A stretch of DNA of 64,000 nucleotides from Microcella pacifica (lineage in GTDB: Bacteria > Actinomycetota > Actinomycetes > Actinomycetales > Microbacteriaceae): positions 62,001 through 126,000 of the forward strand of contig NZ_VIKT02000002.1 of the NCBI RefSeq assembly GCF_009371975.2, given 5' to 3'. Position numbers and translations under genes: made by a program. Below are positions 1 to 64,000 of the stretch, piece after piece. The notes beneath the pieces are model-generated. The model had not been told where the DNA came from and made no database searches. It saw nothing but the letters and a program-made list of their open reading frames with translations. Within the stretch, counting starts at the first letter, position 1. Each line of letters opens with the position of its first letter.

Positions 1-340
1 TCGATGCGCGCTTGACGGTGCGGAACGCTCCCGTGAGGTTCGTGTCGATCACGTCCGTGAAATCGTCGTCAGACATGCGCATGAGGAGGGTGTCGCGCGT
101 GATGCCGGCGTTCGCGACCACCACCTCCACAGGTCCGAGCTCGGCCTCGACCGCCGTGAACGCGGCGTCGAGCGAGGCGGAGTCCGTGACATCGGCCGTG
201 ACCGTGAGGGCCCCGTCCGGTCCAGAACCGGAGCGTGCTGTCACGGCCACGCGGTGGCCCTGGGCGAGGAACTCCTCGGCGATCGCGAAGCCGATGCCGC
301 GATTGCCGCCGGTCACGAGAACGGTGCGCTGGGTGGTCAT
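1..340 (-). CDS. fabG: SDR-family oxidoreductase, FabG-like (3-oxoacyl-ACP reductase), C-terminus beyond window
   Basis: The first 113 residues are present and the gene runs off the left edge. It starts MTTQRTVLVTGGNRGIG; the TGxxxGIG dinucleotide-binding motif is at residues 10-17 and the NAG motif (NAGI) at 77-80, both standard for classical short-chain dehydrogenases. The family reduces 3-oxoacyl-ACP with NADPH in fatty acid synthesis, but many paralogues act on other substrates and the catalytic SYK region lies outside the window. It is divergent from the DUF3099 gene, with 46 bases between the two starts. A TATGCT hexamer lies 8 nt before the ATG. Confidence 0.8.
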   Translation of the reverse strand, partial: MTTQRTVLVTGGNRGIGFAIAEEFLAQGHRVAVTARSGSGPDGALTVTADVTDSASLDAAFTAVEAELGPVEVVVANAGITRDTLLMRMSDDDFTDVIDTNLTGAFRTVKRAS

Positions 341-348
341 GGGCATCA

Positions 349-354
349 AGCATA
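349..354 (-). promoter_or_regulatory. Possible -10 hexamer (TATGCT) for the fabG-like gene
   Basis: TATGCT reads on the minus strand and ends 8 nt before the ATG at 340, so the transcript would start at or just before the start codon. No convincing -35 is visible. Weak on its own, but it matches a pattern seen at about nine other genes in the window. Confidence 0.3.
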
Positions 355-386
355 TGCGCAGGCCCGCGGGCTACGATCGTCTCACC

Positions 387-668
387 ATGAAGCCTGCATC
401 CGCCGCGATCACGAGCCTGCCGGAGTCTCCCGACGACGAGCGGCGCGACCGCATGATCAAGTACTCGATCGCGATGGGGGTGCGCATGCTCTGCATCGCA
501 GCGTGCTTCGTGGTGCCCGGCTGGTGGATACTCGTGCCGGCTGCGGGGGCCGTGATCCTGCCCTACATCGCGGTCGTGGCCGCCAACACGGTCGCGTCGC
601 CGCGCGGGCGCGACGTCGAGCGCCCCGGGTCGATCGTGCGGGTGAGCACGCAGAACGGCACGGCGTGA
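387..668 (+). CDS. DUF3099 domain-containing membrane protein
   Basis: This 93-residue protein has an N-terminal soluble stretch (SLPESPDDERRDRMIKYSIA), two closely spaced hydrophobic segments at about residues 34-68, and a short polar tail. This is the DUF3099 layout, an actinobacterial family of unknown function. The ATG at 387 is chosen because longer upstream readings run antisense through the fabG-like gene. A TACGAT hexamer lies 9 nt before the start. The stop at 666-668 overlaps a GTG that could be an alternative start of the next gene, so the pair may be coupled. Confidence 0.75.
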   Translation: MKPASAAITSLPESPDDERRDRMIKYSIAMGVRMLCIAACFVVPGWWILVPAAGAVILPYIAVVAANTVASPRGRDVERPGSIVRVSTQNGTA

Positions 669-694
669 TCGACCTGCCAGGTGCGATCTCCGGC

Positions 695-925
695 ATGCGG
701 TGCTCGCGCAGCGGGTGCCGTGCGGCCGCCGAGTGGGCGGTCAACTGGCGCAACCCGCGCATTCACGGCATCGACCGCGTCAAGGTCTGGCTCGCGTGCG
801 ACGAGCATCGCGACTACCTGTACGACTACGTCGATGCGCGCGGCTTCCCCGTGACGCTCACGCCGGCCGGCACGGTGGTGGAGAGCCTCCCTGACCGGGA
901 CGGCCCGCGCGATCAGGAAGAATAG
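695..925 (+). CDS. Small conserved hypothetical protein with Cys/His putative metal site
   Basis: A 76-residue soluble protein starting MRCSRSGCRAAAEWAVNWRN. It has a CX4C pair (Cys3, Cys8) and a later CDEH motif (CxxH), which together could bind zinc. Similar small proteins occur beside DUF3099 and SURF1 genes in related actinobacteria and are sometimes labelled 'acetone carboxylase', a name the sequence does not support. The GTG at 665, overlapping the upstream stop, would add ten residues; the ATG at 695 is preferred because the Cys motif then sits at the N-terminus. Function unknown. Confidence 0.6.
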   Translation: MRCSRSGCRAAAEWAVNWRNPRIHGIDRVKVWLACDEHRDYLYDYVDARGFPVTLTPAGTVVESLPDRDGPRDQEE

Positions 926-929
926 GGCC

Positions 930-1742
930 GTGAGCATCCTGAGCCTCGCGGCGAGCCGACGCTGGCTGGGGTGGCTCGCCTTCACGACGCTCTTCGCTGT
1001 GGTGTGCGTCGCGCTCGCGCAATGGCAGTGGGCCCGCCGACTCGAGGCGGTCGCCGACATCCGCGTCGTGGCCGAGAACTGGGATGCGGCCCCCGTGCCC
1101 CTGTCCAGTGTGCTCCCGGGTGACGCGCCTCTCGACCCCGAGCGGGAGTGGACGCCCGTCGTCATCGAGGGCGAGTACCTGCTCGACGAGCAGCTGCTCG
1201 TGCGCAATCGCCCGCTCAGCGGCCGTCCGGGCTTCGAGGTTCTCACCCCGCTCGCACTCGAGGACGGCACCATTCTGATCGTCGATCGCGGGTGGTTGCC
1301 GACCGGCTCGCAGCAGGACTCCCCCGATGCTGTGCCGGCTCCGCCCCGGGGCCGCGTCGAGGTCATCGCCCGTCTCAAGCCCGGGGAGCCGACTCTGCCC
1401 GGCCGCGGGGCGCCCTCCGGCCAGGTCGCGACGATCCACTTGCCGACGATCGCGCAGCAGATCGACCGGGGCGAGGTCATCACGGGCGCCTACGGGCTGC
1501 TCGCCGAGGAGGACCCGGCGACGGCCGATCGGCCGGTCGCGGCGACGCGACCCATCGCGGACGAGGGACCGCATCTGAGCTACACCTTCCAGTGGTACCT
1601 CTTCGCGCTGCTCGGGTTCGTGGGCTACGGCTGGGCCCTGCGCCAGGAGTGGCGCGGGCTGCGCGGCGTCGAGGCGGCACCGTCGCGACGCGGCCCGAGC
1701 GACGCCGATGAAGAGGATGCCCTGCTCGACGAACGACGCTGA
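930..1742 (+). CDS. SURF1 family cytochrome oxidase biogenesis protein
   Basis: This 270-residue membrane protein has the SURF1 layout: one transmembrane helix near the N-terminus (about 12-31), a large extracytoplasmic domain with the conserved RPLSGRPGFEVLTPL and VDRGWLP stretches, and a second helix near residue 220 preceded by SYTFQWYLFA. The acidic and basic C-terminal tail (about 30 residues) is cytoplasmic. SURF1 proteins help insert heme A into cytochrome c oxidase, which fits the heme A genes ctaA and ctaB about 8 kb away. The start is GTG, 4 nt after the upstream TAG. Confidence 0.9.
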   Translation: MSILSLAASRRWLGWLAFTTLFAVVCVALAQWQWARRLEAVADIRVVAENWDAAPVPLSSVLPGDAPLDPEREWTPVVIEGEYLLDEQLLVRNRPLSGRPGFEVLTPLALEDGTILIVDRGWLPTGSQQDSPDAVPAPPRGRVEVIARLKPGEPTLPGRGAPSGQVATIHLPTIAQQIDRGEVITGAYGLLAEEDPATADRPVAATRPIADEGPHLSYTFQWYLFALLGFVGYGWALRQEWRGLRGVEAAPSRRGPSDADEEDALLDERR

Positions 1743-1783
1743 CGCCGTCGCCCGCCGAGACGCCCGAGGGGCGCGGCCTGTGA

Positions 1784-3382
1784 TCAGGCGAGCGCGATGA
1801 GCTCGGCGTAGTCCTTCGTCCAGAGGTCCTCGACGCCGTCGGGCATGATGAGCACGCGCTCGGGGTTGAGCGCCTCGACGGCGCCCTCGTCGTGGCTCAC
1901 GAGCACGACCGAGCCCGAGTATGCGGCCAGGGCTCCCAGGATCTCCTCGCGGCTCGCGGGGTCGAGGTTGTTCGTCGGCTCGTCGAGCAGCAGGAGGTTG
2001 GCCTTCGAGACCACCAGGGTCGCGAGGGAGAGCCGCGTCTTCTCGCCGCCCGAGAGCACGCCGGCCGGCTTCTGTACGTCGTCGCCCACGAAGAGGAAGG
2101 AGCCGAGAACGCTGCGGGCCTCCCGTTCCGTGATGGCGTCGGAGGAGCTCATCATGTTCTCGAGCACGCTGCGGCGCGTGTCGAGGGTCTCGTGCTCCTG
2201 CGCGTAGTAGCCGATGCGCAGACCGCGGCCCGGCTCGAGCACGCCCGTGTCGGGGTCGTCGACGCCCGCGAGGATGCGCAGGAGGGTGGTCTTGCCGGCG
2301 CCGTTGAGGCCGAGAATGACCACTCTCGAGCCGCGGTCGATCGCGAGGTCGACGGAGGTGAAGATCTCGAGCGAGCCGTAGCTCTTGGAGAGGTTGTGCG
2401 CCTGCAGCGGCGTCTTTCCGACCGGCGCGGGGTCCGGGAACCGGAGCTTGGCGACGCGCTCGACGGCACGCACCTCATCGAGGCCCGACAGCATGCGCTC
2501 GGCGCGCGCGACCATCTGGTGAGCGGAGGCCGCCTTCGAGGCCTTCGCCCCGAAGCGCGCCGCCTGGAGCTGCAGCGCGGTCGCCTTCTTCTCGACGTTC
2601 GCGCGCTCCTTCTTGCGGCGCTCGGCATCCGCTTCGCGCTGCCGCAGGTAGTGCTTCCAGCCCATGTTGTAGATGTCGATGACCTGGCGGTTGCCGTCGA
2701 GGTAGAAGACGCGGTTGACGGTCTCCTCGACGAGCGCCACATCGTGGCTGATGACGATGAAGCCGCCCTGATAGGCCTTGAGGAACTCCCGCAGCCACAC
2801 GACCGAGTCGGCATCGAGGTGGTTGGTCGGCTCGTCGAGGATCATCGTCTCGGCATCGCTGAACAGGATGCGGGCCAGCTCGATGCGGCGCCGCTGACCG
2901 CCCGACAGGGTGCTCAGCGGCTGGCCGAGAATGCGGTCGGGCAAGTTGAGGTTGCTCGCGATCGCCGCGGCCTCGGCCTCGGCCGAATAGCCGCCGAGCG
3001 ACTGGAAGCGATCCGTCAGCCGGCTGTAGCGGGCCATGGCCTTCTCCGCGACGGCGGGTTCGTCGCTGCCCATCTCGACGCCGGCCTGCTGCAGCTCGAG
3101 CACGATCGAACCGAGGCCCCGAGCATCCAGAATGCGGGTGCGGGCGAGCTGCTCGGGGTCGCCCGCACGAGGGTCCTGCGGCAGGTAGCCGATCTCGCCC
3201 GTGCGCGTGATCGTGCCACCCGTGGGCTGACCCTCCCCCGCGAGCGCGCGCGTCATCGTCGTCTTCCCGGCGCCGTTGCGCCCCACGAGACCGACCTTGT
3301 CGCCCTTGTCGACCCGGAAGGAGACATCTGCCATCAGCAGGCGCGCACCGACCCGGATCTCGAGGTCTTGCACAGCGAGCAC
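1784..3382 (-). CDS. ABC-F family ATP-binding protein
   Basis: A 532-residue soluble protein with two ABC ATPase domains and no membrane segment. Walker A motifs are GRNGAGKTT (34-42) and GLNGAGKTT (about 359-367); signature motifs are LSGGQRRR and LSGGEKTR; Walker B regions read MILDEPTNHLD and LLLLDEPTNNLD. The charged linker between domains, rich in Lys/Arg/Glu, is the ABC-F P-site tRNA interaction motif region. Such proteins act on the ribosome, some as translation factors and some as antibiotic resistance factors; the sequence cannot decide which. GTG start with AGGA eight bases upstream. Convergent with the SURF1 gene and divergent from bioY. Confidence 0.88.
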   Translation of the reverse strand: MLAVQDLEIRVGARLLMADVSFRVDKGDKVGLVGRNGAGKTTMTRALAGEGQPTGGTITRTGEIGYLPQDPRAGDPEQLARTRILDARGLGSIVLELQQAGVEMGSDEPAVAEKAMARYSRLTDRFQSLGGYSAEAEAAAIASNLNLPDRILGQPLSTLSGGQRRRIELARILFSDAETMILDEPTNHLDADSVVWLREFLKAYQGGFIVISHDVALVEETVNRVFYLDGNRQVIDIYNMGWKHYLRQREADAERRKKERANVEKKATALQLQAARFGAKASKAASAHQMVARAERMLSGLDEVRAVERVAKLRFPDPAPVGKTPLQAHNLSKSYGSLEIFTSVDLAIDRGSRVVILGLNGAGKTTLLRILAGVDDPDTGVLEPGRGLRIGYYAQEHETLDTRRSVLENMMSSSDAITEREARSVLGSFLFVGDDVQKPAGVLSGGEKTRLSLATLVVSKANLLLLDEPTNNLDPASREEILGALAAYSGSVVLVSHDEGAVEALNPERVLIMPDGVEDLWTKDYAELIALA

Positions 3383-3441
3383 AGCAAACGTCCTGTTCTT
3401 TGGTGGGATTCGGTGGACCCGGCGCAGGGGGGCCAGCCCGA

Positions 3442-3447
3442 TAGTCT
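3442..3447 (+). promoter_or_regulatory. Possible -10 element (TAGTCT) for bioY
   Basis: TAGTCT lies about 41 nt before the chosen bioY start, leaving a leader of about 35 nt that contains the GAGGAAG ribosome binding site. There is no clear -35. Confidence 0.35.
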
Positions 3448-3488
3448 AGCCGTGTCCCGACCCATGACCCTGTGTGAGGAAGACCACT

Positions 3489-4103
3489 GTGACGATCGCC
3501 TCCCCCGCCCTGCCACGCCCCACCCTCGTCGACCGCGTCGTGAGCCGCAGTCTCGCGACGGACGCGGCCCTCGTCGTCGCCGGCACCGCTCTCGTCGCGA
3601 TCCTTGCCCAGGTGGCGATTCCGCTGTGGCCGGTTCCGGTCACGGGGCAGACCCTCGCCGTCCTCCTCGTCGGAGCATCCCTCGGTGCCGCACGCGGAGC
3701 GGCCTCGCTCTCGCTCTACGCTGTGCTCGGTGGGCTCGGCCTGCCCATCTACAGCGATGCGGCGTCCGGCTGGACGGTGCTCCTGGGCCCCACCGGCGGG
3801 TACATCCTCGGCTTCATCGCCTCCGCAGCGATCGTCGGCTGGGCGGCCGAGCGCCAGTGGGATCGGGGTTGGTACAAGCCCTTCGTGACCTTCATCGGCG
3901 GTTCGATCGTCGTCTTCGCCATCGGACTGCCGTGGCTCGCCGTCTCACTCGGTCAGCTCGGACTGCCGAACGACCTGGGTGCGGTCCTCGCTTCGGGCTT
4001 CGTGCCCTTCATCATCGGCGGCGTCATCAAGGCGGGGATCGCCGCGGCGCTCATGCCGCTCCTGTGGCGCATGGCCGAGAAACGCGGCCGCGCCGCGGAG
4101 TAG
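3489..4103 (+). CDS. bioY: BioY family biotin transporter, substrate-binding S component
   Basis: A 204-residue hydrophobic protein with about six predicted helices and the BioY features PLWPVPVTGQTLAVLL and GPTGGYILGF. BioY captures biotin in the membrane, usually with the energizing BioM/BioN (ECF A and T) subunits; none is nearby, so it must work alone or with a module encoded elsewhere. The GTG at 3489 is chosen over an in-frame GTG at 3474 because GAGGAAG (3476-3482) is correctly spaced for it. The gene is convergent with sufT, and the 62-bp repeat block begins 8 nt past its stop. Confidence 0.92.
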   Translation: MTIASPALPRPTLVDRVVSRSLATDAALVVAGTALVAILAQVAIPLWPVPVTGQTLAVLLVGASLGAARGAASLSLYAVLGGLGLPIYSDAASGWTVLLGPTGGYILGFIASAAIVGWAAERQWDRGWYKPFVTFIGGSIVVFAIGLPWLAVSLGQLGLPNDLGAVLASGFVPFIIGGVIKAGIAAALMPLLWRMAEKRGRAAE

Positions 4104-4111
4104 AGCGCGCC

Positions 4112-4252
4112 GGGGCTCAGATGCTGAAGCCCAACCGCCTATCGGCGGAGCGTTGGGCACTGAGAGCCCACTGGGCTCTCAGATGCTGAAGCCCAACCGC
4201 CTACCGGCGGAGCGCTCGGAATTGACGGTCCACTGGACCGTCAAATGCTGAA
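4112..4252. repeat. 62-bp tandem palindromic repeat (two full units plus one partial) at the sufT 3' end
   Basis: Units are 4191-4252, 4129-4190 and a partial 4112-4128, with an exact 62-bp period. Each full unit has a 10-bp perfect hairpin around an ACT loop (4222-4244 and 4160-4182), flanked by outer arms of 6 bp, and a CCGCC/GGCGG hairpin. Read on the minus strand, every copy contains the codons for L-G-F-S-I-stop, the true sufT C-terminus in unit 1. The stem changes between units are all compensated. Lying between convergent bioY and sufT, the block could act as a bidirectional transcription terminator. Confidence 0.9.
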
Positions 4253-4570
4253 TCCGAGCGCTCTCATCATGTCGCGGCCGTCGTCGGTGATCCGCTCAGG
4301 ACCCCACGGCGGCATCCAGACCCAGTTGATGCGGAACTGAGCGACGATGCCGTCGAGCGAGTTCGCGATCGACTCCTCGATGACGTCCGTGAGCGGGCAA
4401 CCCGCGCTCGTGAGAGTCATCGAGATGATGAGGGCGTCTGACTCCTCATCCCAGGCGAGGTCGTAGACGAGGCCCAGGTCGACGATGTTGACCCCCAGCT
4501 CGGGGTCGACGACATCCTTGAGCCCCTCCTCGACCTCGTCGAAGAGCTTCGGTTCGAGTGCAGTGGGCAT
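4241..4570 (-). CDS. sufT: SufT-like Fe-S cluster assembly factor (MIP18/DUF59 family)
   Basis: A 109-residue single-domain protein with the MIP18 signature: DPELGVNIVDLGLVYDL from residue 22 and the TSAGCPLTD motif with the conserved Cys58. Family members help load Fe-S clusters onto client proteins. It is the last gene of the suf operon, 5 nt after sufC. A TACACT hexamer lies 7 nt before the ATG and there is no Shine-Dalgarno sequence, so part of its mRNA may be leaderless. Its last codons (L-G-F-S-I-stop) are the first copy of the downstream 62-bp repeat. Confidence 0.88.
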   Translation of the reverse strand: MPTALEPKLFDEVEEGLKDVVDPELGVNIVDLGLVYDLAWDEESDALIISMTLTSAGCPLTDVIEESIANSLDGIVAQFRINWVWMPPWGPERITDDGRDMMRALGFSI

Positions 4571-4575
4571 GGCGA

Positions 4576-5340
4576 TCAGTGTACGGGGGCGCCCGCGGTG
4601 TAGCGATCGTAGCCCTCGTTCTCCAAGCGCTCTGCCAGTTCGGCACCACCCTGCTCGGCGATGCGGCCCTCGACGAAGACGTGCACGAAGTCGGGCGTGA
4701 TGTACCGCAGGATGCGCGTGTAGTGCGTGATGAGGAGGACCCCGAGGTCGGTGTTGTCCTTGACGCGGTTCACGCCCTCGGAGACGATCTTCAGGGCGTC
4801 GACGTCGAGACCGCTGTCGGTCTCGTCGAGCACCGCGATCTTGGGCTTCAGCAGCTCGAGCTGCACGATCTCGTGACGCTTCTTCTCGCCGCCCGAGAAG
4901 CCCTCGTTGACGTTGCGCTCGGTGAAGCCCGCGTCCATGCGCAGGGCCTCCATCGAGGTCTTGAGGTCCTTGACCCACGACCGCAGCGGCGGGGCCTGGC
5001 CGTCGAGAGCCGTCTTCGCGGTGCGGAGGAAGTTCGACACCGTGACGCCGGGAATCTCGACCGGGTACTGCATGGCGAGGAAGAGCCCCGCCTTGGCGCG
5101 CTCGTCGACGCTCATTGCGAGCACGTCCTCGCCATCGAGGGTGATCGACCCGGAGTCGACGGTGTAGCGCGGGTGGCCGGCGATCGTGTAGGCGAGCGTC
5201 GACTTCCCGGAGCCGTTGGGGCCCATGATGGCGTGGATCTCGCCCGAGTTGATCGTGAGGTCCACACCGCGCAGGATCGGGGTCGTGCCCTGGTCGGTCT
5301 CGATGCTCACGTGGAGGTCGCGGATGATGAGAGAAGTCAT
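4576..5340 (-). CDS. sufC: Fe-S cluster assembly ATPase SufC
   Basis: A 254-residue ABC ATPase. Walker A is GPNGSGKST (40-48), the signature is FSGGEKKRHE (148-157) and Walker B runs IAVLDETDSGLD (168-179); the KKRHE and DETDSGLD wording is specific for SufC. It powers the SufBCD scaffold on which new Fe-S clusters are built in the cytoplasm. It follows the Rieske-type gene by 15 nt and precedes sufT by 5 nt. AAAGGA lies about 11 nt before the ATG. Confidence 0.97.
   Translation of the reverse strand: MTSLIIRDLHVSIETDQGTTPILRGVDLTINSGEIHAIMGPNGSGKSTLAYTIAGHPRYTVDSGSITLDGEDVLAMSVDERAKAGLFLAMQYPVEIPGVTVSNFLRTAKTALDGQAPPLRSWVKDLKTSMEALRMDAGFTERNVNEGFSGGEKKRHEIVQLELLKPKIAVLDETDSGLDVDALKIVSEGVNRVKDNTDLGVLLITHYTRILRYITPDFVHVFVEGRIAEQGGAELAERLENEGYDRYTAGAPVH
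4578..4583 (-). promoter_or_regulatory. Possible internal -10 element (TACACT) for sufT
   Basis: On the minus strand TACACT ends 7 nt before the sufT ATG and overlaps the last base of the sufC stop codon. The spacing places the transcription start on the start codon, consistent with a leaderless sufT transcript. No clear -35. Confidence 0.35.
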
Positions 5341-5355
5341 GGTCTGAGAAGTCCT

Positions 5356-5676
5356 TTACGGCTTGGGTGTCGGGTCGACGAAGATGTCGCCGTCGGTGAT
5401 CGTGACGGCGTACACGGGCACCGGCTCGTAGGCCGGGAAGTTGCGGGGGGCGCCGCTCGCGAGGTCGAACTTCGACCCGTGGGCCCAGCACTCGATGGCG
5501 TCGTCCTCGACGAAGCCCTCCGAGAGAGAGATCTCACCGTGCGTGCAGGTGTCGCCGAGCGCGTGCACCGCGCCCGAGGAGTCCTTCACGACGGCGATGG
5601 GCGTGCCCTCGATGACGACGCGCATCGCGGTCGCGGGCGCGAGCTCTGCATCGGAGCAGACACGAGTGGCGGCCAC
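5356..5676 (-). CDS. Rieske 2Fe-2S ferredoxin-like protein in the suf operon
   Basis: A 106-residue single-domain Rieske protein. The 2Fe-2S ligands are visible as CTH (Cys44, His46) and CWAH (Cys63, His66), spaced as in ferredoxin components of non-heme iron oxygenases. It has no signal peptide, so it should be cytoplasmic. It sits between sufD and sufC, where related actinobacteria often keep a Rieske gene; it may pass electrons during cluster assembly, which is inference from position. GTG start; sufD ends 3 nt upstream. Confidence 0.9.
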   Translation of the reverse strand: MAATRVCSDAELAPATAMRVVIEGTPIAVVKDSSGAVHALGDTCTHGEISLSEGFVEDDAIECWAHGSKFDLASGAPRNFPAYEPVPVYAVTITDGDIFVDPTPKP

Positions 5677-5679
5677 GAG

Positions 5680-6864
5680 CTAGATCACCTCGATCTGGGC
5701 GAGCTCGGCCTCGATGGCTGCGAGCAGGCGCTCCTGCAGGGCGGCGTTGCCGATCTTCTGCACGACCTCGACGAGGAAGCCGTGCACGACGAGGCGACGC
5801 GCCTCCGGCTCGGGCACGCCTCGCGAGCGCAGGTAGAACAGCTGCTCGTCGTCGAAGCGACCTGTCGCGCTCGCGTGGCCGGCCCCAGCGATGTCGCCGG
5901 TCTCGATCTCCAGGTTCGGGATCGAGTCGGCACGGGCGCCATCGCTCAGCACGAGGTTGCGATTCTGCTCGTACGAGTCGGTGCCCGTCGCGTCGCGGCC
6001 GATGAGCACGTCGCCCACCCAGACCGTGCGCGCCTTGGCACCGTTGAGGGCACCCTTGTAGTTGACGCGACTCACCGTGCGCGGTGCGATGTGGTGCACG
6101 AACACCTGCTGCTCGAGGTGCTGACCGGCGTCGGCGAAGTACAGGCCGAGGAGTTCGCCGGCAGCGCCCTCCCCCGCGAGCCTCGTCGAGGGGTTCACCC
6201 GCACGAGCGACCCTCCCAGGGAGACCACCACGTGCTTGAGGCTCGCATCGCGGTCAACGCGGGCGAACTGGCTCGACAGATGCACGGCGTCGTCGTCCCA
6301 CTCCTGCAGGCTGACGACCGTGAGCTGCGCTCCGGATTCCACGACGATCTCGACGTTCTCCGACAACCGAGCAGGCCCGGAGTTGTCGATGATGACGAGT
6401 CCGCGCGAGTTCGGGCGCGCCGTGATCACAGTGTGAGCCGCACGGGGCGCGGCATCGGGGCTCGCGCGCCGGATCGTCACCTCGACGGGGGTCTCCGAGG
6501 TGAGCGTGACGGCGTGCGCCTTCTCAAAGGAGCTCCACGCATTCGCTGCGGCGCGCTCTTCGGCGAGACCCGCAGAGCCGACGCGCGGGTCGTCCCGCGC
6601 GATCCACTCGCTCGTCACGCCCGGCGCGTCCGTCACCTCGACGGGGAGCGCGCTGCCGTCGAGCGCGTCGTCGAGAAGATCACGGACGGAGGCGACCGGC
6701 GTCAGGCGCCACTCGAGTTCGCGGCCCGTGACCTCAGGGAAGTCGGCGTGGACGGCGGACGCGAAGCGCTCGGCGCGGGACTGGACGGGAACGGGTGAAC
6801 CGGGGCCGTGCGCGTGCTCGGTGGCACCGGGCACGACGCGATCGGTGTCGATGGCAGAAGTCAT
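5680..6864 (-). CDS. sufD: Fe-S cluster assembly protein SufD
   Basis: A 394-residue SufB/SufD family protein, placed as SufD by its length, position after sufB and more divergent core. The C-terminal part carries the beta-helix core with NYKGALNGAKARTVW, NLVLSDGARADSIPNLEI and the late stretch GHASATGRFDDEQLFYLRSRG. SufD pairs with SufB and SufC in the scaffold and is needed for iron acquisition. The ATG follows the sufB TAG directly, so translation of the two is probably coupled. Confidence 0.95.
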   Translation of the reverse strand: MTSAIDTDRVVPGATEHAHGPGSPVPVQSRAERFASAVHADFPEVTGRELEWRLTPVASVRDLLDDALDGSALPVEVTDAPGVTSEWIARDDPRVGSAGLAEERAAANAWSSFEKAHAVTLTSETPVEVTIRRASPDAAPRAAHTVITARPNSRGLVIIDNSGPARLSENVEIVVESGAQLTVVSLQEWDDDAVHLSSQFARVDRDASLKHVVVSLGGSLVRVNPSTRLAGEGAAGELLGLYFADAGQHLEQQVFVHHIAPRTVSRVNYKGALNGAKARTVWVGDVLIGRDATGTDSYEQNRNLVLSDGARADSIPNLEIETGDIAGAGHASATGRFDDEQLFYLRSRGVPEPEARRLVVHGFLVEVVQKIGNAALQERLLAAIEAELAQIEVI

Positions 6865-8283
6865 CTAGCCTACGGATCCTTCCATGCTCATCTCGATGAG
6901 CTTGTTGAGTTCGAGTGCGTACTCCATGGGCAGCTCGCGCGCGATGGGCTCGATGAAGCCGCGCACGATCATCGCCATGGCTTCATCCTCTTCGAGCCCC
7001 CGCGACATGAGGTAGAACAGCTGCTCCTCACTCACCCGCGAGACGGTCGCCTCGTGACCGAGCTGCACGTCGTCGACGCGGATGTCGATCGCCGGGTAGG
7101 TGTCAGACCGAGAGATCGTGTCCACGAGCAGGGCGTCGCATCGCACGGTGTTGGCGGAGTGATGCGCCGTGGCATCCACCCGTACCTCACCGCGGTAGCC
7201 CGCGCGACCGCCGCCGCGGGCGATCGACTTCGAGACGATCGACGACGTCGTGTACGGCGCCATGTGGATCATCTTCGCGCCAGCGTCCTGGTGCTGGCCG
7301 GGGCCCGCGAAGGCGACCGACAGGGTCTCACCCTTGGCGTGCTCTCCGACGAGGAAGATCGAGGGGTACTTCATCGTGACCTTGGATCCGATGTTGCCGT
7401 CGATCCACTCCATGGTCGCGCCCTCGTGGGCGACGGCGCGCTTCGTCACGAGGTTGTACACGTTGTTCGACCAGTTCTGGATGGTCGTGTAGCGCACGCG
7501 GGCGTTCTTCTTGACGATGATCTCCACGACCGCGGAGTGCAGCGAGTCGCTCTTGTAGATCGGCGCCGTGCAGCCCTCGATGTAGTGCACGTACGAGCCC
7601 TCGTCGGCGATGATGAGCGTCCGCTCGAACTGACCCATGTTCTCCGTGTTGATGCGGAAGTAGGCCTGCAGCGGGATGTCGACGTGCACGCCCGGCGGCA
7701 CGTAGACGAACGATCCGCCCGACCAGACGGCCGTGTTGAGGGCTGCGAACTTATTGTCGCCCTCGGGGATGACCGTGCCGAAGTGCTCCTCGAAGAACTC
7801 GGGGTGCTCGCGCAACGCCGTGTCGGTGTCCATGAAGATGACACCCTGCTGCTCGAGGTCCTCGCGGATCTGGTGGTAGACGACCTCCGACTCGTACTGA
7901 GCGGCGACACCCGCGACGAGGCGCTGGCGCTCCGCCTCCGGGATGCCGAGCTTCTCGTACGTCTCCTTGATGTCGTCGGGGAGGTCCTCCCAGCTCGTCG
8001 CCTGCTTCTCGGTCGAGCGCACGAAGTACTTGATGTTGTCGAAGTCGATGCCGGAGAGGTCGGCGCCCCACAGCGGCATGGGCTTCTTGCCGAACATCTC
8101 GTAGCCGCGCAGGCGCTTCTTGAGCATCCACTCCGGCTCGTTCTTGAGTCGGGAGATGTCGGTGACGACGTCGGCGTTGATGCCGCGGCGCGCGGTCGCT
8201 CCCGCTGTATCGGAGTCGGCCCAGCCGAATTCGTACTGGCCGAGACCCTCCAGTTCGGGTCGGTCGATGAGCACGTCTGACAT
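6865..8283 (-). CDS. sufB: Fe-S cluster assembly protein SufB
   Basis: A 472-residue protein with strong SufB wording: [11 protein letters not shown] near the start, [43 protein letters not shown] and [17 protein letters not shown]. SufB is the main Fe-S scaffold subunit. The ATG at 8283 is chosen over an in-frame start 48 nt upstream because AAAGGAG lies just before it and the length matches the family. It heads the operon sufB-sufD-Rieske-sufC-sufT. Actinobacterial sufB genes usually follow the SufR repressor; here the upstream neighbour is divergent ctaA instead. Confidence 0.97.
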
Positions 8284-8310
8284 GCGATTCCTCTCCTTTG
8301 CCGAACCCAA

Positions 8311-8328
8311 CCCGAGATCGCTCTCGGG
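8311..8328. other. Perfect inverted repeat in the sufB leader
   Basis: CCCGAGA and TCTCGGG are separated by TCGC, starting 28 nt before the sufB ATG. It could form a 7-bp stem-loop in the suf mRNA or be an operator. It lies within the 234-bp gap between sufB and ctaA, which otherwise holds two copies of TCTCGCGA near 8433-8448 and no gene. Confidence 0.4.
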
Positions 8329-8517
8329 CATTCCTGCGCCTGAACGTGCGGGGTGAGCTCTCCGTCGTAGGCGTCGGGTTGTTGCTCAATGAACGCGCAT
8401 ACACTGACCTCGTACTCGAGGCTGGGCGCTGCAGTTCTCGCGAATCTCGCGATCGTCACTGATTGATGAGCTTCAGCGATTCTACAGGCTCGCACTGGAA
8501 TGAGGAGGATGCAGACC

Positions 8518-9492
8518 GTGAATCGGCTGTGGCAATGGTTCCCGACGACGATCGATCGCCGGGTGCGCGTGATCGCCTGCGCGTCGCTCGTCTCGCAGAT
8601 CCTGATCGTCGGCACGGGTGGCGCGGTGCGCCTCACCGGATCGGGGCTCGGGTGCCCCACCTGGCCCCGGTGCACCGACGACTCGTTCGTCGCCACGCCT
8701 GAGATGGGCATCCACGGCATCGTCGAGTTCGGCAACCGTCTGCTCACCTTCGTCCTCATCGTCATCGCCCTGCTGGCCTTCCTCTTCGTCGTGCGGATGC
8801 GGCGCGAGCGCCCCGAGCTGCTGCGGCTCACGCTTGCCCTGGGTCTCGGCATCATCGCCCAGGCGATCATCGGCGGCATCACCGTGCTCACGGGCTTGAA
8901 CTCCTGGATCGTCGGCCTGCACTTCGTCGTGTCGAGCGTGCTCGTGGCTCTCGCCGCCGTGCTCGTGCACCGCGTCTATCACGGGCGCGCGACGTCGCGT
9001 CTTGCGGTGCCGCCGCCCGTGCGCCTGCTGGCGCTCGCGACCGCCGTCGGGGTCTGGGTGACTGTTCTCGTCGGCATCGTCGTGACGGGCTCCGGGCCGC
9101 ACGCGGGCGATGCGGACACGCCGCGCAACGGCCTTGATCCCGCAGTGTGGCAGCACGTGCATTCCTGGCCCGCGTACATCACTGCGGCGCTCAGTGTCCT
9201 GCTCCTCGTCGCCGCGATGCGCGTCGGCCACGCTCCCCTGCGCCGCGCCGTCCTCGGCCTCCTCGCTGTGGAGGCCGTGCAGATGGCCGTCGGCCTCGCG
9301 CAAGCGCGACTCGGTCTGCCCGAGCTCCTGGTCGGAACGCACATGGTGCTCGCGTGCGTGCTCGTCGCCGCGCTCACGCACATGCTGCTCACCCTGCGGG
9401 TGAGCGAGGGTTCAGCGACGCGGTCGGATGCGCGCGATCAGAAGGGCAGCAGCGGGTCGATCGCGACGCCGACGAAGAGCAGCGTGAGGTAG
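8518..9492 (+). CDS. ctaA: Heme A synthase CtaA (COX15 family)
   Basis: A 324-residue membrane protein with about eight helices. Heme A synthase features include [21 protein letters not shown] near the start with its Cys pair, the EFGNRLL motif, and His-bearing helices [15 protein letters not shown] and VGTHMVLA that would ligate heme. It converts heme O to heme A for cytochrome aa3 oxidase. The GTG at 8518 is preferred because AGGAGG (8503-8508) sits 9 nt upstream; ATGs at 8500 and 8509 are in frame but too close to that site. The last 55 bases overlap the convergent end of ctaB. Confidence 0.92.
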
Positions 9493-10358
9493 GTGTTGCT
9501 CACGTGGAAGACGCGCATCGGCGCGGCTTCCCGCCCGCTCGCGGCCCGCGAGTACAGCCGGTGGCTCTCCACGACGAACCAGCCACCGGCCACCACGGCC
9601 AGCGCGATGTAGAGCGCGCCCATGCCCGCCACGGGGATGAGCATGAGAGACATCACGACGGTCGCCCAGGCGTAGAGGACGACCTGGATGCTCACCACGG
9701 CCTGCTCGCGCACGACCGACAGCATCGGCACGCCCACGGAGGCGTAGTCGGCCCGGTACTTCATCGAGAGCGGCCAGTAGTGCGGCGGCGTCCACAGGAA
9801 GATGACGAGGAACAGGACGAGCGGCGCCCAGTCGAGCGAGCCGGTCACGGCGCTCCAGCCGATGAGAACCGGGAAGCATCCCGCGATCCCGCCCCAGACG
9901 ATGTTCTGCTCGGTGCGTCGCTTGAGCACGAGCGTGTAGACGAACACATAAAACAGAATCGCCGTGAGCGCGAGCCCCGCCGCGAGCGCGTTGGTCGTCA
10001 GGAGCAGCCAGGCGATCGAGACGACTCCGATGATCCATGCGAAGCCGAGCGCCTCCCGATCACTGAGCTCGCCCGTCACGAGAGGACGCTTGCGCGTGCG
10101 GTTCATGATGCGGTCGATGTCGCGGTCGAGGTACATGTTGAACGCGTTCGCCGAGCCGGCGGCGAGCGATCCGCCGACGAGAGTGGCCACGACGAGGCCC
10201 AGATCGGGCAGCCCGCCCTCGGCCAGGAACATCACGGGCACGGTCGTGATGAGCAGCAACTCGATCACGCGCGGCTTCGTGAGGGCGACGTAGGCGGTGA
10301 GGAGACGACGGAATCCGCGGCGACGGGAGGTCAGAGGCTGATCGAGCGCGGTATCCAT
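9438..10358 (-). CDS. ctaB: Heme O synthase (protoheme IX farnesyltransferase)
   Basis: A 306-residue UbiA-family prenyltransferase with about nine membrane segments. The prenyl diphosphate binding motif [15 protein letters not shown] is at residues 74-88, followed by RKRPL; a second acidic loop, [19 protein letters not shown], appears near residue 200. It adds a farnesyl group to heme B to make heme O, the substrate of the CtaA encoded just beside it. The ATG follows GAGGAG at good spacing. It is divergent from the tkt operon. Confidence 0.95.
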
Positions 10359-10388
10359 GTCTCCTCTTCGGCCGTGTCGAGCACGGAC

Positions 10389-10394
10389 AGTCTA
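10389..10394 (-). promoter_or_regulatory. Possible -10 element (TAGACT) for ctaB
   Basis: TAGACT on the minus strand leaves a leader of about 24 nt before the ctaB ATG, and that leader contains the GAGGAG ribosome binding site. No recognisable -35. Confidence 0.4.
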
Positions 10395-10451
10395 CGGGAG
10401 CCGCCCTGAGCGGCCGCCGGGGCGCATGCCGCCCGCCGCGAGCGGTCTCCC

Positions 10452-10457
10452 TATACT
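10452..10457 (+). promoter_or_regulatory. Possible -10 element (TATACT) for the tkt operon
   Basis: TATACT is the best -10 match in the 262-bp ctaB-tkt gap, about 160 nt before tkt. It would give a long leader. No clear -35, so the assignment is tentative. Confidence 0.4.
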
Positions 10458-10620
10458 GGGCTGTGCTTGTCAACCGCACGTATTCCGTCTCTCGAACGGA
10501 GCGCATCGCGCTCGGGCGGAGTGCGGTCAGGATCGAGGCCGATCCGGGCAAGGGGCTACCTCGCGGGGCGCCACCCAAGAAGGTCCCGCGGTCGATTCGA
10601 GAAAGGGCACCACTGCTGCC

Positions 10621-12714
10621 ATGACCGACCTCATCTGGAACGAACTGGATTCCGCTGCCGTGGACACGGCCCGACTGCTCGCGGCCGACGCTGTCGAGAA
10701 GGTGGGCAACGGGCACCCCGGCACCGCCATGAGCCTCGCACCGGTCGCCTACCTGCTGCACCAGAAGGTCATGGAGCACGACCCGAGCGACCCGCACTGG
10801 CTCGGCCGCGACCGGTTCATCCTCTCTGCCGGGCACAGCTCGCTCACCCAGTACGTGCAGCTCTACCTCGGCGGCTACGGCCTTGAGCTCGACGACCTGA
10901 AGTCGCTGCGCACGTGGGGCTCCAAGACTCCCGGCCACCCCGAGTTCGGCCACACCGACGGCGTCGAGATCACGACCGGCCCCCTCGGGCAGGGCCTCGC
11001 GTCCTCCGTCGGATTCGCCTACGCCGCGCGCTTCGAGCGCGGACTCCTCGACCCGGACGCCGCACCCGGCGAGAGCGTCTTCGACCACCACATCTTCGTG
11101 ATCGCGAGCGACGGCGACGTGCAGGAGGGTGTGACGAGCGAGGCGGGCTCGCTCGCCGGGCACCAGCAGCTCGGCAACCTCATCGCGATCTACGACGCCA
11201 ACCAGATCTCGATCGAGGACGACACCGACATCGCCTTCACGGAGGACGTCGCGGCGCGCTACGAGGCATACGGCTGGCACGTGCAGACCGTCGACTGGAA
11301 GAAGACGGGCGAGTACGTCGAGGATGTGCACGCCCTGCACGCTGCGATCGAGGCCGCGAAGGCAGAGTCGAGCAAGCCCTCGCTCATCGTCGTGAAGACC
11401 ATCATCGGCTGGCCCGCTCCCACGAAGCAGAACACGGGCAAGATCCACGGCTCGGCCCTCGGCGGCGAGGAGCTCGCGGCGACGAAGGTCGCCATGGGTG
11501 CCGACCCCGAGAAGCACTTCCACGTGAGCGACGAGGTTCTCACCCACACGCGCGGGGCCGTCGAACGCGGCGCCGAGCGTCGCGCCGCCTGGCAGGAGCG
11601 CTTCGACGCCTGGGCCGCGGCGAACCCCGAGGGCAAGGCTCTCCTGGACCGCATGCAGGCTGGCGAGCTCCCGAGCGGCCTCGAGGATGCCCTGCCCACC
11701 TTCGAGGCGGGCTCGAGCGTCTCGACTCGCGCCGCATCGGGCAAGGTCATCAACGCCATCGCCGGCGTCGTGCCCGAGTTCTGGGGCGGTTCGGCCGACC
11801 TCGCCGAGTCGAACCTGACGACGATCGCCGAGGGCGGCTCTTTCGTGCCGACGGAGCACTCGACCGAGCAGTGGAGCGGCCACCCGTACGGTCGCGTCCT
11901 GCACTTCGGCATCCGCGAGCACGCCATGGGGTCGATCCTCAACGGCATCGCCCTGCACGGCCGCACGCGCGTCTTCGGCGGCACGTTCCTCATCTTCAGC
12001 GACTACATGCGGCCGGCCGCGCGCCTCGCCGCCCTCATGCGCATCCCCGTGACGTACGTGTGGACCCACGACTCGGTCGCCCTGGGCGAGGACGGCCCGA
12101 CGCACCAGCCGATCGAGCAGCTCGCCGCGCTGCGCGCCATCCCGGGCCTCGATATCGCCCGACCGGCTGACGCGACGGAGACCGCGTGGGTCTGGAAGTC
12201 GGTGCTCGAGCGCCACGACCGACCGGTCGGCCTCGCGCTGACCCGCCAGAACATTCCCGTCTTCGAGCGCGGCGAGGGCGCGGCGGAGGGCGACACGCTC
12301 GCCTCGGCGCGCTTCGCCGCCCACGGCGCGTACATCCTCGCGGAAGCCCCGGGCGGCACTCCCGACGTCATCCTGCTCGCGACGGGCTCCGAGGTGCAGC
12401 TCGCCGTCGAGGCGCGCACGCGCCTCGCGCAGGAGGGCGTGAATGCCCGCGTGGTGTCCGCTCCGTGCCTCGAGTGGTTCGACGAGCAGAGCGAGGAGTA
12501 CCGCGAGTCGGTCCTTCCCGGTGCCGTCACCGCCCGCGTCTCGGTCGAGGCGGGCCTCGCCCTCAGCTGGCACCGCTACCTCGGATCCCGCGGCCGCGCC
12601 GTCTCGATCGAGCACTTCGGAGCCTCGGCGGACTACCAGACCCTCTTCCGCGAGTTCGGCATCACGACGGACGCCGTCGTCGAGGCCGCGCGCGCCTCCC
12701 TCGCCGCCGGCTGA
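10621..12714 (+). CDS. tkt: Transketolase
   Basis: A 697-residue protein in the usual transketolase length range. GNGHPG (29-34) and the thiamin diphosphate motif SDGDVQEG near residue 162, with the downstream DANQ, are visible; the middle domain carries GIREHAMG and the C-terminal domain is complete. It moves two-carbon units between sugar phosphates in the pentose phosphate pathway. The ATG at 10621 begins where homology begins; longer upstream readings have no support. First gene of the operon tkt-tal-pgi-zwf-opcA-pgl. Confidence 0.97.
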
Positions 12715-12760
12715 CACCCCACGACCTCATCGCCCGCCACCTACGAGAAGTGAGAACCCC

Positions 12761-13870
12761 ATGACCTCCACCCCCACCGCACAGCTGAGCGAGCTCGGTG
12801 TCAGCATCTGGCTCGACGACCTCTCCCGCGACCGCATCTCGTCCGGTGCGCTCGCCGCCCTCATCGAGAGCCGCAACGTCGTCGGCGTGACGACGAACCC
12901 GACGATCTTCGCTGCCGCCCTCGCCACGGGCACGACCTACGACGAGCAGGTGAGCGAGCTCGCGCGCGCCGAGGCGAGCGTCACCGACGCCGTCTTCGCG
13001 ATCACCACGAGTGATGTCGCTGCCGCGAGCGACATCTTCGCGGGCGTCTACGAGTCGACAAACGGTCGCGATGGCCGCGTCTCGATCGAGGTCGAGCCCG
13101 GCCTCGCGCACGACGCCGCCGGCACGATCGCCGAAGCGCGCGCACTCTGGTCGACGGTGGATCGCCCCAACGCCATGATCAAGATCCCCGCCACGCGCGA
13201 GGGCCTCGAGGCGATCACAGAGACCATCGGGGCGGGCATCAGCGTCAACGTCACGCTCATCTTCAGCCTCGAGCGCTATCGCGAGGTCATCGAGGCCTAC
13301 CTCGCGGGCCTCGAGAAGGCTCACGCCGCGGGCATCGATCTCTCCACCATCCACTCGGTCGCGTCCTTCTTCGTCTCGCGCGTGGACACCGAGATCGACA
13401 AGCGGCTCGTCGACCTCGGCACGCCCGAAGCCCTCGCCCTCAAGAGCAAGGCTGGCGTCGCGAATGCACGACTCGCCTACGAACTGTTCGAGAGCTCGTT
13501 CGCGACCGACCGTGCTGCAACGCTGCTGTCGGCGGGCGGCAACGCGCAGCGTCCCCTGTGGGCGTCGACGGGGGTCAAGGACCCGAGCCTGCCCGACACC
13601 CTGTACGTCACCGAGCTCGCCGTCGCCAACACCGTGAACACGATGCCCGAGAAGACTCTCGAGGCCACCTTCGACCACGGTGTCATCGCGGGCGACCAGG
13701 TCACGGCCCACTACGACGACGCGCGGGCAGTGCTCAGCAGCCTCGCCGAACTCGGCATCTCGTACGACGAGGTGACGGCCCTCCTCGAGAAGGAAGGCGT
13801 CGAGAAGTTCGTCGTGAGCTGGAACGAACTGCTCGACACCGTCGCCGCCGCACTGGAGGCGGCACGATGA
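12761..13870 (+). CDS. tal: Transaldolase
   Basis: A 369-residue transaldolase of the longer actinobacterial type. The N-terminal [14 protein letters not shown] and GVTTNPTIF stretches and the Schiff-base lysine K141 in MIKIPAT are visible. It transfers dihydroxyacetone units between sugar phosphates. It starts 46 nt after tkt, and its TGA overlaps the ATG of pgi (ATGA), so the two are probably translationally coupled. Confidence 0.96.
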
Positions 13871-15462
13871 CGGTCGTCGTCGCGGCACGAGGGTCGGCCC
13901 AGGAGGCCATCGACCGACTCGTACCGGCACTCGTCGACGAGCTCGTCGCGAGCCGGATCACGGCGGGCGACGCGACACTGTGGGGCCCCGAGGCGGAGGA
14001 CGAGGCCGGCAAGCGACTGGGATGGACGCAGGCAGTGACGATCTCGCGCCCCCTCGTGGGCGAGATCGCTGCGCTGCGGGACCACTTCGCCGAGGCCGGC
14101 GTCACGCGCATCGTGCTGTGCGGCATGGGTGGTTCCTCGCTCGCCCCCGAGGTGATCACGCGCACGGCAGGGGTGCCCCTCGTCGTCCTCGACGCCACCG
14201 ACCCCGGTCAGGTGCGCTCCGCCGTGGAGGAGGGCATCGAGTCCACCGCGGTCGTCGTCTCCTCCAAGTCGGGTTCGACGGTCGAGACCGACAGCCAGAA
14301 GCGCGCCTTCGAGACCGCGTTCCGCGCGGCGGGGATCGATCCTGCCGAGCGCATGGTCGTCGTCACCGACCCGGGCTCTCCCATGGAGGAGGCCTCGCGC
14401 GCCGCCGGCTACCGCGTCTTTCTTGCAGACCCCACCGTGGGCGGCCGCTATTCCGCACTCACAGCTTTCGGGCTCGTGCCCTCCGGGCTCGCGGGTGTCG
14501 ACCTCGATCAGCTCCTGGACGAGGCCGAGGCGGCATCGCTGCCCCTCGCGGTCGACTCCCCGTCGAACCCGGGTCTGCAACTCGCCGCCGCCATCGCGGG
14601 CGCGACGCCGCGCCGCGACAAGCTCGTGATCGTCGCCGACGGCACCCACGTCGTCGGTCTCGGCGACTGGATCGAGCAGCTCGTCGCGGAATCCACGGGC
14701 AAGGAGGGCACGGGCATCCTGCCGGTCGTCGTCGGCCCCGACGCACCCGAGCTCAGCTCGGGCTCCCCCGACGTTCAGGTGCTGCGTCTCGTCGGAGACT
14801 CGCGCGCCACACGCGAGGTCGCGGACGATGAGATCGAGATCTCCGGCTCACTCGGTGCGCTGCTCATGACGTGGGAGTACGCCACCGCGGTCGCCGGTCG
14901 CCTGCTCGGCATCAACCCGTTCGACCAGCCCGACGTGGAATCGGCGAAGATCGCCGCGCGCGGGCTGCTGGATCACCGTCCCGAGCCGACCGAGCCCGTC
15001 TTCGTCGAAGGCGGGGTCGAGGCACGTGGACCACAGGAGCTCTTGGCGGGAGCATCCACGATCGCCGAGGCCATCGATCGTCTCCGCGAGGCGACGCCCG
15101 CCGACGGCTACATCTCGGTGCACGCCTACCTCGACCGGCAGGCCCACCCCGAGCTTGAAGCGGTGCGCCACCACCTCGCCGCCCGCTCCGGACGGCCCGT
15201 CACCTTCGGGTGGGGCCCGCGGTTCCTGCACTCGACAGGGCAGTACCACAAGGGCGGACCAGCGCACGGTGTGTTCCTGCAGATCGTCGGGAGGTCGAGC
15301 ACCGACCTCGAGATCGCCGACCGCCCGTTCACCTTCGGTGAGCTCATCGCGGCGCAGGCGGCGGGCGACTCCGCGGTGCTCGCCGAGCACGGGCGCCCCG
15401 TCGTGACCCTGACCGTGAGCGATGCGGACGCGATCGCGGCCGTCATCGCCGCCGCATCCTGA
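13867..15462 (+). CDS. pgi: Glucose-6-phosphate isomerase
   Basis: A 531-residue isomerase with two SIS-type sugar isomerase domains. Visible motifs are [32 protein letters not shown] (phosphate-binding serines) and the C-terminal [15 protein letters not shown]. It interconverts glucose-6-phosphate and fructose-6-phosphate. The sequence resembles the isomerase half of bifunctional transaldolase/isomerase fusions, and the gene overlaps tal by 4 nt. The ATG at 13867 is within that overlap. Confidence 0.93.
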
Positions 15463-15485
15463 TCGACCCGACCGCTAGGAGCTCC

Positions 15486-17027
15486 ATGTCACCGGTCGAG
15501 ATCTCCTCCGACCATAATCCGCTGCGATCGCTCGATGATCGACGCCTCAACCGCATCGCGGGGCCCAGCGGACTCATCATCTTCGGCGTCACGGGCGATC
15601 TCTCGCGCAAGAAGCTCATGCCCGCGGTGTACGACCTCGCCAATCGCGGTCTGCTGCCGCCGGGCTTCGGGCTCGTCGGCTTCGCCCGGCGCGACTGGGA
15701 CACGCAGGACTTCGAGAAGGTCGTCCACGACGCGGTGAAGCAGTATGCGCGCACGCCGTTCGACGAGAATGTCTGGCGCCAGCTCACCCACGGCATCCGC
15801 TTCGTCTCGGGTGAGTTCGACGACGACGAGGCGTTCACCCGGCTCGCCCAGACCGTCGCCGAGCTGGACCGCGAGCGCGGCACGATGGGCAACCATGCCT
15901 TCTACCTGTCGATTCCGCCCAAATCGTTCCCGCTCGTGACGGAGCAGCTGCGCCGCAGCGGACTGGCGAAGGCCGACGACGGTCAGTGGCGGCGCGTCGT
16001 CATCGAGAAGCCCTTCGGCAGCGACTTGCGCACCGCACGCGAGCTCAACGACGTCGTCGAGTCCGTCTTTCCGCCCGACTCGGTGTTCCGCATCGACCAC
16101 TATCTCGGCAAGGAGACGGTCCAGAACATCCTGGCGATGCGATTCGCGAACATGCTCTACGAGCCGCTGTGGAACGCGAACTACGTCGACCACGTGCAGA
16201 TCACCATGGCGGAGGACATCGGCGTCGGGGGTCGAGCCGGGTACTACGACGGCATCGGGGCGGCCCGAGACGTCATCCAGAACCACCTCTTGCAGCTGCT
16301 CGCCCTCACCGCCATGGAAGAACCCGTGTCGTTCGCGGCGGCGGATCTGCGCGCCGAGAAGGAGAAGGTTCTCTCGGCCGTGCGTCTGCCGAAGGATCTC
16401 GCCACGGGCACCGCGCGCGGCCAGTACGCGAGTGGCTGGCAGGGCGGTGAGTGGGTTCCCGGTTTCCTCGAGGAGGAGGGCATGAACCCTGAGTCGGTGA
16501 CCGAGACCTACGCCGCCATGAGGCTCGACATCAACACGCGACGGTGGGCGGGAGTTCCCTTCTACCTGCGGGCGGGCAAGAGGCTCGGGCGCCGCGTGAC
16601 GGAGATCGCTGTCGTGTTCAAGAGAGCGCCTCAGTACCTCTTCGCGGAGAGCCAGACCTCGGCACTGGGCCAGAACGCCCTCGTCATCCGCGTGCAACCT
16701 GATGAGGGTGTGACGATCCGCTTCGGATCGAAGGTTCCCGGCGCCGGCATGCAGGTGCGCGACGTGACGATGGACTTCGGCTATGGCCACGCCTTCACCG
16801 AAGCGAGCCCCGAAGCCTACGAGCGACTCATCCTCGACGTCCTGCTGGGCGAGCCTCCGCTCTTCCCCCGGCACGAGGAGGTGGAGCTCAGTTGGAAGAT
16901 CCTCGACCCCATCGAGGAGTTCTGGGCGACGCAGGGTACGCCCGAGTCCTACGCTCCGGGAACCTGGGGCCCCGCTTCCGCCGACGATCTGCTCGCGCGC
17001 GATGGACGAGTCTGGAGGCGCCCATGA
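15486..17027 (+). CDS. zwf: Glucose-6-phosphate 1-dehydrogenase
   Basis: A 513-residue dehydrogenase with the nucleotide-binding GVTGDLSRKK (34-43) and the active-site RIDHYLGK (202-209). It makes 6-phosphogluconolactone and NADPH as the entry to the oxidative pentose phosphate branch. TAGGAG lies just before the ATG. Its TGA overlaps the ATG of opcA, whose product activates this enzyme in actinobacteria and cyanobacteria. Confidence 0.97.
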   Translation: MSPVEISSDHNPLRSLDDRRLNRIAGPSGLIIFGVTGDLSRKKLMPAVYDLANRGLLPPGFGLVGFARRDWDTQDFEKVVHDAVKQYARTPFDENVWRQLTHGIRFVSGEFDDDEAFTRLAQTVAELDRERGTMGNHAFYLSIPPKSFPLVTEQLRRSGLAKADDGQWRRVVIEKPFGSDLRTARELNDVVESVFPPDSVFRIDHYLGKETVQNILAMRFANMLYEPLWNANYVDHVQITMAEDIGVGGRAGYYDGIGAARDVIQNHLLQLLALTAMEEPVSFAAADLRAEKEKVLSAVRLPKDLATGTARGQYASGWQGGEWVPGFLEEEGMNPESVTETYAAMRLDINTRRWAGVPFYLRAGKRLGRRVTEIAVVFKRAPQYLFAESQTSALGQNALVIRVQPDEGVTIRFGSKVPGAGMQVRDVTMDFGYGHAFTEASPEAYERLILDVLLGEPPLFPRHEEVELSWKILDPIEEFWATQGTPESYAPGTWGPASADDLLARDGRVWRRP

Positions 17028-17953
17028 TCATCGACCTGCCCAGCACGACCGCGAGCGCGGTCTCGAAGACCCTCGTGCGCATTCGCGACGAGGCGGGTGC
17101 GGTCGCGCTCGGACGCGTGCTCACGCTCATCATCGTGTCGACGATCGGTGACGAGGAGGAGGTCATCGCCGCTGCCAACGAGGCGTCGCGCGAGCACCCG
17201 ATGCGCATCATCGTCGTCTCGACCGACGACGCGGAGCAGACCCCGCGGCTCGACGCCGAGATTCGGGTCGGCGGCGACGCCGGGGCGAGCGAGGTCATCG
17301 TGCTGCGTGCCTACGGTGAGACGGCGAGCGACCAGCGCGGCCTCGTGACGGGGCTGCTGCTGCCGGATGCCCCGGTGGTCTCCTGGTGGCCCAAAGAGTG
17401 TCCCGAAGGCGTCTGCGACACGCCCCTCGGGCGTCTCGCGCAGCGTCGGATCACCGACTCGGCGGCGAGCAGCGACCCCGTCGCAGCCCTCGATCGCGTC
17501 GCGGCGGGCTATCGACCCGGCAATACGGACTTCGGCTGGACCCGCCTGACCCTGTGGCGTGCTCAGCTCGCAGCGGCGCTGGACCAGCCTCCGTACGAGA
17601 GCATCGCGGCGGTGGAGGTCTCCGGGGCGCCGGATGCGCCCTCGACCACGCTGCTCGCGGCATGGCTGAAGTGGCGACTCGAGGTTCCCGTCGAGGTGCG
17701 CACCGAGGGGTACGCCCCTGCGTCGGGCATCCACAGCGTCGTCCTGCACCGCGCGAGCGGTCCGATCCGCCTCGCGCGCACCGAGCCCGCCGTGGGAACC
17801 CTCACCCAGCCGGGGCAGCCCGATCATGAGATCTCGCTGCCGCGCCGCGGGCTGCGGGAGTGCCTCGCAGAGGAATTGCGTAGGCTCGACCCGGACGACG
17901 TGTTCGGTGCCGTGCTCGCCGCGTCTCGCGAGAGCGCCACCACTACGCGCTGA
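17024..17953 (+). CDS. opcA: Glucose-6-phosphate dehydrogenase assembly protein OpcA
   Basis: A 309-residue soluble protein typical of OpcA: MIIDLPSTTASAVSKTLVRI at the start, LPDAPVVSWWP in the middle and a C-terminal stretch ending in DPDDVFGAVL. OpcA promotes assembly or activation of glucose-6-phosphate dehydrogenase. The ATG at 17024 overlaps the zwf stop by 4 nt, which would keep the two products in balance. No catalytic motifs are expected or seen. Confidence 0.94.
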   Translation: MIIDLPSTTASAVSKTLVRIRDEAGAVALGRVLTLIIVSTIGDEEEVIAAANEASREHPMRIIVVSTDDAEQTPRLDAEIRVGGDAGASEVIVLRAYGETASDQRGLVTGLLLPDAPVVSWWPKECPEGVCDTPLGRLAQRRITDSAASSDPVAALDRVAAGYRPGNTDFGWTRLTLWRAQLAAALDQPPYESIAAVEVSGAPDAPSTTLLAAWLKWRLEVPVEVRTEGYAPASGIHSVVLHRASGPIRLARTEPAVGTLTQPGQPDHEISLPRRGLRECLAEELRRLDPDDVFGAVLAASRESATTTR

Positions 17954-17996
17954 GTCGTCGCTGCGCCCCGCCCCACCTGAAAGGCTCGTGATACTC

Positions 17997-18827
17997 GTGA
18001 CCACCGATCGACGCGTGCTCGTGCATCCTGACCGTTCGACCCTCGCGGGAGCGGTGGCCGCCCGGTTCCTCACCAAGCTCGTCGACCTCATCGAGGACGA
18101 GGGGAGGGCGCACGTCGTGCTCACGGGAGGCAGCGTGGGCATAGAGGTGCTCGAGGCGATCGCGCACTCCCCGGGCCGTGACAGCGTCGCCTGGAGTGCC
18201 GTGCACCTGTGGTGGGGCGACGAGCGATGGTTGCCGCGCGGTGACGCGGATCGCAACGAGACCCAGGCCCGCCACGCGCTCATCGATCACATCGCGATCC
18301 CGCCGCACAACGTGCACGCCTTCCCCGCCTCGGATGACGGCATCGAGCTCGAGCAGGCGGCCGAGCGCTACGAGGAGGCGTTGCGCGCGCACGCTGACGG
18401 TGCGGAGTTCCCCACGTTCGCCATCACCTTCCTGGGGGTCGGCCCCGATGGCCACATCGCGTCGCTCTTCCCCGACCGGGAAGGACCGACCATCGAGCGC
18501 GCCAGCGTCATCGCCGTGCACGACTCCCCCAAGCCGCCGCCCGGTCGACTGAGCCTCACCCTGCCCCTGCTGCGCCGCTCCGAGCGCATCTGGCTCGTTC
18601 TCGCCGGTGCCGACAAGGCACCCGCACTGGGGTTGGCTCTCGCCGGCGCGTCCTTCGCCGACGTGCCGGCGGCCGGGGCGAAGGGCACGAAGCGCACGGT
18701 GTTCTTCGTCGACGAGGACGCCTCCGCCGAGGTTCCCGAGGCCCTCATCGCACCGACGTCGTACTGGACGGGCGCGATGGACCAGTCCGACTGGCAACCG
18801 GAGACCTGGCGCCCGACCGACACGTGA
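17997..18827 (+). CDS. pgl: 6-phosphogluconolactonase
   Basis: A 276-residue member of the glucosamine-6-phosphate isomerase/6-phosphogluconolactonase family. Visible landmarks are VVLTGGSVG, WWGDERWLPRGDADRNE and FLGVGPDGHIASLFP. It hydrolyses the lactone made by Zwf, matching its place as last gene of the operon. Two in-frame GTG codons (17988 and 17997) are possible; AAAGG at 17980-17984 is 3 nt from the first and 12 nt from the second, so the start is uncertain by three residues. Confidence 0.94.
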   Translation: MTTDRRVLVHPDRSTLAGAVAARFLTKLVDLIEDEGRAHVVLTGGSVGIEVLEAIAHSPGRDSVAWSAVHLWWGDERWLPRGDADRNETQARHALIDHIAIPPHNVHAFPASDDGIELEQAAERYEEALRAHADGAEFPTFAITFLGVGPDGHIASLFPDREGPTIERASVIAVHDSPKPPPGRLSLTLPLLRRSERIWLVLAGADKAPALGLALAGASFADVPAAGAKGTKRTVFFVDEDASAEVPEALIAPTSYWTGAMDQSDWQPETWRPTDT

Positions 18828-18858
18828 TGAGCGCTGGAGCCGGATAAGGGCGGAGCTG

Positions 18859-19215
18859 CTAGGCGGTGCCGCGACGCTGACGCAGGCGCTGCAGTGCCTC
18901 ATCGAGGATCTGCTTGGCCTCCTCGTCGCTGCGGCGCTCCTTCACGTAGGCGAGGTGCGTCTTGTACGGCTCGTTCTTCGCCATCGCGGGCGGGTTGTTC
19001 TTGTCGCGCCCCGCAGGCAGGCCCGAGGCCGGTGAATCGATCGTCTCCGGAATCTCCTCCTCTGGCAGATTCGCGGCGAAGTGGCGCACCGTCTCGTTGC
19101 CGAGCGCATCCCAGTACGAGATCGTGAGGCGCTCAGCCTGAATCCCGCGGTCCTGCTCCCCCATGGGGCCCGAACCGACTCGGGAACCGCGAATAGCGCT
19201 TCCTCCTGACACCAT
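18859..19215 (-). CDS. rbpA: RNA polymerase-binding protein RbpA
   Basis: A 118-residue RbpA. The N-terminal tail with AIRGSRVGSGPMGEQDRG, the beta core (RLTISYWDALGNETVRHFAA) and the C-terminal sigma-interacting helix (ERRSDEEAKQILDEALQRL) are in the expected order. RbpA binds RNA polymerase and principal sigma factors and stabilises open complexes in actinobacteria. This version contains no cysteine at all; the position that reads WLCRNG in mycobacterial RbpA reads IDSPASG here. The secG stop lies 11 nt upstream, and the GGGGGAA ribosome binding site begins right after it. Confidence 0.93.
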   Translation of the reverse strand: MVSGGSAIRGSRVGSGPMGEQDRGIQAERLTISYWDALGNETVRHFAANLPEEEIPETIDSPASGLPAGRDKNNPPAMAKNEPYKTHLAYVKERRSDEEAKQILDEALQRLRQRRGTA

Positions 19216-19226
19216 GACGTTTCCCC

Positions 19227-19475
19227 CTATGCCGCGTCGAAGCGCGTGATGAGACCGAGCACGATGATCGCGGACACCCAGACGAGGGCGAGGATGATCG
19301 TGATGCGGTTGAGGTTCCGCTCCGCCACCCCGGATGCACCGAGGTTGGACGTGACGCCGCCGCCGAACATGTCGGAGAGCCCGCCACCGCGACCGCGGTG
19401 CAGCAGGATCATGAGCGTCAGCAGGAGGCTCGTGATTCCCAGGATGACCTGGAGCACGACCTGAAGAATTTCCAC
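19227..19475 (-). CDS. secG: Preprotein translocase subunit SecG
   Basis: An 82-residue protein with two membrane helices (about 3-22 and 58-76) and the cytoplasmic loop HRGRGGGLSDMFGGG that is diagnostic for SecG. It is the small accessory subunit of the SecYEG channel. It lies downstream of tpiA, as is common in actinobacteria, and upstream of rbpA. GAGAGG precedes the GTG start. The 64-bp gap to tpiA contains TAGGGT, a possible -10. Confidence 0.94.
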   Translation of the reverse strand: MEILQVVLQVILGITSLLLTLMILLHRGRGGGLSDMFGGGVTSNLGASGVAERNLNRITIILALVWVSAIIVLGLITRFDAA

Positions 19476-19539
19476 GGATAGAACCTCTCGAGCGTTTCGG
19501 ACAGTCTCCTACCCTACCGGACAGGGAAGGGCTGGTGCG

Positions 19540-20331
19540 TCAGACAGTGCCGACGTGCTTCGGGAAGCGGGCGATGGCGGAGAACTCGTCGACGTCGAGG
19601 CTCGCTCCCCCGACGAGGGCGCCGTCGACGTCCTTCTGCTTCATGAAACCGGCGATGTTCGCGGCCTTCACACTGCCGCCGTAGAGGATGCGCGTACGCT
19701 GCGCTGCCTCGGCCCCGAGGGCAGTCTCGATCTCCGCGCGCAGCGCTACACAGACCTGCTGAGCCTGTTCGGGTGTCGCGGCCTGGCCCGAGCCGATCGC
19801 CCAGACCGGCTCGTACGCGACCACGATCTCCTGGTCGGGAGCGAGTTCGGCAAGCACCGCGGCCAATTGCCCCACGGGAACTGCCGAGGGGCCGTGCGCC
19901 TCGAGGTCCTCCGCAGTCTCGCCCACGCAGACGACCGGCGTCACGCCGTGACGCAGGGCGGCGACCGTCTTCGCGGCGACGAGCGCGTCGTCCTCGTGGT
20001 GGTACTGCCGCCGCTCGGAGTGACCGATGATGACGTAGCGGCACTCGAGGGCCGCGAGGAAGGCGCCCGATATCTCGCCGGTGTACGCGCCGCTGTCGTG
20101 CGCAGAGAGATCCTGCCCACCGTGGGCGAGGTCGAGCTTGTCGGCGGAGATGAGCGTCTGCACGCTGCGCAGATCGGTGAAGGGCGGGAAGACCGCCACC
20201 TCCACCTCTGCTGAGGAGTGCTTCGCGTCGCGCAAGGACCAGGCCAGCTTCTGCACGAACGCGATCGACTGCAGGTGGTCCAGGTTCATCTTCCAATTGC
20301 CCGCGATGAGCGGGGTGCGCGTCATGACCAT
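19540..20331 (-). CDS. tpiA: Triose-phosphate isomerase
   Basis: A 263-residue TIM barrel. Catalytic residues are visible in NWKMN (Lys14), IIGHSERR (His) and [12 protein letters not shown] (Glu). It interconverts dihydroxyacetone phosphate and glyceraldehyde-3-phosphate. The ATG at 20331 is preferred over the ATG at 20325 because GGAGG lies 7 nt before it; the start overlaps the end of pgk by 10 nt. Part of gap-pgk-tpiA-secG. Confidence 0.96.
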
Positions 20332-21536
20332 CCGAGGACCTCCAGTCCGGGTAGCTTCTTGCCCTCGAGGAACTCAAGGCTGGCGCCGCCTCCCGTGGAG
20401 ACGTGGCCGAAATCTCTGTCGCGGTAGCCGAGTGCGCGCACGGCCGCAGCAGAGTCGCCACCGCCGACGACGCCGAGGCCGGGCATCCTGGACAGCGCCT
20501 CGGCGACCGCCTTCGTGCCCGCCGCGAAGGGCGGGAACTCGAAGACGCCCATCGGCCCGTTCCAGAACACGGTGGCCGAGGACGAGACGAGCGCGGCGAA
20601 TCGCGCAGCGGTGTCGGGACCGATGTCGAGACCGATACCGGCTGCTCCTGCGGGTCCGCCCTCGAGGTCGTCTGCTGGCTGGACGGTGTGGGCGGCGTCG
20701 GCCGAGAACGACTCGGCGACGGCGACGTCCGTCGGCAGGACGATCTCGACGCCCCGCTCGCGCGCCTCATCGAGGTAGGCGCGCACCGTGTCGAGCTGAT
20801 CCTCCTCGAGCAGGCTCGCCCCGACCGCATGCCCCTGCGCCTTGAGGAACGTGAAGAGCATGCCGCCGCCGATGAGAAGACGGTCGACCCTGGGCAGCAG
20901 GTGGGCGATGACGCCGAGCTTGTCGGAGACCTTTGACCCGCCGAGGACGACCGTGTAGGGGCGCTCGGGGGTCTCGGTCAGGCGGTCAAGAACCTCGAGC
21001 TCGGTGGCGATGAGCGAACCCGCAGCGCTCGGCAGCAGCTGCGCGAGCTCGAAGACGCTCGCCTGCTTGCGGTGCACGACCCCGAAGCCGTCCGAGACCA
21101 TGGCGTCCCCGAAGCGCGCGAGGCGCTCGGCGAAGGCCCGGCGCTCGGTCTCGTCCTTGCTCGTCTCCCCCGCGTTGAACCGCAGGTTCTCGAGCAGCGC
21201 GATGCGGCCGTCCTCGAGTGCCCCGACGGTCTTCTCCGCGGCAGACCCGACGGTGTCCTCCGCGAAGGCGACGGGTGTGCCGAGCAGCTCGCACAGGCGC
21301 TGGGCGACCGGCTTGAGGCTGTAGCGCGCGTCCGGCGCGCCCTCCGGCCGGCCCAGGTGCGAGACGACGATGACGCGCGCGCCCCGATGCAGAAGGGCGT
21401 TGAGCGTCGGCAGGGACGCACGAATGCGCCCGTCGTCCGTCACGACGCCGTCGGAGAGCGGCACGTTGAGGTCGCACCGAACGATGACGCGGCGGCCGGA
21501 GAGGTCTCCGAGGGATTCGATCGTGCGCAGGGCCAC
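20322..21536 (-). CDS. pgk: Phosphoglycerate kinase
   Basis: A 404-residue kinase. The N-terminal [12 protein letters not shown] and the C-terminal nucleotide-binding GGGDSAAAV are visible, along with [11 protein letters not shown] and [10 protein letters not shown]. It makes ATP from 1,3-bisphosphoglycerate. GTG start with AGGAGAA upstream. It is 22 nt after gap and overlaps tpiA. Confidence 0.97.
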
Positions 21537-21558
21537 GACGGTTCTCCTGGATGCTCGG

Positions 21559-23305
<1,747 letters not shown>

Positions 23306-23432
23306 GTGCGTATCTCTCCTCGCGAATTCTCGTCAGGCCGCAACGCCGTGCGCGCGACCCTCCTGACGGGTGATCAGTCTAGTGAGGGCAACCCCGTGGC
23401 CTCCCAGTGTGTTCCCGATACCCACCTCACGC

Positions 23433-24407
23433 TCAGTCGACCTCAGCGGGGAGCCCGGCCTCCGTCCCGGGAATGCCCAGCTGCTCAGCCTTCTTGTCCG
23501 CCATCGCCAGCAGGCGCCGGATGCGCCCGGCGACGGCGTCCTTGGTCATGGGCGGATCGGCGTGGTGGCCCAGCTCGTCCAGGCTCGCATCGCGATGGTT
23601 GAGCCTCAGCTCACCGGCGTAACGCAGGTGGTCGGGCAGGTCGTCCTCGAGGATCTGCAGCGCTCGCTCGACGCGCGCGCAGGCCGCGACGGCGGCCTGC
23701 GCCGAGCGTCGGAGATTGGCGTCGTCGAAATTGACGAGGCGGTTCGCTGTTGCGCGCACCTCCCGGCGCTGCCGCATCGCCTCCCAGTCCTCGACCGTGC
23801 GCTCGGCGCCCATCGTGCGCAGCATGAGCCCGATCTTGTCGCCGTCACGAATCACGACGCGGTGCACGCCGCGCACCTCGCGAGCCTTCACGGGGATGCC
23901 GAGTCGACCAGCGGCCCCCACGAGCGCCATCGCGGACTCGTTGCCGGGGCAGCTGATCTCGAGAGCCGCTGACCGCCCCGGATCGGTGAGGGAGCCGTGC
24001 GCGAGGAAGGCACCCCGCCAGACGGCCGCGAGTTCCTCTTTGGTGCCGGTCGTCAGCCGGTTCGGGAGGCCCCGCACGGGGCGCCGCCGCGCATCCAGCA
24101 GTCCCGTCTGACGCGCGAGGGTCTCGCCGCCCTCGAGAACTCGGACGAGGTAGGTGGGAGTCTTGCGAATGCCGCTCGGCGACATGACGGCCGCGTCGCT
24201 GCGCATGCCGTACAACTCAGCGAGATCCTTCCGCACGCGGCGCGCGATGGCCGGCGCATCGACCTCGATCTCGACGGCCACACGACCGGAGATCAGGTGG
24301 AGCCCGCCCGCGAAGCGCAGCACGGTCGCGAGCTCGGCCGCACGCACGGTGGTCTTGGTGACCGCCAACTGTGCCAGTTCCTCTTTCACGTCGGCGGTCA
24401 GCGCCAC
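23433..24407 (-). CDS. whiA: DNA-binding regulator WhiA
   Basis: A 324-residue WhiA. The N-terminal [14 protein letters not shown], the middle LAGLIDADG-related domain (around [12 protein letters not shown]) and the C-terminal helix-turn-helix part ([20 protein letters not shown]) are in order. WhiA controls cell division and sporulation genes in actinobacteria and affects division in others. The GTG start follows GAGAGGAG. It is next to rapZ; the yvcK gene that commonly lies between them is absent. Confidence 0.96.
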
Positions 24408-24466
24408 AATCGCGCTCCTCTCGTTCTGCCTCGTCCTCGCCCTGCGGGTCGGGATGACACTCGACC

Positions 24467-25339
24467 TTACTCGCGTCCGAGGTCGCGGTGCTTCACGGTC
24501 ACATCGATGCCGGGCATGCCGCGGAGGTGGGTGGCGAATTCCTCGACCAGCGCGACCGAGCGATGCTTGCCCCCGGTGCAGCCGACCGCGATCGTCGCGT
24601 GCGGCTTGTTCTCTCGAGCGTACCCGGAGAGGACGGGGCCGAGGGCGGCGACGAAGTGCTGCACGAACTCCCGCGCTCCCTCCTGCTCCAGCACGAACTC
24701 GCTCACCCGAGGGTCATGCCCCGTGGCACCGCGCAGCTCGTCCTGCCAGAAGGGGTTGGGCAGAAATCGCGCATCCGCCACGATGTCGGCGTCCGTCGGG
24801 ATGCCGTACTTGAAGCCGAAGCTCTCGAGCGTCACCCGCACGAGGGCTCGACCCTCGTCGGCGAAGAGCTCGGTGACGGTCGTGGCGAGCTGGTGGATGT
24901 TGTACTCGCTCGTGTCGATGATGAGGTCGCTCAGTTCGCGCACCGAGCTCATGAGTGCGCGCTCGCGCGCGATGCCGTCGAGCAGGGTGCCGTCGGCCTG
25001 CAGCGGGTGCGGTCGTCGCACCTGCTCGAAGCGACGGACGAGCGCCTGATCGGTCGCGTCGAGGTACACGACACGCACGGGCGTGCGTTCGCGAAGCTCG
25101 CCGATGTTGCTCGCAAGATCGGCGAAGAGCTTCCCTCCGCGCACGTCGACGACGGCGGCGATGGAGGGCAGCGCGCTGCCCGGGTGCATGGCGAGGTCGA
25201 GGAGCGGGCGCAGCATCTGCGGCGGCAGGTTGTCGACGACGTACCAGCCGAGATCTTCCAGAGCATTCGCGACTGTGGAGCGCCCGGCTCCGGACATGCC
25301 TGTGACGATGAGGACGTCGTTCGGCGTGCTCTCGCTCAC
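24467..25339 (-). CDS. rapZ: RNase adapter RapZ/YvcJ-like nucleotide-binding protein
   Basis: A 290-residue protein with Walker [10 protein letters not shown] (14-22), the LVDNLPP-like stretch VDNLPPQM, and the C-terminal domain ending with [11 protein letters not shown] and KHRDLGRE. In enterobacteria RapZ guides RNase E to GlmZ; in actinobacteria the target is not settled and GTP/UDP-GlcNAc binding is the common theme. The GTG at 25339 is chosen because GAGG lies before it and a -10-like TAGGCT upstream would give a 30-nt leader; the GTG at 25375 would sit on the predicted transcription start. Confidence 0.92.
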
Positions 25340-25376
25340 GGTGGCCTCGTGTTCAGGTCGGGAATGGGGCGGCACC

Positions 25377-25382
25377 AGCCTA
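25377..25382 (-). promoter_or_regulatory. Possible -10 element (TAGGCT) for rapZ, overlapping the uvrC stop
   Basis: The TAG of this hexamer is the uvrC stop codon. Transcription would begin near 25370, leaving about 30 nt before the rapZ GTG at 25339. No clear -35. Confidence 0.35.
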
Positions 25383-27320
25383 GACTCCCGCGCCGTCGCG
25401 AAGCTCGCGATGGATCGCCGCCGCGACGACCGCGCCGATGCCGTCGACCTTCTCGATCTCCTCGGTGGACGCCGCCCGCAGGCGGGCGACGGAGCCGAAG
25501 TGCTGCAGGAGCCGCTTGATGCGCGTGGGGCCGAGACCCGGCACCGTGGAGAGCCGACTGCGGATATCTCGCGAGCGCGTCGTGCGCTGGTAGCGGAGCG
25601 CGAAGCGGTGCGCCTCGTCGCGAAGTCGCTGCAGGAGGAACAGTGCGTCCGAGGTTCTCGGCAGGATCACGGGGTACGGGTTTCCTGGCAGCCAGATCTC
25701 CTCGAGCCGTTTCGCGATGCCGCAGACGGCGATGTCGTCGATCCCCTCGTCGTGCAGGGCGCGGGCTGCCGCCTCGACCTGCGGTTGCCCGCCGTCGACG
25801 ACGAGCAGACCCGGCCGGTAGTGGAAGGACTGGCGGGTCGACTCCTGGACGACCTCTCCGTCGCCGACCGCTGCATCACCGGAGTCGGCGAGCACGGCTG
25901 CCGCACCGGTCTCCTCGCTCACCCCGCGATCAAGGTGAGCGAGGCGCCGTCGCAGCACCTGGTAGAGCGCATCGGTGTCGTCGCGGGCCTGCGGGATCGC
26001 GAAGGTGCGGTACTGGTTCTTGCGCGGGAGCCCGTCCTCGAAGACCACCATGGACGCCACTTGGTTGGTGCCGCCGAGATGGGAAACGTCAAAGCACTCG
26101 AGTCGCAGTGGCGCGCTCTCGAGCCCGAGGGCTTCCTGGAGGTCGGCCAGCGCTTGGGAGCGCGCGGTGAAGTCGCCGCTCCGACGGGTCTTGTACAGGC
26201 GCAGGGCGCCCTGCGCATTGGTGGCGACGGTCTGCGCGAGGGCGGCCTTCTCGCCGCGCTGGGCCACCCGCACCGTCACGGCACCGCGCTCGTTCGCGGC
26301 ACGCCGCCGCTCCCCCAGCAGCGTCTGCAGGGCGGCCGCGTCGTCGGGCACGGCGGGCACGATGACCTCGCGCGCCGGTACCGTGCCATCGTCGTAGGCC
26401 TTCTGCAGCACCGTGTCGACGAGCTCGGCGAGCGTGACATCGAGCTCGGTGTCGACGACCCATCCGCGCACCCCGCGAATGCGCCCGCCGCGCACGATGA
26501 ACAGCTGCACAGCGGCAGCGAGCTCGTCGTACGCGACACCGAAGATGTCGGCATCGACGTCCTCGGCGAGCACGATCGCGTTCTTGGCGAGAGCAGTCTC
26601 GAGAGCGCCGACCTGGTCGCGCAGCCGCGCGGCGCTCTCGTAGTCGAGCTCGGCGGCCGCGGCCGCCATCCGCTGCTTGAGATCGCGCACGAAGCGCTCG
26701 TCGTTGCCCGCCATGAAGGAGGCGAGATCGAGGGCGATGCCCCGATGCTGCTCGGGCGTTACGCGGCCCACGCACGGCGCCGCGCACTTGCCGATGTCCC
26801 CGAGCAGGCACGGCCGGCCGGTGCGCTGCGCGCGCTGGTAGATGGCATTCGAGCAGGAACGCATGGGGAAGGCCTTGAGCAGGATGTCGATGGTCTCCCG
26901 CACCGCCCAGACCTTCGTGTACGGGCCGAAGTACCGCGCGCCCTCCATGCCGCGCGTGCGCGTCACCATGACCCGCGGCACCCTCTCGCCGAGGGTGATG
27001 GCGACGTAGGGGTACGTCTTGTCGTCTCGAAACTGCACGTTGAAGGGCGGGTCGAACTCTTTGATCCAGGTGTACTCGAGCTGCAGCGCCTCGAGCTCGC
27101 TGCCGACGACGGTCCACTCGACGCCGCGCGCCGACGTGACCATGCGACGAGTGCGCTCGTGCAGGCTCGTGAGTGGCTGGAAGTAGTTGCTCAGCCGCGA
27201 GCGCAGGTTCTTGGCCTTGCCCACGTAGAGAACTCGACCGCTCTCGTCGTGGAAGCGGTAGACCCCCGGCTCGACGGGAATCTCTCCGCGTGCGGGGCGC
27301 CAGTGCTCGCGCGTGGACAT
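25380..27320 (-). CDS. uvrC: Excinuclease ABC subunit C
   Basis: A 646-residue UvrC. The N-terminal GIY-YIG nuclease reads [20 protein letters not shown] (19-38), a UVR helix pair follows near residue 215, and the C-terminus has the RNase H-like domain with [16 protein letters not shown] and a helix-hairpin-helix region ([19 protein letters not shown]). It makes both incisions in nucleotide excision repair. It starts 1 nt after the uvrA stop, so uvrA and uvrC are one unit. Confidence 0.97.
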
Positions 27321-27321
27321 G

Positions 27322-30213
27322 TCAGGCGCCGATGACCTCGGTCTGCGGCAGCAGTTCGGCGAGGAACTGCCCGGTGTAGCTGTCGGCGTGCTGAGCGACC
27401 TGCTCCGGCGTGCCCGTGACGAGCACCTGACCGCCGCCGGCGCCGCCTTCGGGCCCGAGATCGATGAGCCAGTCGGCGGCCCGGATGACGTCGAGGTTGT
27501 GCTCGATGACGATGACGGTATTGCCCTTGTCGACGAGGCCTCCCAGTACGACGAGCAGCTTGCGCACGTCTTCGAAGTGCAACCCCGTCGTGGGCTCGTC
27601 GAGCACATAGACGCTGCGGCCCATCGATCGCTTCTGCAGCTCCGTCGCGAGCTTGACGCGCTGCGCCTCGCCGCCCGAGAGCGTCGTGGCGCTCTGGCCG
27701 AGTCTCACGTACCCGAGGCCCACGTCGACGAGGGTTCTCAAGTAGCGGTGGATGGCCGAGATGGGCTCGAAGAACTCCGCCGCCTCCTCGATGGGCATGT
27801 CGAGCACTTCGGAGATGTTCTTGCCCTTGTAGTGCACGGTGAGGGTGTCACGGTTGTAGCGGGCACCGTGGCAGACCTCGCACGCGACGTAGACGTCGGG
27901 CAGGAAGTTCATCTCGATCTTGATGGTGCCGTCGCCCGCGCAGTTCTCGCAGCGACCGCCCTTGACGTTGAAGCTGAATCGCCCGGGCAGGTAGCCGCGC
28001 GACTTCGCCTCGAGCGTCTCGGCGAACAGCGAGCGAATGCGGTCGAAGACGCCCGTGTACGTCGCGGGATTCGAACGGGGTGTGCGACCGATGGGTGCCT
28101 GATCGACGTGCACGACCTTGTCGAGGTGCTCGAGCCCGTGCACGCGCGCGTGCTTGCCCGGCACTTGCCGTGCCCCGTTGAGCCGGTTGGCGAGAACCTT
28201 GTAGAGGATGTCGTTCACGAGTGACGACTTGCCGGAGCCGCTCACGCCCGTCACCGCGACGAAGACGCCGAGGGGAAAGTCGACGGTCACGTTCTGCAGG
28301 TTGTTGGCACGCGCGCCCTCCACGGTGAGGATGCGCCCGCGGTCGATCGGCCGCCGTGTCACGCGCTCGATGACCTGCCGCCGACCGGCGAGGTAGTCCC
28401 CCGTGATCGACTCCTTGTTCTTGAGCAGCCCGGCGTAGGAGCCGGAGTGCACGACACGCCCGCCGTGCTCCCCCGCACCCGGCCCGATGTCGACGATCCA
28501 ATCGGCCGTGCGGATGGTGTCTTCGTCGTGCTCGACGACGATGAGGGTGTTGCCGAGGTTCTTGAGCTTGACGAGAGTGTCGATGAGTCGCCGATTGTCG
28601 CGCTGGTGCAGCCCGATGCTCGGTTCGTCGAGCACGTAGAGCACGCCGGTGAGGCCGCTGCCGATCTGCGTCGCGAGCCGGATGCGCTGCGCTTCGCCGC
28701 CGGAGAGGCTGCCGGCCGCACGGGCCATCGTCAGATAGCCGAGACCGACTTCGAGGAGGAACTCCAGGCGCGCTCTGATCTCCCGCAGCACGGCCGCGGC
28801 GATCGACGCCTCCCGCTCGGTGAGGCTGATCGCGGTGACGAATGCAAAGGCGTCCTGCAGGCTCAGCTCGGCGACCTCGGCGATGTTGCGGTCGTCGACG
28901 AGCACGGCGAGCACTTCGGGCTTGAGGCGCGCGCCGTCGCACTCGGGGCAGGGAACCTCCCGCAGGTACTCGGCGAACCTCTGCTGCGACCAGTCGCTTT
29001 CTGCCTCACGGTACTTGCGCTCGATGTAGGGGATGACTCCCTCGAAGCCCGTCGTGTAGGTCACATCGCGCCCGTAGCGGTTGCGCCACTTCACCCGCAC
29101 GTCGAAGTCGTTGCCGTGCAGCACGGCGTGCTGCGTGCTCTCCTCGAGCTCTCCCCACGGCGTATCGAGGGAGAACCCGAGGTCGTTCGCGAGGCCGCCC
29201 AGGAGCTTCTGGAAGTAGCTGTAGAGCCCCTTGCCCTGCTGGTTCCAGGGGAGAATCACGCCGTCATTGAGGGTGAGGCTCGGGTCACCGATGAGCAGGT
29301 CGACGTCGACCGCCTGGCGCGTGCCGAGACCGGAGCACACGGGGCAGGCGCCGAAGGGCGCATTGAACGAGAAGGTGCGAGGCTCGATCTCGGTCAGTCG
29401 CAGAGGATGACGGTTGGGGCAGCTGAGCTTTTCGCTGAAGGTGCGGGTCGTCTCCTCCCCCTCCTCGTCCACGAAGTCGATCACGACGAGGCCGTCGGTG
29501 AGCCGCAGCGCGGTCTCGAGCGAGTCGGTGAGGCGCGTGAGGATGTCGTCCTTCGCGACGAGCCGATCGACGACCACGGCGATGTCGTGCTTGACCTGCT
29601 TCTTGAGCGTGGGCGGGTCGCTGAGCTGGATGACCTCGCCATCGACGACCGCTCGTGAGTACCCTCCCGCCGCTAGTTCCTTGAAGAGGTCGACGAACTC
29701 GCCCTTCTTCTGGCTGACGACGGGAGCGAGCACCTGATAGCGCCGACCGCTCTCGAGCGTCATGAGCTCATCGGCGATCTGCTGCACGGTCTGGCGCTGG
29801 ATGCGCTCCCCGCACTCGGGACAGTGCGGAATGCCGACGCGCGCCCAGAGGAGGCGCATGTAGTCGTAGATCTCGGTGATCGTGCCCACCGTCGAGCGCG
29901 GGTTGCGGTTGGTCGACTTCTGGTCGATCGAGACGGCCGGGCTGAGCCCCTCAATGAAGTCGACATCGGGCCGGTCGACCTGGCCGAGGAACTGCCGCGC
30001 GTACGCGGAGAGCGATTCGACGTAGCGGCGCTGCCCCTCGGCGAAGATCGTGTCGAAGGCGAGCGAGCTCTTGCCCGAGCCTGAGAGCCCGGTGAAGACC
30101 ACGAGCGAGTCGCGCGGAATCACGAGGTCGACGTCGCGCAGATTGTGCACGCGCGCACCGCGCACGCTCAGGTGGGGAACGGATTCGTCAGGAGTAGCCG
30201 GCACTCTCGTCAT
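27322..30213 (-). CDS. uvrA: Excinuclease ABC subunit A
   Basis: A 963-residue UvrA. The two ABC domains carry GLSGSGKSS (42-50) and GVSGSGKSS (near 655), each with an SGGEAQR signature, and zinc-finger cysteines show in [17 protein letters not shown] and the pair [16 protein letters not shown]. It scans DNA for damage with UvrB. The ATG at 30213 is chosen where family homology begins; an in-frame ATG at 30252 would add 13 residues. No Shine-Dalgarno is visible. It is 53 nt after uvrB. Confidence 0.97.
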
Positions 30214-30266
30214 TGTAGGTGGGGCCCCCGACAACGAGCCGTGCGCACTCATCGCGCAGGAAGCGC

Positions 30267-32333
30267 TCAGCGCACGTGCCCGACCTCGATCATCTGCCGC
30301 AGCTCCTTCTTGAGATCCTGCACCTCGTCCCGCAGGCGCGCCGCGAGCTCGAACTTGAGCTCGTCGGCCGCCGTGAGCATCTGCGCATTGAGGTCGGCGA
30401 TGATCGACTCGAGCTCGGCGGCGCCCGAGGCCGCCCGCCCCTCCCGGCGCGACACCGGTGCCGGAGCGCGCTTGCCCCCGCCGCGCCCGGAGAGCAGGGC
30501 CTCGGTGTCGGCGCCCTCGCGCACGAGCTGATCGGTGATGTCGGCGATGCGCTTGCGGAGCGGTGTCGGATCGATGCCCATCTCGGTGTTGTAGGCGATC
30601 TGGCGGTCGCGGCGGCGGGTGGTCTCGTCGATCGCCTGCGCCATCGAGGGCGTCACGGTGTCGGCGTACATGTGAACCTGGCCGCTCACATTGCGGGCCG
30701 CGCGCCCGATGGTCTGGATGAGCGAGGTCGCCGACCGCAGGAAGCCCTCCTTGTCGGCGTCGAGGATCGCCACGAGCGAGACCTCCGGCAGGTCGAGCCC
30801 CTCGCGGAGCAGGTTGATGCCGACGAGAACGTCGTACACGCCCTGGCGCAATTCGCGCAACAGTTCCACGCGGCGCAGGGTGTCGACGTCGGAGTGCAGG
30901 TAGCGTACGCGCACGCCCGCTTCCGTCAGGAACTCCGTGAGCTCCTCCGCCATCTTCTTCGTGAGCGTCGTCACGAGCACGCGCTCGTCGCGTTCGGTGC
31001 GCTGGCGGATCTGCTCGAGCAGATCGTCGATCTGGCCCTTGCTGGGCTTGACGACGATCTCTGGGTCGATGAGGCCCGTGGGGCGGATGATCTGCTCGAC
31101 GACCGAGTCGGTGATGCCCAGCTCGTACTTGCCAGGGGTGGCCGAGAGGTACACCTTCTGCCCGGTGCGGGCGAGGAACTCCTCCCAGCGCAGCGGCCGG
31201 TTGTCCATCGCGCTCGGCAAGCGGAAGCCGTGCTCGACGAGCGTGCGCTTGCGTGAGGCGTCGCCCTCGAACATCGCGCCGATCTGGGGCACGGTCGCGT
31301 GACTCTCGTCGATCACGACGAGGAAATCCTCCGGAAAGTAGTCGAGAAGGCAGTTCGGCGGCTCCCCCGCCGCGCGGCCGTCGATGTGGCGGGAGTAGTT
31401 CTCGATACCGCTGCAGAACCCGATCTGCTCCATCATCTCGAGGTCGAAGGTCGTGCGCATGCGCAGCCGCTGCGCCTCGAGCAGGTTGCCCTGGCGCTCG
31501 AGCTCGGCCAGGCGCTCCTCGAGCTCCACCCGGATCGTGCCGACCGCGCGCTCCATGGTCGCCGGCGAGGCGGCGTAGTGCGTCGCCGGGAAGACCGACA
31601 CCGCATCGAGGGAGCGCACGACATCGCCCGTGAGCGGGTGCAAGGCGTACAGAGCCTCGATCTCGTCGCCGAACATCTCGATGCGAATGGCGAGCTCTTC
31701 GTACATGGGAATGATCTCGATGGTGTCGCCGCGCACGCGGAACTTGCCGCGCGAGAAGTCCACGTCGTTGCGCTGGTACTGCATGCCGACGAAGCGGCGG
31801 ATGAGGTCGTCGCGCGCGATGGTCTCCCCGACCTGCAGCGCCACCATCGCCTCGAGGTACTCCTCCGCCGCCCCCAGACCGTAGATGCACGACACCGTGG
31901 ACACGACGACGACGTCGCGTCGGCTCAGGAGCGAGTTGGTCGTCGAGTGCCGCAGCCGCTCGACCTCGGCGTTGATCGAGCTGTCCTTCTCGATGAAGGT
32001 GTCCGTCTGAGGCACGTACGCCTCGGGCTGGTAGTAGTCGTAGTACGAGACGAAGTACTCGACCGCATTGTGGGGCAGCAGCTCGCGGAACTCCGTCGCC
32101 AACTGCGCCGCGAGGGTCTTGTTGTGCGCCATGACGAGCGTCGGGCGCTGCACCTGCTCGATGAGCCAGGCGGTCGTGGCCGACTTGCCCGTGCCCGTGG
32201 CGCCCAGGAGCACGACGTCGGTCTCGCCCGCGTTGATGCGGGCGGCGAGCTCGGCGATCGCCTGCGGCTGGTCGCCGCTCGGCTGGTAGTCACTGACGAC
32301 CTCGAAGGGGCGCACGGATCGGGTCGGCTGCAT
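30267..32333 (-). CDS. uvrB: Excinuclease ABC subunit B
   Basis: A 688-residue UvrB. Walker A is GATGTGKS (44-51), the beta-hairpin region [20 protein letters not shown] lies near residue 95, helicase motifs include [11 protein letters not shown] and QTIGRAARN, and the C-terminal UVR domain ([19 protein letters not shown]) is complete. It verifies damage and recruits UvrC. A TAGGCT hexamer ends 6 nt before the ATG with no Shine-Dalgarno sequence, so it may be leaderless. Confidence 0.97.
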
Positions 32334-32339
32334 GCCGCC

Positions 32340-32345
32340 AGCCTA
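32340..32345 (-). promoter_or_regulatory. Possible -10 element (TAGGCT) for uvrB, overlapping the coaE stop
   Basis: TAGGCT ends 6 nt before the uvrB ATG, and its TAG is the coaE stop codon. The spacing implies transcription starting on the ATG. The -35 position has no match. Confidence 0.4.
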
Positions 32346-32963
32346 TTCCGCGCCCCCGACACTCGCCCGAGAGCGCACTGTGCTCCACACCTGGTCCGCC
32401 TGCTCGAGGGTGCGCTCGAGGGTGCCGGAGGCGTCGATCACGATGTCGGCGAGTGCGCGCCGCTCATCATCCGTCAGCTGCGCCGCGACGCGCACGCGCG
32501 CCTCCTCCTCCGTCATGCCCCGATGCTCGACCAGTCGCCGCACCCGGGTCTGCGCGGGGGCATCCACGACCACGACGAGGCCGAACTCGTCGCGCCCGCG
32601 CGCCTGGCCGAGCAGCGGTACGTCGTAGACGATGAGCGCTCCCGGATCGGCGTCGCGCGCCCGGGCGACCGACTCGTGGTAGAGGCGATGAACCTCGGGA
32701 TGCACGATCGCATTGAGGGCGGAGCGCTCAGCCTCGTCGGCGAAGACCCTACGGCCCAGCGCGCCGCGGTCGAGGGTGCCGTGCTCGTCGAGCACCTCGG
32801 CCCCGAAACGCTCGGCGATGGCCTCGAGACCCGCCGAGCCGGGGGCGACCGCCTCTCGAGCGAGCGCATCCGCGTCGATGATCACTGCGCCGTGCCCGCG
32901 CCAGCGGCGCGCGACAGTGCTCTTGCCCGCGGCGATTCCCCCCGTCAGCGCGATCACATCCAC
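32343..32963 (-). CDS. coaE: Dephospho-CoA kinase
   Basis: A 206-residue P-loop kinase with GGIAAGKST (8-16), the DADALARE substrate region and YDVPLLGQA. It phosphorylates dephospho-CoA in the last step of CoA synthesis. The GTG at 32963 is chosen because the protein then begins MDVIALTGG as usual for the family; a longer reading overlaps the divergent gene. TAGGCT lies 7 nt before this start. It is divergent from the DUF4126 gene. Confidence 0.93.
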   Translation of the reverse strand: MDVIALTGGIAAGKSTVARRWRGHGAVIIDADALAREAVAPGSAGLEAIAERFGAEVLDEHGTLDRGALGRRVFADEAERSALNAIVHPEVHRLYHESVARARDADPGALIVYDVPLLGQARGRDEFGLVVVVDAPAQTRVRRLVEHRGMTEEEARVRVAAQLTDDERRALADIVIDASGTLERTLEQADQVWSTVRSRASVGGAE

Positions 32964-32970
32964 GGGCTCC

Positions 32971-32976
32971 AGCCTA
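32971..32976 (-). promoter_or_regulatory. Possible -10 element (TAGGCT) for coaE
   Basis: TAGGCT ends 7 nt before the coaE GTG, placing the transcription start on the start codon. No clear -35. Confidence 0.4.
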
Positions 32977-33036
32977 ACGGCGCTCACGCGGCCGAAGCGG
33001 ATATCATGGCGCTCAGCGAACGCGAGGGAGGACGAC

Positions 33037-33645
33037 GTGCTCGAGATTCTCACCGGCACGGGCCTGGCGGTCGCCGCGGGTCTCAACGCCTACATCCCCC
33101 TCCTCATCCTCGGCCTCGCGGGTCGCTTCGTGGACGTCATCGAGCTGCCCGCCGCATGGGCATGGCTCACCAACGACTGGGTGCTCATCATCATCGGGGC
33201 GCTCCTCGTGATCGAGATCATCGCCGACAAGATTCCCGCGGTCGACTCGATCAACGACTGGCTCCAGACGCTCATCCGCCCTGCGGCGGGCGGCATCGTG
33301 TTCGGCACGGGAAGCGCCACGCAGACGGCCGCGGTGAGCGACCCCGCCGCCTTCTTCGAGGGTGATCAGTGGGTGCCCGTCGTCGTCGGCATCGTCATCG
33401 CTCTCGTGGTGCACGGCGGAAAGATGCTCGCCCGGCCCGCGGCCAACACCCTCACGGCCGGGGCAGCCGCGCCCGTGCTGTCGACCGGTGAGGACATCGG
33501 CGCGGTCGTTCTGAGCCTCCTCGCCCTCCTCATCCCCGTGCTCGTGATCGTGGCTCTCGTGGGGCTCGTGCTCGCCGTCGTGCTCGCCTTCCGGCGGGCG
33601 GGGCGTCGACGTCAGTCCGTCGAGCCCGTCCCCTCACCGCACTAG
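33037..33645 (+). CDS. DUF4126 domain-containing membrane protein
   Basis: A 202-residue integral membrane protein with about five hydrophobic segments and the DUF4126 features GLNAYIPLLILGLAGRF near the N-terminus and ADKIPAVDSINDWLQTLIRP. A basic tail (RRAGRRRQ) closes it. Function unknown. GTG start with AGGGAGG at good spacing; TATCAT at 33002-33007 is a possible -10. It is convergent with rpsA, separated by a stem-loop. Confidence 0.85.
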   Translation: MLEILTGTGLAVAAGLNAYIPLLILGLAGRFVDVIELPAAWAWLTNDWVLIIIGALLVIEIIADKIPAVDSINDWLQTLIRPAAGGIVFGTGSATQTAAVSDPAAFFEGDQWVPVVVGIVIALVVHGGKMLARPAANTLTAGAAAPVLSTGEDIGAVVLSLLALLIPVLVIVALVGLVLAVVLAFRRAGRRRQSVEPVPSPH

Positions 33646-33663
33646 CGCTGCTGCCCGAACGCA

Positions 33664-33700
33664 CGAACGGGCCGCACTCGCGAGGAGTACGGCCCGTTCG
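33664..33700. terminator. Bidirectional stem-loop terminator between the DUF4126 gene and rpsA
   Basis: CGAACGGGCCG and CGGCCCGTTCG form a perfect 11-bp stem around a 15-nt loop, midway between two convergent stop codons. There is no T-run on either side, as is common for actinobacterial terminators. Confidence 0.7.
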
Positions 33701-33740
33701 ACCCAGTTCACGCGCGGGGCGTGACGGGTGGTGACTCAGA

Positions 33741-35192
33741 TCAGACGTTGCCCGAGAGCTTCTCGCGCAGCGCGGCGAGCGACTCGTCGTCGGCGAGGGT
33801 GCCCGCACCCGCGGCGTCGGAACTGAACCCTGCACCTCCGGTGGACGGAGCCTCCAGGTTCTCGTCCTCGACGAGCGCGGTCGCGACCTGCTTCTTGTGC
33901 TGCTCCCAGCGAGCCTGGGCGGCAGCGTAGTCCTGCTCCCACTTGCCGCGCTGCTCGTCGAAGCCGTCCTTCCACTCGCCCGACTCGGGGTCGAAGCCGT
34001 CCGGGTACTTGTAGTTGCCGGCCTCGTCGTACTCGGTGGGCATGCCGTAGACGGCGGGGTCGAACTCGGTGCCCTCGGGGTCGACGCCCTCGTTCGCCTG
34101 CTTGAGGCTCAGCGAGATGCGACGGCGCTCGAGGTCGATGTCGATGACCTTGACGAACACCTCGTCACCGACCGACACGATCTGCTCGGCGAGCTCGACG
34201 TGCTTGGCCGAGAGCTCGGAGATGTGCACGAGGCCCTCGATGCCGTCCGCGACGCGCACGAACGCGCCGAACGGGACGAGCTTCGTGACCTTGCCCGGTG
34301 CGACCTGACCGATCGCGTGAGTGCGGGCGAAGACCTGCCACGGGTCCTCCTGCGTCGCCTTGAGCGAGAGCGAGACGCGCTCGCGCTCGAGGTCGACCTC
34401 GAGGATCTCGACGGTGACCTCCTGGCCCACCTCGACGACCTCGCTCGCGTGCTCGATGTGCTTCCAGCTGAGCTCGGAGACGTGCACGAGGCCGTCCACT
34501 CCGCCGAGGTCGACGAACGCGCCGAAGTTGACGATCGACGACACGACGCCCTTGCGCACCTGGCCCTTGGCGAGGTTGTTGAGGAACGTCGAGCGTGTCT
34601 CGGACTGCGTCTGCTCGAGCAGGGCGCGGCGCGAGAGCACGACGTTGTTGCGGTTCTTGTCGAGCTCGAGGATCTTCGCCTCGATCTCCTGGCCAAGGTA
34701 CGGCGTGAGGTCGCGCACGCGGCGCAGCTCGATGAGGGACGCGGGCAGGAAGCCGCGCAGGCCGATGTCGACGATGAGGCCGCCCTTGACGACCTCGATG
34801 ACGGTACCGGTGACGACACCGTCGTCATCCTTGATCTTCTCGACGTCACCCCAGGCACGCTCGTACTGCGCGCGCTTCTTGGAGAGGATGAGGCGGCCTT
34901 CCTTGTCCTCCTTCTGGAGGACGAGGGCCTCGACCATGTCGCCGACGGAGACGACCTCGGTGGGGTCGACGTCGTGCTTGATCGAGAGCTCGCGCGAGGG
35001 GATGACGCCCTCGGTCTTGTAGCCGACGTCGAGGAGGACCTCGTCGCGGTCGATCTTCACGACGGTTCCTTCGATGAGGTCGCCGTCGTTGAAGAACTTG
35101 AGGGTCAGTTCGACCGCGGCCAGAAAGTCTTCTGCAGAGCCGATGTCATTGATGGCGATCTGCTCGGGTGCCTTGGTCGTTACGGTGGTCAT
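33741..35192 (-). CDS. rpsA: 30S ribosomal protein S1
   Basis: A 483-residue S1 with four S1 repeats: the first begins at GDLIEGTVVKIDRDEVLLDVGYK (first 20 residues quoted in part as GDLIEGTVVKIDRD), followed by repeats with GTVIEVVKGGLIVDIG, GVVSSIVNFGAFVDLGG and GKVTKLVPFGAFVRV. The acidic C-terminal tail is typical of actinobacteria, which have four rather than six repeats. It binds mRNA on the 30S subunit. The ATG at 35192 follows a leader of about 100 nt with no Shine-Dalgarno sequence. Confidence 0.97.
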   Translation of the reverse strand: MTTVTTKAPEQIAINDIGSAEDFLAAVELTLKFFNDGDLIEGTVVKIDRDEVLLDVGYKTEGVIPSRELSIKHDVDPTEVVSVGDMVEALVLQKEDKEGRLILSKKRAQYERAWGDVEKIKDDDGVVTGTVIEVVKGGLIVDIGLRGFLPASLIELRRVRDLTPYLGQEIEAKILELDKNRNNVVLSRRALLEQTQSETRSTFLNNLAKGQVRKGVVSSIVNFGAFVDLGGVDGLVHVSELSWKHIEHASEVVEVGQEVTVEILEVDLERERVSLSLKATQEDPWQVFARTHAIGQVAPGKVTKLVPFGAFVRVADGIEGLVHISELSAKHVELAEQIVSVGDEVFVKVIDIDLERRRISLSLKQANEGVDPEGTEFDPAVYGMPTEYDEAGNYKYPDGFDPESGEWKDGFDEQRGKWEQDYAAAQARWEQHKKQVATALVEDENLEAPSTGGAGFSSDAAGAGTLADDESLAALREKLSGNV

Positions 35193-35298
35193 AGAGATGA
35201 GTGCTCCGATGCGGACAGTATTCGGGCCCGGGACGACGTGGTTCTGGAGTGTCGTTTCGGGCATGCGGACAGGATGGTCGTCACATCGACGACTCTCC

Positions 35299-35328
35299 AG
35301 CCTATCCTGCTCGGCGCCGGACCGGCAA
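35299..35328 (-). promoter_or_regulatory. Sigma-70-type promoter for rpsA
   Basis: On the minus strand TTGCCG (35323-35328) and TAGGCT (35299-35304) are separated by 18 nt, the best full promoter match noticed in the window. Transcription would begin near 35292, giving a leader of about 100 nt before rpsA. Confidence 0.65.
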
Positions 35329-35345
35329 ACTGCCAGCCCACCGGT

Positions 35346-37028
35346 TCACGAGCCCAGCAGCGCGCCGCGCAGCGTGTCGAGCCCCACACCCCCGAGGTCG
35401 AGTGCGCGCTTGTGGAAGGACTTGTCGCTGTACGACGCCCCCTCGCGAGTGCGCGTCTCGGCGCGCAGCTGCTCCCAGATGCGCTGACCCACCTTGTAGG
35501 AGGGCGCCTGCCCGGGCCACCCGAGATAGCGATGCACCTCGAAGTCGATGAAGCCATCGTTCATGTTGACGTGGCGGTGCAGGAAGCGGAAGGCGTCATC
35601 GCTCGTCCAGACCGCGCCCGTCTCGGGGTGGATCTTGCCGAGGTGCACGCCGATGTCGAGCACGACACGGGCGGCCCGCATGCGCTGACCGTCGAGCATG
35701 CCCAGCCGGTCGGCGGGGTCGTCGAGGTAGCCGAGCTCCTCCATGAGCCGCTCGGCGTAGAGCGCCCAACCCTCAGCGTGACCGCTCGTGCCGGCGAGCA
35801 GCCGGCGCCACGAGTTCAGCTGCGCGCGGTTGTAGACGGCTTGACCGATCTGCAGGTGATGGCCGGGCACGCCCTCGTGGTAGACCGTCGTCGCCTCGCG
35901 CCAGGTGTCGAACTCGTCGACCCCTTCCGGGATGCTCCACCACATGCGCCCCGGTCGCGAGAAGTCGTCGGTCGGGCCCGTGTAGTAGATCGCACCACCC
36001 GCGGTGGGCGCGATCATGCACTCGAGCCGCCGCACGGGCTCCGGGATGTCGAAGTGCGTGCGCGAGAGCTCGTCGACGGCGGTGTCGCTGAGCTGCTGCA
36101 TCCACTGCCGCAGCGCCTCGCGGCCGTGCAGTTTGCGGGCCGGGTCGCGCTCGAGATGCGCGATGGCCTCCTCGACGCTCGCGCCGGGCAGGATGAGGTC
36201 GGCGGTGCGGGTCTGCTCCTCGACCATGCGCGCGAGTTCCTCGATGCCCCACTCGTAGGTCTCGTCGAGGTCAATCGTGGCGCCGAGGAAGCGGCGCGAG
36301 TGAAGGGTGTACAGCTCGCGACCCACGGCGTCGGTCTCCGTCGCTGCGGGGGCGAGCTCGTGCTCGAGGAAGTCGGCGAAGGCGCCGTAGGCGGCGGCCG
36401 CGGTCTCGCCGCCACGGCGAAGGTCGCTGCGCAGCGCTGCGCTCAACTCGCCCTCAGCAAGGGCCGCGCTGGCGGTGAAGTCGCCAAAGAAGCCCTCAGC
36501 CGCGGAGTTCTGACGGGCCTGCTCGAGCACGCGCTCGACCTGTCGCCGCGCGGGTGTGCGACCGAGCCGGATTCCCTCGCGCAGGGTCGCCGCGTATCCC
36601 TCGAGCGCGCCCGGCACATTGCCGAGCTTGACGGCGATGGTGTGCCAGTCTGACTCGCTGCCGGTCGGCAGGAGGTCAAGAATCTCGCGGATGCTCTGCG
36701 CGGGCGAGGCGATGACGTTGAGGTCCCGCTCCGTCCACCCTGCCTCGTCGAGCTCGAGGTGCAGGCGCAGCTCGCTCGACAGATCGGCGATCGTGACGCG
36801 GTCGACCGCGTCCTCTGCCTCCGCAGCCTCGAGTTCGCCGAGCGCTGCGCGGGCAGCCTGAGCGAGCTCGGCGACGCCCTCGGGCGAGTAGTCGGCGAAG
36901 GTCTCGACGGGCCCGGGAACTCCGGCGTAGATGGCGACCTCGGGGTCGAGCTGGGCGAGGGTGGCGACCCAGCCTTCTGCGATCGCATCGACGCGGGTGG
37001 GGGTGCGGGCTGGAGCGGAGTCGGTCAT
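35346..37028 (-). CDS. DUF885 family protein, putative metallohydrolase
   Basis: A 560-residue soluble protein of the DUF885 family. Near residue 380 it has VYHEGVPGHHLQ, an HExxxxHH-type motif suggesting a zinc hydrolase or peptidase; ETGAVWTSDDAFRFL and YLGWPGQAPSYKVGQ in the C-terminal part are also family landmarks. There is no signal peptide. Substrate unknown. The ATG at 37028 is 10 nt after the polA stop, with TAGGCT 7 nt before it, so it could be transcribed separately as a leaderless mRNA. Confidence 0.85.
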   Translation of the reverse strand: MTDSAPARTPTRVDAIAEGWVATLAQLDPEVAIYAGVPGPVETFADYSPEGVAELAQAARAALGELEAAEAEDAVDRVTIADLSSELRLHLELDEAGWTERDLNVIASPAQSIREILDLLPTGSESDWHTIAVKLGNVPGALEGYAATLREGIRLGRTPARRQVERVLEQARQNSAAEGFFGDFTASAALAEGELSAALRSDLRRGGETAAAAYGAFADFLEHELAPAATETDAVGRELYTLHSRRFLGATIDLDETYEWGIEELARMVEEQTRTADLILPGASVEEAIAHLERDPARKLHGREALRQWMQQLSDTAVDELSRTHFDIPEPVRRLECMIAPTAGGAIYYTGPTDDFSRPGRMWWSIPEGVDEFDTWREATTVYHEGVPGHHLQIGQAVYNRAQLNSWRRLLAGTSGHAEGWALYAERLMEELGYLDDPADRLGMLDGQRMRAARVVLDIGVHLGKIHPETGAVWTSDDAFRFLHRHVNMNDGFIDFEVHRYLGWPGQAPSYKVGQRIWEQLRAETRTREGASYSDKSFHKRALDLGGVGLDTLRGALLGS

Positions 37029-37035
37029 GCGGGTC

Positions 37036-37041
37036 AGCCTA
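37036..37041 (-). promoter_or_regulatory. Possible -10 element (TAGGCT) for the DUF885 gene, overlapping the polA stop
   Basis: TAGGCT ends 7 nt before the ATG, and its TAG is the polA stop codon. No clear -35. Confidence 0.4.
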
Positions 37042-39696
37042 GTGAGCGGCGTCGTCCCAGTCGGCACCGACGCCCACCTGCACGTCGAGTGGAACGGCGA
37101 GCTCGGCCGCGCTCCCCATGCGCTCGCGCACGATGGTCTCGACGGACTCCCGCTCCCCCGGCGCCACCTCGAGCACGAGCTCGTCGTGCACCTGGAGGAG
37201 CAGGCGCGACCCGAGCGACTGCGCGCGCAGGTCGTTGGCGACGCCGATCATCGCGATCTTCATGATGTCGGCGGCGGAACCCTGGATGGGGGCGTTGAGT
37301 GCGGCGCGCTCCGCGTTCTCGCGCAGCACCCGGTTGGGGCTCGCGAGGTCGGGGAAGGGCCGACGCCGCCCGAAGATCGTCTCGGTGTAGCCGTCGACCT
37401 TCGCCTGCTCGACGACGCTGCGCAGGTAGTCGCGCACCGCTCCGAATCGCGCGAAGTAGTCGGTCATGAGCTGCTTCGCCTCCGCGGAGGGGATGCGCAG
37501 CTGCTTGCTGAGCCCGAAGGCGCTGAGCCCGTAGGCGAGCCCGTAGCTCATGGCCTTGACCTTGGTGCGCATCGCCGGAGTCACGTCGGCGGGGTCGACC
37601 GAGAAGATGCGCGCGCCGACGAAGCGGTGCAGATCCTCCCCCGAGCGGAACGCCTCGATGAGCCCCTCGTCGCCGGAGAGGTGCGCCATGATGCGCATCT
37701 CGATCTGCGAGTAGTCAGCGGTGAGCAGGCTCTCGTAGCCCTCACCGGCCACGAAGGCGGCGCGGATCCGGTGCCCAACCTCCGTGCGCACGGGGATGTT
37801 CTGCAGATTCGGGTCGGTCGACGAGATGCGACCCGTCGTCGTGCCGGTCTGCTCGTAGGTCGTGCGGATGCGGCCGTCGGTGTGGATCGAGGCGACGAGG
37901 GTCTCGATGATCTGACGCAGCTTCGTCGCGTCGCGGTGCTGCAGCAGCAGACCGAGGAAGGGGTGGGGATGCGCCTCCTGCAGATCGGCCAGGGCGGCCG
38001 CGTCCGTCGTGTACCCGGTCTTGGTCGCCCGCGTCTTCGGCATGCCGAGCTCCTCGAAGAGCACCTCCTGCAGCTGCTTCGGCGACCCGAGGTTGACCTC
38101 GTGCCCGATCTCTGCGAAGGCCTTCTGGGCGAGGTCGGCCGCCACGTCGGCGAGCTCGGCGCTCAGCGCTTCCAGCACGGACCGATCGACGGCGACTCCG
38201 GCACGCTGCATGGCGGCGAGCACCGGGGCGGTCGGGAGGTCGAGGTCGGTGAGCACGGTCGCACTGCTCGCCACGAGAGACTCGCGCTGCGCGGTGGCCA
38301 AGCGGTGCAGGTACCACGCCGAGGTCGCGGGCGAGACGGCGCCCGTGTCGGGTACCAGCTGGTTGGGGTCGGCCTCGGGCAGAGTGTCGCCGAGCACGCT
38401 GTGCACGAGGTCGGCGAGGGCGTACGACTTCGCGCCGGGACGCTCGATCCACGCGGCGAGCTTCGCGTCCCACACGACTCCGTCGAGGGTGATGTCGAGC
38501 GCGCTGAGCACCGAGTGCGCCGTCTTCGCGTCGGCGAGCACCTTCGGGTGGTCGCTCGCGAGCCACTGCTCGAGTGCGGCGTAGTCGGGGCGGTGCGCGG
38601 CCCAGTTCACCTGCACGCTCTCGGTCGCGGTCGCGAGCCCGATCGCGGCGAGTTCGCCGAGCGGAGCATCCACGATCATGGCGATGTCGCCGCCGGTCGT
38701 GGTCGCGGTGCGCAACCAGGCCGCGAGCTCTTCGTCCACGAGCGTGCGCACCGCGGGCGTGTCGGCGTGCGGGGCTGCGGGAGCGTCGTCGATGACGGCG
38801 CCCTCGCTCGCGGCGATCTTGAGCACGCGCTCGGTCAGGGTGCGGAACTGCAAGCGCTCGAACACCTCCTGCACCGCCGGCACGTCGATAGGACGCCGCT
38901 CGAGGTCGCGCGGGCCGACGGGCAGCTCGACATCGGTCACGAGGCGGTTGAGCCGACGGTTGCGCTCGGCTCGATCACGCTGCTCGCGCAGATTGTTGCC
39001 GACCACTCCCCCGATCTCGTCGATGTGCTCCCAGATTCCCTCGAGTGAGCCGTACTGGGTGATCCACTTCACAGCGGTCTTCTCGCCGACCTTGTCGATG
39101 CCGGGAAGGTTGTCGCTCGTCTCGCCCACGAGGGCTGCGATCTCCGGGTACTGCTCGGGCGCTATGCCGTAGCGCTCGCGCACCGTCGTCGGGTCGTAGC
39201 GCTTGAGCTCGGAGACCCCTCGCGCGTTCGGGTACAGCAGAGTGACGTCGTCGGTCACGAGCTGGATGGTGTCGCGGTCACCCGAGACGACGAGCACGTG
39301 CATCCCCTCCGCGGCGCCCTGGGAGGCGAGGGTCGCGAGAATGTCGTCGGCCTCGTAGTCCTCCTTTGTGATCGTCGTGACGCTCATCGCGGCGAGTGCC
39401 TCCTGCAGGAGCGGCACCTGGCCCACGAACTCGGGTGGAGTCTCGCCGCGGGTGCCCTTGTACTCCGGGTACTCGCGCGTGCGGAAGGAGTAGCGCGAGA
39501 TGTCGAACGCGACCGCCACGTGGGTGGGCTTCTCCTTCGCGAGGAGCCCCAGGAACATCGAGATGAAGCCGTGGATGGCGTTCGTGTGCTGCCCGTCGCG
39601 CGTGACGAAGCTGTCGATCGGCAGCGCGTAGAACGCCCGGAAGGCGAGCGAGTGGCCGTCGACGATGAGGAGCGTAGGCTTTTCTGAGTCCGTCAC
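37039..39696 (-). CDS. polA: DNA polymerase I
   Basis: An 885-residue family A polymerase. The N-terminal 5'-3' exonuclease domain is intact (LLIVDGHSLAFRAFYALP). The middle domain keeps the fold length but has lost the DxE and NxxxD proofreading motifs (it reads MIVDAPLGE and VLADAKTAH), so 3'-5' exonuclease activity is unlikely. Polymerase motifs A (DYSQIEMRIMAHLSGDE, near 660), B (KAMSYGLAYGLSAFG) and C (HDELVLEV, near 838) are complete. It works in repair and Okazaki fragment maturation. GTG start preceded by TAGGCT at 6 nt. Confidence 0.96.
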   Translation of the reverse strand: MTDSEKPTLLIVDGHSLAFRAFYALPIDSFVTRDGQHTNAIHGFISMFLGLLAKEKPTHVAVAFDISRYSFRTREYPEYKGTRGETPPEFVGQVPLLQEALAAMSVTTITKEDYEADDILATLASQGAAEGMHVLVVSGDRDTIQLVTDDVTLLYPNARGVSELKRYDPTTVRERYGIAPEQYPEIAALVGETSDNLPGIDKVGEKTAVKWITQYGSLEGIWEHIDEIGGVVGNNLREQRDRAERNRRLNRLVTDVELPVGPRDLERRPIDVPAVQEVFERLQFRTLTERVLKIAASEGAVIDDAPAAPHADTPAVRTLVDEELAAWLRTATTTGGDIAMIVDAPLGELAAIGLATATESVQVNWAAHRPDYAALEQWLASDHPKVLADAKTAHSVLSALDITLDGVVWDAKLAAWIERPGAKSYALADLVHSVLGDTLPEADPNQLVPDTGAVSPATSAWYLHRLATAQRESLVASSATVLTDLDLPTAPVLAAMQRAGVAVDRSVLEALSAELADVAADLAQKAFAEIGHEVNLGSPKQLQEVLFEELGMPKTRATKTGYTTDAAALADLQEAHPHPFLGLLLQHRDATKLRQIIETLVASIHTDGRIRTTYEQTGTTTGRISSTDPNLQNIPVRTEVGHRIRAAFVAGEGYESLLTADYSQIEMRIMAHLSGDEGLIEAFRSGEDLHRFVGARIFSVDPADVTPAMRTKVKAMSYGLAYGLSAFGLSKQLRIPSAEAKQLMTDYFARFGAVRDYLRSVVEQAKVDGYTETIFGRRRPFPDLASPNRVLRENAERAALNAPIQGSAADIMKIAMIGVANDLRAQSLGSRLLLQVHDELVLEVAPGERESVETIVRERMGSAAELAVPLDVQVGVGADWDDAAH

Positions 39697-39702
39697 GCGG
39701 TC

Positions 39703-39708
39703 AGCCTA
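39703..39708 (-). promoter_or_regulatory. Possible -10 element (TAGGCT) for polA
   Basis: TAGGCT ends 6 nt before the polA GTG, in the 65-bp gap between the divergent polA and thioesterase genes. The transcript would start at the GTG. Confidence 0.4.
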
Positions 39709-39761
39709 GCGAGGCGCACCGACCGCCGCCCCGGCTCGCCGCCCACCTCGAGAGGAACCCG

Positions 39762-40187
39762 ATGACCCGACTGCCCGACGACCTCGACCCGGAGCTCGTG
39801 GAGCGCCTCGTCACCACGCGCGGCGGAGCCCTCGCGCAGAAGATGGAGATCGACTTCGTCGAGCTGTCGGCCGAGCGCTCCCTGGCGCGGATGCCCGTCG
39901 CGGGCAATACGCAGGTCATCGGTCTGCTGCACGGGGGCGCCCACGTCGTGCTCGGAGAGAGCCTCGGCTCGATCTCCTCAGCCATCCACGCCGGGCCGGG
40001 GCGCTACGCGGTCGGCATCGAGATCAACGCCACGCACAGCCGGTCCGTCACCGAGGGCATGGTCACGGGAACGTGCACGGCCCTCGTGCTCGGGCGCACG
40101 CTGTGCACGCACGAGATCGTCATCACCGACGACGAGGGCCGCCGGCTGTCGACCGTGCGCATGACGAACCTGCTGCGCGACCGCTAG
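39762..40187 (+). CDS. Hotdog-fold thioesterase, PaaI/YbgC-like
   Basis: A 141-residue single hotdog domain. The stretch VIGLLHGGAHVVLGESLGS holds the HGG turn and the acidic residue typical of the PaaI branch, and INATHSRSV is the next conserved block. The branch hydrolyses acyl-CoA thioesters such as aryl-CoA or 1,4-dihydroxynaphthoyl-CoA; the substrate here is unknown. GAGAGGAA precedes the ATG. Divergent from polA and convergent with the ANTAR regulator. Confidence 0.85.
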   Translation: MTRLPDDLDPELVERLVTTRGGALAQKMEIDFVELSAERSLARMPVAGNTQVIGLLHGGAHVVLGESLGSISSAIHAGPGRYAVGIEINATHSRSVTEGMVTGTCTALVLGRTLCTHEIVITDDEGRRLSTVRMTNLLRDR

Positions 40188-40207
40188 GTCGCCGGCGGGT
40201 TCAGGCT

Positions 40208-40230
40208 CCGTCGAGCTGCGGCCTCGACGG
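40208..40230. terminator. Bidirectional stem-loop between thioesterase and ANTAR regulator genes
   Basis: CCGTCGAG and CTCGACGG form a perfect 8-bp stem with a 7-nt loop, between two convergent stops. Confidence 0.6.
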
Positions 40231-40231
40231 G

Positions 40232-40879
40232 TCAGTCGTCGGTGGGCTCGGTCGCGGCCTTCTTGGCCGGGGCGTCCTTCTTCGGCGCGAGCTGCTCGAT
40301 GACGGCCTGGGCGACGGCCTGCATGGTGGTGCGGCGATCCATCGAGGCCTTCTGGATCCAGCGGAACGCTTCCGGCTCGCTGAGGCCCATGCGCTCGTTG
40401 AGGAGACCCTTCGCGCGGTCGACGAGCTTGCGCGTCTCGAAGCGCTCGACGAGGTCGGCGACCTCGGTCTCGAGCGTCAGGATCTGCTGGTAGCGGCTCA
40501 GCGCGATCTCGATCGCCGGCAGCAGGTCGTTGGGGGTGAACGGCTTCACGACGTAGGCGAGAGCACCCGCCTCGCTCGCCTGCTCGACGAGCTCCTTCTG
40601 GCTGAATGCCGTCAGCAGCACGACGGGGGCGATGTGGTTCTCGCTGAGACGCTTCGCGGCCTCGATGCCGTCGAGCTGGGGCATCCTGATGTCCATGATG
40701 ACGAGGTCGGGGCGCAGCTCCGTCGCGAGAGCCACCGCGGTCTCGCCATCGCCCGCCTCACCGACCACATCGAAGCCGTTGTCCCGAAGGATCTCGACGA
40801 TGTCCATGCGGATGAGCGACTCATCCTCGGCGACGACGACGCGTCGCGGTGCTGAAGTACTCTGCTCCTGATCACTCAC
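40232..40879 (-). CDS. pdtaR: PdtaR-like response regulator with ANTAR RNA-binding domain
   Basis: A 215-residue regulator. The receiver domain has the acidic pair in VAEDES, the phosphorylation site Asp63 in IMDIRMPQLDG and the Lys of VVKPFTP; the C-terminal ANTAR domain follows a coiled-coil linker (VDRAKGLLNERMGLSEPEAF). ANTAR proteins bind paired hexaloop hairpins in mRNA and prevent termination. The partner kinase PdtaS is not in the window. The GTG at 40879 is chosen over 40885 because TAGGCT ends 7 nt before it, fitting a leaderless mRNA. A Lys/Ala-rich tail ends the protein. Confidence 0.9.
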   Translation of the reverse strand: MSDQEQSTSAPRRVVVAEDESLIRMDIVEILRDNGFDVVGEAGDGETAVALATELRPDLVIMDIRMPQLDGIEAAKRLSENHIAPVVLLTAFSQKELVEQASEAGALAYVVKPFTPNDLLPAIEIALSRYQQILTLETEVADLVERFETRKLVDRAKGLLNERMGLSEPEAFRWIQKASMDRRTTMQAVAQAVIEQLAPKKDAPAKKAATEPTDD

Positions 40880-40886
40880 GATCACG

Positions 40887-40892
40887 AGCCTA
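40887..40892 (-). promoter_or_regulatory. Possible -10 element (TAGGCT) for the pdtaR-like gene
   Basis: TAGGCT ends 7 nt before the GTG at 40879. A TTGACG at 40899-40904 is too close to act as its -35. Confidence 0.4.
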
Positions 40893-40927
40893 CGGTATCG
40901 TCAACATGCCGCTTGCGACGCGGCGGG

Positions 40928-41010
40928 GCCGGCTTGGCGGAATGGTAGACGCGGAGCACTCAAAATGCTTTGTCCGAGAGGGCGTGTGGGTTCGAATCCC
41001 ACAGCCGGTA
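40928..41010 (+). tRNA. tRNA-Leu (anticodon CAA)
   Basis: An 83-nt tRNA with a long variable arm, as for class II Leu tRNA. The acceptor arms GCCGGCT and AGCCGGT pair (one G-T), the anticodon stem GAGCA/TGCTT encloses the loop CTCAAAA with anticodon CAA, and the T-arm reads GTGGGTTCGAATCCCAC. The discriminator is A, as expected for Leu; the CCA end is not encoded. It reads the rare codon TTG. Its last 23 bases plus 11 bases downstream are repeated 79 bp away. Confidence 0.95.
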
Positions 41011-41021
41011 CGCATCACTAG
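40988..41021 (+). repeat. Direct repeat copy 1: tRNA-Leu 3' end
   Basis: 34 bp covering the T-arm and acceptor 3' part of tRNA-Leu plus 11 bases downstream. It matches 41067-41100 at 33 of 34 positions (41008 G against 41087 A). Confidence 0.9.
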
Positions 41022-41022
41022 T

Positions 41023-41041
41023 CGCACGACACGACCGTGCG
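41023..41041 (+). terminator. Possible stem-loop terminator after tRNA-Leu
   Basis: CGCACG and CGTGCG form a 6-bp stem with a 7-nt loop, 12 nt past the tRNA. No T-run follows. Confidence 0.35.
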
Positions 41042-41066
41042 GCTCTGCGCAACGCTGTGCGTCGCG

Positions 41067-41100
41067 GGGTTCGAATCCCACAGCCGATACGCATCACTAG
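41067..41100 (+). repeat. Direct repeat copy 2: truncated tRNA-Leu 3' end
   Basis: Second copy of the 34-bp repeat. It lacks any tRNA 5' part: the bases before it do not match the tRNA. The TAG stop of the LysM lipoprotein gene lies inside it. The arrangement looks like an attachment-site scar or a small tandem duplication. Confidence 0.85.
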
Positions 41101-41912
41101 CGATTCGCAGGGTCGAGGTTGAGTACCTCGCCCACATAGGCGAGTGCGGGGTCGTCGCCCGGCACGAGACGCGCTGGGTTGAGGTACAAAAGATCGTCGA
41201 GGGTGATCCCGAAGCGTGCAGCGATCTCCGCCAGCCGATCGTCGTCCGCGACCGCGTAGTCGATCGGAACGCCGTCCGACAACTCGACGTTGCCCCGTGC
41301 TCCCCCGGTAGACCCGGCATCCGTCACGACGAGTCCCGGTCGCATGTCCGGCATCGTCCAGGTGAGCGGTGCGACAGCCGCGACCGCGTAGAAGCAGTCC
41401 TCGAGGGGTGCTCCTGAGCGCGTCAGGACGACATCGTCGAGGTACGCGGGGTCAGGCCACGACGAGTCTCCATGGCCGAAGCCCCCGAGGGCGAAGGAGT
41501 ACGTAGGCGCGGGCGTGAAGTCGCCGAATCCGTGAAGTCCCGCACGTCTCGACGCGCAGTACTCGCCGGGCACGAAGGGCTCCGTGCTCAGGTATGCCGA
41601 GAGCGTGCCGTCGAGCTCGGTCTCGAGGTCGTCGATGCGCACGCCGAAGCCGTCATCACCGGTCGCAGTGATCGTGACCGTCCCGGCGACATCGCCCGCG
41701 AGAGTTCCCGTGGCCACGACCTGGCCTCCGTCGAGCGTCGGGCGGGGAGCGGCCGCAGGAGCCGCGGACTCGGTCGGGGCCATCGTCGCGGCCTCAGTCG
41801 GCACGCGGGGCTCCGCAGGCCCGGTGCACGCGGCAACGACGACGAGCACCGCCACCGCGAGGCCACCGCCGAGCATCCGGCGTCCCCACCAGTTCTGCTC
41901 GCGCCCCGTCAT
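41097..41912 (-). CDS. LysM-domain lipoprotein, hypothetical
   Basis: A 271-residue protein with a lipoprotein signal: a basic start (MTGREQNWWGRRM), a hydrophobic stretch and the lipobox VVAAC near residue 30. An Ala/Pro/Thr-rich linker follows, then an unrecognised domain (about 60-200) with two pairs of cysteines, and a C-terminal LysM-like domain (YAVADDDRLAEIAARFGI through LNLDPANR). It should be anchored outside the membrane and bind peptidoglycan. The ATG at 41912 is chosen over 41924 because TATGCT lies 7 nt before it. The Lgt enzyme that would lipidate it is encoded 8 kb away. Confidence 0.75.
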   Translation of the reverse strand: MTGREQNWWGRRMLGGGLAVAVLVVVAACTGPAEPRVPTEAATMAPTESAAPAAAPRPTLDGGQVVATGTLAGDVAGTVTITATGDDGFGVRIDDLETELDGTLSAYLSTEPFVPGEYCASRRAGLHGFGDFTPAPTYSFALGGFGHGDSSWPDPAYLDDVVLTRSGAPLEDCFYAVAAVAPLTWTMPDMRPGLVVTDAGSTGGARGNVELSDGVPIDYAVADDDRLAEIAARFGITLDDLLYLNPARLVPGDDPALAYVGEVLNLDPANR

Positions 41913-41919
41913 GAACGCG

Positions 41920-41925
41920 AGCATA
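41920..41925 (-). promoter_or_regulatory. Possible -10 element (TATGCT) for the LysM lipoprotein gene
   Basis: TATGCT ends 7 nt before the ATG at 41912, in the 38-bp gap after pyk. It overlaps the alternative ATG at 41924, which argues against that start. Confidence 0.4.
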
Positions 41926-41950
41926 CATCGGCAACGCGGCGCCGAGGGTG

Positions 41951-43408
41951 CTACTCGACGCTGCCGCCCGAGATCCACGCGGGCAGCTCGGTGCCCACGG
42001 TGTCGCCCACGGTGTGCACGCGGATGTCGTTGGTGCCGCCCGAGACCCCGGGAGGCGAGCCGGAGATCACGACGACCTTGTCGCCCGTCTCGGCCAGTCC
42101 GCGACCGAGCAGCACGTCGTCGACCTGCCGGTACATGGCGTCGGTGTGGGTGACGCTCTTGACGAGGAACGACTCGATGCCCCACGTGAGCGACATGCGC
42201 CGCTGCACGTGCGGGTTCGGCGTGAACGCCTTCATCGGGATGCGGAACCGCAGCCGCGACATACGACGAGCCGAATCGCCGCCCTCGGTGAAGACGCACA
42301 CGTACTTCGCCTCCACGAACTCTGCGACCTCCGCGGCGGCGAGCGTGATGGCGCCGCCCTGCGTGCGGGGCTTCGTGCCGAGCGGCGGGATGCGCTCGAG
42401 CCCGTGCTCCTCGGTCGCGGCCACGATGCGCGCCATCGTGGAGACCGTGATGACGGGGAACTCCCCCACGCTCGTCTCGCCACTGAGCATGACCGCGTCG
42501 GCACCGTCGAGGACTGCGTTGGCGACGTCGCTCGTCTCGGCGCGGGTCGGGATCGGGCTGCTGATCATCGACTCGAGCATCTGCGTCGCGACGATGACGG
42601 GCTTCGCCATGCGGCGCGCGAGCTCGACGGCGCGCTTTTGTACGATCGGCACGGCCTCGAGCGGAAGCTCCACCCCGAGGTCCCCGCGCGCGACCATGAT
42701 GCCGTCGAAGGCGTCGACGATCTCCTCGAGCGCGTCGACCGCCTGCGGCTTCTCGATCTTGGCGATGACAGGAAGGGTTACGCCCTCCTCGCGCATGATC
42801 TCGTGCACGCGTGTGATGTCGCTCGCGTTGCGCACGAACGAGAGCGCGATGTAGTCGGCGCCGAGGCGCAGGCCCCAGCGCAGGTCGTCCTCGTCCTTCT
42901 CCGACAACGCGGGAACGTTGACGGCGACGCCGGGCAGGTTGATGCCCTTGTTGTTGGACACGGCGCCCGCAACGACGACCTCGGTACGCACGCGCACTCC
43001 GTCGGTGTCGAGCACGCGCAGCTTGACCTTGCCGTCATCGACGAGAAGGAAGTCGCCCGGCTTGACGTCCTGCGGCAAGCCCTTGAAGGTCGTACCGCAC
43101 TGCTCCTTCGTGCCGAGGACGTCTTCGGTCGTGATCGTGAAGATGTCGCCCTCGGCGAGCTCGTGCGGCCCATCGGAGAACTTGCCGAGCCGGATCTTGG
43201 GGCCCTGCAGGTCGACGAGGATGGCGACGGGGCGACCCGTGTCCTCCGCGGCCTTGCGCACGTTGCCGTAGACCTCCTCGTGCACGTCGTACGTGCCGTG
43301 GCTGAGGTTCATACGGGCGACGTCGACGCCGGCTTCGATGATCGCTCGGATGTTCTCGTAGCTCGACGTCGCCGGCCCGAGGGTGGCGACGATCTTTGCT
43401 CGTCTCAT
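41951..43408 (-). CDS. pyk: Pyruvate kinase
   Basis: A 485-residue kinase. MRRAKIVATLGPATSS at the start, RMNLSHG, the catalytic-lysine region LPVIAKIEKPQAVD and KPVIVATQMLESMI are all present. It makes ATP and pyruvate from phosphoenolpyruvate. The ATG at 43408 follows AAGGAAG and is where homology begins. It lies 62 nt downstream of gltD. Confidence 0.97.
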   Translation of the reverse strand: MRRAKIVATLGPATSSYENIRAIIEAGVDVARMNLSHGTYDVHEEVYGNVRKAAEDTGRPVAILVDLQGPKIRLGKFSDGPHELAEGDIFTITTEDVLGTKEQCGTTFKGLPQDVKPGDFLLVDDGKVKLRVLDTDGVRVRTEVVVAGAVSNNKGINLPGVAVNVPALSEKDEDDLRWGLRLGADYIALSFVRNASDITRVHEIMREEGVTLPVIAKIEKPQAVDALEEIVDAFDGIMVARGDLGVELPLEAVPIVQKRAVELARRMAKPVIVATQMLESMISSPIPTRAETSDVANAVLDGADAVMLSGETSVGEFPVITVSTMARIVAATEEHGLERIPPLGTKPRTQGGAITLAAAEVAEFVEAKYVCVFTEGGDSARRMSRLRFRIPMKAFTPNPHVQRRMSLTWGIESFLVKSVTHTDAMYRQVDDVLLGRGLAETGDKVVVISGSPPGVSGGTNDIRVHTVGDTVGTELPAWISGGSVE

Positions 43409-43470
43409 GGCTTCCTTCACTGTGGTGGTGGTGGGGTGGAGAAGGGAGGTGCGAAAGGGTGGGTGCGTCG

Positions 43471-44928
43471 CTACACGCGCAGCGGCTGGTCGGTGGCGCG
43501 CACGGGCGCGGGCAGCTCGCTGCTGCCCTGCAGGTAGCGATCGGCCTCGGCCGCCGCTGCACGGCCCTCGGCGATCGCCCACACGATGAGTGAGGCACCG
43601 CGGCCTGCGTCGCCCGCGACGAACACGCCGGGCTCCGAGGTCGTGTAGTCGGCGGCGCGCGACACCGTGCCGTGCTCCTCGAACGGGATGGACAGCTGCG
43701 GCTCGAGCGTGTCGCGCTCGGCCCCCGTGAAGCCGAGGGCCAGCAGCACGAGGTCGGCCGGGATCTCGTGCTCGGTGCCCGCCTTCGGCACGCGGCGCCC
43801 GTCGACGAACTCCGTCTCGGCGACGCGCAGCGCGCGCACCTCGCCCGCGTCGTTGCGCAAGAACTCGACGGTCGAGGCCAGGTAGCGGCGCTCACCGCCC
43901 TCCTCGTGCGCGCTCTGCATCTCGAAGAGCGTCGGCTGCACGGGCCACGGCTGGTGCTCGGGGCGCTCCGCGGGCGGCTGCACGCCGATCGCGAGGTTGG
44001 TGACGCTCAGGGCACCCTGGCGGTGCGCGGTGCCAATGCAATCAGCACCGGTGTCGCCGCCGCCGAGGACGACGACGTGCTTGCCCTCGGCCGTGATCTG
44101 GTCGTCGACCGCGTCGCCCGCCTGCACCCGATTGGACTGCGTCAAGTACTCCATCGCGAAGTGCACGCCGAGAGCGTCGCGCCCCGGGATGGGCAGGTCG
44201 CGCGGCTGCGGAGCGCCCGTGGCGACGATCACGGCGTCGTAGCGGTCGCGCAGGTCACTCCAGGTGATGTCGCGGCCGATCGTCACCCCGGCGCGGAACC
44301 GGGTGCCCTCGGCCTGCATCTGCGTGAGCCGGGCATCCAGATGGCGCTTCTCCATCTTGAAATCAGGGATGCCGTACCGCAGCAGGCCGCCGATGCGGTC
44401 GTCCCGCTCGAAGACCGCGACGGTGTGGCCCACGCGAGTGAGCTGCTGGGCGGCCGCGAGGCCCGCGGGACCACTCCCGACGACCGCGACAGTCTTGCCG
44501 GTGAGGCGCTCAGGCGGGATCGGCTGCACCCAGCCGTTGTTCCACGCGTTCTCGATGATGGACGCCTCGACCTGCTTGATCGTCACGGCAGGCTGGTTGA
44601 TCGCGAGCACGCACGAGGCCTCGCACGGTGCGGGGCACAGCTTGCCGGTGAACTCCGGAAAGTTGTTGGTCGCGTGCAGTCGCTCGATCGCCTGACGGCC
44701 CTCACCGCGCCAGGTCAGGTCGTTCCACTCGGGGATGAGGTTCGCGAGGGGGCACCCCTGATGGCAGAACGGCACACCGCAGTCCATGCAGCGGCCGGCC
44801 TGACGGCGCAGCTGCGCGGGGTCGCCCTGCTCGTAGACCTCTTTCCAGTCCATGAGTCGAATCGGCACGGGCCGGCGCGGCGGCAGCTCACGCTCGGTCG
44901 TCTTCAGAAAGCCGCGGGGGTCAGCCAC
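43471..44928 (-). CDS. gltD: Glutamate synthase, small subunit
   Basis: A 485-residue NADPH-dependent subunit. N-terminal Fe-S cysteines are at 47, 50, 55 and 59 ([13 protein letters not shown]) with a second set in CPAPCEASC; the FAD site is [10 protein letters not shown] and the NADPH site [12 protein letters not shown]. It supplies electrons to GltB for glutamate formation. The GTG start overlaps the gltB stop by 8 nt, so the two subunits are translationally coupled. Confidence 0.96.
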
Positions 44929-47900
44929 CGGTCACCTCCAGAATCCTCTCCCAGACGACGTCGCCGTCCGGATCCAGTCCTTCATCCGCCGCTGTACGGC
45001 GGGTTTCGATCACCGCTGCGAAGTCGCGCGGCATGACGGTCGTCATGCGACCGAGGGTCGTGTCGAGGTCGTCGAGCAGTCGGTCGGCGAGAGCCGACTC
45101 GGTCTCGTCGCGGTGCCGGCGGAGGAACTCGGTGACCTCCTCCCGCTCGACGTCGGTGAGCGGGCGCAGAGTGAGCTCGCCCGACTCGATCGCGTCACGA
45201 TTGACACGCTCGGTCACAAGATCGAGCACGTACGCCGTCCCGCCCGACATTCCCGCGCCCAGGTTGCGGCCCGTCGATCCGAGGATGAGCGCCGTGCCGC
45301 CGGTCATGTACTCGAGCGCGTGGTCGCCCACACCCTCCACGACGGCGGTGGCCCCGGAGTTGCGCACGAGGAACCGCTCGCCCACGATGCCGCGGATGAA
45401 CATCTCGCCGCTCGTCGCGCCGTAGCCGATCACGTTGCCGGCGATGACGTTGCGCTCGGCGTGGAAGACGCTCTCGCGGTGCGGGCGCACGATGACGCGG
45501 CCGCCCGAGAGCCCCTTGCCGACATAGTCGTTGCTGTCGCCGAACAGCCGCAGGGTGATGCCGTGCGGGAGGAATGCGCCGAGGCTCTGCCCAGCGGAAC
45601 CCGTGAGCGTCACGTCGATCGTGTCGGTTGCCAGCCCCTCTTCACCGTGCCGCAGGGTGACCTCGTGGCCGAGCATCGTGCCTACGGCGCGGGCCGTGTT
45701 GCGCACGGGCAGGTCGATGCGCACGGGGCCACCGTGCTCGAGGGCGTCGCCGCTGAGACGGATGAGCTCGTTGTCGAAGTGCTCATCGATCTCGTGGTCC
45801 TGCTCGACCGTCTTGATGCGCGCCACGTCCTCGGCGAAGACGGGCCCCTCCAGGATCGGGCGCAGATCGAGGCCGTCGGCCTTCCAGTGGTGCACGGCAC
45901 GATCGATGTCGAGCAGCTCGCTGCGCCCGATCGCCTCGTCGAGCGAGCGGAAACCGAGTTCGGCGAGGTACTCGCGCACCTCCTCGGCGAGGAACTCGAA
46001 GAAGTTCACGACGAACTCGGGCGTACCGCTGAAGCGCTCGCGCAGCACGGGATTCTGCGTCGCGACCCCGACCGGGCACGTGTCCAGGTGGCACACGCGC
46101 ATGAGGATGCAGCCCGAGACGACCATGGGGGCCGTCGCGAAGCCGAACTCCTCGGCACCGAGGAGTGCGGCGATGACGACGTCGCGGCCGGTCTTCATCT
46201 GGCCGTCGACCTGCACGGTGACGCGGTCACGCATGTTGTTGAGCATGAGTGTCTGCTGCGCCTCCGCGAGGCCGAGCTCCCACGGCGTCCCCGCGTGCTT
46301 GAGCGAGTTGAGCGGGCTCGCCCCCGTGCCGCCGTCGTGACCGGATACCAGAATGACATCGGCCTTGGCCTTCGCCACTCCCGCCGCCACCGCGCCGATG
46401 CCCGACTGGCTCACGAGCTTGACGTGGATGCGCGCGGACGGGTTGGAGCGCTTGAGGTCGAAGATGAGCTGCTTGAGGTCTTCGATGGAGTAGATGTCGT
46501 GGTGCGGCGGAGGCGAGATGAGCCCGACACCGGGAGTTCCGTGCCGCAGCCGCGCGATGAGCGGATAGACCTTGTTGGAGGGCAACTGACCGCCCTCCCC
46601 CGGCTTCGCACCCTGGGCCATCTTGATCTGGATGTCGTCGGCGTGCGTGAGGTACATGCTCGTGACGCCGAAGCGGCCTGAGGCGACCTGCTTGATGGCG
46701 CTGCGTCGCTCCGGGTCGAGCAGGCGTTCGGTCGACTCGCCGCCCTCCCCCGTGTTCGAACGACCCCCGAGCCGGTTCATCGCGATCGCGAGCGTCTCGT
46801 GCATCTCGGGGCTGATCGCACCGAGGCTCATCGCTCCCGTCGTGAAGCGCTTCACGATCGACGCGACGGACTCGACCTCCTCGAGCGGAACCGGAGGACG
46901 CTCCCCGGTTTTGAGGCGGAACATGCCGCGCAGCGTCATGAGCCGCTCGGCCTGCTCGTCGACCGACCGGGTGTACTCGCGGAAGATGTCGTAGCGCTTG
47001 GACCGGGTCGCGTGCTGCAGTCGGAAGACCGTCTGGGGATCGAAGAGGTGCGGCGGGCCCTCGCGGCGCCACTGGTACTCGCCGCCGGTCTGCAGCCGCT
47101 CGTGCGGGTTCACCGGAACGCTGGGCGGGTAGGCGAGCGCGTGGCGCGCGGCGTTCTCGCGCGCGATCGTCTCGATGCCGACACCGCCGAGGATGCTCGT
47201 CGTACCCGTGAAGTACTCGTCGACGAAGTCCTGGTCAAGACCGACCGCCTCGAAGGCCTGAGCGCCTGCGTAGGAGCTCACGGTCGAGATGCCCATCTTG
47301 GACATGATCTTGAGCACGCCCTTGCCGAGGCCCTTGATGACGTTGCGCACCGCCGCCTCGGGCGTGAGGCCCGTGATCATGCCGGAGCGCACGAGGTTCT
47401 CGACAGTCTCCATCGCGAGGTAGGGGTTGACGGCGGAGGCGCCGAAGCCGATGAGGAGCGCGATGTGGTGCACCTCGCGCACGTCTCCCGCCTCGACGAT
47501 GATGCCGACGCGCATGCGCTTCTCGGAGCGGATGAGATGGTGGTGCACCGCGGAGAGCAGCAGCAGGGAGGGGATCGGCGCGAGATCGGCGTTCGAGTCG
47601 CGATCGCTCAGCACGACGAACTCCGCGCCGTCGTCGATCGCTTCGTCGACCTCGGCGCACACCGCCGCCAGTCGCTTCTCGAGCGCCTTGGGGCCGCGAT
47701 CCACACGGTAGAGCCCGCGGATCGTCTTGGTGAGCGAGCTGCCCGGCCGCGGATCGATGTGCTGGATCTTCGCGAGCTCGTCATTGTCGATCACGGGGAA
47801 GTCGAGGACGACCTGGCGCGCGTGCCGGGGTGTGGCCGCGAGCAGGTTGCGCTCCGGCCCGAGGCCGAGCCGCATCGAGGTCACGACCTCTTCCCGGATC

Positions 47901-49498
47901 GAGTCGAGGGGTGGGTTCGTGACCTGCGCGAACTGCTGGGTGAAGTAGTCGAAGATGAGCCGCGGACGATCGGAGAGCACGGCGATTGGAGTGTCGGACC
48001 CCATGGCGCCGAGGGGCTCGGCACCCGTCCTCGCCATGGGGGTGAGGAGAACGCGCACCTCCTCCTCCGTGTAGCCGAAGGTGCGCTGGCGGCGCACGAT
48101 CGAGGCGGGGGTGTGCACGATGTGCTCCCGCTCCGGGAGATCCTTGAGGTTGATGCGCTGGGTCTCCAGCCACTCGCCCCACGGGCCGGATGCGGCGATC
48201 TCGCTCTTGATCTCGTCGTCCTCGATGATGCGGCCCTCGGCGGTGTCGACGAGGAACATCCGGCCAGGGCGCAGCCGGCCCTTGCGCACGACGCGGGCCG
48301 GATCGATGTCGAGCACGCCGATCTCGCTCGCGAGCACGACGAGGCCGTCCTCGGTGACGAGAAAACGCCCGGGACGCAGCCCGTTGCGGTCGAGGGTCGC
48401 GCCGACGAGGTCGCCGTCGGTGAAGGTCAGCGCCGCAGGGCCGTCCCACGGCTCCATGAGCATGCCGTGGTACTCGTAGAAGCTTCGGAGGTCGGGGTCG
48501 ATATCGACCTGGTTCTCCCACGCCTCGGGCACCATCATCATGATCGCGTGAGGCAGTGGTCGGCCCCCGAGCTCGAGAAGCTCGACGACCTCGTCGAACG
48601 ATGCCGAGTCGCTCGCGCCGGGCGTGACGATCGGGAACACGTCGCTCAGATCGCCGAACACCTCGTTCTCGAGCTGAGACTGTCGGGCGCGCATCCAGTT
48701 GCGGTTGCCCTGCACGGTGTTGATCTCGCCGTTGTGCGCCATCATGCGGAACGGCTGCGCGAGCGGCCACGACGGGAAGGTGTTCGTCGAGTAGCGCGAG
48801 TGCACGAGAGCGAGCTTCGACGCGAAGCGCTCGTCGCTCAGGTCGGGGTAGAACGGCTCGAGCTGGAGCGTCGTGACCATGCCCTTGTAGACGAGTGTGC
48901 GGCTCGAGAGCGAGGGGAAGTACGACCCGAGCTCGCGCTCGGCGCGCTTGCGCAGACGGAAGGTCTGGCGGTCGAGAGCGATGCCGACGAGCGCCTCGCC
49001 CTCGGCGTCGTGACGGCGGGACCGCACGAAGAGTTGCTCGAAGGTCGGCATCGCCGCGCGCGCCAGGTTGCCGATGTTGTCGGGGTCGATGGGCACCTCG
49101 CGCCAGCCGACGACCTCGAGGTCCTCCTCGCCGGCGATGCGCTCGATCTCGCTCTTCTCGGTCGCCCGCTCGTCGTCGTCGGTGGGCAGGAAGGCCATGC
49201 CGACGGCGTACGCCCCCACGGGCGGTAGGGCGAAGGCCGTCACCGCACGCAGGAACTCATCGGGAATCTGCGTGAGGATGCCCGCACCGTCGCCCGTGCC
49301 GGCATCGGAGCCGATCGCGCCGCGGTGCTCGAGGTTGCGCAGAGCGTCCAGTGCCGCCTGGATGATGTCATGACCCGCCGTGCCCCGGAGGGTGGCGACC
49401 ATCGCGAGGCCGCACGCATCGTGCTCGCGCGCAGGGTCGTACAGGCCCTGCGCGGCGGGCACGGTGGAGAACCGCTGATAGGGAGAGGCTGAAGCCAT
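44921..49498 (-). CDS. gltB: Glutamate synthase, large subunit
   Basis: A 1525-residue subunit. Residues 1-28 are a propeptide, and Cys29 in HDACGL is the N-terminal nucleophile of the glutaminase domain after processing. The central and FMN domains follow; the 3Fe-4S ligands are in [12 protein letters not shown]. The C-terminal beta-helix with GGTAYVLD is complete. It converts glutamine and 2-oxoglutarate to two glutamates. The ATG at 49498 follows a 121-bp leader region that separates it from lgt and holds no other gene. Confidence 0.96.
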
Positions 49499-49619
49499 GG
49501 AAGAACCGTCCTCACGGTGAGACTGGAGGCGTACGGGACGTCGCTGGCCCGATGATGAACTGGTCGCGCGGCAGGGATTCGTCGACCCCGTCGAATGGTC
49601 GAGGGTGGCGACCGCGGCG

Positions 49620-50636
49620 CTATGGTGTGGCGCCGGCCCCGCTTGTGGCGGAGGAAGACCCGGCGCGTGCACCGGACTCCGCAGCGTCGTTGCCGTCGTC
49701 GTCCGAGTCGGAGTACACGTCGTCAGAGTCTACCCCAGCGCTCGGATCCCACTCCCGGCCAGGCTGGTAGACCGAGGGCTCGTCGCCCGTGTGGCGACGC
49801 CTCTGCACGAGCACGATGATGAGACCGAGCAGCACCGCACCCCAGGCCGCCCACACGTTGACGCGCACGCCCAAGAAGAGCTCACTGGGGTCGAGACGGA
49901 TCGTCTCGAAGACGCTGCGGCCGACCCCGTACCAGATGAGATAGGCGCCGAGCAGCTTGCCCCACTGGACGCGCAAGCGCGCGTCGAGCAGGAGGAGCAC
50001 GGCTACACCGGCGAGGTTCCAGATGATCTCGTAGAGGAACGTCGGGTGGAAGAGGGTGTCGTCGGGGAGACCGATCGGGATCGCCGCATTGGGTCGGTCG
50101 ATCTCGAGACCCCACGGAGCATTGGTCGGGAGACCGAAGAGCTCCTGGTTGAACCAGTTGCCCAGGCGGCCGAAGGCCTGCGCGAGCAGGAGACCCGGCG
50201 CGAGGGCGTCGGCGAAGGCCGTGAACCGAACACCCGTCACGCGACAGCCGATCCATGCGCCGATCGCACCACCGAGAAGGGCGCCGAAGATCGCCATGCC
50301 GCCCTCCCAGATGCGCAGAGTGGCGAAGAGGTCGGCGCCCTCGAAGAAGTAGTCGTTGGGGTGGGTGAGCACGTGGTAGACGCGACCGCCGATGATGCCG
50401 AAGGGCACCGCGAAGAGCGCGATGTCGAGCACGATCCACGGCTCAGCGCCGCGGCGCGTGAGCCGGTAGTGCGTGAGCAGCACGGCCGCGATGATGCCCG
50501 CGAGGATGCACAGCGCGTAGGCGTAGATGTTGAGGTCGAAGCTGAACCAGCTCAGACCCAGGTCGCGCAACCATTGCCCGAGATTGAAGACCTGCCACTC
50601 GGGATCGGGGCTCGGAATGCTCATGGGGAGGGTCAC
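49620..50636 (-). CDS. lgt: Prolipoprotein diacylglyceryl transferase
   Basis: A 338-residue membrane enzyme with about seven helices. The Lgt landmarks [16 protein letters not shown] and [14 protein letters not shown] (with the catalytic Arg) are present. A charged Asp/Ser/Ala-rich cytoplasmic tail of about 60 residues is longer than in E. coli, as is usual in actinobacteria. It attaches diacylglycerol to lipobox cysteines. GTG at 50636 is chosen for its spacing from AAAGG; an in-frame ATG at 50624 is possible. Confidence 0.94.
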
Positions 50637-50672
50637 GGTGAGGGGGTACCTTTCTGGCCGGAGGGCTCGATC

Positions 50673-50678
50673 AGCCTA
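50673..50678 (-). promoter_or_regulatory. Possible -10 element (TAGGCT) for lgt
   Basis: TAGGCT in the 66-bp trpA-lgt gap would start transcription about 30 nt before the lgt GTG, leaving room for the AAAGG site. Confidence 0.4.
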
Positions 50679-50702
50679 GCGGCGACGGGTGCGGCTCGGG
50701 GG

Positions 50703-51488
50703 TCAGGCGGTGCCCGCAGCGAGTTCGGCCGCCGCGCTCGCGACGGCACTCACGCCACCCTCGGCGAGTGCGGTGACGAGCCGGGATCCGACGATCGCAC
50801 CGTCCGCGTACTCGAGCACGTCGCGCACCTGCTCGGCCGTGGAGATGCCGAGCCCGACGCACGCCGAGGTCGAGCCCGCGTCTCGCAGCCTCGAGACGAC
50901 GCCTCGTGCCGCAGCGTCGACGTCGGCGCGCGCTCCCGTGATGCCCATCGTGGAGACCGCGTAGACGAAGCCGCGGCTCACCTCCACCGCCCTCTGGAGC
51001 CTGGCAGCGCTCGACGAGGGCGCGGCGAGGAACACCCGGTCGAGACCGAACTCTTCGGAGACCGCGAGCCATTCCCCGGCCTCATCGGGGATGAGGTCGG
51101 GGGTGATGAGCCCCGCACCGCCCGCGTCGCGCAAGGCACTCGCGAAGCGCTCGACGCCGTACTGCACGACCGGGTTCCAGTAGGTCATGACGAGCACGGG
51201 AGCGTCAACGCGCGAACGGATGCGCTCGAGCGCCGTGAAGCCGTCCCGCAGCCGGAAGCCCCGCTCGAGCGCGGCCTGCGTCGCAGCCTGGATCGCGAGG
51301 CCGTCCATCACGGGGTCGCTGTACGGGAGCCCCAGCTCGATGATGTCGACGCCGTTCTCGACGAGCGCCACAGCCGCCTCGACGCTCGTGTCGAGATCGG
51401 GAAAACCGACCGGGAGGTAGCCGATGAGGGCGCCCGAACCGGCGTCGACCCGGGAAGCGATCGTCGCCTCGACGGTGCTCGCGGTCAC
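50703..51488 (-). CDS. trpA: Tryptophan synthase alpha subunit
   Basis: A 261-residue TIM barrel. Catalytic Glu51 ([11 protein letters not shown]) and Asp62 (MDG) match the residues that cleave indole-3-glycerol phosphate. The channelled indole goes to TrpB. GTG start overlaps the trpB stop by 4 nt. Last gene of the trpC-trpB-trpA run. Confidence 0.97.
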
Positions 51489-52702
51489 GAGTCCTCCCCC
51501 GCCGCGGCCGCGTCGAGAAGCCCGAAGTACCGCGCCGCGGTCTCCATGTCTTTGTCGCCCCGGCCGCTGAGGGAGACGAGCACCGTGCCGTCTGGCCCGA
51601 GCTCGCGGCCCAGGAGGAGAGCGCCGTGCAGAGCGTGCGCCGTCTCGATGGCGGGGATGATGCCCTCGGTGCGGCTCAGCAGGCGCAGAGCATCCATGGC
51701 TTCGGCATCGGTGACACCGTGGTACTCGGCGCGCCCGATCTCGGCAAGCCAGGCGTGCTCGGGGCCGACTCCCGGATAGTCGAGGCCCGCGGAGATCGAG
51801 TGCGACTCCATCGTCTGGCCGTCTTCGTCCTGCAGCATGAGGCTGCGTGCGCCGTGCAGCACACCGGGTCGGCCGCGGCTGATCGTCGCGGCGTGGTGCA
51901 GCGTGTCGACGCCGTCACCGGCGGCCTCGCTGCCGACGAGCCGCACCTCCGCATCGTCGAGGAAGGCGTGGAAGATGCCCATCGCATTGCTGCCGCCGCC
52001 CACGCACGCCACGACGGCGTCGGGCAGGCGGCCGGTGAGCTCGAGCACCTGCTCGCGCGCCTCCGTGCCGATGACGGCGTGGAAGTCGCGCACCATGGTC
52101 GGGAACGGATGCGGGCCCGCGACCGTGCCCAGGAGGTAGTGCGTCGTGTCGACGTTCGCGACCCAGTCGCGCAGGGCCTCGTTGATGGCGTCCTTGAGAG
52201 TGCGCGAGCCGACGGTGACCGGCACGACGGTGGCCCCGAGCAGGTTCATGCGCGCAACATTGAGCGCCTGACGCTCGGTGTCCACCTCGCCCATGTAGAC
52301 GACGCACTCGAGACCGAAGAGAGCGGCCGCGGTCGCGCTCGCCACGCCGTGCTGACCCGCGCCCGTCTCGGCGATGATGCGCGTCTTGCCGAGCCGCTTC
52401 GCGAGGAGCGCCTGGCCGAGCACGTTGTTGATCTTGTGGCTGCCGGTGTGGTTGAGATCTTCGCGCTTGAGCAGGATGCGCGACCCACCGGCGTGCTCGG
52501 CGAACCGTCGCGCCTCGGTGACGATCGAGGGTCGGCCCGTGTAGCTGCGGTGCAGCTCGGCGAGCTCGGCGGCGAAGGAGGGGTCCACGCGCGCGGCCTG
52601 ATAGGCCTCATCGAGCTCGTCGAGCGCCGCGATGAGCGATTCGGGCACGAAGCGCCCTCCGAAGGAGCCGAAGTACGGGCCGACCTGTTCGCGCAGACTC
52701 AT
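51485..52702 (-). CDS. trpB: Tryptophan synthase beta subunit
   Basis: A 405-residue PLP enzyme. Lys90 in [10 protein letters not shown] binds [14 protein letters not shown] and the phosphate loop GGGSNAMG are visible. It joins indole and serine to make tryptophan. The ATG at 52702 overlaps the trpC stop (ATGA). Upstream in-frame codons run through trpC in the wrong frame and were discarded. Confidence 0.97.
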
Positions 52703-53475
52703 GTGACCGCCAAGAATTCGTGGAGGGTGGCGACAGGGTCGCCGCCGGTGACCAGGGCTTCGCCCACGAGGACCACATCGGCCCCCGCACGACGGTAGTG
52801 CTCGACGTCTGCGACACCGCTGACCGCCGACTCGGCGATGCGCACCGTTCCGTCGGGGATGCTCGGCGCGAGCCGCCCGAACAGATCGCGATCGAGCTCG
52901 AAGGTGCTGAGGTCGCGCGCGTTGACGCCGATGACGGAGGCTCCGAGCGCGACCGCGCGCCGCACCTCCTCGGCATCGTGGGTCTCCACGAGCGGCGTCA
53001 TGCCGAGCTCGAGCACGAGTGCGTGCAGCCGGGCGAGCGTCGCGTCGTCGAGCGCGGCCACGATGAGCAGCACGAGATCGGCACCGGCGGCGCGGGCCTC
53101 GAGTACTTGGTACGGCTCGGCGATGAAGTCTTTGCGCAGCACCGGAATGTCGACCGCGGCGCGCACCGCGGAGAGATCGTCGAGGCTGCCCCCGAACCGG
53201 CGCTCCTCCGTGAGCACGCTCACCGCGGCGGCGCCGCCGGCCGCGTAGGAGCGAGCGAGATCGGCCGGGTCGGGAATCTCCGCGAGGGCGCCCCGCGAGG
53301 GGCTCGCGCGCTTCACTTCCGCGATGACCTTGATGCGCTCGCCGCGCTGGAGCGCCGCGCACGCGTCGAGGGCGGGAGGCGCGGCGACCGCCGCTGCCTC
53401 GACGTCGCTCAGCGAACGCGACTGTCTCCGCCGAGCCGCGTCGTCACGCGCGCCGGCGACGAGACCATCGAGCAC
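52699..53475 (-). CDS. trpC: Indole-3-glycerol phosphate synthase
   Basis: A 258-residue barrel. Catalytic Lys55 is in [13 protein letters not shown], and [20 protein letters not shown] follows with the second catalytic lysine replaced in context by the family's KDFI motif just before it. It closes the indole ring from the anthranilate-derived CdRP. There is no fused TrpF domain. The GTG begins directly after the TAA of the HGxxPAAW gene. Confidence 0.95.
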
Positions 53476-53706
53476 TTAGGAGTGCGCCTTCGGCATGTAG
53501 CGCGGGCCCTGCACGCCGTAGCCCGCCTTCGCCATGACGCCGCCGATGATCCAACCGAGCAGCACAACGCCGGCGCTCGCCCAGACCACCCAGGCGACCG
53601 AGAAGAAGAACGCGATCGTGCCGATCGTGAAGCCGACGAGCATGATCGTGACGGCCGTCCAGGCGGCGGGCGAGTGGCCGTGGCCGGGCTCAGACTGGGC
53701 GTTCAT
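53476..53706 (-). CDS. HGxxPAAW family small membrane protein
   Basis: A 76-residue protein with the N-terminal motif HGHSPAAW, two membrane helices (about 17-38 and 41-60) and a C-terminal GPRYMPKAHS. The family is found next to trpC in many actinobacteria and has no known function. GGAGAGAC precedes the ATG. Its position at the head of trpC-trpB-trpA suggests a role linked to that operon, but this is inference from position only. Confidence 0.85.
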   Translation of the reverse strand: MNAQSEPGHGHSPAAWTAVTIMLVGFTIGTIAFFFSVAWVVWASAGVVLLGWIIGGVMAKAGYGVQGPRYMPKAHS

Positions 53707-53740
53707 GTCTCTCCATCGCGTCGGGTGCAGGTACCCCGTC

Positions 53741-53746
53741 AGTCTA
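53741..53746 (-). promoter_or_regulatory. Possible -10 element (TAGACT) before the HGxxPAAW gene and trpCBA
   Basis: The TAG of this hexamer is the stop codon of the upstream membrane protein gene. A transcript would start near 53734, 28 nt before the next ATG. No clear -35. It would allow trpCBA expression apart from trpE. Confidence 0.4.
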
Positions 53747-54412
53747 CCGTGCCGTCGGGTCGCGGCCGTCGCTCAGCGCGTCCCAGTCGCCGATGCTCTG
53801 ATCCCTCTGCCGGTCGCTCGCGACGCTCGTCCCGGAGGGCGCCGACGTCGAGCGGTCGAGGGCGTCTCCGTCTGCAGCTGAGCCCTCGGGGGATGCATAC
53901 TGCGGCCGGTCGAACCGCTCGACTCGACGCGGCCATCGGCGCGACGTGATCGCGATGACGAGACCGGCGCCGCCGAGCACTCCCCCGAGCACGGCGGCGA
54001 TCACGGGCCATGCGGTCAGCGCGGCCGTGTCGACGAGCGCACGCACCGAGTTCTCGCCCTCCACGCCCGTGAGCGCGGTGACGCTCGAGGCTGCCGTAGC
54101 GACCGGGTCGCCCGCGGCACGCAGGCTCACGGCGACGACGAGAGCACCCAGGAGTGCGAGCAAGGCGCCGAGCACGGGGCGGATACGCGCAGTCGCGAGC
54201 GCGAGCGCGGAGGTCAGGGCGAGAGATGCGACGGCGATCGCCGGCAGCACCGCGGCCGCGCGGTCGCCCCCCGCGGCGATGCGCACGCCGTCGTCGAGGG
54301 TGAGCACGACCCACGGCTGCGCCCACGCGATGAACAGGCCGACCGCGAGCACCGGCGGCACGAGCAGAGCGGCGAGGCGCAGGCGCGAGCCGCGCCGGGC
54401 ATCCGTCGTCAT
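53744..54412 (-). CDS. Trp biosynthesis-associated membrane protein
   Basis: A 222-residue protein with four membrane segments: about 13-32, 52-72, 78-97 and 133-155. The sequence AWAQPWVVL after the first helix is the conserved AxxQPWW-like patch of the Trp-operon membrane family found only in actinobacteria. A polar tail of about 60 residues follows. Function unknown; the ATG overlaps the trpE stop (ATGA), so it is coupled to trpE. Confidence 0.85.
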   Translation of the reverse strand: MTTDARRGSRLRLAALLVPPVLAVGLFIAWAQPWVVLTLDDGVRIAAGGDRAAAVLPAIAVASLALTSALALATARIRPVLGALLALLGALVVAVSLRAAGDPVATAASSVTALTGVEGENSVRALVDTAALTAWPVIAAVLGGVLGGAGLVIAITSRRWPRRVERFDRPQYASPEGSAADGDALDRSTSAPSGTSVASDRQRDQSIGDWDALSDGRDPTAR

Positions 54413-55950
54413 GAGGAAGACCCCACGTCGACGGCGCGCAGCGCGTTCGCGATCGCGACCGCCCGCAGGGGCGCAGCCGCCTTCGCCACGGTCTCCTGCA
54501 GCTCGGCGTGAGGCTGCGAGTCGGCGACGAGCCCTGCACCGGCCTGGACGCGGGCGACGCCGTCCGCCAGGAAGGCCGTCCGGATGGCGATCGCCAGGTC
54601 GGTGTCACCCGAGAAGGCGATGTAGCCGACCACGCCGCCGTACACCCCGCGCCGTGCCGGCTCCAGCTCGTCGATGATCTCGAGAGCGCGGGGCTTCGGG
54701 GCGCCGCTGAGGGTGCCCGCGGGGAAGGTCGCGCGGAAGACGTCGATGGGCGAGGACTCCGCGCGCAGGGAGCCCTCGACACTCGAGACGAGGTGCAAGA
54801 TGTGGCTGAAGCGCTCGACCTGCATGAACTCGGTCACCTCCACCGTGCCTGCTCGGCAGACCTTCGAGAGATCGTTGCGGGCGAGGTCGACGAGCATGAG
54901 GTGCTCGGCCTGCTCCTTGCGGTCGGCGAGCAGCTCGTCCGCGAGCTCTCCATCGCGCTCGGGCGTGTCGCCCCGCGGCCGCGACCCGGCGATCGGGTGC
55001 ATGTACGCACGGTCGCCGGTGACCTTGACGAGTGCCTCAGGCGAGGATCCGACGATCGCGTACGGGTTGCCCTCGACCGTCTCGAGGGTCAGCGTGTACA
55101 TGTACGGCGAGGGGTTGAGCGCGCGCAGCACGCGGTACACGTCGAGCGCGCTCGCCGTGAGCTCGTGGTCGAAGCGCTGGCCGATGACCACCTGGAACAC
55201 ATCCCCGTCGCGGATGAACTCCTTCGAGCGGTCGACAGCGGCGAGGTACTCGGCCGGTGTCGAGCGATGATGCGGCGCGGGTGCGACCTCGAGATCGATG
55301 CGGGCAACGTCCGGCGACGCGGTCACCGTCATCGCGCGCTCGAGGCGATCGAGGCGCACCTGCGCGTCCATCCACAGCTCGTTCTCGGTGGCCTCGCCAT
55401 CGTTGAGGGCGCTCACCACGAGCGAGACGGTGCCGCGACGGTGGTCCATCACGAGCAGCTCCGAGACGAAGGCGAGCGCGAGCTCCGGGCACGGGAAGTC
55501 GCTCGGAGGGGCATCCGGCAGATTCTCGACCTGACGCACGGTGTCCCAGCCGATGAAGCCCACGAGCCCTCCCGTGAGCGGCGGATGCGCGGGGTCGTGC
55601 GGCGACCGCCACCGCGAGTATAGCGCGTCGAGGGCGTCGAGTGAGCGCGCGGGAGCGGAGCCTCCGAAGGCGCGCTCCTCGTCGAGCCCGTCGGCGAGCC
55701 ACGCGGTCGCGCCGTCGTGCTCGGTGAGGACGCCGAAGGACCGCACGCCGACGAACGAGTAGCGCGACCAGATGCCGCCCTGCTCCGCTGACTCGAGCAG
55801 GAAGCTGCCCGACCGGCCCTCGCCGAGAGAGCGGTAGAGCCCGACCGGGGTGAGGGCATCCGCGAAGAGAGTGCGGATGACCGGCACCACGCGCGCCTGC
55901 GCGCACTGGCGCGCGAACGCCTCCCGGGTCGTGTCGCCGTGGGCGCTCAC
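54409..55950 (-). CDS. trpE: Anthranilate synthase component I
   Basis: A 513-residue chorismate-using enzyme. The tryptophan feedback motif LLES is at 51-54, and the catalytic half carries [27 protein letters not shown] and VDLARNDL. It makes anthranilate from chorismate with ammonia from TrpG, which is not in the window. The GTG at 55950 overlaps the hisI stop (GTGA); a longer reading to 56031 would lie on top of hisI. It joins the his genes to the trp genes. Confidence 0.95.
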
Positions 55951-56330
55951 GAGGACCGCTCCGGGCTCTCCTCGAGCACGACGGGCTCGAGCGGGTCGAC
56001 GTCGAAGCACGCGTGGGCACCCGTGTGGCACGCGGCTCCTACCTGGTGCACGCGCACGAGAAGGGTGTCCCCGTCGCAGTCCAGGGCGGCTGAACGCACG
56101 TACTGAGCGTGCCCGCTCGTGTCGCCCTTGCGCCAGTACTCCTGTCGGGAACGGCTCCAGAAGGTCACGCGACCCTCGGTCAGGGTGCGTCGCACGGCCT
56201 CGGCATCCATCCAGCCGAGCATGAGCACGTCTCCGCTCTCGTCCTCCTGGATGATGGCGGGGATGAGCCCGGCCGCATCGAAGCGGATGCGCGCGAGCGC
56301 GGCCTCGGCACCCTGCTTGCTCTCGCTCAT
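55947..56330 (-). CDS. hisI: Phosphoribosyl-AMP cyclohydrolase
   Basis: A 127-residue HisI with the metal-binding cysteines in [18 protein letters not shown] and the N-terminal block [14 protein letters not shown]. It opens the purine ring in the third step of histidine synthesis. HisE is a separate gene here. ATG overlaps the hisF stop by 4 nt. Confidence 0.95.
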
Positions 56331-57088
56331 CGCACCATCATCCCCTCATCGCGCAGCGCGCCCTTGACCTCGCCCACGGTGAGCTCGCCGTTGTGGAAGA
56401 CGCTCGCGGCGAGGACGGCATCGGCACCGGCGCTCAGCGGCGGCGCGAAGTGCTCGAGCGCGCCGGCGCCGCCGGAGGCGATGACGGGCACCGTGGAGAT
56501 GGCCGCGATCGCGCCCGTGAGCTCGAGGTCGAAGCCCTGCTTGGTGCCGTCAGCGTCGATCGAGTTGACGAGGAGCTCTCCCGCTCCTCGCTCGATCGCC
56601 TCGCGTGCCCACGCGAGGGCGTCGATGCCCGCTCGCTCTCGCCCTCCGTGCGTCGTGACGACGAAGCCGCTCGGCTGCCCCGCGTCACGCGTGACGTCGA
56701 GCGAGACGACGCAGACCTGCGCGCCGAACCGCCGCGCGATCTCGTCGATGAGCTGCGGGCGCGCGATCGCCGCGCTGTTGACGCCGATCTTGTCGGCGCC
56801 GTGGGCGAGCAGCCGGGAGACGTCGTCGACCGTCCTGACCCCTCCCCCGACGGTGAGGGGGATGAAGACCTGCTCGGCGGTCTCGCGCACGACGTCGTAC
56901 ATCGTGTCGCGGTTGTCGACGGTCGCCTTGACGTCGAGGAAGGTGATCTCGTCGGCGCCCTGCTCGAAGTACCGCCGTGAGAGCTCGATCGGGTCACCCG
57001 CATCGCGCAGGCCCTGGAAGCGCACGCCCTTGACGACGCGCCCCGCGGCGACGTCGAGGCACGGAATGACGCGGACGGCGAGACTCAT
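56327..57088 (-). CDS. hisF: Imidazole glycerol phosphate synthase, cyclase subunit
   Basis: A 253-residue barrel. Catalytic Asp12 ([12 protein letters not shown]) and the second Asp in [13 protein letters not shown] are present. It works with the glutaminase HisH, not in the window, to make imidazole glycerol phosphate and AICAR. Its ATG shares one base with the hisG stop. Confidence 0.96.
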
Positions 57089-57927
57089 CAGATGCGGGCG
57101 GCGTGGATGGGGCTCACGAGGATGGCGCGGGCTCCGAGCTCGTAGAGCTCGTCCATGACGTGATTGGTGTCGTTGCGCGGCACCATCGCCCGCACGGCGA
57201 CCCAGTCGGGGTCGGCGAGAGCGCTCACGGTCGGCGACTCCAGCCCCGGAGTCACGGCCTGCGCCCGCTCGAGGAGGGTGCGGGGCAGGTCGTAGTCCAT
57301 GAGCACGTACTGACGGGCGACGAGCACGCCCTGCAGGCGGCGCTGCAGCGTCGCGATGCCCGGACGATCCGGCTGGGCGCTGATGAGCACAGCGGTCGAC
57401 TCGAGGATGACGGGGCCGACGATCTCGAGACCCTGCGCCCGCAAAGTGGACCCCGTGGAGACGACATCTGCGACAGCGTCGGCCACGCCCAGGCGCACCG
57501 CGGATTCGACAGCGCCGTCGAGGCGCACGAGCTGCGCCGTGACGCCGTGGCGCTGCAGGAAGTCTTCGACGAGCCCCGGATAGCTCGTGGCGATGCGCCG
57601 CCCCTGCAGGTCGGCGAGCTCGCTCACCACTCCCGGCTCGGCCGCGAAGCGGAACGTGGAGTGACCGAAGTCCAGACTCGAGATCTCCGTCGCCGCCGAC
57701 CGCGAGTCGAGCAGCAGGTCGCGCCCCGTGATGCCGACGTCGAGAGCGCCCGAGCCGACGTACGTCGCGATGTCGCGCGGGCGCAGGTAGAAGAACTCGA
57801 CGCCGTTGCGCGGGTCGGCGACGGTGAGCGCGCGCGGGTCGCGTCGGCCGGTGTACCCGGCCTCGTGCAGCATCTCACCAGCCGTCTCGGCGAGCGAGCC
57901 CTTGTTGGGCACGGCGATCTTGAGCAT
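57088..57927 (-). CDS. hisG: ATP phosphoribosyltransferase, long form
   Basis: A 279-residue HisG with the catalytic barrel ([14 protein letters not shown] at the start, [10 protein letters not shown]) and a C-terminal regulatory domain that ends [12 protein letters not shown], so it is the long, histidine-inhibited form that needs no HisZ. It commits PRPP and ATP to histidine. The ATG at 57927 matches the family start; an ATG at 57957 would add ten residues. Confidence 0.94.
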
Positions 57928-57976
57928 CTGATCGTTCACTTCCATGGTGGCCGACACCGCAGTGACGGGCGGGGGG

Positions 57977-58240
57977 TCACAGGTGCCGATACACGTCGTC
58001 GAGGGTGAGCCCCTTGGCGAGCATGAGCACCTGCAGGTGGTAGAGCAGTTGGGAGACCTCTTCGGCCGTGGCGGAGTCGGACTCGTACTCCGCGGCCATC
58101 CAGACCTCGGCGGCCTCCTCGACGATTTTCTTGCCGATCGCGTGGATGCCGGCGTCGAGCTGCGCCACGGTGCCGGAGCCGGCCGGTCGCGCGGCGGCCT
58201 TCTCGCTCAACTCGACGAAGAGCGTCTCGAAAGTCTTCAC
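57977..58240 (-). CDS. hisE: Phosphoribosyl-ATP pyrophosphatase
   Basis: An 87-residue all-helical MazG-like protein. [15 protein letters not shown] and the downstream [15 protein letters not shown] are the metal-binding ExxE and DxxxH-type regions of HisE. It removes pyrophosphate in the second step of histidine synthesis. GTG start with TAGCCT 6 nt before it. Confidence 0.94.
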
Positions 58241-58246
58241 ACCCCC

Positions 58247-58252
58247 AGGCTA
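58247..58252 (-). promoter_or_regulatory. Possible -10 element (TAGCCT) for hisE
   Basis: TAGCCT ends 6 nt before the hisE GTG in the 36-bp gap after the FKBP gene. It would give a leaderless hisE-hisG transcript. Confidence 0.4.
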
Positions 58253-58276
58253 CCGGGAGTGCATGAGCGCTGTGCG

Positions 58277-58645
58277 CTAGGAGACGCCGAGCAGATCGAT
58301 GACGAAGACGAGAGTCTTGCCGGAGAGCCGATGGCCCCCGCCTGCCGGCCCGTAGGCGAGCTGGGGCGGGCAGACGAGCTGTCGGCGACCGCCGACGCGC
58401 ATGCCGGGGATGCCCTGCTGCCAGCCGGCGATGAGGCTGCCGAGCGGGAAGTTGATGGACGAGCCTCGGTTCCACGACGCGTCGAACTCATCGCCGGTCT
58501 CGAACTCGACGCCCACGTAGTGGACGTCGACCGTGGAACCCGGTGCCGCCTCGGCGCCGTCGCCCACCACGAGGTCGGTGATGACGAGCTCCTGCGGCGC
58601 AGGGCCCTCGATGAAGTCGATCTCGGGCTTGGTCTTGTCGGTCAT
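58277..58645 (-). CDS. FKBP-type peptidyl-prolyl cis-trans isomerase
   Basis: A 122-residue FKBP domain. VDVHYVGVEFETGDEFDASW, FPLGSLIAGWQQGIPGMRVG and the ending LVFVIDLLGV are standard. There is no signal peptide or lipobox, so it should be cytoplasmic. It catalyses proline isomerization during protein folding. The ATG at 58645 is where the domain begins; the longer in-frame reading runs through rpe. Confidence 0.93.
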   Translation of the reverse strand: MTDKTKPEIDFIEGPAPQELVITDLVVGDGAEAAPGSTVDVHYVGVEFETGDEFDASWNRGSSINFPLGSLIAGWQQGIPGMRVGGRRQLVCPPQLAYGPAGGGHRLSGKTLVFVIDLLGVS

Positions 58646-58686
58646 GCGTCTATCCAACCAGAGTCGAGAGCCGTCCGACGCCGCCC

Positions 58687-59355
58687 TCAGTCGCCGTGCC
58701 GATGCGCACGTGCCGCGGCCCGGAGCTCCTCGATCGCCCGCTCGACCGAGTCCGCGCCGAACACGCTCGAGCCCGCGACGAAGGTGTCTGCGCCCGCCTC
58801 CGCCGCGACACCGATCGTGTCGACGGAGATGCCTCCGTCCACCTGCAGCCAGACGTCCCCACCGTGGCGGCGCACTGCCTCTCGCAGCGCTCGCAGCTTG
58901 GGCATGGTCTCGGGCATGAACGACTGACCGCCGAAGCCTGGCTCGACCGTCATGACGAGGAACTGGTCGAACTCGGGCACGAGCTCGAGGTACGGCTCGA
59001 TCGGGGTTCCCGGCTTGACCGCGAGCCCCGCTCGCGCTCCCCGTTCCCGCAGCGCGCGAGCCGTGGCGCGCACGTCGGTGGCGGCTTCGGCGTGGAAGGT
59101 CACCGAGAAGGCTCCGAGCTCGGCATAGCCCGGCGCCCACCGGTCGGCATCGCTGATCATGAGGTGCACATCGAGGGGCACCGGCGAGACAGCCTGCAGG
59201 CGCTCGACCATGCGCGGCCCGAAGGTAAGGTTCGGCACGAAATGGTTGTCCATGACGTCGACGTGCACGAGATCGGCGGTCTCGAGACGCTCGACCTCCC
59301 GCTGGAGGTTGACGAAGTCGGCGGAGAGGATGCTCGGATTGATGCGCACGGTCAC
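58687..59355 (-). CDS. rpe: Ribulose-phosphate 3-epimerase
   Basis: A 222-residue barrel. INPSILSADF at the start, HVDVMDNHFVPNLTFGP (metal-binding His and Asp), TVEPGFGGQSF and VDGGIS are present. It interconverts ribulose-5-phosphate and xylulose-5-phosphate, completing the pentose phosphate set apart from the tkt operon. GTG start with TACGCT 6 nt upstream. Confidence 0.96.
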   Translation of the reverse strand: MTVRINPSILSADFVNLQREVERLETADLVHVDVMDNHFVPNLTFGPRMVERLQAVSPVPLDVHLMISDADRWAPGYAELGAFSVTFHAEAATDVRATARALRERGARAGLAVKPGTPIEPYLELVPEFDQFLVMTVEPGFGGQSFMPETMPKLRALREAVRRHGGDVWLQVDGGISVDTIGVAAEAGADTFVAGSSVFGADSVERAIEELRAAARAHRHGD

Positions 59356-59361
59356 CCTGCC

Positions 59362-59367
59362 AGCGTA
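59362..59367 (-). promoter_or_regulatory. Possible -10 element (TACGCT) for rpe
   Basis: TACGCT ends 6 nt before the rpe GTG in the 64-bp gap after rsmB. It fits the leaderless pattern seen elsewhere in the window. Confidence 0.35.
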
Positions 59368-59419
59368 GCGAGCGCGCCGTCGGGCGCCCCGGCCCCCGCC
59401 GATGCGGCGCGCACGCGAG

Positions 59420-60790
59420 TCACGCGCCGTCGGGGCGCGACAGCAACTGGATGAACATCGCGTCGGTGCCGTGTCGGTGCGGCCACAGCTGCACGGCTCC
59501 CCGGCCCGCGCGGGCGTCGAGCGGAGCCTTGGTCACGCGGTCGAGGAGATCCGCGGTGTCGAGGCGCTCGATCGCGGGATGCCCCTCGAGAACGGTGTCG
59601 ACGATCGCTGTCGTCTCGCTCGGGTGCGGCGAGCACGTGACGTAGGCGAGCACTCCCCCCGGCGACAGCGCCGACAGCGCCGCCGTCAGCAGGCTCGCCT
59701 GCAGGGCGGCGAGCTCGACCACATCGTCCTCGCTCTTGCGCCAGCGCGCCTCGGGGCGTCGACGGAGGGCGCCGAGACCCGTGCACGGCGCGTCGAGCAT
59801 GATGCGGTCGTAGCGCTCGAGCGGATCCGCGCCGAGCGTGCGCCCGTCCGCGGTGCGCACGGAGACCGAATCCGCCAGCGGCGCCAGAGCCCGACGTACC
59901 AGGTCGGTACGAGCGGGCGAGGCCTCCGAGGCGAGCAGATGGGCTCCCGCACGGGCCGCCTCCGCCGCGAGGAGCGCGGCCTTGCCGCCCGGGCCCGCGC
60001 ACACGTCGAGCCAGCGCTCTCCCGAGGCGATCGGGCGAGCGCGGCTGAGGGCGAGCGCGGCGAGCTGCGAGCCCTCGTCCTGCACGCGCACGACCCCCGA
60101 GCGCACCCGGGGGTCTGCTCCAGGGTCACCGCTCGGCGCCCGCAGGCCGAGCGGCGAATAGTCGCTGAGCTCAGCATCCGCGGCGCTCAAGGCAGCATCG
60201 GCAAGGCCGGGCAGCGCGACGAGAGAGACGCGGGCGGGAACGTTGTCGGCCGCGAGGAGGGCTTCCAGCTCCTCCCCGCGATTCTGCGCCGAGAGAGCGC
60301 TCGCGAGCGACGCGACGACCCAGCGGGGATGCGCGTGCTCGATCGCGAACCTCTCGAACGGGTCGTCAACACCGGCAAGCAGCAGCTCTGTCCACTGCGG
60401 CTCGGTGCGCTCCGACACGCGTCGCAGCACGGCATTGACGAACCCCTTCGCGCGACCGAGTCTGAGGGCCAGTGCGAGTCGCACGGATTCGTCGACCGCG
60501 GCGTGCGGTGGCGTGCCCATGCCCAGCAGCTGGTGGGCGCCGAGGCGCAGAACGTCGAGGACGGGTGCATCGATCGTGTCGACCGCGCGGCCCGCGGCAT
60601 GCTCGATCACGGCGTCGTAGAGGCCGCGTCGCCGGAGCGTGCCGTAGCAGAGCTCGGTGGCGAATCCGGCGTCGGAGCCCGTGAGCGCTGCGCCGCGAAG
60701 GCGCGTCGGCAGCAGCAGGTTCGCATAGGCGTCCTCCACCGAGACGGCGTGGAGCACGTCGAACGCGACGCGGCGCGGACTCGCTCTCAT
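59420..60790 (-). CDS. rsmB: 16S rRNA m5C methyltransferase, RsmB/Fmu family
   Basis: A 456-residue protein with an N-terminal NusB-like helical domain and a C-terminal SAM domain. DVCAGPGGKAAL binds SAM, DAPCTGLGALRRRP (near 330) and YVTCSPHPSET (near 383) hold the two cysteines of the m5C mechanism. It methylates a cytosine of 16S rRNA. ATG overlaps the fmt stop by 4 nt. Upstream in-frame codons belong to fmt in another frame. Confidence 0.94.
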   Translation of the reverse strand: MRASPRRVAFDVLHAVSVEDAYANLLLPTRLRGAALTGSDAGFATELCYGTLRRRGLYDAVIEHAAGRAVDTIDAPVLDVLRLGAHQLLGMGTPPHAAVDESVRLALALRLGRAKGFVNAVLRRVSERTEPQWTELLLAGVDDPFERFAIEHAHPRWVVASLASALSAQNRGEELEALLAADNVPARVSLVALPGLADAALSAADAELSDYSPLGLRAPSGDPGADPRVRSGVVRVQDEGSQLAALALSRARPIASGERWLDVCAGPGGKAALLAAEAARAGAHLLASEASPARTDLVRRALAPLADSVSVRTADGRTLGADPLERYDRIMLDAPCTGLGALRRRPEARWRKSEDDVVELAALQASLLTAALSALSPGGVLAYVTCSPHPSETTAIVDTVLEGHPAIERLDTADLLDRVTKAPLDARAGRGAVQLWPHRHGTDAMFIQLLSRPDGA

Positions 60791-61713
60791 CGGAAGCGGG
60801 GCGGCTCGACGCCCCAGCCCCGGGACCAGTCCGCCGCGGGCATGGCCTGCTTGCCGGCGGGCTGCACGCGACGCAGCTCGAGCGAGGCGTCCCGCGCGCC
60901 GACGATGATGCGACCGGCGTCGCGCGCCACGGCGCCGACTGCCAGGTGCGGGGCGTCGTCGGCCGGCGCGAGGTCGAGAATCTTGACGACGTGGGCATCC
61001 TCCACCGTCGTCCATGCCCCCGGCTCCGGCGTCACGCCGCTCCACCGGGCGAGAACGATGCGGGCATCCTCGCTCCAGTCAAGCCGGCCGTCATCCCTCG
61101 TGAGCTTGGGGGCGAGGGTGACCTCGCCCTCCTGCGCGTGCGCGCGGGCACGGCCCGAGGCGAGCTCGTCGACGACCTGACTCGTGAGCTGCGCCCCTGA
61201 CTCGCTCAGACGCTCGAGAAGGGCCCCCGCCGTCGTACCGCTCACCACCGGCTCGCGGTGCTGCGCGTACCAGTCGCCGTCGTCGAGACCGGGCGTCAGC
61301 TGGAACACCGTCGCCCCGGTCTCCTCGTCGCCCGCGATGAGGGAGCGCTGCACGGGTGCAGCGCCGCGCCAGCGCGGCAGGAGCGAGAAGTGCAGGTTGA
61401 TCCACCCGAGCCGAGGCCATGAGAGCAGAGGCTCACGCACGAGTGACCCGTAAGCCACGATGACGCCCAGGTCGACGGGCTCGCGCAGCAGCTCGCGCTC
61501 GAGATCGTGCAGGCGAGTCGCCTCGAGCACGGGCAGGCCGAGCCGTCGTGCCTCGACGGCGACGGGAGTGGGAGTGAGCACGCGCTTGCGACCCTGCGGG
61601 GTGGCGGGGCGCGTGATGACGGTGCGGAGGGTGTGCTGACCCGCTGAGAGTGCGCGGAGCGTCGGCACGGCGGCCGAGGGGCTGCCGGCGAACGCGATGC
61701 TCAGTGGGGTCAT
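60787..61713 (-). CDS. fmt: Methionyl-tRNA formyltransferase
   Basis: A 308-residue formyltransferase. The family motif HFSLLPRWRGAAPVQ (near 106-120) and the C-terminal tRNA-binding domain are present. It formylates initiator Met-tRNA. It overlaps priA by 4 nt upstream and rsmB by 4 nt downstream; the set priA-fmt-rsmB is conserved in actinobacteria. Confidence 0.96.
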   Translation of the reverse strand: MTPLSIAFAGSPSAAVPTLRALSAGQHTLRTVITRPATPQGRKRVLTPTPVAVEARRLGLPVLEATRLHDLERELLREPVDLGVIVAYGSLVREPLLSWPRLGWINLHFSLLPRWRGAAPVQRSLIAGDEETGATVFQLTPGLDDGDWYAQHREPVVSGTTAGALLERLSESGAQLTSQVVDELASGRARAHAQEGEVTLAPKLTRDDGRLDWSEDARIVLARWSGVTPEPGAWTTVEDAHVVKILDLAPADDAPHLAVGAVARDAGRIIVGARDASLELRRVQPAGKQAMPAADWSRGWGVEPPRFR

Positions 61714-63755
61714 CCCTCGATTCTCCCCGATGCGCCCGCGCCCGCCGCACGCGCGCGGTTCCCCGCCGGATCGTCGAACGGTTCGACATCGTCGAATCGC
61801 ACGCGCAGAAGGGGGGTGCGTCGCCGAGGAGGACGCCCCGGAAGCGGCCTGGGGCGCTGCGTCGCGCTGCGGATGAGCTCGGCCTTGAGTCGCTCGGCGA
61901 CGAGCGCGCCCTGCCCGTAGTCGAACCGCACGATCGCGCGCACTCGATCGTCGTCGAGCTCGACCGGGCCGAGCACGTCGACTCCCGGGAGGTCGCTCAC
62001 GACCCCGACCGCGTGCGAGACGGCCTCAGGCTCACCCACGACCGCCGCGACGCGCACCGAGGGCGGGAAGCGCAACGAGCGGCGATCGGCCAGCTCAGCG
62101 GCGACGATCTGCTCGGGCGCACCGAGCGAGAGCGCGGTCGCGACCGCGCCCCCGACACCCGCGAGCATGACGGGTGCGTCGGGAGCGGCGAGCGCGGCGG
62201 CATTGAGCCACCAGCGCACGCAGTCCTCGACGACGCGCAGGCTCTCGCGCGCGAGCATCTGCTCGCCGTCGAGCAGCAGCACGGCGGCATACCCTCCCGC
62301 GACGAGCGGTTCCGCTCCGCGGGTGGAGACCACGAGGGTACGGCCCCGCGGGATGCTCTGCACGGGGTTGCTCCCGTCGGCCACGACCACCCGCGCACCC
62401 GGGAAGGCTCGGCCCAGCTCGTCGGCCGTCCTGGCCGTTCCTCGCCCCACGGTGCGCCAGTGCGCGCCGTCGCACGTCGCGCAGCGCCAGTCGACCGCAA
62501 GAGCGCCGCACCATCGGCAGGAGGGTGTGGCGCCGTGCGCGTGCAGCGCGAGGGGGCCCTGGCAGCGCGCGCACCGCGCGGTCTCGCCGCAGTCGGTGCA
62601 GGCGAGTCGCGGGGCGTAGCCGGGTCGAGCCACCTGCACGAGAACAGGACCTCGCTCGAGAGCCCGGGAGGCGGTCTGCCACGCGCTCGAGGGAATGCGC
62701 GCGCGCTCCGCCGACGGCTCCGCGTTGACTTGATGCGCGGTGGGCGTGAGTCGGCGCCGCGCCTCGGGCTTCGGAGCGAGCGCGGTCAGCCAGCCGAGCT
62801 CGACAAGGCGCTGCACGTCGGCGCTCGGAGCGTGGCCGGCGAAGACGAGCGCGCACTGCTCGTGCTCCTGGCGCAGGAGTGCCAGATCGCGTGTGTGCAC
62901 CCCCGGAGCGTGCTGCTCGACGTGTAGCGGATCGCCGTCGTCCCAGACGGCGATGAGCCCGAGCTCGTGCGCGGGTGCCGTGACGGCCGTGCGGGTGCCG
63001 AGGACGAGGACGGGACGACGCTCGAGGGTGCGGAGGAAGCCTCGATAGCGATCCGGATTCGATTGCCCTGCGTCGACGCGCGCGATGAGGTCCTCGTCGA
63101 GGAACGCGCGGGCCGCCCGCTCCACGTGGGCGACGTCCCGGTAGTCGGGCACGCTCACGATCGCGCTGCGACCCGTGGCGAGCGTCGCCGCCGCGAGCTC
63201 GGCGAGGGTCTGGGCGAAGGCGGGCACCCACGTGCCGTCGTCGAGGGCGACGGGATGGGGGCGCGCACGCAGGGCGACGCGGTGCTCGTTGTGCGCGGGC
63301 GATGCAGCATCGAGGAGCGCACGGCTGCGCTCCTGGTCGTATCCCGTGAGCCCTCGCGCAGAGGGCAACGGCGGCGGGCTGCTCTCGCGGGCGAGCCAGG
63401 CCTTCTCGACCCGCACCATGCGCGGAGGCACGGCGAGCCTCAGGAGGTCGCTCGCGGTGCCCGCCGCGCGGTCCGCTGCCCGCCGCACGAGGCGCCACAC
63501 CGCCGGATCGAGCACCGGCACCTCGGAGACGACGTCCTCGAGGTCGTGCACCGGTCCGTCGAAGTCCACACTGTCCGCGAGCTCCACGATGTAGCCCCGT
63601 GCCCGACGGCCGGCGGTCCGCAGCGGCACGATGACGCGCACGCCCGGCTGAGCCACCGCGCGCAACGGCTCCGGAATGCGGTAGTCGAACAACCGGTCGA
63701 GCTGCGGCAGCGGCGAGTCGAGCACGATACGCGCAATACTGGGCGCGCCCTCCAC
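61710..63755 (-). CDS. priA: Primosomal protein N' (PriA), helicase motifs lost
   Basis: A 681-residue PriA. The N-terminal DNA-binding domain (LDSPLPQLDRLFDYRIPE) and the eight zinc-binding cysteines (CTDCGETARCARC, CRWC, CATC) are kept. The Walker A GxTGSGKT is replaced by LATGRSAIVSV and the DEEH box by WDDGDPLHVEQ, so it should not hydrolyse ATP. This state is known for actinobacterial PriA. Its role would be structural, in replication restart. GTG start. Confidence 0.9.
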   Translation of the reverse strand: MEGAPSIARIVLDSPLPQLDRLFDYRIPEPLRAVAQPGVRVIVPLRTAGRRARGYIVELADSVDFDGPVHDLEDVVSEVPVLDPAVWRLVRRAADRAAGTASDLLRLAVPPRMVRVEKAWLARESSPPPLPSARGLTGYDQERSRALLDAASPAHNEHRVALRARPHPVALDDGTWVPAFAQTLAELAAATLATGRSAIVSVPDYRDVAHVERAARAFLDEDLIARVDAGQSNPDRYRGFLRTLERRPVLVLGTRTAVTAPAHELGLIAVWDDGDPLHVEQHAPGVHTRDLALLRQEHEQCALVFAGHAPSADVQRLVELGWLTALAPKPEARRRLTPTAHQVNAEPSAERARIPSSAWQTASRALERGPVLVQVARPGYAPRLACTDCGETARCARCQGPLALHAHGATPSCRWCGALAVDWRCATCDGAHWRTVGRGTARTADELGRAFPGARVVVADGSNPVQSIPRGRTLVVSTRGAEPLVAGGYAAVLLLDGEQMLARESLRVVEDCVRWWLNAAALAAPDAPVMLAGVGGAVATALSLGAPEQIVAAELADRRSLRFPPSVRVAAVVGEPEAVSHAVGVVSDLPGVDVLGPVELDDDRVRAIVRFDYGQGALVAERLKAELIRSATQRPRPLPGRPPRRRTPLLRVRFDDVEPFDDPAGNRARAAGAGASGRIEG

Positions 63756-63796
63756 TAGCGACCCTCCCCTACTGACCGACCACTAGCGCACCGCCA

Positions 63797-64000
63797 TCAG
63801 AGACCGGCGGCCGCCCGCAGCGCGTCGGCTCGGTCACGGCGCTCCCACGTGAAGTCGGGCAGTTCGCGACCGAAGTGGCCGTAGGCCGCCGTCTGGCCGT
63901 AGATCGGCCGGAGAAGGTCGAGGTCGCGGATGATCGCGCCGGGTCGCAAGTCGAAGACCTCGCGGATAGCGCCGATGATGCGCTCGTCGTCGACGACGCC
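63797..64000 (-). CDS. metK: S-adenosylmethionine synthetase, 3' end only
   Basis: The last 67 residues, running off the right edge. [20 protein letters not shown] followed by [10 protein letters not shown] is the standard MetK C-terminus. The enzyme makes SAM from methionine and ATP. It lies upstream of priA with a 41-bp gap, the usual actinobacterial order metK-priA-fmt. Confidence 0.95.

Follow-up and report, generated by a model that had tools for sequence, protein, structure and literature searches.

The MIRU of mycobacteria are actinobacterial tandem units found at gene ends, where the stop codon is duplicated or restored on insertion. The attC sites of integrons carry the ends GTTRRRY and RYYYAAC in every unit, and REP sequences can occur in genomes without a local RAYT. 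REP/RAYT elements are described in PMC3733652 as small dispersed palindromes downstream of genes, sometimes overlapping stop codons, and clusters of hairpins following the stop codon are proposed as terminators in PMC8355165. Template switching during DNA synthesis makes a perfect stem in one event, which explains matched changes of several bases, and is presented in PMC8794818 (Monttinen and Loytynoja 2022) as both the source and the keeper of perfect stems. In the titles and abstracts that we searched, where subscription journals are mostly outside coverage, none described the design reported here.

In the window (the whole 64,000-nucleotide stretch of Microcella pacifica DNA that we analysed), an array of palindromic units lies between the convergent genes bioY and sufT (Table 1). 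Read on the minus strand, in the sense of sufT, each unit has the order A-B-C-loop-C′-A′-D, and the period is 62 nt. Arm A comprises 11 nt at the gene and 6 nt in later units, bulge B 8 nt and inner arm C 10 nt; one base separates C′ from A′, and hairpin D has the form CCGCCG-NN-AGGCGG. Coding sequence of sufT forms the outer arm, the gene stops inside unit 1, and the repeated ATGCTGAA is the complement of its 3′ codons F-S-I. Unit 2 and a truncated third copy again spell LGFSI-stop, and they differ from the sufT end by synonymous changes only. Both strands fold far more strongly than shuffles (z -6.57 and -6.63). As tandem gene-end units that restore a stop codon they are like MIRU, a likeness drawn from the general description of MIRU; unlike the element here, MIRU are not known to be built as palindromes whose arms derive from the gene that they adjoin.

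Table 1. Features of the bioY-sufT array (positions in the window)
Feature	Position	Strand	Description
bioY	3474..4103	+	Converges on sufT; its end lies 12 nt short of the array; PF02632, E 8.3e-36
sufT	4241..4573	-	110 aa, FeS_assembly_P; PF01883, E 4.7e-14; last codons A-L-G-F-S-I-stop within unit 1
Unit 1 (sufT-proximal)	4197..4263	-	Covariance model R1, E 7.1e-19
Unit 1, arm A (GAGCGCTCGGA)	4253..4263	-	sufT codons; from sequence
Unit 1, bulge B (TTCAGCAT)	4245..4252	-	sufT codons F-S-I; no mirror of B in the other arm
Unit 1, inner arm C	4235..4244	-	Contains the sufT stop TGA, 4241-4243
Unit 1, triloop	4232-4234	-	AGT
Unit 1, inner arm C′	4222..4231	-	Perfect complement to C
Unit 1, outer arm A′	4210..4220	-	Perfect complement to A
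Unit 1, hairpin D (CCGCCGGTAGGCGG)	4197..4210	-	Small hairpin
Unit 2	4135..4196	-	Covariance model R1, E 2.8e-18
Unit 2, A	4191-4196	-	
Unit 2, B	4183-4190	-	
Unit 2, C	4173-4182	-	
Unit 2, loop	4170-4172	-	
Unit 2, C′	4160-4169	-	
Unit 2, A′	4148-4158	-	
Unit 2, D	4135-4148	-	
Truncated third copy (TTGGGC TTCAGCAT CTGAG)	4116..4134	-	LGFSI-stop

When positions 4129-4190 were compared with 4191-4252, 12 of 62 bases differed. Over the full 67-column units there were 18 differences: 14 in the compared arms, one in the D tetraloop and three in columns 2-4, where unit 2 has 6 nt of A only, followed by the preceding D hairpin. The 14 arm changes form seven matched pairs, with four changes per side in the inner stem and three per side in the outer stem. 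When 14 changes were placed at random, under a simple model in which changes are independent, at least seven compensated pairs were obtained in 0 of 200,000 simulations (maximum 4). These counts bear out the preliminary description of this DNA, which had reported two units with a 62-bp period and compensation of all seven arm changes. It had also placed the remaining change in a tetraloop. That sufT ends within the element, and that the repeated sequence derives from its last codons, had gone unnoticed there.

We located sufT in 59 of 60 relatives. Among 24 loci of the genus read downstream of sufT, own genome included, the element was present at 10 (decayed in G002) and not at the other 14, where an ordinary GC hairpin follows the gene (by eye). 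Covariance model R1, built from 13 units of 9 genomes, matched 9 of the 26 genomes of the genus clearly (E<1e-13), every one at sufT, and 11 of 26 at E<=0.1; a single clear locus is present in the window's own genome. The distribution is patchy on a tree of 26 rows, 24 from the genus and 2 outside it, with G024, G025, G014/G005 and G012/G004 lacking the element next to relatives that bear it. Some arrays occupy the place of the relatives' usual hairpin and others adjoin it (by eye). After removal of one 62-nt unit, G010 aligned to the empty sites of G011 (one internal 1-nt gap) and G015 (gap-free) over the 90 nt shown, and the bases just after the stop codon are common to G010 and G011. Removal of a unit raised the score in 16 of 16 comparisons (four filled by four empty genomes), scores that favour the shorter sequence through gap cost, and the weight rests on the alignments. 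Since removing one unit restores the empty site of the relatives, the unit is an exact addition, or an exact loss, that repeats the gene end.

Repetition of the gene end follows each locus. The last 15 nt of the locus's own sufT were repeated within 200 nt, with <=3 mismatches, at 17 of 114 parsed sufT loci. Four of 118 loci were unparseable, the eroded L016, L028, L029 and L071 escape the criterion, and the two loci in each of the pairs L078/L093 and L015/L148 seem to come from one genome sampled twice, which leaves about 15 distinct of the 17. Where sufT ends differ (GFSI, GFQM, GFTI, GFAI) each locus repeats its own version, and the direct repeat in L078 extends to 24 nt by eye. Some sufT loci have further peculiarities. 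Three-way-junction-like variants, with a second hairpin where the mirror of B would be, were seen in L033, L075, L078 and L079. In G013 (L040) bioY is separated from the far sufT-end copy by a gene at about 1124-1864 that by eye is alpha/beta-hydrolase-like, and G034 has two sufT loci with the same flanks near both contig ends (C1:10539 and C1:3463394; L077, L082), possibly an assembly overlap.

Copies at other 3′ ends, raised as a possibility in the preliminary description, were found at unrelated genes in other Microbacteriaceae and in a Bifidobacterium-like genus. Within the family, 16 of 398 genomes in 13 of 85 genera had an R1 match (E<=0.01), and 17 of 398 in 12 of 85 genera had an R2 match (E<=0.001). 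R2 matches in the order sample came from 4 of 396 genomes, namely the own genome and three of one genus in another family, and in the phylum sample from the own genome alone (1 of 396); the large family, order and phylum searches ran stricter filters, at which weak matches are lost. In that other-family genus, which is Bifidobacterium-like in gene content, 19 of 40 genomes matched at E<=0.01, and some of the weak matches may be ordinary hairpins. Single genomes can hold many copies, with 26, 8 and 22 matches at E<=0.01 in G223, G170 and G797, respectively, and none in G101 and G270, which share a genus with G223 and G170.

Pfam names for the genes that end in a copy include citrate synthase, ribosomal protein S4, alanine dehydrogenase, a xylose-isomerase-like protein, EngA (der), EF-Tu, Cons_hypoth95 and Peptidase_C1_2, the last two presumably rsmD and pepC. 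Further copies lie at the ends of sugar-permease-like genes (by eye) and of one tRNA, and one in G146 lies between rimM- and trmD-like genes (names by eye); some G223 copies appear inside reading frames. Arm A is native sequence, being coding sequence of conserved genes and, in the tRNA case, the 3′ end of the tRNA; in the EF-Tu copy it begins at the stop codon and not in codons. A direct repeat of the gene end was present at about 8 of 18 non-sufT loci (7 by script, 1 by eye). At der (L226) the mirror arms are nested: codons upstream of those mirrored by the first arm are copied in a second, past which the gene end recurs (by eye). Downstream of alanine dehydrogenase (L306, G170:C1:2788403-2788558) a full unit is followed by three A′+D copies at 45-nt spacing, an amplification unit unlike the 62-nt one. 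A plain strong hairpin after a tRNA (L064, G002:C19) shares the CCAGTGG loop, which by itself is therefore no mark of the element.

A′ mirrors local sequence. For 16 chosen loci (10 of them sufT) the self score of A′ was 9.75 of 10 and the cross score 5.84, a value reached in 0 of 20,000 permutations; a model that rewards pairing had contributed to the choice of these rows. A set free of this bias was obtained in G170 by choosing loci by hairpin D alone, which occurs there in 10 exact copies (reversed control 0; three sisters 0). Its seven distinct A′ gave a self score of 10.71 of 12 (range 8-12), as compared with 7.67 cross and 7.29 shuffled. The same choice in G223 (17 loci) gave a weaker result (self 8.59, cross 7.48, shuffled 7.13), and D-pattern matches in other genomes (n=30, mostly not the element) scored 7.57 versus 6.68 shuffled. 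A sequence-free descriptor, run on 991,523 nt of the window and fetched loci, gave 17 matches, with a D-type hairpin downstream in 14 and upstream in 0; these loci are enriched for the element, and L102 and L097, the latter among the 14, look unrelated. The hallmark of template switching, a reverse complement of adjacent local sequence, is thus seen at the 16 chosen loci and in G170, and more weakly in G223. The mirror of B was absent in the 13 aligned units of alignment A2, and in the descriptor hits it is absent by construction.

Pairing, which the preliminary description had proposed to test, is strongly maintained across copies. In alignment A5 (24 copies) 95.8% of cells were paired and 18 of 25 pairs had changed on both sides; covariation was 0.581, versus 0.167 when shuffled and <=0.068 when slid, and G-C to C-G swaps were frequent (e.g., 7 versus 6 at columns 24/38). 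Uncompensated drift in relatives, which that description had named as evidence to the contrary, was seen in part: 4 of 9 sufT-proximal genus units have 1-3 non-Watson-Crick cells, and the copies of G002 and G114 are decayed.

Such strong covariation is what an RNA structure with a function at the 3′ ends of mRNAs would leave, be it a terminator or a protection of the end, if pairing were under selection and the changes were true compensatory substitutions. The element adjoins stop codons, the unit-bearing G000, G003 and G020 lack the usual sufT-bioY hairpin (by eye), and L310 and L312 of genus g8, which look orthologous, have identical A and C stems and a B bulge that differs at about half its bases. 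The several hairpins directly after the stop codon resemble the clustered-hairpin terminators of PMC8355165; unlike those, the window element has no T-tract, no GC hairpin with a T run being found in 3950-4350, and one family copy lies beside a tRNA, with whose 3′ end it would pair. Nor does the distribution favour an RNA function, as the host genes are unrelated and the element is patchy on the tree and missing at more than half of the genus sufT loci (14 of 24). A search of Rfam with 3900-4500 gave five matches at E<=5, all far below gathering (best E 1.4), and the sole match at gathering score among 14 related loci was the tRNA.

Under selection on sense-strand RNA, G.U should be much better tolerated than A.C. 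Across 71 distinct copies, from the best 77 of 86 matches, we counted in the A and C stems 28 A.C, 29 G.T and 59 other non-Watson-Crick cells, and in the 48 copies with <=2 such cells 9 A.C, 8 G.T and 20 other, on covariance-model alignments of copies that are not independent. G.T is thus not in excess, and because A.C and G.T are equally frequent, selection on the sense RNA alone fits poorly. C stems are better preserved than A stems, and selection or later correction may be the cause. A tRNA control (30 G.T and 0 A.C in 11 tRNAs) was discarded as unfair, since ARAGORN favours G.U pairs, and a MAFFT alignment of divergent copies (A4) was misaligned and kept out of the counts. We consider a functional RNA structure unlikely as the source of the pattern; a role at RNA ends is possible, yet the pattern is explicable without it. 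Of the two explanations offered in the preliminary description, selection on pairing and hairpin-templated copying, the latter is better supported, because in unrelated genes the arm follows the sequence of its own locus and A.C equals G.T; the interpretation given there holds in part.

The genome-specific modules scattered at unrelated loci in G223, G170 and G797, and the gene-end direct repeats at sufT, would also suit a transposable palindromic repeat of the REP kind, which a dedicated enzyme inserts at gene ends and which takes its arms from the target. The small dispersed palindromes downstream of genes are common to both. A search for the Y1 transposase (PF01797) was negative in all 20 genomes searched (control genomes positive 5 of 14), and no constant tetranucleotide corresponding to the GTAG/CGTC tag was seen by eye at the hairpin foot in copies from A2, G223 or G170. 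As to many near-identical dispersed copies, a REP trait, G223 and G797 have 26 and 22 matches, with arms that differ among loci, and the own genome has its one clear locus. Membership in REP/RAYT, as characterised in PMC3733652, fails on the tag and the Y1 transposase, and we hold a REP-like transposable repeat to be quite improbable. An array of integron-like attC sites or phage attachment sites is suggested by GTTGGGC/GCCCAAC in unit 2, which resembles the attC core ends, and by tandem units that repeat a gene end, as in att duplication. It is very hard to reconcile with unit 1, which lacks the motif (GCTCGGA), with arms that vary among loci, and with plasmid and phage collections, in which the element found no match. 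The 20 kb beside the arrays of G021 and G013, read by eye from an ORF listing, held ordinary neighbours and no visible integrase block.

The explanation that we find best, at roughly even probability, is that the 62-nt unit is a member of a family of compound palindromes that arise at gene 3′ ends via fold-back (template-switch) copying. That related bacteria have this design where unrelated genes end suggests copying of the arms and not their assembly mutation by mutation. An origin by DNA copying with later decay is indicated by the symmetry of the mismatches, by arms that match their own locus, by the unit as an exact addition and by the tRNA case; the differing sufT ends that are each repeated as their own version, the frequent G-C to C-G swaps and the nested arms at der also favour it. 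Close to a hairpin that directly follows the stop codon, DNA synthesis would quit its template and copy back along the other (or nascent) strand, giving C′ and A′ as mirrors of local bases with B looped out. It would then rejoin the original template near A, a return by which the gene end would often be rewritten and the gene left intact. The loop and hairpin D would be modules that other copies in the genome provide. With a first unit in place, the gene-end repeats could undergo unequal exchange, which could produce tandem arrays, and it could swap the terminal codons of sufT along with the partner arm, with decay afterwards. The matched changes between units would then stem from arms that were templated by differing gene-end versions, without seven successive compensations.

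Compared with the template-switch hairpins of PMC8794818, the element is alike in a stem made from a reverse-complement copy of adjacent sequence; it differs in that it skips B, adds the conserved hairpin D, often repeats the gene end, and recurs as one design at many loci and genera. The unmirrored B of the aligned units counts against copying, as plain template switching would mirror B too. Also on the opposing side are the gene-end repeat at about 8 of 18 non-sufT loci, the weaker G223 result, the slight excess over shuffles of D-pattern matches that are mostly not the element, and the better-kept C stems. Within a genome the loop and D are both conserved, so something spreads them, and D calls for a force of its own, perhaps a mobile module. 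A further proposal, which we make tentatively and think somewhat improbable, is that an actinobacterial element class spreads by an undescribed kind of insertion that mirrors the last 10-13 bases of the target gene (skipping a short bulge) beside a constant hairpin module, often rewriting the gene end, so that entry into essential genes would be harmless.

When every change in a stem is matched, RNA function is usually regarded as proven. The occurrence of the pattern at unrelated genes, together with strand-symmetric mismatches, makes this family a tractable bacterial test of the idea that such stems arise and persist through copying in DNA. A repeat class can occupy the ends of conserved genes such as those of EF-Tu and S4, and its arrays may preserve earlier states of the codons that end a gene.
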